Shown here piece by piece: positions 1 through 64,000 of a stretch of DNA of 64,000 bases. Location: NCBI RefSeq assembly GCF_025766255.1, contig NW_026516710.1:248001-312000 (forward strand), read 5' to 3'. Position numbers and translations under genes: made by a program. How positions within the stretch are numbered: the first letter of the stretch is position 1; every line of letters starts with the position of its first letter. The notes under the pieces are model-generated. The model ran no database searches and was not told where the DNA came from. It saw only the letters and a program-made list of their open reading frames with translations. This DNA comes from Zychaea mexicana (taxonomy: Eukaryota > Mucoromycota > Mucoromycetes > Mucorales > Lichtheimiaceae).

Positions 1-1
1 T

Positions 2-85
2 ATCGTGGATGCTTTCAGACCTGCTAAATACGCAGCCCAAAAGTCTAAACAAGAAGCAGATCCACCAAGCGTCAAAGGTTATTAA
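2..85 (+). CDS. Possible 3' end of an upstream gene
   Basis: One frame from base 2 stays open for 27 codons and ends in TAA at 83-85; it reads as a Lys/Ala/Pro-rich, hydrophilic C-terminal tail. Another frame is also open here (9-221), so coding is not proven. If real, it is the last exon of a + strand gene cut by the window edge. No function can be assigned. Confidence 0.3.
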   Translation: MVDAFRPAKYAAQKSKQEADPPSVKGY

Positions 86-361
86 TAGAAGCCGATTGCA
101 ATCCAGTTATTACAGGCCCGTACACCAACAAAGAATAACGAGCCACCAGGGAGAAACCCTCACTCAACCCGCTTCCCCATCGGGCCCCTCTGCTTTCTAT
201 TGGTTGTTCTGTGCTTTGTGAAACAGCAACACTTTAAAACCCGCATAGAGTGTTGACGTAACCAAAGGATGCACCTTCGATTTTCGCTGCCCGCATCGCG
301 TTTTCCCTTTTGACAACCCAAGAGTTCTTCCAGCTTCATCTCCCAAAGTAAAAAAATAATA

Positions 362-2252
362 ATGTCTACCGTAAGTTCATTTAATTGTCAAATCTCTTCC
401 CATTCCACGGTGAACCTGTTTCTTTTCCATACTTGCTTTTATGGCGGGTGGGAGGGGCGTAATCACTTTAGAAAGAGAGAAAGGGAGCGAGCGAGCAATT
501 CCACGATGGCTGTTATCTTCTCTTCTTGTTTGCCGGCAAAAATGAGGCAGAGAAACTTAACATATCATACGATATGCTATTCTCGTTACATTTCTCTTCT
601 GTCAAGAAAAAATGAAACGACGTTCATCGCACATTCTTTACGCCACTGCGCGTGTAAAGCAAACGACCTTTTTTTGTCGAGCCTGGTGACATCCGTTGGT
701 CGAATTGGCGACCAAAAACTCATCCGAGCCCTCCATCTGGTTCTTTTCGTGAAACATGTCGTTCATCGATATGCTTTCCTAGCCTCTCGCGCGCTCTTTT
801 TTTCTCTCTTTCTTCTTGCACCTCTTCTTGACTCGAGAGCTTTTTGTCCCGTGTTCTCCAACGACCCAGACCCTCCTTGGTGCTAACCCAAATGTTTGTA
901 CTTAGGAACGCGAAAACAACGTCTACATGGCCAAGTTGGCCGAACAAGCCGAGCGTTACGATGGTATGCTATAATCCTGCTTTCTTTCTCGCACCTCTCT
1001 CTCCACATCTCTTTATACTGTGTTTTCTGGACGAAAAGAGGAACAAGACGACATGAAACGCGTGAGAAGCGTTTCGTGTGCGTCATGAGTCACCTCCCCG
1101 CTCCAAAACTCTCCCTTTCTCCTTCCCTCCCTCATATCAACTATCCTAGTTGCATTGGCCATCCGTCTCATTCCATCTCCCCAAGAAAGAGCTCGTTCAC
1201 ATATGTTATGATGGATAGACTCATTTAATGATTTTAACTTCTTTTCTTTGCCTCACAATAGAAATGGTCCAGTACACCAAGGAAGTTTCCAAGGTAAGAA
1301 ACGAATCACATCACATCACAGAGGATAAAAAGATATGAGTTATAAACAATGGCAACGCGTTCTTTTCCTGAATAGATGGGTGTTGAACTGACCGTTGAAG
1401 AGCGTAACCTTCTCTCCGTTGCCTACAAAAACGTCATTGGTGCCCGCCGCGCTTCGTGGCGAATCGTGTCCTCCATCGAGCAAAAGGAGGAAGGCAAGGG
1501 CAACGCTGCCCAGGTCGAGAAGATCAAGGCTTACCGCCAAAAGATCGAGGCCGAACTCCAGGACGTCTGCTCTGATATTCTGAACGTTTTGAAGGACAAC
1601 CTGATCCCCAACGCTCAGGGCGGTGAATCCAAGGTCTTCTACTACAAGATGTGAGTTTTCAGAAAGAAAAGAGACGCGTTTCTGGCTCTTTTATATTAAA
1701 CGTGTGCTGTTATTCACAACAATACGGGCTGACACGATTAATACAGGATGGGTGACTACCACCGTTACCTCGCCGAGTTCCTTACTGGTGAGTCCCGCAA
1801 GGAATCTGCTACCCAGGCTCATGAGGCTTACAAGACCGCCACCGACGTTGCCCAGACCGAGTTGGCACCCACTCATCCCATCCGCTTGGGTCTTGCTTTG
1901 AACTTCTCCGTGTTCTACTACGAAATCCTCAACTCTCCCGACCGTGCTTGTCACTTGGCCAAGCAGGCCTTTGATGATGCTATTGCAGAACTCGATACCC
2001 TCTCGGAAGAATCTTACAAGGACTCTACTCTCATCATGCAGTTGCTGAGAGACAATTTGACCTTGTGGACCTCTGACTTGCAGGAGGGTGGTAAGTGAGC
2101 TTTATCATTTGTTTGGGAAGAAGACAGAATTACATGGAATCGGGATCTTCTTCGAGTGTTCTTTTCTACTCACCACATCTGCTTGTTTGTATTGAATAGA
2201 AGCCGATAAGAATGAGGACGCCAAGGGTGAAGAGGCTGAAGAATCCAAGTAG
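362..2252 (+). CDS. 14-3-3 protein (BMH1/BMH2-like)
   Basis: 14-3-3 proteins are dimeric cytosolic adaptors that bind phosphoserine/phosphothreonine motifs on kinases, phosphatases, transcription factors and transporters. Six exons can be followed: 362-370, 906-963, 1262-1293, 1376-1650, 1747-2090 and 2200-2252, all with GT-AG borders and phases that close exactly, giving 256 residues, normal for the family. Recognisable blocks are the N-terminal dimer helices ([18 protein letters not shown]), the [18 protein letters not shown] signature, [10 protein letters not shown], the [14 protein letters not shown] block and DNLTLWTSD near the C-terminus. The tail is acidic, as usual. The first exon codes for only three residues (MST), so the start depends on the splice at 370/906; reading on from there reproduces the conserved N-terminus, which makes this start convincing. 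Confidence 0.96.
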
Positions 2253-2550
2253 ATAAGAGATTAGGCGTTAATTTTTTCTTTCTTTCATCTCTATATTATA
2301 TATACTGTGTTTTTCTCTCTCTTTTCACTGTTTCCCCCTCTTTTCTACGGATGACGATGATGACAACTACGATGATGATGATGATGATAACGCATGTTTG
2401 ATGCGTTTCAACCTTAAAAAAAGAATACGGTTTTTTTGTTTCAATATATTGATTCTCTCCATATCTCAAATTTGTGGGCCCTATTGCGTACCTTTGTTGC
2501 TCTCTTTTCCGTGAACTAATCAATACATATTACGCTCTACATATACACAA

Positions 2551-5500
2551 ATGAATCCCGATGCACAAATCTTTAATGAGACGCAACACTCGTTAAATGA
2601 AGCGTACTTGGCAACTGCCGTACCCGAAGCACCAAAAAAACAGCAGCAGCAAAATAACTCATCGGCTGCTGCTGATGCTGTCTACAACAACAACAAGAAC
2701 AACGCCACCGGCGACAACGATGCCAAGGAAGATGTCCCTGGATTTGCTAATTATCGCTTTGTCATGAGCAGCTTTGAACTATACGAGACCAAAACTGTAA
2801 GGATCCCTTCTTTTGAGACTTTTTTATATCTTTTTTAAAGTTGGATCCTACATAAATCCATCGAAACAGCGGTATTATTTGATAGGCACCAATCAATCAA
2901 GGCAAAAATATCGTGTCCTGCAAATCCATCGCAACAACCCCAAGGAGCTAGTAGTGATCGAAGACGATGTGGTGTACTCTGAAGCGGAAAAGACAAGGCT
3001 ACTGAATATGATCGAGTATGGCAATATGTCCGTAGGCGGCCTTCAACTTGTTCCTATGCGCATTTATGGCATTGTCGGCTTTATCCGGTTTACGCAAGGG
3101 TGGTACATTATTTTTATCACCAACGTCAAACAGGTGGCGTTGATAGGCGGTCATTATGTCTATCATATTGATGAAACACGTCTTGTACCTATTGGGCCTC
3201 AAGTCAAAGTCGACAAGAATTCAGATGAAGCTCGGTAAATACATAATCATTATTTTTGCTACTATCAACCAGTTATATACTAAATTGTTTACTTGTATCT
3301 ATAGCTACATTGCTACGTTTCAAAATATCGATTTGACCAAAAACTTCTACTTCTCCTATACATATGATATCACCAATACCCTTCAGGTCAATATGACTGG
3401 CCCGCCACCGACAATGGATACTCAAAACAGCGTCAGTGGAGATGAGGATGATGGAAAATATGATGGCAACGACGAGGACGGTGCAGGTGGTAAAAAGAAA
3501 TCAAAAATGCCTGTCAGCCACAACGATATGTTTGTATGGAATCATTACTTGCTGAAATCGGGCTTCAAGGACCTCAACAGTCGCTCTGGATGGATTCTTC
3601 CTCTGATCTACGGATTCGTTGATCAAGCCAGTAAGCTGGATAGATATCTAGTTTACAAAAGTGAAAGAAGTATTTCTGTTCATTTTTTTTTACTAATCGA
3701 GACGTTCCATTCTATACTGTCATCCAGAGATATCGGTGCTCGGTCGAAATGTTGTTATTACTTTAATTGCTCGACGGTCCAGACACTTTGCTGGCGCGCG
3801 CTTTCTCAAACGAGGTGTCAATGATATGGTTTGTTTTCATTCCCATTCTCTCTTTCCTTACATATTTTTCATATGAAGAATCACTTATAATGTATACTTG
3901 ATGTCATTAGGGTTTTGTGGCGAACGACGTTGAAACGGAACAGATCGTTGCAGAAATGACGACAACGTCGTTTCATTCTACTGATCGACTGTTTGGCAAC
4001 CCACGCTATTCATCTTACGTGCAACACCGAGGATCTATCCCTTTGATATGGACACAAGATCCAACAAACATGTCACCAAAGCCTCCTATTGAACGTAAGA
4101 TGCCTTTTTTAAAAGGATTAGGATAATAGTACTGTCGACATTCACTATTAATGTCTTATGCTGCGCTTGTTTCTTTTACTTAGTGAACGTGGTTGATCCA
4201 TTTTATACAGCTGCTGCATTGCATTTTGAAAACCTGTTCGCAAGGTACGGGACACCGTGCATTGTACTAAACTTGATCAAGGTAAACGGATCGCCTCTAT
4301 TCTGACCTCTTAAAGTTTTCAAGAGTGATGGGTAGTTATTCAATCAGCATTTCATATGTTTATCTAGCAAAAAGAAGCACATAAGCGTGAATCTATTCTG
4401 GGAAGCGAGTTCGAACAAGCCATCACATACTTAAATCAATTCTTGCCAGAGGATAAAAGGATAAAGTACATTGCTTGGGATATGTCAAGGGCATCCAAAA
4501 GGTAAGGTACCTCCTTAATCTAAGAGTAGGGGCTGTTGGCACAAAAATCGAACTCTGACACGGGTACCTTTCAATAAAATCCTCGTAGCAACCAAGATGT
4601 TATTGGCTATTTGGAAACCGTTGCTCAGCAAACCATCGACTCGACAGGGTTCTTTCATAGCGGTCCCGAGCCCTATATTAATGCTATGCGTCGAACTTCT
4701 GCGTAAGAAAAATCAACTGAGAGAAGAAGAGTGCTTTTTTTCTCTGCGTGTGCATGTGTGTTTGTACATAACATTTGTACTGATTGAAGGAGAATCCTAC
4801 TAGTGGCAATCCAAAACGCTCAGAAGGATCCAGGCAACATGGTGTTCTGCGTACTAACTGTATTGATTGCTTGGACCGAACCAACGCCGCCCAGTTTCTG
4901 ATGGGAAAATGCGCTCTTGGCCATCAGCTGTATGCGTTAGGTGTAGTTTCTTCGCCGAAAATTGATTTTGATTCAGACGCTGTAAATATCTTTACGGAAA
5001 TGTATCATGATCATGGCGACACAATCGCGCTCCAGTATGGTGGTTCACATCTGGTCAACACCATGGAAACGTATCGCAAGATCAACCAATGGACAAGCCA
5101 TCCTCGCGATATGATTGAGACTATCCGTAGATTCTATGCAAATGCATTCTCAGGTATATTATTGAATGGGGTTATAGTTGCTTATAGCGACAGACAGTAA
5201 GAACCAAATCTTATTCTGTATCAAAAAAATACGTTTTTCTAACATTTGCATGTCCTTCCCCTGACTATTGTTTCCCCTTTTCCTCGCGATGGCCATCATA
5301 GATGCCGACAAGCAGGATGCCATCAACTTGTTTCTAGGCAACTTTGTCACCGAGGACGGTCAGCCGATGTTATGGGAGCTGAATTCTGATTATCACTTGC
5401 ACAATCAAGACCCTCGAATTCAAGCAACACGGCGAGAGTAAATATACTATCATAGTTCTCTAACTTTTTAAACGATACAAGAACATGCATATGCTCACGC

Positions 5501-6800
5501 ATTTTAATGTTTCCATTTAATTGCTTTTCTCTCCCTCTTTTCTTAGTTACCGAAAATGGTGCTCAACTGAAGTGCTTGTACCAAAGCACGAAGACGTGGA
5601 TCCATCAGCGTTTCATATTCCCAGCACCCTTCGCAAACCAGCCGAAAATCCCGACGAGAGCGATCCATATCATGGATACTGGTCAGAGTATTATGACCCT
5701 CGTCACTTGACGTCTTTGGATACATTGTTTGCTTACAACATGAATGGAACTCTCAAATATCGTTTTCCCCAAGTTGCCATGAATGGCCATGACAAGGATA
5801 CGGAGTATGTATCATTATTCTCCCTTCACTAATTACACCGGTGAAATTCAAGACTTCATTGACATTGATAACACATAGGCTGACACGAGAAGCAGCACTA
5901 GGAATTAGTCCATTTACTGTCCGGCCTATTCCAGGCACACGTCCGCCAGCTGTTGCCAAAGTCACGACAGATAAAAAACAAACGCCCGAAGAAGAGGCGA
6001 TCCAGCCCACGAAACAAAAATGGGTGATTGAAAATATAGCTAAGCGATGTCTAGACCCGCAAGTATCAAGTAACGAACGACATGAATACGAAATGTAGGT
6101 TGTGTACAAGCGATCGTATGTTTACTCCACATAGACGATTGAACATATGTTCACAATCAGCATGACATAAATCCTTGTAAACTCAAGTTATGAGTTGTTT
6201 TTTATGATATTCTTATTTTTTTCTTGTAACGAATATAGATATACCAAGCAATTTCGTACTGTGGATAAACTTGTGGCTGTACAGAGCGATCAGTCGACTT
6301 CACCAGGCGGACTCGAATCGTTTCCAGAATACCAACAATACTACAACTACTTTAACCGCATAGCATTGGATGACAATCATGCCAAGTTACAGACACATTC
6401 GATCGACGAACAAGTGTATCGTACGTATGTGGATATACCACGACGCGTGGCTACCGTGCAGATGACGCGCGACTGGAGCGGAAACGCGCGAAGACGCTAC
6501 GAAGGATATGCTGCATATTTGAATACCGGGAAATATCCTCAGTATCATGGAAGCCAACACCAAAGACATTTAATGGCCACGCTACAAAACAATGTTTTGA
6601 ATGCTACGGCTGCAGCTGCTCAAGCCATATTGGATGTCAACAATAATGGTGGCAACGGCGGTAGACATAAGAGTTCCACAGCTACTGCCGCTACAGGCGG
6701 TGATGCTGCTAGTTCTGCTGGAGCAGGAGGACGAGAAAGATTTCCTACAGAGGCACAACGACGGCTTTATGCTAGTGCCGACGGCCATACCCAAGCATAA
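2551..6800 (+). CDS. FIG4: Fig4-type SAC-domain polyphosphoinositide phosphatase
   Basis: Fig4 is a SAC-family lipid phosphatase that, with the kinase Fab1/PIKfyve and scaffold Vac14, sets PI(3,5)P2 levels on endosome and vacuole membranes. The gene has many short introns. Exon 1 ends at 2796 and splices to 2870 (KTRYYLIG...), matching the family better than the unspliced frame. The N-terminal SAC block ([34 protein letters not shown]) is followed by the catalytic CX5R(T/S) motif in [12 protein letters not shown] (about 4842-4880), then Fig4-typical [29 protein letters not shown] and a cysteine-poor C-terminal half. The catalytic Cys and Arg are present. The last exon (6240-6800) has an Ala/Gly-rich low-complexity tail. 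Fig4 is preferred over Sac1 because of the long C-terminal region and the DHGD/QYGGS context. It lies 285 bp upstream of the Ist1 gene on the same strand. Confidence 0.93.
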
Positions 6801-7084
6801 AAATGCAAAGAAATATATCAATTCCGATTTCTAAACAATTTAAATAAGCTACACATAAAAACCATTTGTTACAAGGTTATCTTGTGTGTATGTCATGTCT
6901 GACAGTTTCTTTCTGATTTTAGTGTGTCCTAATATAGCAACTAAAACTATCCATGCAAAGGTGTGTGGATTATAAGATTGTTTCCCAGCAGCAACAGCAG
7001 CGGTGACGCGCCATCCCGGACCCGACAAGAACGTTTCTACTCGCTTTCATTTCCATTTTGCCGCCCACTTCTAAGCGATTACCA

Positions 7085-8257
7085 ATGTTTCAACCAAGTA
7101 AACTCAAAGTACACCTGAAATTATCCATCAATCGCCTAAAAATGCTGCAGGCAAAAAAGAATTCGCTCGGTCAGCATCAACGCCGAGAGATTGCAACTCT
7201 TCTCGATAAAGGCAAAGAGGAAAGTGCACGTATTCGAGTCGAACATATCATTCGTGAAGATCTGCTGGTGGAGACCATGGAAATGCTCGAACTGTATTGT
7301 GATTTACTACTCGCACGTTTTGGATTGATTGAACAATACAAGTAAGTCGTTGCTGTTTCTTGGCTTTAATGTCGCGTATCTTAGAACCCTATTAAATAAT
7401 AATGGTCATGGATCATATTGTTGAAAACTAGAGAATGCGATCCTGGTATTGCTGAAGCAGTGAACACGCTGATCTGGGCTACACCTCGTACTGATGAAGT
7501 TAAAGAATTGGCTGCGGTTAGTGATATCATCAAAAGAGAAAGAGATTGAATTACGATGCTCATGTGCTTCTGTTGCTGTATGATAATGTAGGTCAGAGAT
7601 CAATTTGCTGCAAGATATGGAAAAGAATTTGTGCTAAATGCACTTGACAACGTTGACCAGGTGGTGAATGATAGGGTATGTTTACAAAGGATCCTCAAAA
7701 TAATGGTTTATGATTGAAAAACTATATGCTCATCGCATAATGTACATGCATGAAAAAACAATAGGTAGTTTCAAAGCTTCAGGTCAGTGCCCCCGACCCG
7801 TACCTAGTTGAGCGGTATCTCGAAGAAATTGCAAAGTCCTATGACGTACCGTGGACTTCAAGCATCTTGGCTGCCGAGGCTGAGGATGATTTGGATGATG
7901 ACAGCTCGAGTGGTGGCGGTGGTGGACTAGCTGAAGCATATCCGGCAGAAATGGAGCCTCCTCTTCTGGCAAAACCTAGTGCTTCGGTAAGCACGTCATG
8001 CATATCTGATTTTTAATTAGCTACTTTATTAATCCACTATGATGTAGGAACAATCACCACCAGAGCAACAGAACGATGAAAGTGTAATTTCGCCACCACA
8101 GCCGCCTAGCGAACCTTCCATTGACCTGCCTAAAATTCCATCCAACATGCCACCCAGAACAAAGCGCTCGCCCGCCCCTGCTGCTCCTAAACCTCAAGAT
8201 GATCCAAATGACTTTGATTCTTTGGCCAGACGGTTGGAAGCATTGAAACGAAAGTAA
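7085..8257 (+). CDS. IST1: Ist1-like regulator of the ESCRT-III/Vps4 cycle
   Basis: Ist1 binds ESCRT-III subunits and the AAA ATPase Vps4 and tunes filament disassembly at endosomes and other membranes. The first ATG of the open frame is at 7058, but the ATG at 7085 (MFQPSKLKVHLKLS) reproduces the usual N-terminus, so I chose it. The N-terminal helical domain shows LSINRLKMLQAKK, ARIRVEHIIREDLLVETMEMLELYC and LIWATPR, then AARYGKEFV. At least five short introns interrupt the gene (first donor after 7341). After an acidic, Pro/Ser-rich linker the protein ends in DFDSLARRLEALKRK, a textbook MIM1 helix for binding the Vps4 MIT domain. It follows the Fig4 gene in tandem; both products work on endosomes, though fungal neighbours need not be co-regulated. 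Confidence 0.93.
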
Positions 8258-10629
8258 AAAACAAAATGGAATGACCATATATAAATTGATACCCTCAACA
8301 TCCTCTTTTGATTCTTTCTTTCAGTCACTCTCTCTGTCTCTTTTAAACCAATATACATATATGTAAGGTGTAAAATAAACTTGTGGGAATCATTTTATTA
8401 AAAAAGTAGAGTAAAAGCAAAGTTAAAAAGTACAAACGCAAAAATATTGAGCACGTTATTGGCATGCTGCGCTAAGCTGCCACACGTACACACAAGGACA
8501 ATACTGAGTTATCAGAGCAGATAGAAATAACAACTGCTGCCTGAATGAAAAGACAATATGTGCATACTAGCTCAATAGTCTTGCACGAGCAAATTTCCTC
8601 ACCGCCAATATCACAAGAACATATACAAGGCGAAATAATTTAGAAGGCAGAAGTAGTTCTTTATCATGGAATGCATAATCTTATGCAGTATCACTTCTTA
8701 CCATATGAATCATATTAGATAGGTTGATTCAATGATACTTCTTGTAGTATTTATTAATACAAATATAACAGGACCATCATGGATGTATACAGTACTTTAA
8801 TACACAGTGTGGACGCCAGAATGTGATTGCAATATAGGCATAAATAATATCAACGAAATGTCTAGCTATTTAGTAAGAAGAATTATATATAACTTGAAGT
8901 CAGGCAGGTTATTGAATTCTTAAAATGATAAAATATGTATTGCATCACCCCGTCGTGGGCACGTTATGAATCATCTATGCACGAATGAATGCTTGCACTG
9001 TGGTCCATCAAAGATACATTCTGACCAGAAACACCATATTGCAAACTAGTTTGCAATCTGTTTTTAAGCGCATAACCTTTCGCTCTGCTCTAGTATATTT
9101 GGCACTGCGTGATTAATAACTGGAGAATGATGACAAATGCGATATGACAATGGATAAATGCTCAATCATACAAGAAATATTGTTCTGCTGAGCTGGTGCA
9201 CTTGGTGCAGTGGTTTCCCGTTTAGATCAACCCCAAAGGGGGTCTTGAAGGGTTGAAGCGAATGAGGTTGAAAAAAAGTGAGGGTGAGTTTCATATAGAA
9301 TCTGTATGCTTTCTTATTTTTGAATGTCCCATCATAAAAGTTGCCACAATTGAAGGTGGAATGTATCCAAGGGAGATTTTAACTGGGAATCACTATATGT
9401 GGAGTCAAGTGCTTTTTTGTCTTATGCTTGTTGACGTCGGTGATGAGGATGTTGCTGATGCTGAAGAAGATAGGGCTGGCAATTATGCTGATAGTGTAAA
9501 CGATGCATACGACAATGAGCCAACGAGAAACATAGTGGGAGGGATGGATAGGTAATGTTGTCAGTTGTAGCTCACAACTACTGTAGACTTTGTAGGTTTC
9601 CTCAGCTATTTCCTTTTCATTAGCTGCGAGTTCGAGGAGAGAGCACAACCGGACGATGCAATAATTCTTTCTCGGATATGCTGCAGGCTTTGAGCAGCGA
9701 ATTCTTGTGATATTCCCTTGCGGGATAAATATCCTTATCATGAAGAATAACATCGCTAGAATTGTGCGACACATAGTAAGTATCCTTGCCAACATCAAGT
9801 TACTTTTTCAACACATTATACGTACCCTTGATATTGTATCCTAGAATGTGCAGCTAGTAAATTAAATTTGATGATCGGTTGACAACTTCGGAAGCACGTC
9901 GTACATCACAACTGGTGTTTGATCATACTGTCAGCTCACTTTTTTGATTGTTCGCTTTTCCGATTTCCAAGCACCCTATTCCTACATCTCCGCTTCCAAC
10001 GTACACAGTGTCAGTTCGTCGACCATCCTTCAAACTATACACCGGACGATCAACAGTTGAGTCTTTCTTCCTTATTGGTTGCTTCGGCATTTACTACACT
10101 TGACTTTTCTTTGCTTTAAGATAGTATTTTCCAAACATTAGCCTGCAATCAAAACATGGATATCCTCGCAATAGACTTACCCAAGTGAACAATACGGTAT
10201 AAATATATTTTTTATCTCAAATCATATGATACCAACCATTTGGACTTTTCTTGGCAACAGAAGGGACTTTATTTGTGTCCCTCCACAGCGGAAAATATTA
10301 GCCTAAGATTACAGGATACTGCAAAAAAGCAGTTTCACTATACTTAATAAAGCATCAATATAAAAATTACACAGGTATTCAAGGGGAAAAGTTGGATAGA
10401 AGCTTTAATTTAAGATTAAGAATTTATTGTCTGAAACATTGAATAATTCAAGTATCCTTCTTTAATGAATTCCAGAGTTTATAATGGAATTCTACTTTTG
10501 CATATAAACATGGAAAATCAGAAGAATCCTAGTGTTGTTCCTTGTTTGCTCATAGTATCAACAAGTATTAAAAGAAGAATCTTTCATATCGAATTATGTT
10601 TATTCAGGGGGGTAAAAATTACTTTGTAA
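8258..10629. other. AT-rich gene-poor stretch with weak coding relics
   Basis: The Ist1 3' UTR is followed by AT-rich DNA without a convincing gene. Two weak signals stand out: an open + frame of 100 codons at 9253-9555, and a - strand reading of about 9620-9790 that stays open with a plausible composition but no start and no splice context. Both could be remnants of decayed genes. A short stretch at about 9190-9260 resembles a tRNA A box. I see no tRNA or rRNA. Confidence 0.5.
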
Positions 10630-10899
10630 TTAAAGATGGTTTCTGTCTCCTAAAATCTCCTGTTGGTGCTTTCCATTTACCATGCCAGGCCAGATAATGT
10701 GCTGCCTGACCTGGTTTCTCGCTCTAGTTTCTGACAAAAGTCCAACAAAATCAGTGATGGATTCTGCTTCAACGACATATAGTTTCTCAGTACTCGATCC
10801 CGTCAAATACAGAGAGCATGTCGTTTTCTCGAGGTTGGGCTGATAAATTCCGATTAACGCCAGCTTTTTCGTATTGCCAGCGCTTATTATGGTACCAGA

Positions 10900-11073
10900 T
10901 ACACTTTTTTCAGATATTACTGGCGCATGCGTGGGATGGCAAGTGGCTTTATGCAATTGGAGTGAGTGGCACAGAGTAAAAAATGATACTGGCGCAACTA
11001 TCTTAAATAAGGCACATATTATGTTGTCGTTCAGATCTATGACAAAATAGGTTATTCACGAAGAACGGTTTAT
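10900..11073 (+). repeat. Left terminal inverted repeat
   Basis: This arm pairs with 12619-12790 in inverted orientation. By eye the two differ by about four or five substitutions in the central part and a few one-base indels near the inner edge, over roughly 172 bp. Similarity stops at about 11073. Confidence 0.9.
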
Positions 11074-11088
11074 CCAGCTCATTGCTAA

Positions 11089-11258
11089 GTTGACAAATGG
11101 GTTGACAAATGGGCTGCTGAGTTGACAAATGGGTTGACAAATGGGCTGCTGAGTTGACAAATGGGTTGACAAATGGGCTGCTGAGTTGACAAATGGGTTG
11201 ACAAAACTTTCAGTTGTCAACCGAATTGTCAACCGAATTGTCTACTTAATTGTCAACC
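11089..11258 (+). repeat. Tandem TTGACAA array with inverted TTGTCAA copies
   Basis: Three full 32-bp units (11089-11120, 11121-11152, 11153-11184) and a partial fourth (from 11185) each hold two TTGACAA cores. They are followed by several inverted cores (TTGTCAA, one degenerate) up to the nuclease start codon. The array sits between the left arm and the gene, where a promoter or a site for the element's own protein would be expected. No matching array is seen at the right end. Confidence 0.9.
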
Positions 11259-12376
11259 ATGGCTGGCCTTCCTGGCGTCTTCTCTTTACGACCAGGGTCG
11301 GATCTAATGGCGAAATCCATAACACGCAATTCATCGGTTATCAAGATCATAACAACAGCTCTAGTCAAAACGGCAGATGACTACTTTGTTGCGGAAAGCG
11401 AGTGGGGCAATGGAAGTCGGTCTGATCTTGTTTTGTCACCTCGTTCGTCATCTTTTCAGCTCGCGCCTATCATCATAGAGTTTCAATGTCGGGTGGACAA
11501 GAAATTCATGAAAAGATTGATCATGTACTCTTTACAAGCGTATCGACGTTACGAAAAGGATCCAATCATGCTCATTATTTGTAGCGGTACTTTGTACGAT
11601 GATGTAGCGAATCTTCTTAAATCGAGTGATGTTCTTGGTTGTAGGCGCTATCCATGTGAAGGCTGGGGTGCAAGTGCCTTATCATGGCTAAGGAAAGTCT
11701 CTCGTCACTCACAGCTTCGGAGAAACGTGAGCCATTTGCCAGCTTTGGACTTTTTCTCACACAGTCAATGCCGTTCAGTGAGCTTTCCAGCGACGATGAG
11801 ACAACAAAAATGCTGCAGTCACTAGCCGTTGACCACTACATGTCTTTAATTGGAAATGAAGCCCACCTCATCGACTTTATAAAAGGAGTACTCGACAAGC
11901 AAGAGATATTCTACAATAAGATACTCGCTCTCGCTGATGATGATGATAAACCAAGGTTACGTGAAGCTATCCAAGATGCTCAAGTCGAACAACGAGCTCT
12001 AAAGCGGAAGCTGGACGAATTGGAGGATGATGACAATGATGTTAACAATGACAACGCGGTGAATGATGACAATGACAACGCGGTGAATGATAACAATGAC
12101 AACGCTGTGAATGATAACAACGACAACAATGACGATGGTGTACACGTTGCTACCCCCTCTTCCTCAACTACTTTGGAGGATAGAAAAGCACTGTACAAGA
12201 AAGGGATGGAGTTTGTCGCGAAGTATAAGAAGGCACGAATGGCTAAAGGCAAGAAGCGCATGGACTGGCAAGAATGCATGGCTGCAGGACGGAAGGAAGG
12301 TCTGCTGTTGAACTATAAAAATGCCAATACATTGAAAAATCAGTTTGCAAAGTTTGAAGGAAATAATGATGATTAA
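11259..12376 (+). pseudogene. PD-(D/E)XK nuclease-like gene of the element, frameshifted
   Basis: The start at 11259 lies in CCATGG context. The first frame carries the fold's signature: SRSDLVLSP (candidate catalytic Asp), then PIIIEFQCRVDKKFMKR (Glu-X-Gln in place of E-X-K), then a helix LIMYSLQAYRRYEKD with Gln/Tyr as often seen in motif IV, then a hydrophobic strand PIMLIIC. At about 11664-11670 (TGGGGTG) the reading must slip by -1 to continue as CKCLIMAKESLSS and on through the rest of the gene. The second part has a helical region, an Asp/Asn-rich low-complexity stretch (about 12020-12140) and a basic C-terminal block with WQECMAAGRKEGLLLNY that could bind DNA. The break is in a run of four G, so an assembly error is possible. 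Family placement is inferred from motifs. Confidence 0.7.
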
Positions 12377-12618
12377 TAAACATACCCACTGTCATGCTGA
12401 TGAGATCAATGGAAAGAGGATATGAACATCTAGTGTGATAGCGAAGAAGATGCCCCACCATATTTTGTATAATCAAGCTGGAAGCGTGGAAATGGATGAT
12501 GGGATCGCTATTGTTAAGATTTTGTAGTTATTCTACATCCACGCTTGATGACTGTTTACAACGTAAGCCTTTGTAACGTTACAGCATGAGCGGACACGTT
12601 TATATATCCATTCATCGT

Positions 12619-12790
12619 ATAAACATTCTTCGCGAATAAACCTATTTGTCATAGATCTGAAGACAAGATAATATGTGACTTATTTAAGATAGTTGCGCCA
12701 GTATCATTTTTTACTCTGTGCCACTCACTCCAATTGCATAACGCCACTTGCCATCCCACGCATGCGCCAGTAATATCTGAAAAAAGTGTA
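12619..12790 (-). repeat. Right terminal inverted repeat
   Basis: Inverted partner of 10900-11073. Its outer end (AAAAAAGTGTA) is the exact complement of the left outer end. Just inside, at about 12485-12555, a short imperfect hairpin (AAGCGTGGA ... TCCACGCTT) may be a transcript end for the element's gene. Confidence 0.9.
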
Positions 12791-12911
12791 GTAGTGAGGA
12801 CATGTGTAACGGATGTTTAAACTCGCATATGTAAAAATTTGGGAAAATTTGGTCGCTCGAGCAGCTTTGAAAAAAACAGATTGTCTTAAATCTCCCAATA
12901 TCAGTATACAC

Positions 12912-14433
12912 GACAAAACTTTGAGTTGGAATACTTATTTAAAAACAGTATGTAGTTGCTACGTATGATACGCGTAAAGTAGTGAATCTTTGTATAGAAA
13001 AAAGTCAGTACTGGATACCTTAAAGGACATTACACGCATGGACTTGAATTGAGAATCGAAAAAGCATTAAGCTTAGTGTACCACTTTTCAAACTAGCATC
13101 GATAAATAAAAGGAGTAAAGAAAGGAAAACAAGGCAAAAGTAGGGTGCAGTCTCTAACATGCTATTGGAGGGCTCAACAGTGCTCTTCCTATTCCGCTTT
13201 TCGAAGAATCGGCTTATATAGTATATTCCTATTTTTGAGGTTGCTTTTACCGATCTTTTCGTAGTATACAGTATTGTTGCCCCTTGCTCGGCATCGTAAG
13301 CAAAGCACCACCACCCATCACTTAAAGTACGTAGTACCAATAACCTTTATTCTCACCATACGTTTTTTTACCACATCTCACTGAAACATATAAGCACCCC
13401 AATAAGAAACAACAAGATACATAAACTACCGAACTTTCACACCAATTGTAAAGCTTTTCTACAAAACTGGTAGAAAACAGAATAGAGAATGCTCTCGAAT
13501 AGCTTGCTATGTGCATACAATAAGAAACAGCAGTTTCAAATCTATGATACTCGTTACGACTTTCAAGCTCGGCGTATGTTGTTATTGCTCAAGCCTATTG
13601 TTGAAATCTGAAATAAATTCTCAAATGGAACTAGATCTCTTGACAAAATTGAGAAAGATGTCCTTCTGCTGTAGTACAATAAAGGTCAGTAGTATTTCAA
13701 TGGGTACACCAGCGACAGCAATGAGTAACACGTAAGATGCCATAATGCCTTATCCCAGAATATGGAAATTTAGTTGAGTAGGTAAATATGTTAAATAGAA
13801 AATGCCGTACATGTATATGAACTCACAATGTCTTCATAGTAAAATCCAAGCTGGATACAACTTAGTGACACCTTACGAGATGGCAAAAAGGTAGAAGTTT
13901 TCCTTTGGATTTGCCGGACAGTAAAGAAAATGTCACGTGCATATGATATCGCAAGAAAAACATTCTCAGTAGCTTCAAGTGCCACAGCGCCGCGTTTAAA
14001 GTATTCCATTGTGTATGAGAAAGGTCTGAGAATGATAATGTCTCTGGTATTACAGACTACAAAATTTAAAATCGGTAAAGTTGAAACCGAGGTGGGATGA
14101 GGAATAACATTACGTTATATGCACAACGTGGTGCATAGCGTCACCCGAAGAATATTCTACTGTATCTTCACCACTAGTAATACGCTGCCACTATACAGTA
14201 TCACTACATACCGTCAGAACGCTGTCTATTTTTAACAAACTTACAGTATTTGATCATACAGCAAGCGATTCAAATCTTTGGGTTACTTATCTGTAGCAGA
14301 ATGTGACACAACATTACAAGAAGAGTAGAACTTAAACTGTGTGCTAGTTAGGATATTTAAACACTGTTGTTTGTAAAAGGTACGATTTGATGAGATTTTC
14401 TCCCATTACAGTTTGCTTTTTTCAACGAGAAAG
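12912..14433. other. Gene-poor stretch; possible small - strand membrane-protein relic
   Basis: No gene is convincing here. On the - strand, an ATG at 14009 opens a 60-odd-residue frame that meets a GTGAGT donor at about 13829. A second open segment (about 13765-13620) reads as a hydrophobic helix (VLLIAVAGVPIEILLTF), but the phases do not join. Further - strand segments at 13516-13322 and 13340-13020 also hold hydrophobic helices. This could be a decayed multi-span membrane protein. Confidence 0.3.
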
Positions 14434-17051
14434 ATGTGGCGGCTACTATCAAAGAAGCCTGTAACAGCTCAACATAGCATTTTGTCTTCAATCAGCATCA
14501 TTGGTGTTTTATCAGGCTTACTGTGTTTCTGTTCCTCAGTTTATGCCGATACCCCAGGTCCTCGTGCAAATCTTGGTAAGCTGTATACATAATACTACAA
14601 TCATTGTGTTGGTATAATGAAGCAACAAACGTACATGTTCTTTTCTCGATGGGTGGTGATAGCAATAGTTCCAAAGTATAATCAGATCCGTTCTTTTTTT
14701 TTCTCTCTCGACAACAATAGGATGTGTGCTTCTTTCTCGCCGAATCTTTTGCTACGGAGGTGCACAATTCGGGACTTCCAGAATTTTTCGAGCTATTCGG
14801 AAGGATTATTTTTACTATTTGGATATATCAGCCGGCTTGACTATCGATGAGATGATATTGTCATGGGTACCTATCAAAACGTCGTCTGGACAACTGGATC
14901 CGGGACCCAATCTCTTGTTTGGAATGACAGCTCTTCCACAAGAAAATACTATCGTTATCGATGGCGGTTCTGGTCTTGACGGAGCAAACCCTACGGTGCA
15001 TGATACTGTTGCCTTTGACGTAGACTCTATGACATGGCGACTCGTTGGTAGTGATAGAAACGGCAATAAAATGAAGGTGTAAGTAATAGGGTACGTTCAT
15101 TAAGTTTCCAAGCTTTACACTAACATGACTTTAATCTCGATACCAAAGTACAGGGCACAGCATCGTAGCCGATTCTCAAAATAGAGTTTATGTTGCAACT
15201 GGTTACAGGTATATGAAGGAAGTGCAGATACATGTAGCGTCAAATGCTCATGCTTGCATGACTTACATACAAGACATATGCATCATAGTTAAAGTGTTAT
15301 CATACGAATTGAAGTCCTCCGTTCTATTGTTATAATTTTATATAGTGATGTAGACACTGGTAGCAACGTAACAGTATTCCCAAGACAAATGAGCGTATTG
15401 GACTTTCCTGTTTGTATCTTCCAAAACAAAGAGCAAATTTATTAAGTTTTAAACAATATTGATTTCATAAATACGTAGACAGGAGCGTGGACAACCAACA
15501 CTGCCAGCTTACCTGATGATTTTCTACCTCGCAGCGCAGCCACTGGTGTGCTCGGGAACGATGGAATTATTTACTACATTGGGGGCTTCGTCACCATATC
15601 ACGAACTTCTGATGCAGGTCCGGTAACGAGTATACTCGCAAATATGACGGATATTCTCACCTACGATACAAGCACCAGTTTGTGGATTGAAAAGCAAACG
15701 AATTTGTCACAATTGACACCAAGTCCTCGCTATCAACACACTTCTACATTAAGTAAGTACAAATTCGTGCATCATATTTTCTTCGTAGAGCATGTGCTCT
15801 AGATGTTAATGTTCGGCATTATTGTCCACCGCTTCTTTATGTGTGTATAGATCCAAAAACAGGCGAAATTATCGTTTACGGTGGATTTAGTAAGATGGGA
15901 TACATGATATATAGCTCAATATAAAATCATAAAACATTCTCGAGCTTTACTGATATACATGTCTTTAAACTTTACAGACGGTAGCATGTTTGGACACGAT
16001 GATTATTTTTATGTACTCGATATCGAAACAATGTCATGGAAAACCGAGACGCTTAACAGGTCTGCCAATGCAAGTGGTGCTGGCCCAATTTATGGTCACC
16101 AAGGTTTTATTACGATAATAAACACTTACTAACTTCTTCGATTTCATATGTGCATATATTAATTGGCTCTATGTTTTACTTTAACTCTTTTCCATAGCCA
16201 TCATCGACGCGGATGCTCTTATATTGTTGTTTGGTCATGATAGGGAAGGACTAGTCAGCAACAACATCCACGTACTCGACCTAAATACCTATTCATGGAT
16301 CGACCACATTGTAGGTGCTGAGCCAGACGGAGTATCAGCTGACGATGATCCGGAAAGTAATAATGATGGTTTGGCTAGCGGTGCGATAGCCGGAATTGCT
16401 GTTGGAATTGTAGCAGTGGTAAGTATATCTCTGTTTTAACTTTTTTTCATCATCCCACGCGAAATGATTATGCAGGAGCACAATCATCAAATTGAATATG
16501 TATTATTGCATATACAAAAGATCTGTATAGTAGGAGTTATTTTGTACATCTACATCCGCCGACGACGTCAGAAACAAAAGTCAACAAGTGTCGGAACAGC
16601 TTTTAGTAGCGACGGAGCTGATGAAAAATTAAAAGACGATCAATTTGACAGCTCAAATGACGCTTTCGAGGGTAATATGAACAGTAAATTATTTCCATGT
16701 AACAGCCGTACACTTTAGAATTTTTCGTGCCGACATATATGCTGATATCATATGCACCATGCACGCTTGCATAAAATTTTGATAGTGACGGAACATAGGC
16801 AGCAGCAGCAGCAACATGGTGGGCCTTTACCACCTGCATCATTTTTGTCCAACAAGCCGTCGGCTATATTGTTAGAAGACTTAGCCGGCAGTCAAGGCTC
16901 AAAAATACATGTCGAAGTAGTCAGCAACCACAGCATACCATCTGCCAGCGATGTAAACGGCAATAACTTCAAAACGCAGAAAACCTCTCCCATGAGACCC
17001 GACGGTGCTGTTCAATTTCAATCTGTTAAGCCCGACAAAAGCGAAGAATAG
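14434..17051 (+). CDS. Kelch-repeat protein with signal peptide and one membrane span
   Basis: The start at 14434 gives an N-terminus with a hydrophobic stretch (ILSSISIIGVLSGLLCFCSS) and an Ala-Asp-Thr-Pro junction typical of a signal peptide. After a donor at 14576, about eight exons encode a kelch/galactose-oxidase-like beta-propeller: RIFCYGGAQ, NTIVIDGGSG, MTWRLVG, GIIYYIGG, TGEIIVYGG, ALILLFGHD and YSWIDH are the blade signatures. The C-terminal part has a Gly/Ala-rich transmembrane helix (ASGAIAGIAVGIVAVV, continued in the next exon), a basic stop-transfer cluster RRRRQKQK and a cytosolic, low-complexity tail ending at 17051. The layout suggests a cell-surface or secretory-membrane protein with the propeller outside. 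Such kelch membrane proteins are numerous in zygomycetes; the ligand is unknown. Confidence 0.8.
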
Positions 17052-17291
17052 CATACTGTACACGACGTTTTCTCTCTCTATTCTTTCAAACCAATATATC
17101 ATTATTAGCTAAATACTGACGAGAGACTCCTGCACCCTCTCTGTGGGTATATATTTTCCTGTCGTCCTACCCCTCGACGACGACGACAGCCCCTTCAATA
17201 TTCCATTAATCAGTAACAAAGCTAGCATATACATAAACTTTATAAAACAAGTATCTGCACACATTCATCCAACTTATTTAAATATGCAAAG

Positions 17292-18795
17292 TTAATCCAA
17301 ATAACCCTGCAAGACACGACCTGCCAACTGGCCCAACATTTCGTAAGTATAACCACCTTCCTGGATGAACAACACCGGGCGACCAGCGCAGCTCTTGGAC
17401 GTCTTGAACAAGTTTCCCATCTTATGATATGTGTTGATATCTTTAAGCCCCTTCATGCCAGCAATGGGATCTTCATGCCAAGTATCGAGTCCCATTGAAA
17501 TGATGACAATGTCAGCGTTGAATTTCTGGGCCGTCTCACCCTCGAGTACTTGGGTCAAATGGTTTAGATAAATTTCGTCGGTTGTCGTGTTGGGATTCAA
17601 AGGGATATTGATATTGTAGCCTTCGCCTTCACCGAGACCGACTTCTTTGGTGCTGCCAGTAAAGAAAGGATAATCCGGATAACCGTGCAGTGAAATATAC
17701 AACACCGATGGATCATTGTAAAAGATATCTTGAGTACCGTTGCCACTAAATAGGTCGCCAAAAAGAAAAAACGGTACAATCAGTTACTAATCAAGATGAT
17801 GTCCACACTACGTTGGGTTTTTTTCAATGAGATACATACTGATGATAGTCAATGTCCACGATCATGATCTTCTTTTGAGGTTTGTCAGATTTGGGCTTGG
17901 GTCCGCTAGGTTCAGCAGACGACTTTGGGTTGAATTCAAGCGGCTTGCTCATGGCATCCATTTCTTCTAGCGTATAATCCTGGAGGAACTTTGCAGCCAC
18001 AGATGCGTTGTTGACAAAGCAGTAGCCTGGATGTATGTATGGATATGAAATGTGCTTTTGTGAGCAATCATTTCCCACCCCCCAGCATGTATATGGTTCT
18101 AGAATGATGAACCTTACCACCGCTAACACATGAATTGGCATGATGTCCTGGAGGACGACAGACAGCATAGGTAGCAGAAGAAGAGGAAGTGGTCGTTGAA
18201 GCGGCAGTAGCAACTTGAAGCAATCTGTGTGCACCTGACATGGCAATCTGTGCAGCTGTATAAGTCGCCTGCCACGTCTTTGAAGTGTATGCAACCGACA
18301 TGTCATAGGAATACAGGCCAACACGCGCAGATGGGGTCTTTAAAGCCGTTTCCTTGACAATTTCTGGGTCGATCTTGCCGAGAGCGTTGCGGTGTACGAA
18401 ACATTCGCCTGTCACTGCTTCGGCAGGCAAGCCTTCTGCTACCCAATCATCGTAGATGGTGTGCAGGAACTTGATGTAATCTTGCTTGTGCACGTTAAGA
18501 ATGGGTGTCAAGGAGTAGTCCCGCGGGCTCACAACGTTGAATTGATCGGGGCGTGTGTCGAGAAACTTTTTGATCGATTGCAGTCGTGCAGGCGACTCTA
18601 TATTTGGCAATGATTACAAATGTACATAAAGTCGGCGTGAGTAAAAAAAGATAGAAAAGGAACAGAGGGGTCTGTGCAGCGGTTGATTACGTAAGGCGTT
18701 CTACAAGACTTACCGACGTACGGCTTGACAGAGCCTCGGGTTACTTCGAATGGGGGATCGTGAAGCAAGCAATCGTCCGAGTAAACAACATCCAT
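17292..18795 (-). CDS. Class II HDAC / acetylpolyamine amidohydrolase-like deacetylase
   Basis: Zinc hydrolase of the arginase/deacetylase fold that removes acetyl groups from lysines or polyamines. The start at 18795 (MDVVYSDDCLLHDPPFE) fits the family N-terminus. Exons then give ESPARLQSI, CRPPGHHA (active-site His pair), GYCFVNNASVAAKF, DIDYH spliced to HGNGTQ (metal-binding Asp and His), ISLHGYPDYPFFTGS, EVGLGEGEGYNINIPL, SMGLDTWHEDPI (metal-binding Asp) and QEGGYTYEMLG (catalytic Tyr loop); all key residues seem present. The GYPDYPFFTGS and QEGGY forms resemble acetylpolyamine amidohydrolases and class IIb enzymes more than Rpd3/Hda1, so the substrate may not be histone. A (CT)n tract (minus sense) precedes the start by about ten bases. 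The neighbour upstream on the same strand is Set2. Confidence 0.88.
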
Positions 18796-18801
18796 GACTG
18801 G

Positions 18802-18806
<5 letters not shown>

Positions 18807-18845
<39 letters not shown>
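18807..18845 (+). repeat. (GA)n microsatellite
   Basis: About 19 GA units lie immediately 5' of the deacetylase start codon (CT-rich in the gene's sense), in its presumed leader or core promoter. Confidence 0.95.
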
Positions 18846-18849
<4 letters not shown>

Positions 18850-19156
18850 CAAATGGAGTGGTTAAGAGAAGAAAAAGAAAGAGGAAGAGAGACAAAGGAG
18901 TGCAGCAGCTTCCCTTTTATGCTTTTGGTACGCATCTGGACTTCAAACCTTATTATGATACGCATATATTATCGCGAATGTGACACAGAGAAAGATAACA
19001 CAACCGTCAACTATCATTTCTGTTATATTCGAAATACGGTGGTTGTTGGTGCCAGATCCTCGGATCCAGTGTATAAGAATTGCAGATTCGTTGTTTTTCT
19101 TATGTACAGATGGTGTGTAATTTTGTTGAGTGGGTTAATGTGTAATTGTGTGTAAT

Positions 19157-19178
19157 TGTGTGTGTGTGTGTGTGTGTG
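19157..19178 (+). repeat. (TG)n microsatellite
   Basis: About 11 TG units lie between the deacetylase start and the 3' end of the Set2 gene. Confidence 0.95.
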
Positions 19179-19285
19179 GAAAAAGAGCTCGAGTCATTAC
19201 GTGGGAAAAAGAAAAGAAATCGGTGGTGTTTTTGCTATAGGGCGAAGGGGGAATCATGAAGTACAATCACAAAGTCATATCACCA

Positions 19286-22200
19286 TCATCCGTCGTACCT
19301 GTTGGACAGAGCATCGGGTGTTGATCGACGCGAGGAGCTTCTGGACGATGGGGGCTGATGAGTGAGAGGTGCACGGTGACCTTCTGGATGATACTGGAAA
19401 GAAGAGGAAGAAGAGGAGTAGGAAGAAGAAGAGGGATGATGCTGCTTTCGTGCGTAATATACAGGAGAAGATGAGTGCCGTGGGGGGGATGCGGACGAAT
19501 GATAAGGTGAATGTGTGGGTCGATAATGTGACGGGGATGCGCTGCCATGGCTCCGATAATAAGCGTCCGGAGACGATGCTGGCGTGGATTGGGTCCGAGA
19601 TCGGATCGTACCGTTATCCTTTGTAGTCGATGATATATAAAGAGCAGTTGTTGTTGTTGTTGTTGTTGTTGTTGAGGATGTCGACTTTCGATCCAACTTG
19701 GATGCAAAATCCGCACCATGGTCATTGATAAATCGTTCGATTTTGCTACGTAACGCGTCGTTCATGCTGTGTATTCTGCGCGAAGAGTTGTTTTCTCGAT
19801 CCACAATATGATGCGTAAGCTAAATGTAACATTTGACGAGTTCAGCGATCGAAAGAAAAAACAGACTAAGCAAAAGAGAGAGGAAGCTTTACCTTGCGAG
19901 CAAGTTCTTTAAACACAGTCTTGTCATTCTTCCACAACGTTTTTTTCGCACTCAGATGCCGGGTCACAACTTTACTTATCTCTTGTTTGAGTTCCGCATC
20001 TTTCAGTACTTTGCGTTTTGCTGCTGCTGCTGACGAATATGATAAAGCAGTGTCACCATTCGAAGAAGACGACAATGGTCGACGAGGATCTGGAGTAGAA
20101 GCAGTAGCTGAAGTTGTAGGTGTGGCAGAAGCAGTAATAGGTGTAGATGTCGAAGAAGTTGTGAGCTGTTGCTTTGATTCGACCGGAGTACTGCCCTTCT
20201 TCTTTTGAGCATCCAGGATCGCCTTTTCCACCAATCCATCAATCTCTGCTTGACTCACACCTTCGATCGAGCTCGCCTTATCCTCGGGCATTTCCCATTG
20301 CGTTTTCCCAGTAAGACGATTGTAGTAATACACATTGCCGTTGGTGTCAGTCGCCCATCGCCAATTGGGTGGCAATTTCGGCATAGTTGATTCGATTGTA
20401 TCAGCTGCTGGACCTGTCGGCAAGCGTGATGGATCAAATGGCGTGCTCATTGTGGTATCGTATGGAGTTGCCGATGTACTAACACTTGAAGCGGCAGCAG
20501 CGGCGGCTTGTTGTGCTGCTGTGGATGTGGGGAGCCGTGGTTCATAAACAGCGTTTGGATCTGAATGTGTCATTGCTTTCTTCATATCAACAGACGAATT
20601 GTATGCTGCAGCTGCTGCGGTCATATCCATGTTGTGTTTGTTGTAATAGGTTCGTTTTTCTGGACTGCGTCTCGGACCGTAGTAGTACGGATACGTGGGT
20701 GGCGCGTGTAATTGCTGTTGTTGAGCTCGTGGACCGGTTGGAATAATGGGCACAGGTGGGTATTGCATTCGCCAGTAAATTTCCATAGAGTTCGCATCCA
20801 TCGACAAGTACTCGTAATAGTCGTCATCTGGATCAAAGAATTCTCGAGTCGACTGGAATCGTGCACGCTTTGTTGTTGGTCCTTCGGGTGCATCTTCATT
20901 CGTACGCTTTACTCCAATTTGAGCATCTGTTATTTAAAAGTAGAAGAATTAGGGAAAATATCAATTGTGAAAGACGCGTCTACTCAACGATACAATACCG
21001 ATTGCTCCTTCTTCTTCTGAAAGAGTTGGCTCAGCCGCCTATTATTTTAAGATGAAAGAAGGCGGATTAATTCATACATTCATGTCGAAGCGTGTTAGTC
21101 GATGGCAAGGAAAACGTACCACTCTTTTTGGAATTCGATAAACTCGATTCAGATGAGCCCAATCTTCAAGCAGAGCAAGTGACACGCATCTTATCTCTTC
21201 GTTACTGTGCTCCGTGAACGGTTGTACAACGTCAAACATGCCAGAGTCGTCCAATCCGTTTCGATTCGCTAATGGTAATTGCTGTAAAACATGAAGCACT
21301 TTCTCGATAATGTCGTCGTAACTTTTCCATTCACCCAGCCAAAGTTTCAACAATCGCAGGCCGTGTAATCGAACAAACTTTTTCAATACATCTTTGCTTG
21401 TCAATACGAGCGAGTGCAATAGTTTGTCGACGAGATGCATTTTGCCGACTGAATCCAACATGTTCTTGACAAGATCGTTGACTTCGTCTTCGTCCTTGAG
21501 CGGGCGCGGATTGCGTGGTCGTCCAGGTTTCCGTTTGAACTTCTTTACTGGTTCGACGAGAGTGCCGTTAGGTGTTGATGCTGCGGCTGTTACCGCCGTT
21601 CCTTCATCGTCGTCGTCTGTCGGTAACACTTGCACTTCACCAGCTTCCTCTTCCATCTGTTCGTCAGAAACGCCTCCAATAAAGCCTTTGCAGTTCTTCT
21701 CTCCGCAATAGCACTTTTGAGCAACCGCACTACGCACGAAAAGCATGATAGTTTGTTTAGTTTCAAAGGAAGGCATAGAGAAAGAGAGAGCACTTACCCA
21801 TAACGCTCAAATTTGTAATCAAAGGTCAATTCTTGGCCAGCCTGTATCGGAGTACGGGTGAAAATACCAATGCGCATGACCTTGCCTACTACCCATTTTT
21901 GCGTAACGCTGTTTGGGTTACAGGAATGATTAATGAAGCGCGCCAAACATCCTTTTTTCGTCGCATCAATGATCTGTAGTGATGGTTTAGCATCCTTCGT
22001 ATATAACCCCCGGATATGCTCATTACTCATAGACACGCTTGCAAACAGGACATTACCTCATCAGTCTTGAGTGTCATGAAATAATAGTGCGACAATCCTT
22101 CCGCCTCGTACGTTTTGGTGCGTCGGATAAACTCGCTATTAGTAATGACTTCACCAATGTACTCCATCACAAAGGCATTTCTACAATAAAAAACACATTT

Positions 22201-23030
22201 AGTTTGTTAACACCAACAACCGCAACCAGCTCTATGCCGACTTACGCTGGAAGAGCAGTTAGCGCACGGAGACCATAACCCTTCTTCTCGGTCTTGATCA
22301 CATCCACGCGTGCATACTGCCTCAGCTGGAACCTCCGATTACGACAGAAACGTTCGCATGAGCAATCATTTTCAGTGCACTCCATGAACATCATTCGGTT
22401 GATACAGAAATTATCGTCGCCGCACGCTGCGTCTGGATCGTCCGTTCGGGGGTTGTAGCGACAGTCGCAGGGCATTGATTCTTCACCCGTAATGGATTTG
22501 CCGGTTGCTTGGCCGAGGTATATGTTGGTCAATGTGTTTTCATAAGTTTCCATGGCTTCTGCCGTTGCTGATGGCAGCCATTTCTCTTTCTTTTTTTCGT
22601 CGTCGTCTTCATCGTCGTCGTCGTCGTCGTCATCACCACCTCTTTCTTTCTTGATGATGGCTGCAATAAATAAATTTTTCTTCAGTAAATATCACCACGA
22701 CGATGTAATTCTCCTTTTTTTTTTCTCGTTCCTTCCGAGCAGACAGAACGAGAACTTACCACGTTCGGTATCATTATTATTATCTACTTTTGAACTATTC
22801 TCCCCATCGACATCAACATAATCTTCTTCAATCGCCATGTGGTGGAATTCTTCCGTCAAGCGGGACTTTTCGTTCTGATCGCTTTCAATACTGTCGCCAG
22901 GTGTTTCTGGTGAAGAAGTTTTCTCGAAGCATTTTTTGACGTCGAATACTGGAATGTTTGGTATAGATTCGATCAGTTTTTCTCTTTCTTTCTTTCTTCC
23001 TGGCTCGCACATATTATACACGTCTTTCAC
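19286..23030 (-). CDS. SET2: Set2-type histone H3 lysine 36 methyltransferase
   Basis: Set2 methylates H3K36 on transcribed genes and travels with phosphorylated RNA polymerase II. Domains in order: acidic N-terminal region; AWS cysteine cluster (MPCDCRYNP ... CGDDNFCINRMMFMECTENDCSCERFCRNRRF); SET domain (GYGLRALTALPA, FVMEYIGEVI, RFINHSCNPN, GQELTFDYKFERYG); post-SET CYCGEKNCKGFIGG; a linker with an AT-hook-like KRKPGRPRNPRP; a WW domain (LPPNWRWATDTNGNVYYYN ... TQWEMPED); and a C-terminal SRI region (DKTVFKELARKV, then SKIERFINDHG) for binding the polymerase tail. The protein ends in a long Ser-rich tail. The N-terminus is unresolved: 23030 only marks how far the open frame extends and is not an ATG. 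Possible upstream exons exist: an ATG at 23376 splices in phase to 23210-23150, but I could not join those to the body. Confidence 0.92.
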
Positions 23031-24596
23031 ATACCCAATGTGCGGCCCTTTCCAATTGCTTCAAATCACTTTTATCACCACCCCTTCCACCTTTTTGTTT
23101 AAAATAAGAGAAAAAAGAGATCTAAAAATATTATTTTTTTTACCGCTTTTTGTGTCGCCACAAAATGCATCTTCTTCTTTAATGGTCACCGCTGAAATCC
23201 TATATTAAGTAAAAAATAATATATTCAGCTACTTTTTCTTTCAAATCCCCTCGTACACAGTTAAATAAAATCCGAATGGCAATTGATTTAGCATCCCCAT
23301 CGCCCAGCCATGACAGATTTTCGTAGTAAATCATCCTCTTGCACTGTTATTATTACCTGACGCTGGCGCTGTGCATGTAAAGAAGTAGTCTCACAAATAC
23401 AGCTATCTAACCGGAGCCCACTTCAATAAATGCAGCAAAAGGGATAAAAGGAGAAAAGTTATGTAAACAAAAGAGAGAACAGGAGAAATTTTCGAACAAA
23501 GAAATGTAAAAAAGAATGAAGTTGTAAATAAAGAAGAGAGAGAGAGAGAGAGAGAAAGAGCTCCAAACGATTAGACAGCACGGGACATAAGTAAGCGAAA
23601 CCAACCCACACAGAATTTCTTTTTCTTTTTTTTTTCGTCCTCCTTCCTCACTCCGCTGGTGGGTACTGTGGTACATATACTCATGCTCTTTCGGCTTATG
23701 TATAAATATATATACTTGATAATACATATAGCACACCCGCTCTCCTTCTGCCGCTTTCATCGATTTGTGATAGATGAGTAGCCCACACTTTATATTGATT
23801 CTAACCTGCATCTTATTTAGAAGGAGCAAGTCGTTACTAGGTCGTGTTCACTCTACAGTATTGTGGGTGCACGCCTGATGATGACGGAGTAGTCCACCAA
23901 CGAGTTACTGATAGATAACTAGCTATGCCATTTTTGATCAAGTCTGTAGTACTCACTTGGAATTTGACAACAAATTCAAAGTATCGACTGCAGACCTTGC
24001 ATAATGACGAGATGTCTCTACTCGATAGCCGTGGTTTTTCATCAGTGCTGTCCTCCACCACACAAACGGGACGCAGTTGTTTGAATGCATGTGCCGTGTG
24101 GATCTTTCTAGGCAAGCATTTTGACAGCTCCGCTGTGACTATAAACTTATACTGTCAATTAATACTAGAGAGCAAATGATCTGACTAGGTCTTTGCAGTG
24201 GTGGTCCTCATAGTAACGCGTTAAAAAGACAAAAATATGCATGTATCGCTAATCTTTCCTTGCAAACGGAAACGATCTGCCACACGCCCTTCCTAAGATA
24301 CATACATGTATAGTCCTACATAACAACGTATGTAGTAATCATAACAATCTGCACATATGCACATCGACACTACCAGACATTGCGTGACAAAGACGCATAT
24401 CCTCTCTGTGTAGCACTACCACAGCATGAAGTTTTCCATGCAAATAATAAGTGACCTTCTTCACAACGCGCCGCGCGACCTGCGCCAATCGAAAACAAAC
24501 GAAGAAACAAAACAAAAACATTCCGCCTTTTCTACCCTCAGCCTTTTTTTTTTTTTTTGGCTTGACAAGAAGTTCGCGTTCTGCACCTCATTTAAC
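23031..24596. other. Divergent intergenic region with one exon-like relic
   Basis: This spans the 5' sides of Set2 (-) and the FYR protein (+). It includes possible Set2 5' exons (23150-23376), a (GA)n tract near 23536-23556, and an exon-like - strand segment at about 24115-23945. That segment stays open, has a CKVCSRYFEFVVKF motif and ends at a GTGAGT donor, but no partner exon was found. The rest is AT-rich without a gene. Confidence 0.45.
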
Positions 24597-25905
24597 ATGA
24601 CATCCGATACCGTGAGGTGCGTATTGCCACACCCGTTTATTATACAAAACAGTAATTTCTCAGACTGAATAACGTTCGTTTGACAAAAAAAAAACTAGTC
24701 ATTATGAACTCAAGAGAAAACAACTCATTGAAGAGAATCAAAAGTTACTTCAGGAACTGGGCCTGACAGGACCTGACAATGCCAACCTGGCTTCGGCTGA
24801 AATGAAACAATTCAAGGTTCGAGTCCAACACATTGGCAAAGGAACGACACTATTTTTTTTTTTTTCGTTATAATCTCACAGTTATTTTCGTTGTCTAGTC
24901 CGATACCCCTACACCACGTAAAAAACCGAGAAATGCTTATAGAGCACCAAAACCTGCAATACAACAACCTACGCGTTTATCGAAAAGACTGAAAGGAGAA
25001 CAGCCAGATGATACAGTACGTACTGTTGGGAAAAAAAAGGCGCGATATGTGCTCTCTTCCCCTCTGCTTAACGTCAGTACTTTTCTCAGGTAGACCTCGA
25101 AGCAATTCTGGATCAAAATGACAAGATGCGTCAAGTCAACGTCGATCCAATCATATCAGCGAGAAAGAAAGAAGAGGAATCATATGCTCCTGACAGTGTC
25201 TCTGCACCTGTAACACTGCGTACGTTATCATCGCTATGTTGCCTACTCTGCTGCTGTTGTGGTCTTTTTTTTTTCGCTATACTCAAAAACGGGCACATTA
25301 GTTTCCATAGGCACAACCATCTGGGAACTTGGAAGTTTAAAGACGGGCAAAGGCAGATCCCAATACTGGAGTGGGCGTGGTGTAAGTATCTTTACTCTTC
25401 CTTTCCCCCAAAAAAGAACAAACTATGGGATACTAATCTTTCTTTCTGCGGATAAACGCACCTAGTGCCGGTATAAGCATCCCTACCCTATTGGATTTAA
25501 AGCAACCAAATCTCATTTCGGAAACGATTACACCATGACAATCGAGGAAGGGAAGCCGAACGAAGGACCTGTGTTCAAAGTATATGTCAATTCATCCAAA
25601 ACAGTATTTACTGGAGGGACGCCGACAGCACCATGGACAGACGCGTGCAAAAAGAGCAAATCTCAGGGAACGCGAGTGAGTGGACCATTGGTAAGTTTAT
25701 TTTCTTAGTAAAGGAGGGAAGGGGTCGTCAGTTGATAGTGTATGGTTAAAAGGGACAAAAGAGTGGGAGAGTAATCAATTTACAAAACATAATATAGTTT
25801 TATGGGTTTTCGGATATCATTACAATGCGCATTATCGAGAGCATGGAAGGTTATAAACTGGCATCCAAGCCGGAGGAGGAAGAGGGATGTAGTGTAGAAG
25901 AATAA
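24597..25905 (+). CDS. FYRN/FYRC-domain nuclear protein, TBRG1-like
   Basis: Exon 1 (24597-24616) starts at ATG ACA TCC and uses the donor GTGCGT; only this donor puts the next exon in phase, giving HYELKRKQLIEENQKLLQEL, a short coiled coil. A basic Pro-rich linker (RKKPRNAYRAPKPA, RLSKRLKGEQ) follows. Then come an FYRN-like block (GTTIWELGSL ... HPYPIGFKATKSHFGNDY) and an FYRC-like block (GPVFKVYVNSS, TPTAPWTDACKK, SGPLFYGFSDIITMRIIE), ending EEEEGCSVEE. F/Y-rich domains occur in chromatin proteins such as trithorax/MLL, JmjC demethylases and TBRG1. The small size and the coiled-coil-plus-FYR layout match TBRG1 best, so I infer a chromatin or nuclear regulatory role. No enzymatic domain is present. 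Confidence 0.75.
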
Positions 25906-26074
25906 GAAAAAGTGTCAAGCAATCTTGTGCATTGTTTCGAGGCTTTCAAAGTGTGCACGCGCCGCTGCAATGTTCATTTGCGTTGCTGCAGGTGCTGTTG
26001 TCGAATATGTGGTGCGGAAGGGGCATACTCAAGACGATTAGCTTTATTAGTTCTTTCTAGTCTGTAAATACTAA

Positions 26075-26077
<3 letters not shown>

Positions 26078-26109
<32 letters not shown>
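26078..26109 (+). repeat. (TA)n microsatellite
   Basis: About 15 TA units in the 3' flank of the RagA/Gtr1 gene. Confidence 0.95.
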
Positions 26110-26112
<3 letters not shown>

Positions 26113-26126
26113 TACTTATATCCGGG

Positions 26127-27539
26127 TCAGATATGATGATCATTACACATGTACTGCGCGTCAGGATGTCGATGAATGCTGTAAACGAACTTCCTCTTAT
26201 CATCATACTTTTCGAATGCGATTGTTGCCTGATATGTTTATATGCGGTTAATAACATGACTCTTGTTTTTGTTGGGATCGTATACGTGTAATGTAAGCTT
26301 ATATTACCTCGCGCTCAGATTAAACTGCTTGATTATAGTGCTTAGTTTTTCAAAACGACGGATATCTGGATGATGGACGGTGGCTGCATTGGCTATTACC
26401 AAGAAGGTAGTGCGTTCAAATAACACGACTTCATCTGCGCCGCAGATGCTACAAAAGTTTCTTAGATTCTTTTCCAGTGCCACAACGTTGGGTATCATAC
26501 AATGGATAATCTGCGCCCAAGCCTAGCCCAGATAAACATATGCAGTTAGTGCCACTAAGTAGTATGTTTCATACTCTGAATGATGTGCTTACAGCGTATA
26601 AGGTCTCATCCCATATAGATGTCTGGAACGCCTGGATTTTGATGGGCTCGGAACGTACTTGAAGCTCCTTCGTATGTCCTAGGAAAACCTGATTATTACG
26701 ATTTTTTTGTAAGACAAAATCATATACATCAAATGATCTGAACCGGTTCAGCCGCCACAACCTTAAAAGGCTTCTACACTAATCCATGTTATATACAAAG
26801 GCAGCAATGGCAGTTGTAAAGTGTTGCCAATCAATTATACTATACCTTATCGCGCCCCTCTTCCTGTATCAGATCCATTTTGTGTAAAAGACAAAACACC
26901 TTGGCGTTGGGTGAATACGTCAAGATGTACTCGAGACACGTCTGGTAAAAGTGAATGTCCTTGTCCAGCTCGGCACTGATCACGTCAAACACATAGACAA
27001 GTACTTCGACGTTTTTGAATATGTGATGATTGGGCGTGGCAAAGTAATTATTGAAATACACGTCTTGTCTAATTGGATTCATGGCCCCGCGACAGCACAT
27101 ATTAGCGTTTGGCTTCTTTTTCCCTTTTCAAATCCTTCTCTTGTTCTTTACCCTCCACAGTCCCACAGGTTGAGCGACATTGTCCCGAGAAACTGGACCT
27201 CTGAACTTTCAATGCTGACTACCCTGCCCATTCAGTGTTTGTCTTCTTTAATATAGGACGTTCTTTTCTCACTTGTTCGCTTTCTCTCGTGTTTTTCTTT
27301 TGACATTTACCAGTGGGCCCTAATTCTCGAGTTTTACGGGCGACATTGTTCTGGAAAATGATGGAGCGCATTGAGGTCTTGCCTGCACCTCCTTTCCCCA
27401 TAAGCAGTACCTAACATATTTTAAGGGTATGTAAGGGTTGATACAAAGTCCGTGTTAATTGACGTCCCCTTCCCACACCCTCCCGCCCCACAACTCCACG
27501 CCACGGAAACCCACCACTGGATAGACTGACCTTCTTCAT
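26127..27539 (-). CDS. GTR1: RagA/B-type GTPase (Gtr1)
   Basis: Gtr1/RagA forms a dimer with Gtr2/RagC on the vacuole or lysosome and recruits TORC1 when amino acids are present. The first exon is only nine bases (27539-27531, ATGAAGAAG) and splices to [19 protein letters not shown], so the P-loop begins at about residue 6 as in the family. Further motifs: [10 protein letters not shown] (G3) spliced to [30 protein letters not shown] (G4, HKxD form typical of Rag GTPases), TSIWDETLY, and the C-terminal roadblock part ([26 protein letters not shown]). The protein ends at 26127. Exons are short with GT-AG introns. RagA rather than RagC is chosen because of the [10 protein letters not shown]-loop and the short C-terminus. 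Confidence 0.93.
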
Positions 27540-28424
27540 GATTTGGCTCGTTATCTACTTTGATATGTATTTCCTTTTTCAGAGCCAGGATACGGTCAAA
27601 GTGAGAGAAAGAAGAAAGAAAGAGGAAAGAGAACAACAGAGAAAGGCTTTGTCTTGTTAAGAAAGGGCATTTGGCCTACAAAACTGTCGACGAAAAACTT
27701 CAAGCACATGCTCTTCCGCGTGACCCCAAAGCGGAGTATGCCACTTGGTAGAGCTGTGTTCATGTTTAGTGGGGAGGCAGCTGTCGTATGGCTGTAATGA
27801 AGGTGTTGTGTACGTGCCTCACACACACACACACACACTAGCAACAATAGCAATAACAACAGTGAATCGTGGGCGTATTGGGTTCCGTACAGACAGACAT
27901 CATGGACGCATATGCTGATAATGGTACTATTATGCATCATGCAGCATTAAGCCTCTCAAGACACACACACAGCAGCACCAACAACAACTAGTTGGCTCAA
28001 AGCGAGTCAAATCTTCTACTCCTGTACAGTAGTCCTGAGCCTGCGACTGCACAAATCATCAGCGAACCATGTATATTCTGTGGATCATCATCAGCTGACA
28101 GCTTGGATTAAAGTGCCGCCCTTCTTCTTTGTCGCCCAGCAACATGAGCAGTTATTTGGTTGCCATCTATACCCTACGTGTCAGTTAAAAAGCCTTGTAC
28201 ATGGGTGACATTCAATAGTTTGAGCAAATAAGAACCTTTCTAACTCTTTTATTTCATCGTTTTTACTATGCGCTTGCAGAAGATTCTTCCGCTAAGTTCC
28301 ATAAAAGGAAATGTCGTGACTCTCAAACTCAGTTATCGCTTTGATTAAGACAGGTGGGAGGGGGCGAACCTATTTCCCACTTTCTATTGTTAGTGGTTGT
28401 AGTTAGTAGTATTGCGTATAAGTG
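27540..28424. other. Divergent intergenic region, RagA / SF3B4
   Basis: Shared upstream DNA of a - strand and a + strand gene. It holds a (CA)n tract at 27820-27838 and pyrimidine-rich stretches; no gene seen. The - strand frame at 27940-27596 is low-complexity and judged spurious. Confidence 0.6.
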
Positions 28425-29473
28425 ATGGCACAGCAGATCGAACGAAATCAAGAAGCCACTGTATATATCGGCAATCTCGACGAACGATGCACAGATTCTT
28501 TGGTATGGGAATTAATGTTACAAGCCGGCCCTGTGGGTAAGTTCTTTTTTTTATTGTTTCTCTCAGTCTTTTTAAATGTGTAAAACAGGAAGCAGACTAA
28601 TCAGAGAAATGAATCCTCTTCCTTTCTTTATCTATTTCTCCGTCTGAAAATTATTAGTCAACGTACATTTACCTAAGGATCGTGTCACACAAACGCATCA
28701 AGGTTATGGGTTTTGTGAATTTATGACTGAAGAAGACGCCGATTATGCAATCCGAATCATGAATCAGATCCGACTCTACGGCAAACCCATACGTGTCAAT
28801 AAGGTAAACGAGCAAAGAATTGAAGAGAGTGAAGCACATGTATTTATAATTATCGAAAACAAAACAGGCCACCTCGGATAAAAAGAACTTGGACGTGGGC
28901 GCGACACTCTTTATTGGCAATCTCGATCCAGACGTTGACGAAAAACTCTTGTATGACACATTCAGCGCATTTGGCGTTATTGTACAAACACCCAAAATCG
29001 CACGCGATCCCGAAACTGGCAATTTGAAAGGCTTTGGTTTTGTCAGCTTTGATAACTTTGAATCGTCCGATGCCGCTATCGATGCCATGAACAACCAATA
29101 TTTGATGAACAAGCAAATCACAGTCTCGTACGCGTTTAAAAAGGACGGCAAAGGCGAACGACACGGTTCGGCTGCGGAACGTTTGTTGGCACAACAGGCA
29201 CGGAAAAACGTACAGTTACCCAATCGCTTATATGCAGGCGGTCCAGCCATGGCTCCAGTGGGCGGTGGTGCTTATGCAGGTCCACCCGGTGCTGCCGCTC
29301 CAATGAATATGATGCCGCCACCTCCACCGCCCGGTATGCCGCCGCAGGGTATGGCCTATAGCATGCCGCCGCCCGGTGTTCCTGGAGGTTACGGTGTCCC
29401 ACCATCAGGCTCATACGGTCAACAACCACAAATGGGAGGATATCCACAATACGGTCAACAGGCATGGCAGTAA
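28425..29473 (+). CDS. SF3B4: Splicing factor 3b subunit 4 (SF3B4/Hsh49)
   Basis: SF3B4 is a U2 snRNP protein that contacts pre-mRNA near the branch site. Two RNA-recognition motifs are visible. RRM1 has RNP2 VYIGNL and RNP1 GYGFCEF (introns after 28534 and 28803). RRM2 has RNP2 LFIGNL and RNP1 GFGFVSF. Between and after them stand [27 protein letters not shown] and [18 protein letters not shown], all SF3B4 signatures. The C-terminal third is rich in Pro, Gly, Met and Gln, as in the human protein but shorter. The start at 28425 gives [18 protein letters not shown], close to the known N-terminus. It is divergently placed with RagA and converges with the MED23-like gene only 126 bp downstream. 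Confidence 0.95.
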
Positions 29474-29599
29474 AAAGAAAAACCATACAACATACGAAAA
29501 AAAAGTTATACGAAACATAATAAAAATGTAACGCAAAAAAAAAAAAAGAAAGGAAAAGAAAAGAAGAAAGGAAGTGCAAGTAATGTAATTTAATGTTTT

Positions 29600-32500
29600 T
29601 TATGTTTCGTGTACCAATCGTATAAGTCGTTGGGATATGGGTGCATTCATGGATTTTATAATTTCGCGCAGTTGGCTTGCAAGCTCAGGGGACTTGACGA
29701 ATCCGGCTCGAATGTGATGTCTATATGATAATCATCGTTAGTAAATGCAACAGCATTTTAAGTAAGAGGCATCGATTGCTTACAAAAAGTCGAATGTTTG
29801 TTCCAGAGCTTGTGTAGACCATCCATCTTTCATATCCATCAGCATAGTTATCTGCTTCACCATATGCATTAACTCGATCAAAAACTGGTGTATGGGAGGT
29901 GTGGTGGATTAGAATAATTATCCGTTTTTTTGATTCTGCCATCTATTCTTATCATACATGTAGGTCTTACCTCTGCGTCAGTATTATTATTATCGAGCTT
30001 TTCGATCCGGTGTAAAGCAGGTCCAAGCAAAAAGCATACGTAAAGAAGCTGAACATCGGTTTTCAGAATATCCGGAGTTTGTCGTAACGAGCGCAAATAC
30101 TCAAGGAAGACAGGGAAGATATCCAGGCTTGAATAATGTAATAGGCTGTGGAAAAACGCCAGAAAACAGTTTGGCGTATTGGTGCTATAGTTATGCATGT
30201 TGTATGTGTAGTCGTTAAAAACGTATGGATGGACCATTGCCTTTCTTAATCTCGAACTCATGGAATCTCGTAATACGGCTGTAGAAATCAAATCGGGAAG
30301 GGATTGTGACATGAAGTATTTGCCATTGGTTCGTTTTGGCATACCACATCGAATCTAGAATATGTTGTTTTCGATATGAGCAAGCCGATTATAAAAAAGA
30401 CGCCTTGTTTCTTCACTCAGAAGTAACAAAAGAAACACTTACCAATCGACATGGTTCGGATACTTCCAGTAGGCAAGGATCATGCATGATCAAGTTGCTG
30501 AGTTCTTCCCAGATGGGTCGTACAAAGTGCCCTGCTGGTAATGAAGCAAGCAACAATCCGGTGGCATGGATCGTCAGTGCCGACACACCCACTTGATGCG
30601 CCCCGCGCTGTAATACCAAGTCCAGAATATATTTGATGGTCATGGACGGAGGAACAGGTGTCAGGATAATTTCGAGCATAGCAATAGTAATGCCTTGCAC
30701 AGCAGGACTGCCAATTTCACGGAAATGGCGTTCCGGTAGTTTGGGATCAGATTTTGGTGCGCATTTTTTTGGATTTAGACCTATTCGAACAATCATTACG
30801 AAATGGGTGGTAAGTCACCCCACCCGCGCGCCAATACGTTGTTAGTCATTTGCAAAAATCAGGTACCACAGCCGAGTATATCACTTACTGTTGGTGAGTT
30901 TGTGTATGACACGTTCATAATATCCAGCATTAAAGACGTCTCCATCAAGATCATCGTTTTGTGCATAGGCCACTGCCTCCGGTGCAACATCGTATTGTTT
31001 GAAATCTAGCAAAATTTTCCCAGCTATCAGCCCTTCCACCTTTGGCTTTTTTTGTTCCTTACTTCTGTTAATTTCGCTAGACCAATTTACTTACCGAGCA
31101 GGCGCACAATGCGCTTGCATACGCGAGGGTCGCTTAGGGTATCGTTCGGGTAATAGTACAGTAATAAATTGCAGACATAGGATAATGGGCTGTTGTGGTA
31201 ATAAAAGAGTTGTCCATATCGATCCAATATTTGCAGCAAAAGGTCGGTTTGCGCATACTCAATCAATCGAGCAATCAGCACTTCCAAAAAGGGTACAAAG
31301 TCGCTCACAATGCTAGTGTAATACACTGGCATCTGCGGCTGCAACGGTGGATCGAGAACTGGCTGTTGCGTGTTTTGTTGGGCAACAGCAAAAGCCTCGT
31401 ATTCGTGGTACTCGGGATACTCGGTCAAATATTGCATCAGCTTCTCGTGGAAATCTTCCTCTGTCCAGTATCGGTGGCTGAACCCTAGTGATAACCATTT
31501 ATCGACACGCTTCTTGAATTCGGGCGATTCGAGAAGCAAGTATTGCACATAGCGGAATGCTTTTGTTGTCCTTTCTGGTGTCCCGCTTCCCTTTCCCAAT
31601 GCTGATATGATGTTTGTAAAGTTGACCCATTGGTACTTCCAGATCATGGTATCCAAGAGTTTAAATGGCTATGACAAAAGGCATTCAGCATGAAGTATGT
31701 TAAAGATATATGTTTTTAGCAACTTACCAATTCTGGAGAAGCAGAAGAATAATCCACTTTCAAAATATAGTCCACCAAATCAACTGCATGAGTGTCAACT
31801 CTTGCAGGCAGCACCAACAAAAGTAGTTTGCGGACGGCTAAGCATCGATTCAAAATAGTAAGTGTAAATCTGAACGAACAAAGGAAATCAGGCATCTCAT
31901 CTTCCTATAGTAGCAACCAAACTTACATGACATTTCAAATACGTCAATCGAGTTCCGCATCACAGCGATAGTCCATATGATACAGAGCAAACTTGCTTGA
32001 TTTTCTGCTTTGGAAAAGGTCTGTATCATCATTTGCTCATGATCTTTTGATCCCTGCAGCAAGTATGAGAGCAAGAATTTGTTGTTCATCACTTGTTGCT
32101 TGAGATTCATTGGATTAATTGCAGGTCGCGCAGGGATACGCTGGTTTGGAGATTGAGGATCCGTATAAAACTTTTTGACAGCATCAGGGAAATATTTGAT
32201 GGATTCAGGTGACCAATCCAACCTGTATTCAAAAAGGCTGGCCAGTACACGATAGATTTGCTCGGTCTTGATATCTGCTTGACCTCTTTTCAATAGTAAT
32301 AGAAAGTTAGTTTTTCATTTACAAGGATGAACGACTTTTGTTTTTGTTTCTACCTTGTCTTGATTAAGCGACTGATACTTGTCACCACAGCACGCGCAAC
32401 TGTTTCTGACTCGGCAAACCAAATTGGCTTTTCGCGGTTAGGATCATCTAATGATCTTAATAGCTTGACATCCATTTGCATACGCTATATTCCGTAGTTT

Positions 32501-35500
32501 CAAAGTGGGCCCACACTTTGTTTAGTAAACTCGTTATATACAAACAAAACATCCTTGTTCAATTGTTATATTATAGAGATTACTTACAGCCAAATTGAAA
32601 ACAAATTGTTCCAGTACGCGGTAAATCTGACGGTGTTCAAGATACGAGACTGAATAACGGATATAGTGAAATAGACCTGAAGATATAGAAGAGAACGTAT
32701 AAAAATGAAGACATAGGTCAAGGATTCGATCTTTTCTTTGGTTGCTGGCTTGGTTGTTCCAACTAAATGTACAATCAAGGTTAGAATGATACGCAAAAAG
32801 GAAAAAGGATATTTTAAATAGCGGATGAACCGATAATTCATCATCTGCAACATTGTATGTAACCATCGCATTCTCTCGACCGTTAGAGATTTATCAGGTG
32901 TTATTCCGGCTAACTCCTCTTCGTGTCTGGCTTTGTATACTCTGTCACACCGACGAATTCTATCAAATATCTCCTTGATCATCAATTCGGAACTAATTAA
33001 AGAACCATTAGTATCTATCCTTTCACAACAAATTACGATGGTAAAGCGAAAAAAAAAAGAAAAAGAAAGGAGATATTTTACGAGCAAGGCGCACTGTAAA
33101 GAAGCTTGTATGCAGCGTCAATGACTTTGGGAGACACAGATGTAATTTGCATTTGTGTGCCTCGTTGAGTGTTTGACTGATAGCGTGGACCGTCATCTAG
33201 CAGCATCATTTTGTACATCAACTGAAGTAATCTGGTAAAATCATCATCATAAAATAAAAGGATCGGGATTTAATGTTTGATATATGACGCATACACATAT
33301 AAAAACATGTCATAATACAACAAGTTACTTACTTGTGCTTTGCAGCGACACCGATAAGATCTAGAATCTTGTAACTGACCGAGCCACCTTTGGCATAGGT
33401 TGATTCCGGATTTCCGGCAGTCGCTATTTCTGGATTGGTTGGAACAAGATACACATACAATGTGAATGGTAGTGCATCCCGACGAGTTTGACTATGCACT
33501 GCAATTTTGGTGATTTCTTGGATATCCAGATTATGAAATAAGCTCGGATCGGTGACATTGCCTATTATTTTCAGCGGTTGTGCGTGGGTTAATAAAGAAT
33601 TTTACATAGCTCTACGTGTTTTGTATACTTTGGACTTACTGTGATAGTAATCACCAAAGTATGTCATGATCTTGTGACATACAGACGTATATTGTAATGA
33701 CGAGGCTACACGAGGATGTCTCATTTTGAGGTTCGTGATATCTTTGATAGAGAGACGCTCAAGGTATATCTGAATATGGGACGCATAGAATATTGGACAT
33801 GACTTTTATCAGAGCAGATACTTTAAAAAGAAATGTAAATCATTGTCACTTACACTGCATTGTAATGCAAGATCCCGGAATGAAAATGCGTCTTCTGATT
33901 CTGCCTGGTCTTCGTTATAGAGAGCAACGAGCTTGCCAAATAGCCGTTCATCTCCATTGAAATCCACAGATATCACGTCTTGTGCAACCTTATCAATGAC
34001 TGGAGAAAGTGCAGTGAAACAAAAGAAGGATTAGTCAAAAGTTAAGCCAAGGTAATCAGTAATGGTTAGCATCAATAAATTTATTCTTGCTCTTAAACTT
34101 ACAGAAAAGCTGCAACAACAACCATATTAAACCATTATCTTTGCTCAAATGGTATTTTGCGCCTGGTGGGTATTCTTCGCCATTCGGTTGATACACTAGG
34201 GCATAGAAATCTTGGAGAATATCTTCATATGTAAAGTACCTATTCGACACTATGTCAATATATTCACAGATCCAAGCGATGAACTGTAAAGAGAACGTAC
34301 TCGGCTGTGACAAAGCTATAAAGCTGATCTGCTGTTTCATTCATGAGTTCCCACAGATCTAAATACGAAGGGATATTCATTACGGTCTCATCTGCTCCTC
34401 CACGACCTTTTTGTGACGACGAATCGTGCCCTTTAAAAGTAATTTGTTAGTATCCCTTTTTCTTTTTTTTATCTCCTCAACTTTTCTTTCAAAGTAATTC
34501 ATTACCTTGTCTCCTCTCTGCTGTGTTGTGTTGCTGGATACATTGAAGCACATCGCGCACCTTGGCAACCATTGCTTTCCGGATCTGAGTTGTGTCATAA
34601 CCTGATTGTGTTAGAGAGAGTTCAAGCTGGCGGAACTCGTCCATGGAAGCTCGTTGGAATAACATGTCGCGGAAATGTGTCTCGATATTGGTTGAATTGC
34701 CTTCTTTAACAAATTCGATCTATATAACAGAGAATGACGTTATTGTTTTGTCTTAGTAGTACGCTATTTGATATCAATACGTACGAGATCTCCTTTGAAC
34801 ATGTGGAAGCTTGTTCGTGTTGTTAAATCATTGTATTCGTGACGACGACTCAACTGAGAAATCAAAGGCCAGGATGCATCTAAGGTATTTCGTTCAGTTA
34901 TACTACTTTTTTCCTCCAGATTGAATGAATTTATATTACCTGGAGGCATCATCAAAAAGGCCAAATGCCTTCGTCGTTTTCCCAGTTCATTGATAAACTT
35001 TTCCATTGTCCAATGAATACTCTGTGCAAAATGGCCGTGTAAAAAGTCTCCATAAACATCGGGTAACTAATATATGATCCACGCAAATCAGAAGAAAAAG
35101 AGACGCGTCAGTACAACTATATACATAACCCTTTTCTTTTGCTAATGGCCAGCAAAATAAAACACACGGGACTTACAGCAACAATGATATCATAATGAGA
35201 AACAACACCAGCACCATCACCCATTGGACCGAGTAATAATAAGTTGATCAACTCCTTGCCCTTATTCAAGCAATTCACTTGAGCTGTGGATAAGTTGGCA
35301 GGTAACGTGTTAATTTCGCGTAACACGTGCTTGATTATGTTGACAGCCACCATCAGCGTCGGCGATCGTTCAAACATGCGATGATCTTGAGTTATTGATG
35401 TGATCATGTACTGCAAGGTCATAAGCCAAATATTATGATTTGCGATAGCTGGTTGCGGATTTGTTGATGTTTGGGCCGAGTTTAAAAAGTGGCCATATAG

Positions 35501-36680
35501 TTCTGGGAACTGTGCGAGGGAGAGAGTTAGATCATATTTCTACAGTGTTGCCCGCATTGTTGACTCACCGAATATACGACGTCGTAGTAAGAAACGTTGC
35601 CGATGGTAGTTCCGGATGAAGTGGACGAAGATAATGCTGCCGATGTTGGAGACTGTTCCATTGGAGATGCTTGTTGACCAGGAGTTTGGGATAATGAAGC
35701 AGCAGAAGATAAGGGCTGCGGATCACGGATCAGAAACAAGTCGAGCATCTGCTTTCCTACGCCAAAGCATTTTTTCTGCGCCGCACTCATATTGGTTGCT
35801 GGAAGACGGGTCAGTTCGAGTAAGATGTGTTTAATGATACCAAGGATGACGGGTGTTGCAATGCCCGCGTTGTACAAAGCTTGAAGCGAATTGTTACGCA
35901 GACAGGATAGCATGAATTGAAGCGTTACGACCCATATCAGCAGTGGCACGTTGTTGCTGCTGTTACTGCTGTTTGCGCCTGTGGACTGGACATTACGTAG
36001 TGACAATGTCAGTGTTAGATCTTCAAACAGCTGACCTAGCGGGAACGGTTGCTGTTGTTGAGGGTGATGGTGGAGATGGTGATAGTGAGTCCCTGCTGCT
36101 GAATTGGTAAACCCAGATCCTGTTGCTGTTCCTGGCGTTGCTGCTGTTGCTGCATTTGTGTTTGTAACTGCTGCTATCTTTGGCGTGATGGGCTTAATCA
36201 TGAGCAAGTGGTTCAGAAACGCCAATAAACGGGTTGTTTTTACGAGCGTCAATGGTGGTTCGCGGTATTTAAGCATAATCACTTTCAGTTGTTCAGACTA
36301 GTAAAAATACATAAAATATCAGCTTTGGTGTGGTTCTTTTTACTGAACCGTTAACATGTCCTTCTCTCTCTCTCTCTCTCTCTCCCACCCTTATATGATC
36401 TCTTTATATATAAACGTTCTAACCATGTTGCCGACCACTGATGCACGTAAAAAGTCGTGTGCCAGAGCATCGTAATCTAAACGACTCGTCTGAAGCAGGT
36501 ACGCGATCATTGCACTATCGTCCGACGAAAATGGATCGCCACTACCGTTCAAGTCAGGGTGCAACACGCTGACTCTTCGACGCTTTGGTGGTCTTCTGCT
36601 AAAATAACTAATATAGTGGCCATTGGGTGGTTAATCAAGATTTTAAACGTTCGGTGACGAACCACGAGAGGATCGTCCAT
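29600..36680 (-). CDS. MED23: Mediator complex subunit 23-like protein
   Basis: Med23 (Sur-2) is a large helical tail subunit of Mediator that relays activator signals to RNA polymerase II. This 7-kb gene has many exons of 60-700 bp. The strongest family block is at 31087-31560: a segment with HRYWTEEDFHEKLMQYLTEYPEY, then VYYTSIVSDFVPFLEVLIARLIEY, then QLFYYHNSPLSYVCNLLLYYY, parallel to a well-conserved part of human MED23. A second block near the C-terminus, LKTDVQLLYVCFLLGPALHRIEKLD, also parallels it. The last exon is 29719-29600. The 5' end is less certain: RRPPKRRRVSVLHPDLNG begins an internal exon near 36600, and an ATG at 36680 can join it only through a weak GTTTAA donor. A (CT)n tract at 36364-36384 lies in an intron. 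Yeast Saccharomyces lacks this subunit. Confidence 0.82.
36364..36384 (+). repeat. (TC)n microsatellite
   Basis: About ten TC units within a 5' intron of the MED23-like gene. Confidence 0.95.
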
Positions 36681-38377
36681 AGTCGTGTCTCCTCCCGCCC
36701 TCCACTTGTATATATATACCCGCAGTATTTTCGATTCGTGTCTTCCAAAGGCTAACGTAATAAAAAAAAACTTCAACTTAAGAATCCGTTTCTTATCGTT
36801 TTTTCCGTTTTATTTTTTAAATTGGGCTTTACCGTCGAGCCTGGATCTTGAGCATCGGCAAACAACCGCGAAATTACGGTTCTTAGCGATTCCATTGCTT
36901 GGGGTAAGAACGAGGTTCTTTTGAAGCAAAGCACCCGGAATTGAATTATTGTATAAAATCAGTTCCGCTCCTCGGCTTTGGCTCGCACCGACCTATAATA
37001 ATCTCTTCATTTGGTCTCCTAATGACACTTACTAAAGTACTGTTGCTATTTATACAACTAGCTCTTAAAGCGTGCCAGCATTATCATTATTTCAAAAAAT
37101 TATATGCCTCTACCGATAATTTTGTTAAACTTAATGTATCAGCTTCTTTCACTTACAAAGGAGATAGAATGACAAATAAAGCAGGTCGCAGAAACAAATG
37201 AACGAGGCTCTATATACTGTGCGGAAGAGCTTACATGAATGACGCGCTTTTAGCTTGAATATGATAATTAATATAGCTAATGATAGTATACACGAGCTGC
37301 TATTGTTTCCACCCATTTATATATAGGCTCCAGATATGATATTTCCCGCCAATTTCGTCCAGCTGATAGTGACGGCAATGGAAACTATGGAATATGTGTT
37401 GTAAACAACAAGACATATTTCAGTACCAAATAGATTGCTGATAAAACGAAAATGGTTAGTTTTGCTTGTACATATTGCCTTATGACTCCTTTCACTTTGT
37501 GACAACAAAATCACAAGCAATCAACTGCATATTTCTTCTGGTACCTTTGAAGGTTACTGTACGCATTCAAAAGGATTTGCAAAAGCACCTTTGAAGATCA
37601 TAAAAGTATCACCGGAAGACACAAGAAGGCGATTTGAAGTTTTGGAATCAGGCAATAGCTTACGAAGACATTGCACTTTGCTCAATTCCAACATATTTGA
37701 CAGATATGATATTGTTTTGTTTGCAATCTTGGATCATACCTGTTGAGAAAATACGAGGCGAACGAAACGCGTATAGTATTTAAGGTTTTGCAGATAGGCG
37801 CTAAGAATTCGTCTAACCAAGCTGCGATGGCGCAGACGTTTCTGGCAAAAGGCCTTCAATACATGTCCTGACACTTACTGTATAACGGCTGATGACTGTA
37901 ATGTTCTGATTTAATATATCTTCAGATGGTCCTTTGCACTAGCAGCAGCCTCGTAATAATGACGAAGTAGCCTGCAAATCTAGAGATTGGTTGTTTCAAG
38001 ACGAATCGGAGGAACTGGATCTGCTAAACGCGTTACAACTCCAGACAGAATCATCCAGACACAGGCAACTCCGTTATAATTGCCTCGTATTTCCATGGAT
38101 ACGCTTTTCTTTCATTAATAAAAAGGCGATTCCATATTTCTGAATTGTATACATGAATCTTTCTAGATCACCCCTATAAAGATCAATGCTATTTAGTATT
38201 TATGCATAGCCGTGTGCGATTTTTTACTATTCCAGCGTGTACGCGTTTTCATGCCTAATATGGAAATGCACTTCCGCGATCGATTTTCTTTGCGATAGGA
38301 TAATATAAAAGAGACGACGAGTGACACAAACGTTACATACCATTTTATTTCTCTTTTCACCTTTGCTAATAATAATA
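36681..38377. other. AT-rich intergenic region
   Basis: 5' flank of the MED23-like gene, followed by about 1.3 kb of AT-rich DNA. Open frames are short and overlap on both strands. I see no gene, RNA or clear repeat. Confidence 0.6.
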
Positions 38378-39648
38378 ATGAGCACAGAAGCAGGATCGCG
38401 TACAGCACTTGTCCTTGGCGCCACAGGTAAATACAATATATACCAAGCTCTTATTAAAGCTGTTCGTCAGCGTTGTCAGAATATGATGTGCTGAATTGTG
38501 ACGGAATGCTACTTGGCTTATAGGCGCAGTGGGCAAGCAATTGTTGTTGGATGTTTTAAAGAATGGAAATTACAGCAGAGTGATTACGCTTGGTCGACGA
38601 CCCGCCCCGCTCGACGACAGTATTCCACAACAGAACTTGGTTTGTATTAGTAGTCTTTATCATTATGGTCAAGAAGTATAGCCGTTGGAAGGTTGATTAT
38701 GGTTAAGCCAATTACTGATAAGCAACAAAAACATGCTTTCACATATATTCAAACAGGAGCAAAAGACAGTCGACTTTGACAATTTGGAAGCGTCCCGAGC
38801 AGAGTTCCGAAACGTCAAGTAAGTGCAGTACTGGTTCAGATACAAATGAGGATCCGCAAGAAGAGAAGAGGAGAAAGAAGGGGTGGAGAGGGCTCATGTG
38901 GTTGGTGTATTTATATTTACATGGGACTCACATTCTACTGCATATCAGTGATGTGTACTGCTGTTTGGGCACGACGCGTGCGGACGCAGGAAGTGCCGAG
39001 GCGTTCCGACGCATTGATCAAACGTATGTGCTGAACTCTGCAAAGATTATTGCAGAGGAGAACAAGCCGACTACTGCTGCTGCTGCTGCTGCTGAATCAT
39101 CAACACTGTCGCCCGTGCATTTCCTTTATTGTTCGTCCAAGGTACATTATAAAAAACAATATATCCAAAAGTGGGGATTGGCTGAGTGGTTGGTTGGTTT
39201 GGTGACATACAAATCCCCCATCCAGTCTTGATGGTGATGATGACGTGACCTCACTATATGCCTTTTGTAATTATTAAATTCGGGACCTGCTCCTCAGGGC
39301 TCCAACAAAAACTCCATGTTCCTCTACCCACAAAGCAAGGGCCAGACGGAAGAAGGCATCATCAAAGCCGGGTTCCAGCGCGTCTCCATCTTCCTCCCAG
39401 GCTTTCTCGAGGTGCAAGAGCCCAGGCCACGCTCACGACTTGGTGAACAGGTGCTTGGTGCCATCTTCACGCCCGTCAACCGGTACATGAACCTCCACAT
39501 GGCCATCCCCACGTCCTCGGTCGGACAAGCCATGCACAAGGTTGCCATGCAGCAACAATCCAAAGCAGTGCCCGCCGATGCTAAGGAAACCAAAGTGGAA
39601 TACTATAGCAACAAGGACATGGAAGACTTGACCAAGCCATCTGAATAA
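38378..39648 (+). CDS. TIP30/HTATIP2-like NAD(P)-binding oxidoreductase
   Basis: Short-chain dehydrogenase-like protein with a Rossmann fold, of the family of animal TIP30/CC3 and fungal Fmp52-type proteins. Exon 1 (38378-38427) starts at ATG AGC ACA GAA. The nucleotide-binding motif ALVLGATGAVGKQLLLDVL spans the first intron. Then come VITLGRRPAPLD, VDFDNLEA, VVYCCLGTTRADAGSAEAFRRID, VHFLYCSSKGSN, MFLYPQSKGQTEE (YxxxK) and VSIFLPGFLEVQEPRPR, with GEQVLGAIF near the end. A poly-Ala run is an insertion relative to relatives. The intron from about 39142 removes a non-homologous stretch. In yeast Fmp52 is mitochondrial; substrate and location here are unknown. Confidence 0.85.
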
Positions 39649-40032
39649 AAAAAATAAGCTTTTTGCTCTCTACCTCCTACCTTTGGAGAGGAAAAAGAGG
39701 GAAGGAAAAGAAAGGTGGGGGGGGTGGGAGTGGGGATCATGAGAATAGGCTAGTGCTCAGGGACCCGCAGGTTCGTTTGGCCTGGTTTGTGGCACTTTAG
39801 GGAAGAAAGTGAACACATTCGTGTAAACTATGGCTGAAACGCGCTGTGATTGTTGTTGTTGCTTTGTTGTTTCCCGTAAACGTCTCAAGGATAACAACGC
39901 AAAAACGAGTATCAGGTGCTGATGTCATTTTTCTTGTTATAAAGATTGACTGGCAACACTGCTTTCCTTTCTTTCCTTTTACTCCTCACCTTTCTTTTTC
40001 CATCCATCCATCCCAACCCATCCAAATTTAGA

Positions 40033-41451
40033 ATGGCTGTAGTACTTACACCGTCGTCCTATCTTACTTTTACTCGTACGTTCTCGAATTCGAAAAGAGA
40101 CAAGGGAGGGCTTCGAACAACGGGAGAGAGAGAGAGAGAAAGAAAGAAAGAAGCGTTCTATTCTTTCCAAGGAGGAACTTTACTATTAGTGGCGCTGGTC
40201 GCTTCTCAACAAAGCTAAACGTACATGCAATACGATAGGACCCTTTGCCCATCCCGTTGCCACGGAGAGCATCTGTATCCAAAACCCGGGCAAGATCCCT
40301 GTCACCTTCAAAGTCAAAACCACCGCGCCCAAGCAGTACTGTGTCAAGCCAAACACGGGCAAGATTGAGCCTAATGAACAAGTGGTGGTCCAAGGTAGGA
40401 CAACTTGCACTTTTCTGCACCTGCTTGTGCTTTGATACCTTTCAGGAACCGTTCGAGTGCTAACTATAAGCTGACTGTCGGACTGGCTGATGCTTGATTG
40501 TCAAAAATATGTATCTAGTATTCTTACAGCCAATGAAGGAGAAGTTTGTTGAGGGGTACAAATGCAAGGACAAGTTTCTGATCCAGACAGCCGAAATCAA
40601 ACCAACTGGTCAACACAACAACAGCAGCAGCGTGAGCATGGCCGAAATGGTAATTATGACCGCAGTAGTAATTAGTTGTAGCTATTATCTAGCAGTAGCA
40701 ATCATAGCATCCGCAGCTTCTCATCTTGTTGTGCTTGCACACTCTTATTATGTAGTGGCAGCGCATTGAAACGGAAGAAAAGGACAAAATATACCGTCAC
40801 AAAATCAAATGCGTGGTGTCACCCCCTGGACCCTCCAGGCGACAGTCAGAACCGGTTAAGGACAAGACAGCAAGGCAGCAAGACGAACGAATGCATGTCC
40901 TCCGTAGCGACACGGTGGACACATTGCCCATGAAGGATGCGCCGTCATCACCTTCCGCGTCTTCCACTAACACTGCATCGACGACGGAGGAAGAGAACTT
41001 GATGCACCAGCAGCACGAAGAACGAGTGGCGGCTGTGCAGGAAGAGAATATTCGGCTGCTCAAGCAGGTTGCCAATGCTCAGGAGTCGATAAAGCAGTTA
41101 CGCCAAGAACTGATGCTAGCCACCCAAAAGCAGCATGAAGCAGAAGAACGGTGTCGTCAGTACAAGGAGGCGGTGCTACAGGACCTTGCAGAACAAGAGG
41201 AGCAGGAAAAACAGCAGCAGCAGCAACAGCAGGAGACGGATATCAGCAGTAGCAATAGCAATGGTACAGGAGAACAACAACAGATGCAGCACATCAAAAG
41301 CAGCAACAGCAGCAGTCGTCGTCGTCGTCAGCGTCTAGCATTGATGTTACAAGAGCATCGACCCAGTATCGAAGAGGACGGCCATCCAGTTGCAGTGGCT
41401 TGGACGGCTGCTGCACTTACATTTGGCCTTGCATTTTATCTGTTTTGTTGA
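40033..41451 (+). CDS. VAP/Scs2-type ER membrane protein (MSP domain)
   Basis: VAP proteins sit in the ER membrane, bind FFAT motifs and build membrane contact sites. Exon 1 (40033-40075, MAVVLTPSSYLTFTR) splices to PFAHPVATESICIQNPGKI, then VTFKVKTTAPKQYCVKPNTG, the hallmark VAP MSP sequence that includes the FFAT-binding surface. The next exons give VFLQPMKEKFVEGYKCKDKF and WQRIETEEKDKIYRHKIKC. A Ser/Thr-rich linker follows, then a long coiled coil (RVAAVQEENIRLLKQVANAQ and on, about 41030-41210), a Gln/Ser-rich stretch and a C-terminal membrane anchor (AWTAAALTFGLAFYLFC). The layout MSP-coiled coil-tail anchor is complete. A GA-rich tract lies in the first intron. Confidence 0.93.
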
Positions 41452-42140
41452 TGAAATATAGTGATTTTTATAGGTTGTAGTATAAAATATTATTGTTGTT
41501 GTTATTATTATATATAAAGTTTTCTTTAGTTCCTTATTTTTTGGCGCGCATTCTCCACCTCCCCTCCTTTCTCAATGCGTCCCTTTTTTAAGATGTGGAA
41601 CTTCCTTCATGTTATGTGTTACCCTGCAGCAGGAAGATCGTAAAGTCGCAAAAAGCTAAGATTGACGACCGCTATTTTAAAGTGAAAGTCACCTGGCTTC
41701 GAAATGTCTGGCTACCTTGGCTGTTTTACCCACACACGGACCACCTCTTCCGTTGCTAGGTTTCTGGGTGCACAATTTCATGTGTAACGACGGAAACGAA
41801 AATAAAAAAACTAGGTTGTGTGACACGGAGGTACAAACGCAACAGCTGGGTACAAATATAGCTGGTTTGGTTCGTTTTTTTTTTGTTCTGTGTGTTTCTC
41901 TGTGTGAAATGAATGCTGCCACGGTATATCAAGTGCCCCACATCCACACAACAACAACACGAGCACACACGCTCCAAACGGCCAAGTGAGTATGCAAATG
42001 GTTGGGGCGGGATGGATATATAATATGTATTATACGATAGGTGACGGTAGTAGTAGTAATAGTAGTAGTAGGTACGAGAAGAAAGGTAAAGAAAGACTTT
42101 CTATAATTGGGTATATGTTTTTTTTTCTTCTTTTTTTTTT
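41452..42140. other. Intergenic, convergent 3' ends
   Basis: 3' flanks of the VAP gene (+) and the arrestin gene (-). AT-rich with poly-T tracts and a (TAG)n-like stretch near 42045-42070. No gene seen. Confidence 0.6.
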
Positions 42141-43628
42141 CTAACATGCCGGATATAAATTGCGTACAACATCATCATATTTGGGTGGCGGTGCCTCTTT
42201 CTTGTCACCTAGCCATGACCGTCGTGGAGTCAATCTGTTTAGCCAGGACTTGGAGGGTGTAGGAACAGGTGGTGGCTGCGGTCCGAGCAACGGAGCCGAA
42301 GCTGATGCGACTGGTTGCTGCTGTGATTGTGGCGATGGTAATAACGACGAGGACGATGTTGACGCTGCTGCTGATAAATCTCTTTCTGACGGCTGTGGCG
42401 TTGGTGGTGCATGCTGATGGTATACAGGCAATGTTATGTAATCGTCGATGCAGTCCATAAGCACAGAGATGGGTGCATCCATGAGAATTTCCTTGGGCGT
42501 GCCGTCCTGCAATGTGAACCGCAAGGTGATCTGGATCCAATGGCGGACGCGGATGTTTGGGTTGGACGTTGATGGATGGACTTGTAAGGTTTCTTTATCG
42601 GGCACAGCAAACACGCACCGCAGCTCGGTGGTTTTGTTCGCATGGCGCAGCTGATGCTTGAGTAGATCTGGATCGCTGGGGGCCAGCGTTATCTCGTGGT
42701 GGAGGATCCGAGTGGTGCGTTTTGCGCGTGCGCGAAACTTCTGTCGCTCGATCAGCTTCACAGACAAGTCGTTGATGGTGGAAGGAGCGTGTGAGAATGA
42801 AAAGCACAGAGCGAGTGGCGTGCCAGGGGTGATATGGGCGGATTCTACGAGCACGTGTAGTTCTTCATTGTTGTTGCTGTTGTTGCTATTGCTATAATTA
42901 GTGCTACTGCTACAAATGTCATTGCATCTGCTGCTGCTGTTGTTGCTGCTATCAGAAGTGTTGCTTCTGCTGTGGGTTTTGAGAGTGTGTGTTTGACTGA
43001 TACATCGAGGGACACTGTCCTGTTGTGGTAAGCGCACAAGGACGACAGCACGCTGTGCCTTGAGCTGCGAGCCAAAGGGAGACCAAGCCGGTTTGATGTG
43101 CACTTGGCACAGCAGCTTATAGCGGACATGGCCCAGGCCACACTCGACGGATTCTGACAAGGCATTGGACAGGAGGATCTCAAAGGGAAAGGCGTGGACG
43201 CCCTTCTTCAAGACGACGGGAGAACGGCAGATGGGGATGATAGAGTCGACCAGAACATGCTTGTCCCAGTGGTGGGATGCTGTGATATGAAAGACATACG
43301 GTAGTGTACGCGAGAGAACCAACCAGAGGATTGTGAGTTGATGTTGATATAATATGGTAATAATGGAAGGCAAAGGTAGCAAACGGTAAACGGTGATTGG
43401 TGTATTGCTAGTGGGGGGGGGGTGGGGAGGAGTGTTCGTATTACCTTCTGGCCACAAAGTCTTTGCAGTTCCGATGAACTGGATGGTGACCGATTGAATA
43501 ATGGCCGGGTGGGAGAGCTGCAGCCGAATAAGGCCACGCAGAATGTTGATTGTGTGTTTGTCCTTCGGGTGACCACGCAGATAGACCACGGGTTCAACCA
43601 GCTCGATTGTTAGTGATTTGCGAAACAT
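42141..43628 (-). CDS. Alpha-arrestin (ART-like) ubiquitin-ligase adaptor
   Basis: Alpha-arrestins bring Rsp5/Nedd4 ubiquitin ligases to plasma-membrane permeases and trigger their endocytosis. Two exons: 43628-43445 and 43279-42141, giving 440 residues. The N-terminal arrestin half reads LTIELVEPVVYLRGHP, LRGLIRLQLSHPAIIQSVTI and TLWPE spliced to ASHHWDKHV. VHAFPFEILLSNALSESVE and YKLLCQVHIKPAWS follow. The C-terminal arrestin half has LCFSFSHAPSTINDLSVKLIE, HWIQITLRF and ISVLMDCIDDYITLPVY. A Pro/Ser/Gln-rich tail ends with PPPKYDDVVRNLYPAC, a PPxY motif that binds Rsp5 WW domains. The 165-base intron has no stop and is a multiple of three, so unspliced RNA would still be read through. A Ser/Asn repeat loop interrupts the middle. 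The divergent neighbour is a kinase of the class that regulates such adaptors. Confidence 0.9.
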   Translation of the reverse strand: MFRKSLTIELVEPVVYLRGHPKDKHTINILRGLIRLQLSHPAIIQSVTIQFIGTAKTLWPEGNTNTPPHPPPTSNTPITVYRLLPLPSIITILYQHQLTILWLVLSRTLPYVFHITASHHWDKHVLVDSIIPICRSPVVLKKGVHAFPFEILLSNALSESVECGLGHVRYKLLCQVHIKPAWSPFGSQLKAQRAVVLVRLPQQDSVPRCISQTHTLKTHSRSNTSDSSNNSSSRCNDICSSSTNYSNSNNSNNNEELHVLVESAHITPGTPLALCFSFSHAPSTINDLSVKLIERQKFRARAKRTTRILHHEITLAPSDPDLLKHQLRHANKTTELRCVFAVPDKETLQVHPSTSNPNIRVRHWIQITLRFTLQDGTPKEILMDAPISVLMDCIDDYITLPVYHQHAPPTPQPSERDLSAAASTSSSSLLPSPQSQQQPVASASAPLLGPQPPPVPTPSKSWLNRLTPRRSWLGDKKEAPPPKYDDVVRNLYPAC

Positions 43629-44237
43629 TACACACAACCCAAAACTTGGAAAAAAAAAAAAAAGATAAACAGAAAACGATCGAGTGGCAAAAGAGGGAAA
43701 GAAGAACAAGAAAAGAGAACGAAAAAAGAAGAAGGAAAATATAAGGCCATTCGCTTGCTGTTTCGAGCAGGAGGACAAGGGCCTCCTAATTTTGCTGTTC
43801 TTGATGAGGCACTCCTGCATGTGTTTAAATGTGGGTGCTGGCGAGAATAATGTTAATGAGCCCTCGTTGTGGATAACCCATGTTGCTGATAATTCACAGT
43901 GGCTTTATTTATTATATTGATAGTAGTAGCAACATATACCAACAACGACCACTTATCGGCGAAACTGAAAACCTAACCGCGGTGGCGGGGGGGGGGTGTT
44001 TACACTAGTCTTTCGTAGACGGGTCAGATCCGGTCGAGGTGGTACGAAGTGAAGAAAAAAAAAGGGCATGATACAAAAAATCCGTTTCTTTTTCTTCTTC
44101 TCTCTTCCCCCACACACAAACACAAAGAGGCAAGAACAACAACAAAGAAAAACAAACGCACCCTTCTCTTTCTCTCTTTCTCTCTCGCTCTCTCCTCATT
44201 GTTCTTCTTCTAGTACGCAGGCTGCAAGCTGTCTGGA
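43629..44237. promoter_or_regulatory. Shared divergent promoter region, arrestin / kinase
   Basis: 609 bp separate the two start codons. The region contains A- and G-runs (43980s) and a long TC-rich stretch (44080-44210) just before the kinase start, typical of fungal leaders. No individual factor site can be named with confidence. Confidence 0.5.
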
Positions 44238-45797
44238 ATGCCTTCGATTGTGAACCAGCGCTATGATTTGGTTACTCCAGAGCGTTCGATGCCATCCAGT
44301 CCGACCCTTTCGGCCGCCACGGTGACACATACGATCGCTACTTCTCGACATCAACATCTCAAAGATCAGCAACAACAATCACAGCAGCAGCAGCAACAAC
44401 AGCAACAACAACAACAACAACAACAGCAGCAGCAGCAGTTGCAGGCCACACCTGTCGATCTTTCCGAACTGACTAGACGATTGCACAAGGCCGCCCAGCG
44501 TTCTTCATGGTCTGCATCGCCATCACCACGGCCGCGTTCCCAGCTCTATCAGTCTTCCAAGCCACCTTCTCCTTCTGCTTCGTCGTCCACCTCATCTAAT
44601 TCCTCGTCCTCATTCCGATTCCTGCCTGCGGCTGCCAACTCGACATCGACACCTGCACCCAAACGTCCAGCTCTACCGCAGCTACCGCAGCAGCAACAAG
44701 CTGGCACTTCCTCTTCTAACCCCCGGCCCACGTTGGTGCATCGTCCAGCCAGTGCCACGACCCCGTCCCAATTTGTTTTCAAGAAACCCGAGTACAACCA
44801 GCATTATCACCAAACGCATTTTCATCATCATCATCCACTCAACGAACCAAACGGCAACGCGAGCACTACCAACGGCGGCAGCAGCAGCGGCCAAAAGGAT
44901 TTGTTCTTGGTCTGGTCTGATCTGCGACGTTTCTTTGTCTCCGCCGATTCATCTCCGCCATCTTCCGCTGCTGCCTCTGTGAATGAGGATTTCCCTATCT
45001 CTACGAATACGGATACCAACACCACCACCACCACTACTAATAATAATAATAATAATAACAATAACGTCATTTCTACCACTACTGCCATTACTCCTACTGC
45101 CACCACCACGCCGGCTAAACATTCCGACACCACTTTCGCAAACCAGTTTCGACAAGACATTGAGGGACGCTATGGAAAGTGGGGTAAGGACCAAAAGAAA
45201 AAAAAAAGATCTTTTGTACACCACCACAAAAGGAGGGCGACCCCCCCAAAAAAAAAGGAGAATATTCTAACCGATATTGTGTGCGCGCGCATGTGTGATA
45301 CCAGGCCGATACATCGGAAAGGGTGCGGGTGGCTCTGTACGCTTGATAAGACGGTCGACGGACGGCAAGACATTTGCTGTGAAGCGGTTTCGCAAGCAAT
45401 TGCCGCACGAGAGCGACAAGGATTACATCAAAAAGGTGACGGCCGAGTTCTGCATTGGGTCGACACTGCATCACGCCAACGTCATTGAGACTCTGGACAT
45501 TATCCAAGAAGGAAACCTGTTTTACGAAATCATGGAGTATGCGCCCAACGATCTGTTCAACGTGGTCATGAGTGGCATGATGTCGCGCGAAGAAGTGGCC
45601 TGCTGCTGGCGGCAGCTCTTGCAAGGCCTCGAGTACCTGCACGGCATGGGGATCGCCCATCGCGACCTAAAGTTAGATAACCTTGTACTCGACCACATGG
45701 GCATCCTGAAGATTATTGACTTTGGATGCTCATGTGTCTTTAAATACCCCTTTGAGAAGAATATCACGCGGTGCAAAGGTAAATGCTCTTGCTATTT

Positions 45798-45834
<37 letters not shown>

Positions 45835-46427
45835 GGCAAAAGAAGTACTAAAGGCGTTATACGATAAATCTAGGCGTCTATGGCTCGGATCCATACATTG
45901 CGCCGGAGCTCTATACCCAACCTACATACGACCCTCAGCAGTCGGATGTATGGTCATGCGGCATCATCTTCATTTGCATGACAATCCGTCGCTTCCCCTG
46001 GCGCAACCCACGTCTGGCTGATCCGTCGTTTCGCGCATATGCGACCAACCAGAACCACCAGCAACTGCGTCTGTTGAAGCTGCTGCCACGCGAGGCCAGA
46101 CCCGTCATGGCAACTATCATGGACATGGATCCGCTGCGGCGTGGCACTCTGAAAAGCGTTCTTCAGGACAAGTGGGTGCAGGGCATCGACATGTGTACCG
46201 TGGAAGAGCCCGGTGCGCGACATGTACACCACGTCCTGTCGATGCCGCCTGCTCATCAGCAAGAAAGGGGCAACCTCGTCCCAGTGATGCCAGAGCCACC
46301 TGGCGTTGCAGCCGCCAAAGAAAAGCGCCGTCAACAACAGCAACAGCAACAACAACAACAACAACAACAACAACAGCATTACCAAGTACCTCCTCCACCA
46401 CCCTCGCCACGCAAAGCGTCTTACTAA
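44238..46427 (+). CDS. HAL4/HAL5/NPR1-family serine/threonine kinase
   Basis: Fungal kinases of this family control plasma-membrane transporters. Exons 44238-45183, 45305-45778 and 45874-46427 join in phase to 657 residues. The first 300 or so are low-complexity: a poly-Gln run (CAG/CAA, about 44367-44440), Ser/Pro stretches and Asn/Thr repeats. The kinase domain starts at the splice: [14 protein letters not shown] (P-loop), FAVKRFRK (VAIK lysine), [46 protein letters not shown] (HRD), [12 protein letters not shown] (DFG), [23 protein letters not shown] and FPWRNP. The C-terminus has a second poly-Gln run (46335-46376) and ends in a Pro-rich tail. All catalytic residues are present. The [10 protein letters not shown] form and the FPW motif mark the HAL/NPR group, but I cannot choose the member. 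Confidence 0.88.
45801..45831 (+). repeat. (AG)n microsatellite in a kinase intron
   Basis: About 15 AG units start 22 bases after the donor of the second intron (45779-45873). Confidence 0.95.
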
Positions 46428-47640
46428 AAGTAATAATTTCATCTTCATTGTTCGCCTCTCATCCCACCAAAAAAGAGACACCTTGCTTGCTTTTCCTATC
46501 TTCTTCTCCTTTCACTGTATATCCTTCTTACCTTGCATACCATACCACGTTTCATTCATCCTCTTCATCCCATCTTCTTTACTCTGCAACTCCTCAATCT
46601 AAAAGCAGCATGTGTGTCAAAAGAAACAAATACTACAAACAAACAAACAACCAACCAAAAGAAGAGTTCCTCGATAAGGAAGCAACAGTGTAGCTCCAAC
46701 TCGTTTGTGCATGTACAACCGGGTTGCTGTGATGCGTGAGACAAGTGCTGCAGTCAGTGTTACTTGCCTTATTTCATCCCAATGGCAAACACCTCCTTTA
46801 CTGTTTTCCGTTCACTGCTACTACTACTACTATGCAAATGTAAATAATATCATATCTCTTCTTTGTTACATATAACAGCCATAGTAATAACATTACCATT
46901 ACTGCTGGGGAGGGGACTATGTACATTCTTCTTCTTCGTCGCTTTCAGAATGTCATTATTGCTATTAATTAAAACTCATTATGTTGCAGAAGATCTACAT
47001 ACATTGTCTACATGTAAGCACAGCACTCACAAAAGCATGTTGTACATTACATACTACACATGTACACCCTCCCTTCTTTCTCCTACTTCTGTATCTATAT
47101 CCGACAACACCTCTTCATGCAGTTTGTCTACATTATGCTATACTATTTCGGACTCATTGGCCGTGTCAGCCAGGAGAAGATGAGTTTGTTACAAACGACG
47201 GGGACAGGGAGCGGAGTGCTCCCCCAGGGTGAAAGGGGAGCCCGAAACATAGAGAGTATATACCACCATCATCATCATCATCAAAAATAGCACTTTTTGG
47301 CACAAGTAAACAAACCACCCACTGCATCGCCACCATCTTCATGATCACATCATATCGCTCCGGTAGACAGACGCTCACTCCCTATAGCTACTTCTTATAT
47401 GAGTATACACATCATAGTACTTCAACTATGTACTCCTACCAAGCCCAATGTATGCTGACGATACTGTGCCACTTGCAACAAGTTCTACTGATAGCAGCTA
47501 AAGCACACAACATGGATTTGTTACAAAGAAAACATAACGTCGTTTATTTCTAAGCACTGTCAATGTAGCAGTAGCAACTGTGTGCTGTTCCATTGTGGTA
47601 GATTGTCTAAGCAACGACTGTGCTACATCATTGTTTCTGT
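46428..47640. other. Intergenic, low-complexity 3' flank
   Basis: Pyrimidine-rich 3' flank of the kinase gene followed by AT-rich DNA with a short (CAT)n run near 47265-47282. No gene or RNA seen. Confidence 0.6.
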
Positions 47641-47975
47641 AGCATATACGTCTTTGAATGGGCGAATCATACTCTAGTGACTATTCTTAATGGGCACCTT
47701 GTGCCAAGTATTACTGTACCTTATACGTCATTTGGATTCATTGTTCTTCCTTACACCGATAGTACAAAGACGATTTTACCTCTTCGGTCAAGTTCTAGCT
47801 AGCTTCAATTCTACTGCACTACGGCAACTTTATCTTACACAAGGGACTCTTGATCGTCAATGCTGGATCATCCGTCTCTCCTCCTTCACAAATATTAGCT
47901 CCGCCGCAATAGCTTACGATAAATCGTGCCTGGATCAGGTATTGATTAGTGGCGTCCTTGTTGTTTCCTACATTA
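47641..47975 (+). pseudogene. Decayed MFS transporter fragment
   Basis: This stretch reads as a scrambled copy of part of the intact MFS gene at 49869-51645, same strand. Matching pieces in order: a segment equivalent to the SFGVFLTPLIQK helix (47725-47765), LASFNSTALRQLYLTQG (47793-47850) against LASFNTALWQLYLTQG, and a segment at 47885-47960. That last segment shares GGATCAGGTATTG and GGCGTC with the intact gene's glycine-rich loop. Frameshifts and changes break the frame, and no start or end is left. Confidence 0.65.
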
Positions 47976-49868
47976 TATATGGCATTCAACGGACAATGTC
48001 CATTATTATGTACTGACTACAGTGCAGAGTGAGCTATTATAGAATCAAATATGTTTCATTTTCTATTATATATATATTTCATACCTTCTGTGGTCCTGGT
48101 TAATCTCGTTAATGAGCGGCAAATGTAAAATTATACTTTATTGAACTTATCACCCTTATTTAAGATAATAAATGTGGTTTAAACTTGTTGCTAATTACAA
48201 ATTGCCATCTTACCAATTATCAAGCCTTTTGTGACATCTCTTTGGAAAACGCTGCGGAAAGTGTGGATCCCCTGTAACAGATCGATGTTTTGTACGATGC
48301 AACAAAAACGAGTTAAAATAGACAAACAATACTGTCGGAGGAGATATCCCACATCATACGTTCCATTTTCGTCTCATCAGAGTCGTAAAATAGCCTTCAA
48401 TTTTATTTTGAATGTGCAGAAATGATAGCAAATACCACCACATTGATGACAATATTCAGTTATGGAATACCACTATGACTAGGAATAACAATCAATATGA
48501 GCATCCAAAGTTCATCCATAATTGATTGAATTCGCTGTACTGAAATTATGCTGCCAAATGATTGATTCGCTCGCTGTTTCGAAATTTCACGAGTAACAAT
48601 TCAAGGAAGCGAAGCCAAGGGTAGCAAAATATTTGTAGCAATACAAGTGATAAAACATATTAGAGAAGAGTAGCAATAACTTTTCGTTTTTCTGAGATAT
48701 ACTTCTGCTGTTTACTTGCTTGGAGTATGTACATACAGAATTATTTGGTCTTTCTAACCCTTCGATACGAATCGGGCAATACAGAAAATGATGTCCTTAT
48801 TCGTTAAATCATGTGACAGCGATAGCTACTAGAATTTTCACTTTCTCGTACTACATATTTCTCTGCTGGATTAGTCAGACTAAAAGAATAAAACAAATCA
48901 TCCTTCTATACTCATTGGATGATGCTGCATATGTGTCGCTCAACTGCGTGATATAATGACGTCTTCTTTAGTTTGCACCACATGTCATATTTTTCTACAA
49001 CAGGCGCAACCTTTTCCCATTCCCTCCTTTTTCTTGCGTTGACGAACTAGAGAATTTGCCTTATATTCGGCTTATATGTATGCTAACCTGAGCAAACCCC
49101 TTGCATATTTTTGTTAAACCGGGAAATATTATCCATTAATAGCGCATGGGTTCACAAGAGGCATTTACCCTTTAACTGATTACTAAAGCAAATCGAAATG
49201 TGATCTTATACCTAAAAATATTATTTCGTAGTGTCAGATCAAACAGCAGTACGCTTGCATAATGAATAAAAGAGCGTATTGAGACGACATTCAAACCGAG
49301 ACACAATTCTTGCTGCTCGTTGATTTTGTCGGCAATCGTCGAGATCATCTCGATTGACATGAAGGAATCTTTGTTTGCTAATGGAAACTAGAGAACACAT
49401 CATTCGGCGAATGAATGTAACACACAGAGCCGTCGGTTAGCACTGACTTTTGTTCCTGAATACCAGGGACATGCATTTCTATGGAAGCTATGATTTGCCA
49501 TGGTTACAACTGGTATTGTTGCTGAGCTTACAGCATTAAGCTCTTTTTCCTTTTTTTTTGACAGCGTAATAAAACCAGTAGACGGGAAAATGGGGAACGC
49601 TAAAGAAAATAACCCACGTTTCGGAGAAGCCGGCGCCCGCCTAATGTGTTATTTTTCCTTACACACCATTTTATCATAATGGAAAGCACCATGATTCTGT
49701 AGCACAGAATCACGATGGATCGCGTCAACCTTTCCCCCTCAGCAGGTTTATAAATGTTCCCACCTTCTTTTTTGTTACTGTTTTCTAAATTTCTTTTTTC
49801 ACCCAGTCTCACAAAAGCACACATCACTATTACTACCCCACAACGCCGGGATCGAGGGTAGAAGAAGA
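47976..49868. other. AT-rich intergenic region
   Basis: About 1.9 kb between the MFS relic and the intact MFS gene. Only short overlapping frames are present; a 62-codon - strand frame at 49360-49172 has reasonable composition but nothing recognisable. The last 250 bases are the leader of the MFS gene. Confidence 0.55.
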
Positions 49869-51645
49869 ATGGGGACTGCAGCTTCAATACGGACGGTTAC
49901 ATCAAATGCCTCGAGCATAAAAGAAGAGTACAAAGCGAACGACGCTGATTTAGAGCAACAAGATCAACAACATAATAACGAACAGCTAGCATCAACAAAC
50001 TATCCACACCTGTTGGAATCAGCCCCCTTTCCATCATTGGCTTCAGTAAACGAGATCACACGTGTTTTTTCAAAGCGTACGGAAAATAGCGATAATAGAG
50101 ACGACGATAACGACCATGGTGAAAAAACGATTACACCGTCACCTGTAGATGATAAAAAGCCTTGGGAACAACCATTAGAAACCGAAGGCTGGCGTAATCC
50201 TGGCTGGTGTGCAGTCGCCGCTGCCTTTTTAGTCAACTTTGCAGTTTTTGGCAACACATTTTCATGGGGAAATTTTCAGAAATTGTACGATTCAGAGAAT
50301 CTCTCTTTCTTCTTGTGGATTTACATCCTGCTAATAATAGCATTTTACATTAGGTATCTTCAAGAAGTGTTCAAGGATGAAACGGACCAACTCCAGATCT
50401 CTTTTATCGGCACACTCAGCAACTCGGTGTTGGTTTCGTTCGGGGTCTTTTTAACACCATTGATACAAAAAATCGGATTTCGCGGCACCATGTTGATCGG
50501 CGCATTTATATCTCCCCTGGGCTTGATTTTGGCCAGCTTCAATACTGCGCTGTGGCAGCTCTACCTCACCCAGGGTCTATTAGTCGGCATTGGTGGTGCC
50601 TTTGTATTCTCTCCCTCTCTCACACTTCCACCTCAGTGGTTCACCAAAAACCGTGCCCTAGCATGCGGTATCGCCGTATCCGGATCAGGTATTGGCGGCG
50701 TCGCTATATCGCCAATGACCCAGTCTCTTATTGATTCGATGGGATATCGCATGGCACTGCGGATCTTGGGAGCAATGAATTTTGGCATTTTATTGATTGC
50801 GACCGCGCTGGCGCGTTCGCGATATCGTCCACCACCATCCAGCAACGGAAATGGTTTCGGTGCCTTCTTTGACAAGTCAATGATGACGATTCCGTTCTTG
50901 CTCTTGGTGATTTTTGCGTTCCTGGTGCCTTTTGGTTACGTTGCCCCCTTTTTTCTTGCACCGACGTACGCGTCTTACATTGGCGTTGACGCTGCGCGCG
51001 GATCAACACTTATTTCCATATTGTCGGGAATGAATGCCGTATGTCGCATTTGCCTCGGGTTCTTTGCTGACAGGCTTGGGAATATGAACGTCATGTTTGC
51101 GTGTACTTTCATGTCAGGGGTAAGGATGGGCTCTTTTATACAGCTACTATAGCGCACTCTTCAAATGGAGCTTCTATATGATGATGGGCTAAAAAATATG
51201 TATCATAGGTATTTACGATGGTCATCTGGCAATTCGCCAATACATACGGTGCTTTCGTGGCTTATTGTGTTCTGTAAGTCTTTCACTCTAACTTCTTTTT
51301 GTGATATGTACTTTGATGTTGGAAGGAAATCCTGCTGAAACTAACGTTATATTCTTTCATGGCATGATGTGCAGTTACGGTCTCACTGGTGGTGGATTTG
51401 TGTCGCTTTTCCCTGTCGTTGCAGCCGAAGTTGCTGGTGTAGAACAAATCCAGCGAGCTGTTGGACTAACCTATGGCTTCAGTTTCTTCGGAAATTTGGT
51501 TGGTACACCCATTATCGGTCTCATCCAGACAGACTACGGCTGGACATCTGCTATTCAATTTGGCGGTGCCATGACCGTGGGAGCATCTCTTTTTATGCTT
51601 GCATTACGATTTACGATTTTACCCAAACTGTTTGCTAAGAAATAG
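49869..51645 (+). CDS. MFS transporter, monocarboxylate (MCH/MCT)-like
   Basis: Twelve-span major facilitator. A long hydrophilic, acidic N-terminus (about 110 residues) precedes WCAVAAAFLVNFAVFGNTFSWG, the first helix of the MCT-like group. An in-phase 69-base intron without stops (50285-50353) probably splits the NFQKL/YLQEVF junction; splicing gives the expected loop. Then follow QISFIGTLSNSVLVSFGVFL, LIQKIGFRGTMLIGAFISPL, GLLVGIGGAFVFSPSL, WFTKNRALACGIAVSGSGIGG (signature loop) and SMGYRMALRILG. The central loop leads to FGYVAPFFLAPTYASYIGVD, CLGFFADRLGNMNV (conserved D-R of the MFS loop), then via two introns (about 51121-51208 and 51274-51374) YGLTGGGFVSLFPVVAAEV and the last helices. 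The substrate could be a monocarboxylate, riboflavin or a related compound; sequence alone does not decide. Confidence 0.9.
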
Positions 51646-54055
51646 TCAGAAGCAATGACAACCGTAGAAATAAGCTTCCTCTAACAGCATCCGGCTAGCA
51701 TATAATTATTTTTATATAGCTTACATATAAAATGTACGTGTATACCCCTCCTTCTTCCATAAAATAAAGGAAAAACAATCACTTCAGTTCGGTCAATGAC
51801 TTTATTTTTGGCACACATTGTCGTTCTTTACCATTACACAATATACAAAAAATTGGTGACCATTGTACCATACAATCAAACTTTAAACGATACCCCCAAG
51901 GTATAATTTTTGATATGTGTAACAAATGCAAATGGGTGTGAGAGGAAGAGCTTTAGCTAGTTAGGTAAAATGAGGTAGAGGATATCCGTGCAAGAGTGTT
52001 GTTGCTGTTATTGTGTATGGGTATATGGCAAGGGTGATGGTGATAACTACGCTACCATGTTTCCATGGCAAAAACAGAGAAGGATTTCTCCGTCCTCTGA
52101 TCTCGCCTGAAGACCGGTTGCGACCAACACCGTTGAACGCCAGACCACGGGAAAAAGGCTGAGACCAGGACCGACAGAGGCAAGACCAGGACCAAGGGAA
52201 GAGCCAGAGCGAGGGGAAGACCAGAACCAAGGGAAGAGCCAAGAGAAAGACCAGGAGGATCCAAGGGAGTGAAGGGAAAAGAAAAGTGAAGAGAGTGAAA
52301 GTAACAAAAGAAAGTGTGATCGTGTTGCTGTTGCTGCCTGTATTGTTAGCACGGGCCTGGACGTGATTTTTTAAAACCCAAAAAAAACATAAATACGCCA
52401 GCACTTTTTTTGTTACTTTCTGTGGTCGCGTAGTCGTGCTCGCGAAAATAATCGAAAAGAAAAAAAAAATGTTCTGAGGCTACCAAACCAAATATTGAAG
52501 CAGCCTGTATACAGGATGACGCGCATACTATGTTGAAAACAGCCATGCTCTTGACACTCTACTTTTAAGCTGGCCACCTCCATCATTGCGGGCTTGAGGG
52601 ATCGTGGGTATATACTTGATACTTGATTAAGAGTGCGTCTTTTGTTTGTTACACACACCACCACATCGCACCATGGTTGATCCAACAACGGCCGAGACTT
52701 TCTACAATGGCTCATTTATCCCATCAGGAAGCTGGATACGACCATTCAGCACATACTTACTCCAAACCAAAAATGATGTATATTTCGCCAACACCTTGCG
52801 CGAATATATCGTTATCATCCGAAGCTATTGTTCACCGGCCCAATATCGACGCGGTACAAATCCAAAAATAATCTCGTATTCAACATAAGCAACATTGACG
52901 GTAGACACTGTACCGAGACCCTTTGATCCCTGGCTTGAGCTTGGCGCTAACCAAAACTAGTACACGCCCAATCATTCTGATCATAAGTATTTTTTTTATG
53001 GTCTGGAGGCAAAACTTATTCCCTAACAGAGTGTCCAGAGGAGTGACGGACTATTGGGTGTGAATACATGTATGATAAAATGAGGAACAGAAAAGTGATT
53101 TGTGCGGTGATAGATGGCAGTGGCATGAGCAGCTACTGCCTGCGGAATGAAAGGGTGGCCTTCGAATATGAAAAACCAATGTGCTGACCAGATCGCTTGA
53201 ACGATGGCGATGCATAGAAGAGTGGTTTTGGGTTGGGAGCAAAAGCGACGTGCGAAGACAGCAGTCTTCATCGCATGTGCGATAGCCGGCAGGCGTGGAT
53301 CGGCACAGTGAAACGGTGCCCAAATCAGCTGATGATAAGTATTGATTAGCTTGCATAACACTATCCGCTATCATCGCCCATCCGCTCGTTTCCACCTGCC
53401 ACTGCCAGGTGCTTTTTTTTTTTTGTGACAAGACATCCATTTTAAGTGCATCATCAGCAGACCTTCTTTTTCTAAATTATCGTAAAGAATATCAAGAGGC
53501 CACTAACGACATACGCCTATGCATCATATTGCGTCAGTCCATACAGTATCGGCTTATAGCCGCCCCTCGTTGTACAGGTGTAAGATCTTCCACATTCATG
53601 ATGTAATGGCAATCGTACTGCTACTGCTTAGAAAAGCTGGATAATCCGAGTATAGTGTTTCCGTGCTTTACAAATTCGGATGGATTGTGTCTATGCTACA
53701 ATGCTTAGCTGGTTGCCGTGGTAGTTGTCTGTGTATACTTTTGATGTTAACCAAATATCTTATCTGATGATGTCTTTGAACAGTGTAATAATGTGTTTGC
53801 GCTCTGTATTCTCTTTTGAAAAACTAGCAACGAAGGTATTCTAGCGAAATGCATGCACACCATAGCTAGTGCTTATACAGTATGTAGTTAATAGGACTTT
53901 ATGTATACGTATTGTAACGGTGCATATTTTATTCGGTTTGAGAGTAAGTGATATGCGTGCGTGAGAGCGGGTTGGTGAACTGCGTGGATGTGTGTGAAGA
54001 AGAATGATAAAAATGATGAATTAATACTGTACTATTACTATTATTAATTAAAATG
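51646..54055. other. Gene-poor region with a purine-rich repeat and one inverted-repeat arm
   Basis: 3' flank of the MFS gene; a degenerate tandem stretch of AGGACCAAGGGAAGAGCC-like units at about 52160-52270; the left arm of a long inverted repeat (52497-52604); and AT-rich DNA. Open frames at 52646-52888 (+) and 53440-53051 (-) have no recognisable features. Confidence 0.55.
52497..52604 (-). repeat. Inverted-repeat arm (left)
   Basis: The reverse complement matches 56748-56884 with a few substitutions and two insertions in the right copy. Shared stretches include CAAGCCCGCAATGATGGA and CATGGCTGTTTTCA, then TATGCGCGTCATCCT and ACAGGCTGCTTC. Confidence 0.85.
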
Positions 54056-56199
54056 TTATAAGTGTAATTGTGTGCGTTGTCGTTTGGGCCTCAGGCGTAA
54101 CTCGATCTTTCGCTGTTCGGTCTTTGCTGCTCTGTGTAAGAGCTCGCATTTGATTTTGTGGTCGATTTTGTGGTCGTTGCTGTCAAGCCGCATCAAGAAC
54201 GCAGATAGCTTTGAGAAATCCCAGTTTTCGCATAAAGACCTTAAAAATGATGCCTTGATATGATCTGGTTCGTCACGAAACGCCATCACATCAGCTACCA
54301 ACGCGGTAACAAATTCAATTTGTTCCCATCCCTCTGTAACTTCTCGAAGCATTCGCGCCACGTTCAAATGGCCTATTCAGAGATATCAAGAAGCAAAACG
54401 GCACACGGATAGAGGAGTAAAATTTACATGTAAACATATCCGGGGTTAGCTGTATGTCTCTTTTCTTTTTCGTTAGATCGCAATCAATGATGCATGGAAT
54501 ACTTGCCGTTATCAGAATCCCAGTCGCTAATCACATGTTTGATCAATGTGGCAATGTTCTGTAAGCGCCAATCGGTAATTATCCACTTGATAGCATGTAT
54601 GAGTCGGTCGAGCGAGTATTCATAGGCGAGACGTTTCAAATGTGTTGCTGTTGTCAATGCATTTTCTTCAGCTTGGACCCACGCCGAAAATGTGGTGTTG
54701 TACATGTCGTCCATCCGCTCCAGATTCTTTTGAGTGTTTTTCCATTTCATTTCGTGGGTGCTGCCTTTCTTTTGTGGGCATGCATCTTGTATATGGTGGT
54801 TGATTGTTCGGTTCTCCTCTGGATAATCGTCGTGGCCATCAAGATAATCTGAAACTATTGTTGTAGAATATATGTAAGGAGCATATTAGTTAATGAAATT
54901 TTCCGCCATTCGCATGTGCGTTTTCTAGGGAGTGATCAGAGCGGAAGAGAGGAGAAGATGGGGGAGAAAGAGAGGGGACGACAACATACATGAGCGTTTT
55001 AAACCTGCGTAACATTTTTTGGTCGTTCTTAATCCAGCCCATTCAGCAACGCTTTGGCCAGCCAAACGAGCGTCGCGTGCTGGAAGTCGAAGTACGAAGG
55101 GCTCGTCTTCAGATGCTGTCGAAATATTTGCCGTAGGGAAGTAGGTTGCATCAGTAATAAAGCTTTCGAACTGGGGCGTCACTGCAATGGTCGTGGCCCT
55201 TTGTGAACGATAAGAGTACTCTGATGCCTCAGAATAACTCTCTTGTTGCACTTGTTGCTCCTGGTGCTGCGGTGCAACGCCGTCTACAGTCTGTTGTTCT
55301 TGTCGTTCACGCAATTGTTGTTGTTGTTGTGATGGTGGTGGTATTTGAGATTGTTGTTGTTGTCGGTTTAATTCAGCATTGGCTGCTTGTAATGCACGCT
55401 GCGCATTCTGCTCTTCTTCTTCAGCCAACAACATTAGATTGTCACGGGGACCAGAACGTTCCAGACGATCGCCGCGAACAAAACGACGATTCGTCAACCA
55501 ATTAGCGTCCGTGAGCTGTTGACCTTGTTGTTGTCGGTTTCGTTCAGTAGTGGCTGCTTGTAATGCCCGCTGCGCATTCTGCTCTTCTTCTTCAGCCAAC
55601 AACATTAGATTGTCACGGGGACCAGAACGTTCCAGACGATCGCCGCGAACAAAACGACGATTCGTCAACCAATTGGCGTCCGTGAGCTGTTGTCCTTGTT
55701 GTTGTCGGTTTCGTTCAGTAGTGGCTGCTTGTAATGCACGCTGCGCATTCTGCTCTTCTTCTTCAGCCAACAACATTAGATTGTCACGGGGACCAGAACG
55801 TTCCAGACGATCGCCGCGAACAAAACGACGATTCGTCAACCAATTGGCGTCCGTGAGCACCGTTGGATCACTGTTGTCTCGTGATGGAGTATGGCGTGGT
55901 CGTGCTTCTGATATTTCAAAATGCCGTCGAAAGGCAGGGGTGCTGGGCGTAGATGTAGTTGTTAGCAGTAAACGGCGTCGAGTGTTACGGATGGGTTCAG
56001 CAGGATTGGAAGGACGGTAGGATGCAGTTGACTGTGCTGATGTGGATGAAAATGAGGAAGAATTTGTCAATGCGTAACTGTCAATTTGTGAAGCAGCAAA
56101 CGGAGAAGCGTAGGTCCATGCGTAATTGTCAGATTGTAAAGCAGCAAACGGAGAAGCGTTGTAGACAGTAGCGAGGAATGCTACAATAGAACGGAACAT
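54056..56199 (-). CDS. Probable secreted repeat protein with a C-terminal helical domain
   Basis: I do not recognise this protein. Three exons close in phase: 56199-55005, 54854-54507 and 54372-54056, giving 619 residues. The start at 56199 (MFRSIVAFLATVYNASPFAA) gives a signal-peptide-like N-terminus; an earlier in-frame ATG at 56226 would spoil it. After a Ser/Thr-rich region come three nearly identical 57-residue repeats, each with LTDANWLTNRRFVRGDRLER, then RDNLMLLAEEEEQNAQRAL and a Gln-rich end. A Gln-rich linker follows. The last 200 residues form a helical domain with repeated pieces ending in Asp/Glu-X0-1-Trp (IKWIITDW, IKHVISDW, REVTEGW, LCENW). The second intron uses GC-AG borders. 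The gene sits inside a large inverted repeat. Confidence 0.7.
55360..55860 (-). repeat. Three tandem 171-bp coding repeats
   Basis: Period 171 bp, seen from TTGTCGGTTT at 55360, 55531 and 55702. The units are almost identical at the DNA level, including third positions, so they arose recently or are kept uniform by conversion. They encode the 57-residue repeats. Confidence 0.95.
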
Positions 56200-56747
56200 T
56201 TTGGGATTTATGAGGGTTTTGGGCACGCTTGCTGTTTGTGGGCACGGCTATGGTGACTGTAGTATAGAAGTTAAGGGCGTTAGTTTTAAAAAAGAACGTA
56301 TTTATATCTTTTGGTATCATCAACCCCTACAATCCATGGAAAGCAGTGCGCAGCGCACACACGCCCACATGATTATGATAGACTGGCAACTTGCGGTCCA
56401 GGCTGTTCAAGGACTCCCTAATACCATTTCCTTAACTTGCTGTTTCATGCTGCTGCTAGCCTTGTCGCGTAAACGGGTCTCGCGTTCAGCGTGGCGTGCA
56501 TTATAATATATCAGAAATGCCATTTTTTGAAAGAGGTGTGTTTCAAAATATTGTAACGACTTGACGTTTGGATGATATCAACACACCCTCTCCTTTTCTT
56601 CAACGATGCTGATGCTCGGCAGAAAAGAAAAGGGGATGTTTTGCTCGCACAAGGCACCATAAGGTCCAGCCTACGATTTTCACATGAGAGACTCCCAGCA
56701 CTCCGTCTCCCAAGTAGACATCGATTCTCACGCAATTATCGGTTGCC

Positions 56748-56884
56748 GATCCTCCAAGCCCGCAATGATGGATGTGGACAGCTTAAACTAAACTGTCAAG
56801 GGCAGACTATAGAGCAGCATGGCTGTTTTCAGCATAGTATGCGCGTCATCCTAGAACTACTATTATCGATACAGGCTGCTTCTT
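56748..56884 (+). repeat. Inverted-repeat arm (right)
   Basis: Partner of 52497-52604. The outer ends of the two arms are GAAGCAGCCTGTAT (left) and ATACAGGCTGCTTC-like (right). The arms enclose about 4.1 kb, including the repeat-protein gene. Confidence 0.85.
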
Positions 56885-59800
56885 CAGGTTGATAGTGCTG
56901 TTGGGTTTGCTCATTTTCTCATCCACCTCCCTTAGCAGTAGCGACACAAAGCCAATCAGATGTGGAGTTTACTTCCTCGGCGTGCGTACGGGTGATGAAT
57001 GATACATGTGAAAAAAATTCAAAAAACAGGTTTCGGCTGGTACCCTCCGAATGATTTTTTTCCTTTCAATTATTTTTGCGAACGAACTACGCGAAGATAG
57101 AAACAAAAAAAAATAGGTGAAAAACGCGTACCAAAGTGTGGTAAAGCGCGTTGTAATAGTGTTACATACTGTCGCTACGATACAGAAGATCTGTCATTGT
57201 TCCCCGCGTTGTTAGCACGGACCTGTGGATGGGAGTGGGGGGTATTTTTTTTTTTTCAAAAGAAGCGGGGTCTTGAACGTGTGCATGAAAAGGCACCCAT
57301 TTTCCGCAGCGTGTTGCTTCCTCGCTTTTTCTCTTCTCTTTTGGATCATGTGTGGTAAGTCCCTTCCTTTTTTTCAGTGTGTGTGTTGATGCTTGTTTTG
57401 TTGGCACGGGGCGACTTCTAAGGTAGGCACGTCGCGATTGGTGAGACCGGATTGGGCATTTCAAAACCAAACGGACCTTCCATGACCCACAAAGCGACCA
57501 AGACAAGCCCCTAGCTTTGTGGTAGAGGGTTACGGGAACAGATGTCGATGCACCTTCCCTTAGCCTAAGAACAGGGAAGCTAAGACATCGAATCTCTTGT
57601 TTTGGGACGAGCTTCTTGCCATTATTGGAAAATTTGACCAAATAAAATTAAAGACCTTGTTGCTGTTGTCCCCCGTCTATTAAACATGTGCTCTTTGTTA
57701 TTGTATTAGCAATACTTATCAAGTAAAAGGAAAAACACAAGGACGAAGCTGATCTTCAAAGCAAACTTCCTTGTAAACGGATTTTCTATACTGTCCCTCG
57801 TTTTTAAAAGTATCAATAACCGAAAACCAGCTAGCATTGACAATAAAAACCTTGGCTGGCATAGCAAGCATGAGTTTGAGGGATCGAATGACAGCCCAGC
57901 GAGTACTCGTACAACTAGAATCATAAGAACAAGGGAAGTTGTTAGCTGTGCAATGTCAATATAAGTTGTCGATGGAATTATTCATTAGCTTGATACTCCA
58001 CTCTAGCTTTTCCTAGCGATATTATCCAAAAACGAGCATGAAGATCGTGGTCAAATCCAAGCATAAGTACCGTGATTATTATCCTTGAGTGCATATAGCT
58101 GGCTTTGCCGGACCAACCGATGGCATAAAGCGTATGTATAGCTCAGGTGGTGCAGGTATCAGCAACATTACTACATCGTGGTATCCTAAATTTACAACAC
58201 TAACAGAAAACTCCTTCACGCAAAGCGAGCTTGACGAGTGACCGTCTAAACCAACTCTACCTAACGCACGCGTGTAATATAATAGTCTCTCTTCTATATC
58301 TCCTATAAACTACAAAGGTATTGTTCCCGCAAACGGATAGTACCTCTAACTCAACGTCATTCACGAATCGGATATGCCATAAGGAGAAGAAATCATCAAG
58401 ATTTCTATCGGAATGATCTATGTGATACATGAATATACTACTACTGCCTGTCATTAGTATAACACGCCGGCCGGGAATGATGCCAGTTGTAAAATATCGC
58501 AAATTAACTGACAGAAATCAGTCGCGATTCACGCGAGATAAAAAGTTCATTCGTTGCCACAGAAACCAAATCTCCACTGCAGCCAGCACCACTGCCAAAA
58601 TCACTGGTGCCAAGTCAAAGAGACAACAAGACCGCTGTTATTTGTATCGTTAGGATATGCCAGAGTATTATCGAAAATGTCCGTCTCCACGATATGTCAG
58701 GTACTACCTATTTTCTGCAGAAATCATCTTCTTCTGCCTGTTTCTGTCTCTCTTCACATGCCACATTTTCTATCATTATGCGATCAATGACGAATTCGCA
58801 ACCTTTTACCCACAAAGTCCGACTTGCCAAAAAGAAAGCAGCCGGTAGCAAAACAGAGATACAGCAGAATCATGTAGAACGAGAAAGAAGAGAAGAAACG
58901 GTAACTTCCTTTTGTGGTAGTGCCCTTGATCACCATTGTCGTCATGAGCTGGGCTGAAATATGTGTGTGCCCTGTGCCCCAAATGGGTAGGACAGAAAAC
59001 CCTGCTGTGTTGCTCGTGTGTGTGTGTGTGTGTGTGTGTGTAGCAATCCACAATATGATATGCGTACTATTAGCAGAGAAGATTATAGTTTGTAAAAAGC
59101 TGTCTAATCTTAAAATGCAGGAATCATAGGAGACGCTTAGACTTCTGTCGGTAAAACATGTATCCGAGCGAAAAAAAAAACATGATATTTTACTTAGATT
59201 TCGAAAAACAGCAATAGAGAGGTATAATGTCAGTCATTTATAAGTAAGAGATGTATAGAATACATGATGAGAAGCATTCTATTGCTAAATATCAATCTAC
59301 ATGTGATAAAATGGGATCCTAGTCTATAATACATTGCTCGGGGAGTTTGAATGCTTATTATTGCTCTTTTTTTTTTATGGAGGAGGTTCCCAAGGGAGAG
59401 TTTATTTTCTCTGCAGTCACGCGTGCCGCAATTTGGACAGAGGCGTGCTGCGTGCGAAACTGGTCGCAGTTAAGGGCGTTAGTCTATTGGTCGCACACAA
59501 TATTTGTACGTTCCGACGAGCACAATGCATAACCTTCTTCACTCCGTCTTCGGGCTTACAGGCCCACGCCATTTGTCAACATGGCCCTACTTCGCTACTT
59601 GTAATTATCGAATCAATCAGAAGTAACAGTATGGCGTTAGCTTCTTTACATCCTCATCTTCCATTTCTCCTTACGCATCCGCCTTACGCCCGCCACGCTC
59701 ACACTATCAATGATACAGCCACATTTCCAACAAACAGCATATTGAATAATGAGCGACTTTAATGTTGCTTCACAGCAACATAGTTTATTAAAGCAGCAGT

Positions 59801-60259
59801 ATTGTTTGACAAAAGAAAGAGAGAAGAATAGAGTGAGATATGTCTGCAAGGACATGAGCTTCCATATACTGATACGATGTTGCCACGGATTGTTAACCCA
59901 AGGCTGTTTATTTAAGCCGAGCCGTCCCAAGGATATGTACTCCAACAAGTTACCTCAAGCGCACTGATCTCAGCGTTGACGCGTTGTGAGCATTTTCATG
60001 CATAGGCATAGCAATATTGTATAGCTTGATGGACACAGCAGATGCGATAAGAGCCACATGCGTCTCCATCAATGTTAGGTGTTAATTTCCAGTCGTCGAT
60101 ACGGCTATTTTGTATTAACTGTAAATTAGTGTTTTGCCATAGATCGATGCCTTAAGCAAACAATTTTCTCGCACATGTGGCAAGAAGCTGCAATCTTATC
60201 TTTTCTTTTTATTAACAGCGATTACAGGCACATATATAATCGAAATGATTTACACTCGT
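56885..60259. other. Gene-poor region
   Basis: Contains a (GT)n tract (59016-59041), a - strand frame of 159 codons at 57641-57162 with basic composition but no recognisable domain, a - strand frame at 58502-58257, and a + frame at 59334-59762. None has splice or motif support. Motifs like TGTTAGCACGG(G/A)CCTG occur at about 57209 and 52347, possibly from a dispersed repeat. Confidence 0.5.
59016..59041 (+). repeat. (GT)n microsatellite
   Basis: About 13 GT units in the gene-poor block. Confidence 0.95.
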
Positions 60260-61847
60260 CTATAACAATAAAATTGGTAACGCCCAGCCGTTACAATGAA
60301 TGAGGAATGTAATTAATCGAGTACGCTGGAGGTGAGGCATGTACACGGATAAAATAGAAGAGTCTCGTTGATGAAGTGGGGAGCTAAAATAAGAAAGAGA
60401 CAATGGACCCGCTTTATAGAAGTAGCGGCTGTTGCAGGAGAAAAAGATTGGGATGACATCGACAACAAAGAAAAGTGCATCATTTTGTCTGATTTCATAA
60501 GAAAAGGAGGAAGAAAGGTGCAACAAATAGCTTTCGACTTTTTCCGTATACTCTGCAGAAATCCAAGCAACAAAATACAATTCATGCGTTTTCTATATAC
60601 CTCCACTACCTTATGTTAACTTGCTCTGAGAAGCGCAGTTACTGTGTTGCTGACCTTTGAAAATCAGCATGGTCCGGTCCAGACGACCAAGGTGTTGCTG
60701 ATTGGTAAACACTGTAGATCTGGCCGACTGGAACCGGTTGAGTTACTTTGATTTCTCGTTATTTATGTGTTGCTGCTTTAACAGTAAGGGCATCACCGTC
60801 ATCCACAAAGAATACTTTACGTTCGTAGTTCCCAGCCGTTATTTTAAGCGCATATAAACATACCGACCCACCACAGGCTGCATCATGTTCGAATCAACGA
60901 TTTCATAGCTACTGCCGTCTATGTCAAGAGGGAATCGTATTGATTCTACCTTAGCACTTCGCATAGTACGGAAGGTATGTATATAGTTATATACCGTCGT
61001 GTTATCTTTGCATGTATACTGTGTTTAATTTTTGCTGATTCGTTGCCATGGCAACAAATGAATAGCCATTAGCTTAATGACATATCTTTTATCTTGTACT
61101 TATGGGTTACGTATCATTGGTTTCTTAATCATTCAGCATAGCGAATAGTGAGCTAACATATCTGGGTTGTATCAGTATAAGTGCGTGATAGTACTTGATG
61201 TAAAGGTAACAACACTTCTTGACTCGCTCTTTTGTTCTTACATTATATGTGTTAACTTGGTGATTTAGTTGTTCGAAGTTGTTCAAGTAACCATAACAGT
61301 GTCTCCTTTTAAACGAGAATACAAGGAATGAGATTTATATGGGCTCATTATTACAGCGAACCATAGTATGGCTATGCATTTCTTACACCTACATCCTTAA
61401 CATAAAGTGACGATATATGCTACAGTCGCTATCCAACAACTACAACTAATCCAGTTCCAAGTTTTTGCAGCGTCTGTTACAGCAATGAATATCATGATGG
61501 TTTTCAGCTTTTCGATGCAGGAACAGGCGTAGTGCACATCTGCTTGCTCTGGCAAATATGATGAGAAACAAGCCCCGTCGCTTTTATGCAAAGATGATTA
61601 TCAGGAGCAGCTTGCTTTTGCGTTCATCGGTTCTCATTATTGTCCCGCACTTTGTTCTTGTACTATGACTGGGGGTCTTTTATTCATCAAAGAAAAATTA
61701 GAAATAAGAAGCGGAGAATAAATGCAACAGAAAGAAGGAAAGAAGTGCATTGAAGAGTATGCACAGCTGTTACAAAAGTAAAGAAACGAGTGTGGAATAA
61801 GATACTTACCTCCCCCCAATTTGTATCTCGTTGGAGTGGCCCTCCAC
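60260..61847. other. Gene-poor region 3' of the Fanzor gene
   Basis: An 83-codon + frame at 60368-60619 looks protein-like (acidic/basic helices), but the opposite strand is open as well. GTGTTGCTG occurs three times between 60640 and 60775. A perfect palindrome lies at 61042-61055. The last 250 bases (61600-61847) form the 3' flank of the Fanzor gene, where a guide RNA would be expected. Confidence 0.5.
61042..61055. promoter_or_regulatory. X-box-like palindrome GTTGCCATGGCAAC
   Basis: This perfect 14-bp palindrome equals the consensus bound by RFX-family factors (yeast Crt1/Rfx1 X-boxes at ribonucleotide-reductase genes). No start codon is nearby, so it may be an orphan site or chance. Confidence 0.4.
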
Positions 61848-64000
61848 TCACTCCATGACAGGCGCCAAGGCCTGCTCTTCTTCTCCTTCTTCTTCGTTTT
61901 CCTCCTCCTCTTCAAACTCGTCGTCGTGGGCATCGTCTAACACATTTTCTCCAGCGGGACGACGCATCGACGGTGGTCGCGATCTCAAATTACCAGTTTG
62001 GACGTATTGCATGAAGATACGACCAATGTTTCGGGCAGCATTATTATCACGGTCCCACAACTATATGTATAGATAATGTAAGCTTATGCGCAAGTCGTAT
62101 GATGAATTATCAAGGCACTGATGTAATAAATCAATCAAATACTAGCTACTTACAGTAGTTGCAGGACAATAATCGCAGAACTTCAACGGATACACGGATA
62201 ATTGGGAACCAGCTGAAAATAAGTTTTGGTATATTATTACAACCATAATATTAGCTATTGAAGCTCTCTCACTGTTTCACAAACTTTTTGTATACACGAT
62301 AGAAAGTAACAAAGCCTATATTACGTACCAGCGTTTTGACGGTCGTTGCAAGTCGATGTTGGCCAAAGGTTATGGCCGTCGTCATCCACACACCAGAGCT
62401 GCCGTCGGGCATTGTTTTTGTGTCCATCGTCTTCAGCACGTTCGCGAATCCGACGAATTCTCCGCTTTGTGTGCTCGCGGCACACTTGAACACTTCCTGG
62501 ACGGTCTCGAAATTGACGCGTGTTGGCATCGCAAGCACTGCACACAACACTGGTTTGATACTCATCGATGAGCATGACCATTACACGTCTTGCTAGAACC
62601 GCCCGGAACGTCTACAAAGTAATTTATAATATAGGCGTCAATTCATAGCAAGGACACTCGCTTCATTCGTCACTAATTAACGTTCCATCACGTCTGCCAG
62701 ATAAATTTTCTTATTTACCTCAACAGGAATAGGTTCAAATCCTTTGAAGGAGGGCTTAAACCTTCCATCACCATATGCTACAGTAAATTGTCTTCCACTC
62801 TGAATCCTGCATGTGCGCGGCGCGGTCGGCAAAAATCGGCGGCGGTGAGCTTTGCGTTCGCGTTTGGAGGCCTTATTGAAGAAAGGGAGAGGTACCTTGA
62901 AGTAACCATATTAGCTTTTGCGACTTATCAAAGAAGTACTCATACACAGAAAGATACTTACATCGTCACGGTGATCCAACCCTATCCATCTGTTGGCAAG
63001 ATTCTCCAATGCGCTTTTGCGCGCAGAAAAAAGAGTGAGTAACGTTTCCCGGTGAAAGAAATGTTTGTTGAATTGTTCATGGACGCTATTTTTTTTAAAA
63101 AAAAAACTAGAGTGAATTCTCATGCCAAAATGATGATCACGGTGTTCCAGTATATATCGACATAGCTGAGTAACTTACTGTCTGTGCACGCCACTCAACT
63201 TTCTGATGTAGTTTCGGAAACCTTCCGAGGTAGGCGCTGAAGCCGGATGTCCTCTCAACATATCATACACCTCTTGTATCTCTGGGATATCTTGATACGG
63301 ATGAGCCTGTCGCTCGACATGAGCATAGCGTGCTCGATTTTTGTTTTCCTTTTGGAGCGCCCACTTGAACATGGACTGGAACCTAAAAAAGGGTTATGTA
63401 CAAAATCAAACATGTTGGCATCAGATGTAAAAAGCGCGGACACACGCTCATACTTGCTAAAAGTAAATATACTGCACGCAGTACTCACTGGTATGTTCTG
63501 TTATTCAGCTGATATACGTGCTCTGCTCTCGCTAGGTGTTTCGAGCGGCTCAAGAGTGTCTACAGCAGTGACCAGATACCGGATGCCTAAAGTAATATAC
63601 AGAATATCTACTTAGATACCGTTACATATTTTGAGAATGATTAGATATATACCTGGGTCTATGAACACTGTTCGAAAATTATGAAGCCGCTCTGCATCAA
63701 GACCATCTGGCTCTTTGGAGAGATGATACATTCCTCTTCTCCACTGTGTGACGTCAATTTCACGAGGAAAACGTTTAACTTGGTTGGAGCTAGAAGGCAT
63801 ATACTCTAACAATAGATTTATGAGATGTCGTCATGACTAAATACATACTTTTAATATTGCATGCTATGAGGGTACTACCAACCTCCACGCCGCGTTGTCA
63901 CAGGCCTGCGAAAATGGAACACAATGGCGACACCATCCGTTTCGAATGTGTTACTGAAGAGTTTGAGCTCGCAGTCTTCTGGGGGCACAACACCTTGACC
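61848..64000 (-). pseudogene. Fanzor (eukaryotic TnpB-like RNA-guided nuclease), 5' cut by window end, one premature stop
   Basis: Fanzors are eukaryotic relatives of TnpB: RuvC-type nucleases guided by a small RNA. Nine exon segments can be read: 64000-63883, 63805-63653, 63586-63489, 63382-63179, 63085-62962, 62895-62719, 62611-62329, 62212-62154 and 62060-61848, all with GT-AG borders. Motifs: VFIDPGIRYLVTAVD (RuvC-I Asp, spliced at the Gly), VAYGDGRFKPSFKGFEPIP, MVMLIDEYQTSVVCSACD (acidic residue plus first zinc CxxC), LKFCDYCPATT (second CxxC) and LWDRDNNAARNIGRIF (RuvC-III Asp motif of TnpB/Fanzor). The C-terminus is a Glu-rich tail. All phases agree except in the third segment, where TAA at 63503-63501 interrupts; one missing base there would account for it. 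The N-terminal part lies beyond the window. Confidence 0.85.

What the first reader, a model, noticed from the sequence alone, without database searches (positions are those of the whole stretch)
10900..12790. Inverted-repeat mobile element whose only gene is a PD-(D/E)XK nuclease
Two ~172-bp arms, nearly identical and inverted, bracket a single gene with the motif series Asp ... Glu-X-Gln ... Gln/Tyr of the PD-(D/E)XK fold instead of a DDE/D transposase. Bacterial Rpn-type PD-(D/E)XK proteins are linked to recombination, but TIR elements in fungi normally carry DDE enzymes. This may be an undescribed eukaryotic element family, or a passenger gene in a non-autonomous element.
Basis: partly seen in the sequence, partly recalled or inferred. 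Interest (0 to 1): 0.82.

Follow-up and report, generated by a model that had tools for sequence, protein, structure and literature searches.

The report
Transposon carrying an Rpn-like nuclease gene
A small cut-and-paste jumping gene in a mould has the ends of the common Tc1/mariner type, but its only gene codes for a bacterial-style DNA-cutting enzyme, so it probably borrows its mover from a sister element in the same genome.

Summary
Window 10900-12790 is a 1,891-bp element with 172-174-bp inverted arms (95% alike) around one gene; the genome is very probably Zychaea mexicana (Mucorales). The product is an Rpn-type PD-(D/E)XK nuclease: a profile comparison with E. coli RpnA relatives scores 39.5 against at most 23.4 in 200 shuffled decoys, and RpnA's essential D63, E82, Q84 and R94 have counterparts. 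The genome holds three copies: this one, one split by a nested element, one half. Empty sites of the two other copies show a TA target duplication. Each arm carries two TACTGGCGCA repeats. The terminal 14-mer occurs 15 times in 50.3 Mb: 5 at ends of this element, 8 at ends of four copies of a DD34E (DDE_3) element, 1 at a remnant, 1 stray. So this is most likely a non-autonomous Tc1/mariner-type element with a nuclease passenger, moved in trans by that DD34E transposase. The window copy is frame-broken after the nuclease core. Seventeen loci hold diverged relatives of the gene; one lies inside a TA-bounded 10.5-kb element with two DDE genes. Fanzor1-only Mariner elements are the closest precedent. 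What the nuclease does for the element is not shown.

The parts
10900..12790 (.). whole element including the terminal TA on each side
   Evidence: arms, ends, junctions against other repeats, copies
10900..11073 (+). left terminal inverted arm
   Evidence: 95% to right arm; related to the arms of the C67 DDE_3 element
12619..12790 (-). right terminal inverted arm
10918..10927 (+). outer TACTGGCGCA repeat, left arm (putative transposase site, inferred)
10987..10996 (+). inner TACTGGCGCA repeat, left arm
12694..12703 (-). inner TACTGGCGCA repeat, right arm
12763..12772 (-). outer TACTGGCGCA repeat, right arm
11083..11258 (+). subterminal repeats: 32-bp unit with TTGACAA (11083-11205), then 12-bp unit with the inverse TTGTCAA (11214-11258), just before the ATG
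11259..11681 (+). N-terminal part of the gene: PD-(D/E)XK nuclease core with D15, K19, D56 (11424-11426), E74 (11478-11480), Q76 (11484-11486), R86 (11514-11516), Y90
   Evidence: translation, conservation, profile comparison
11666..12376 (+). rest of the gene in another frame: helical region, acidic 24-bp minisatellite (12039-12127), C-terminal region
   Evidence: full-length model of a relative

Best explanation
A non-autonomous Tc1/mariner-type (IS630-Tc1-mariner) DNA transposon whose only gene codes for an Rpn-type PD-(D/E)XK nuclease. Shown from sequence: ends and arms related to those of a DD34E element in the same genome, TA target duplication at the two other copies, three copies, a conserved nuclease signature. 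Inferred: the DD34E transposase of C67/C121-type elements acts in trans, binding the TACTGGCGCA repeats, cutting at the CACTTTTTTCAG ends and inserting at TA. Inferred with less certainty: the nuclease is (or was until recently) an active enzyme that benefits the element, for instance through breaks whose repair copies it. The window copy cannot make the full protein, because its frame is broken after the nuclease core.
For: Three copies, 98-99.4% alike. C183 flanks joined by one TA equal the uninterrupted sequence at 3 of 3 fetched places (8 other places listed), and the C149 site reads TATAAGG-TA-TCC uninterrupted in the 1 fetched copy. Genome-wide the 14-mer TACACTTTTTTCAG has 15 hits: 5 at this element, 8 at four DDE_3 copies, 1 at the C189 remnant, 1 at C284; control 0. 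Left arm against C67 left arm: 110 of 138 aligned columns identical; without the first 14 bp score 37 against at most 22 in 500 shuffles. DDE_3 E=1.7e-27; 34 residues between second D and E (residue roles recalled); 2 of 4 copies have an open frame. Nuclease: hhalign against Rpn E=2.7e-5; domain alone score 39.5, 200 decoys at most 23.4, reversed 11; DDE profile control probability 0.4; E and Q kept in 13 of 13 rows with a residue.
Against: Trans-mobilisation is inferred; no assay. The two elements' arms are related, not identical (about 80% over 71 bp), and of four arm comparisons one (window left against C67 right) does not beat its shuffles (score 11, shuffle maximum 19). The window copy has no simple empty site: its flanks come from two different repeats, and the left one reads TT, not TA, there. 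No curated family cut-off is reached for the nuclease, and unrelated families appear at similar E-values; Foldseek has no match at E<=0.001. Codon differences between copies give no sign of selection (window-C183: 9 nonsynonymous, 3 synonymous; C149-C183: 3 and 3).
Confidence: 0.8

Rival explanations
1. Two-component transposon: the nuclease is a working accessory of DD34E transposition (in the manner of Tn7 TnsA or the YqaJ-domain protein of ISL2EU), and the window element is a derivative that kept this gene and lost the transposase.
For: A relative of the gene lies inside a TA-bounded 10.5-kb element with a DDE_3 gene in each inverted arm (C68:299587-310130). Six loci have a relative within about 1.2 kb of a DDE_3 gene or fragment, in five of them downstream on the same strand. 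Active-site residues are kept in most diverged relatives.
Against: The C68 relative is a partial gene (143-codon frame). Transposons cluster, so nearness may be accidental; by hand, 0.3 of 17 loci would be expected within 5 kb (1.6 if all 466 first-look candidates were real) against 4 on the list. C285, C237 (156 kb), C70, C262 and C24 show none of the transposase probes nearby. The C67/C121 composites gave no match to the nuclease.
Confidence: 0.25
2. Hitch-hiker: a host or other transposon's gene was captured between two ends and has no role; it is decaying.
For: Of three copies, one is frame-broken, one truncated with stops, one open; no selection signal between copies; relatives at C70, C124, C24 and C44 have lost or stopped active-site positions.
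Against: The full protein is conserved in other Mucorales (Lichtheimia corymbifera 78% over 76% of the query, Circinella minor 47% over 98%).
Confidence: 0.4
3. Retention device: the nuclease is toxic and its C-terminal domain or a second product restrains it, as reported for bacterial Rpn proteins, so that loss of the element is punished.
For: Bacterial Rpn proteins are reported as toxins blocked by their own separately made C-terminal domain, a three-helix bundle (PMC10327210, abstract and passages). The fungal family also has three helices at its C-terminus (model of P0004, residues 316-376, pLDDT blocks 67-91).
Against: The likeness of the two C-terminal domains was not tested, nor was any internal start; broken copies are tolerated.
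Confidence: 0.1
4. The PD-(D/E)XK protein is itself the transposase of a new kind of element.
For: It is the only gene between the arms.
Against: TA target, and arms shared with a DD34E element that has open copies in the genome.
Confidence: 0.05

Closest known systems
Fanzor1-only Mariner elements and Mariner elements with an endonuclease as second gene (Bao and Jurka 2013, PMC3627910; abstract and passages seen)
   Same: Mariner-type ends, TA duplication, a nuclease-type protein in place of or beside the transposase; non-autonomous forms that share ends with a true Mariner; one listed second protein resembles the EcoRII catalytic domain.
   Different: Fanzor1, GIY-YIG or EcoRII-like protein instead of an Rpn-type one; hosts other than Zychaea (their Fanzor list includes Mucorales, where the examples given are MuDr-type).
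Rpn / YhgA-like recombination-promoting nucleases (PF04754, TIGR01784; PMC5350276, passages)
   Same: D, E-X-Q, R signature in register with RpnA D63, E82, Q84, R94; RpnA is reported as a Mg-dependent non-specific endonuclease.
   Different: Fungal, with its own C-terminal region; below curated cut-offs; carried inside inverted arms.
DD34E / DDE_3 Tc1/mariner-type elements of this genome (C67:61527-63220, C121:6812-8505)
   Same: Terminal 14-mer, related arms, TACT[A/G]GCG[C/T]A repeats.
   Different: Carries the transposase, lacks the nuclease.
ISL2EU (PMC4482050, passages)
   Same: DDE transposon group with a second gene for an exonuclease-domain (YqaJ) protein.
   Different: AT target, THAP-containing transposase, reported there from animals only; both genes in one element.

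Membership tests
IS630-Tc1-mariner superfamily (non-autonomous member) | TA target-site duplication | tested here: met
   C183: joined flanks with one TA match 3 of 3 fetched uninterrupted places; C149: 1 of 1. For the window copy itself: TA on both sides, but no simple empty site.
IS630-Tc1-mariner superfamily (non-autonomous member) | terminal inverted repeats shared with a DDE element of the superfamily | tested here: met
   DDE_3 match, DD34E spacing
IS630-Tc1-mariner superfamily (non-autonomous member) | mobilised by that transposase | not testable with these tools
   needs an excision assay
IS630-Tc1-mariner superfamily (autonomous member) | encodes a DDE/D transposase | tested here: not met
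   no transposase probe matches the window
Rpn family (PF04754 / TIGR01784 / PF12784) | match above the curated cut-off | tested here: not met
   best values 0.0032 (1 of 15 members, PF04754), 0.013 (TIGR01784), 0.07 (PF12784), all under the cut-offs
Rpn family (PF04754 / TIGR01784 / PF12784) | essential residues D63, E82, Q84, R94 of RpnA | tested here: met
   aligned by hhalign; kept in 12/13, 13/13, 13/13, 13/14 rows
Rpn family (PF04754 / TIGR01784 / PF12784) | N-terminal D11 (with K15) | tested here: inconclusive
   D15xxxK19 has the same spacing by eye, but local hhalign does not reach it and the global run does not pair it securely
PD-(D/E)XK fold | alpha-beta core of the fold | tested here: inconclusive
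Rpn family | nuclease activity | not testable with these tools
   bench assay needed
ISL2EU | AT target and DDE + YqaJ genes in one element | tested here: not met
   TA target, no DDE gene in the element

The most novel reading that the evidence does not exclude
In Mucorales an Rpn-type PD-(D/E)XK nuclease has become a working second component of Tc1/mariner-type transposons: it sits downstream of DD34E genes in large composite elements (C68 being the clearest) and alone in small elements such as this one, where it promotes spreading or enforces retention.
Probability: 0.22. Interest if true: 0.75.

Novelty: new variant of a known kind. Interest (0 to 1): 0.46.

Why it matters
It adds a bacterial-type, recombination-promoting nuclease to the nucleases that eukaryotic DNA transposons are known to carry (Fanzor, GIY-YIG, EcoRII-like, YqaJ). 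It also gives a testable pair in one genome: related ends, one element with DD34E and one with the nuclease. If the nuclease helps mobility, it would be a eukaryotic parallel to two-protein systems such as Tn7 TnsA+TnsB.

Tried and rejected
Arms around the 17 loci with diverged relatives: in the fetched stretches, blastn inverted repeats bracketing a relative appeared at C285, C44, C280 and C147, none with this type of TA end. At C68 the ends were found by pattern. C147 has 3.6-kb inverted arms but no clear TA boundary, so I do not count it as bounded.

Empty site of the window copy: none found. Left flank = 617-bp piece of one repeat (5 other places, 3 fetched), right flank = 86-bp piece matching another (39 other places, 1 fetched); plain insertion into either does not explain the site.

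Direct family scans miss their cut-offs. The PDB sequence search gave only helical matches. PF12784 over the genome found nothing, but it rang in no control genome either, so it says nothing. The full-length model's second look was filled largely by long helices. A MULE origin of the arms, suggested by C189, was dropped: C189:15371-15478 is a 108-bp remnant of a C121-type end between C121-like flanks, with a MULE gene about 1.9 kb away.

Literature: the listings showed no title or abstract start about an Rpn or PD-(D/E)XK gene in Tc1/mariner elements of Mucorales; subscription journals are mostly not held. Passages only were seen of PMC3627910, PMC4482050, PMC5350276, PMC10327210, PMC7928374 and PMC12730594.

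Full report
What is there. The window is G000:C248:248001-312000 of a 50.3-Mb, 305-contig genome. The protein database gives the product of the second copy as 'BDB00DRAFT_749371, partial [Zychaea mexicana]' on a contig of 18,751 bases, the length of C183 here, so the host is very probably Zychaea mexicana, Mucorales. The finding's coordinates are exact: 10900-12790, arms 10900-11073 and 12619-12790, 95% alike. Both ends start TACACTTTTTTCAG.

Copies. One search finds three: the window copy; C183, complete but split by a nested 3.8-kb element (C183:5320-9095); and C149, which keeps its right 1,061 bp. Matching long stretches are 98-99.4% identical. The gene is open in C183 (391 codons from stop to stop), frame-broken in the window between about 11666 and 11681, and truncated with two stops in C149.

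Target site. The C183 flanks joined with a single TA reproduce the uninterrupted sequence at C2, C121 and C299 (3 of the 8 other places were fetched; 3 of 3 agree). The C149 copy sits in a tandem repeat whose uninterrupted unit at C109 (1 fetched) reads TATAAGG-TA-TCC. That is clean insertion with TA duplication. The window copy is less tidy: its left flank is a repeat with 5 other places at 97-98%, the 3 fetched break exactly at the element's left end and read ccagaTTTG there, while the right flank 12791-12876 matches part of a different repeat, AGATA-GTAGTG at C113 (1 fetched of 39 other places). The boundaries are thus confirmed from both sides, but the site was a junction of two repeats before, or was rearranged after, insertion.

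Whose ends are these? The outer 71 bp match at 77-80% the ends of elements at C67:61527-63220 and C121:6812-8505. Their ORF is a DDE_3 transposase (PF13358, E=1.7e-27) with 34 residues between the second D and the E (residue roles recalled). Two of four copies have an open frame. Window left arm against C67 left arm: 110 of 138 aligned columns identical; without the first 14 bp, score 37 against a maximum of 22 in 500 shuffles. Window right against C67 left gives the same score; window right against C67 right 20 against 14; window left against C67 right 11 against 19, so that one is not significant. Each window arm has TACTGGCGCA at arm positions 19 and 88 (4 hits in the window, 0.07 expected); the C67 left arm has the outer site at 19 and a variant at 112, the right arm only the inner one at 102. 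Two direct repeats per arm recall the IR/DR layout of Tc1-type elements such as Sleeping Beauty (recalled). The 14-mer TACACTTTTTTCAG occurs 15 times in the genome: 8 at DDE_3 copies, 5 at this element, 1 at the C189 remnant, 1 at C284 (not followed up); control 0. The pattern includes the TA, so this count does not test the TA.

The wider setting. One search lists 27 matches, 4 of them in the three copies above; the other 23 fall in 17 loci (two inverted pairs counted once), 21-42% identical. Six loci have a relative within about 1.2 kb of a DDE_3 gene or fragment (C280 twice, C212, C68, C124, C147), in five of them downstream on the same strand; C44 and C273 (two loci) lie by a DDE_Tnp_4 gene; C285, C237 (156 kb), C70, C262 and C24 show none of the probes. 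By hand listed DDE_3 hits predict 0.3 of 17 loci with a hit within 5 kb, and 4 are on that list; if all 466 first-look candidates were real 1.6 would be expected, and transposons cluster, so this is suggestive only. The clearest case is C68:299587-310130: TACACT[G/C]TTTCCAG at both ends, 1.9-kb inverted arms (99.7%) each with a DDE_3 gene, and a partial nuclease relative at 301898-302326 inside.

How it most likely works. The DD34E protein of C67/C121-type elements acts on these ends in trans, cuts and re-inserts at TA (inferred). The nuclease rides along. Whether it is an active helper, a retention device or a hitch-hiker is open. Its signature persists across diverged relatives and species, but between the copies here there are 9 nonsynonymous and 3 synonymous codon differences (window against C183) and 3 and 3 (C149 against C183), no support for selection.

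Comparison. Bao and Jurka 2013 (PMC3627910, passages) describe Mariner elements that encode Fanzor1 only, with TIRs identical to confirmed Mariners and TA duplications, and Mariners with endonuclease second genes. This is the same kind of thing with a different nuclease. ISL2EU with YqaJ (PMC4482050, passages) is a looser parallel. Tc1/mariner is the largest transposon group in the Mucorales genomes of PMC7928374 (passages). Hence: a new variant of a known kind.

Noticed in passing
L009/L010 (C67:61527-73843) and L011/L012 (C121:6812-19404): The same 12.3-12.6-kb composite (3.6-kb inverted arms, 99% alike, a DDE_3 element at each end) sits at two sites with TA on both sides: a eukaryotic composite transposon that moved as a unit.
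   Followed up: partly
one search list, e.g. C14:62619/66823, C263:86768/91234, C57:487210/501132, C52:80380/86471, C102:33689/37238: Many DDE_3 genes of this genome come in inverted pairs about 3-15 kb apart, so composites with a gene in each arm may be common.
   Followed up: no
L013 (C189:15371-15478): A 108-bp piece of the C121-type end between the same flanks as C121:6812-19404, as expected of an imprecise loss or a deletion derivative.
   Followed up: no
L014 (C183:5320-9095): A nested element with 1.4-kb inverted arms and short tandem repeats is inserted at TA in the second copy; related repeats lie near nuclease relatives at C277, C273 and C262.
   Followed up: no
window 10284-10900 and 12791-12876: The element's flanks are pieces of two different repeats, so the site was a junction before, or was rearranged after, insertion.
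   Followed up: partly
window 11083-11258; C183:9094-9440: Subterminal tandem TTGACAA repeats followed by the inverse TTGTCAA: 8 and 3 in the window, 15 and 3 in C183; promoter or protein-binding role unknown.
   Followed up: no
L036:66-938 (C285:131065-131937): A 291-codon frame with no Pfam match contains PDCLI...GYGEAKR, which by eye looks like another PD-(D/E)XK (ExK) protein, near a pair of nuclease relatives.
   Followed up: no
C284:654775-654788: A lone TACACTTTTTTCAG without a partner in the list; chance or an old remnant.
   Followed up: no
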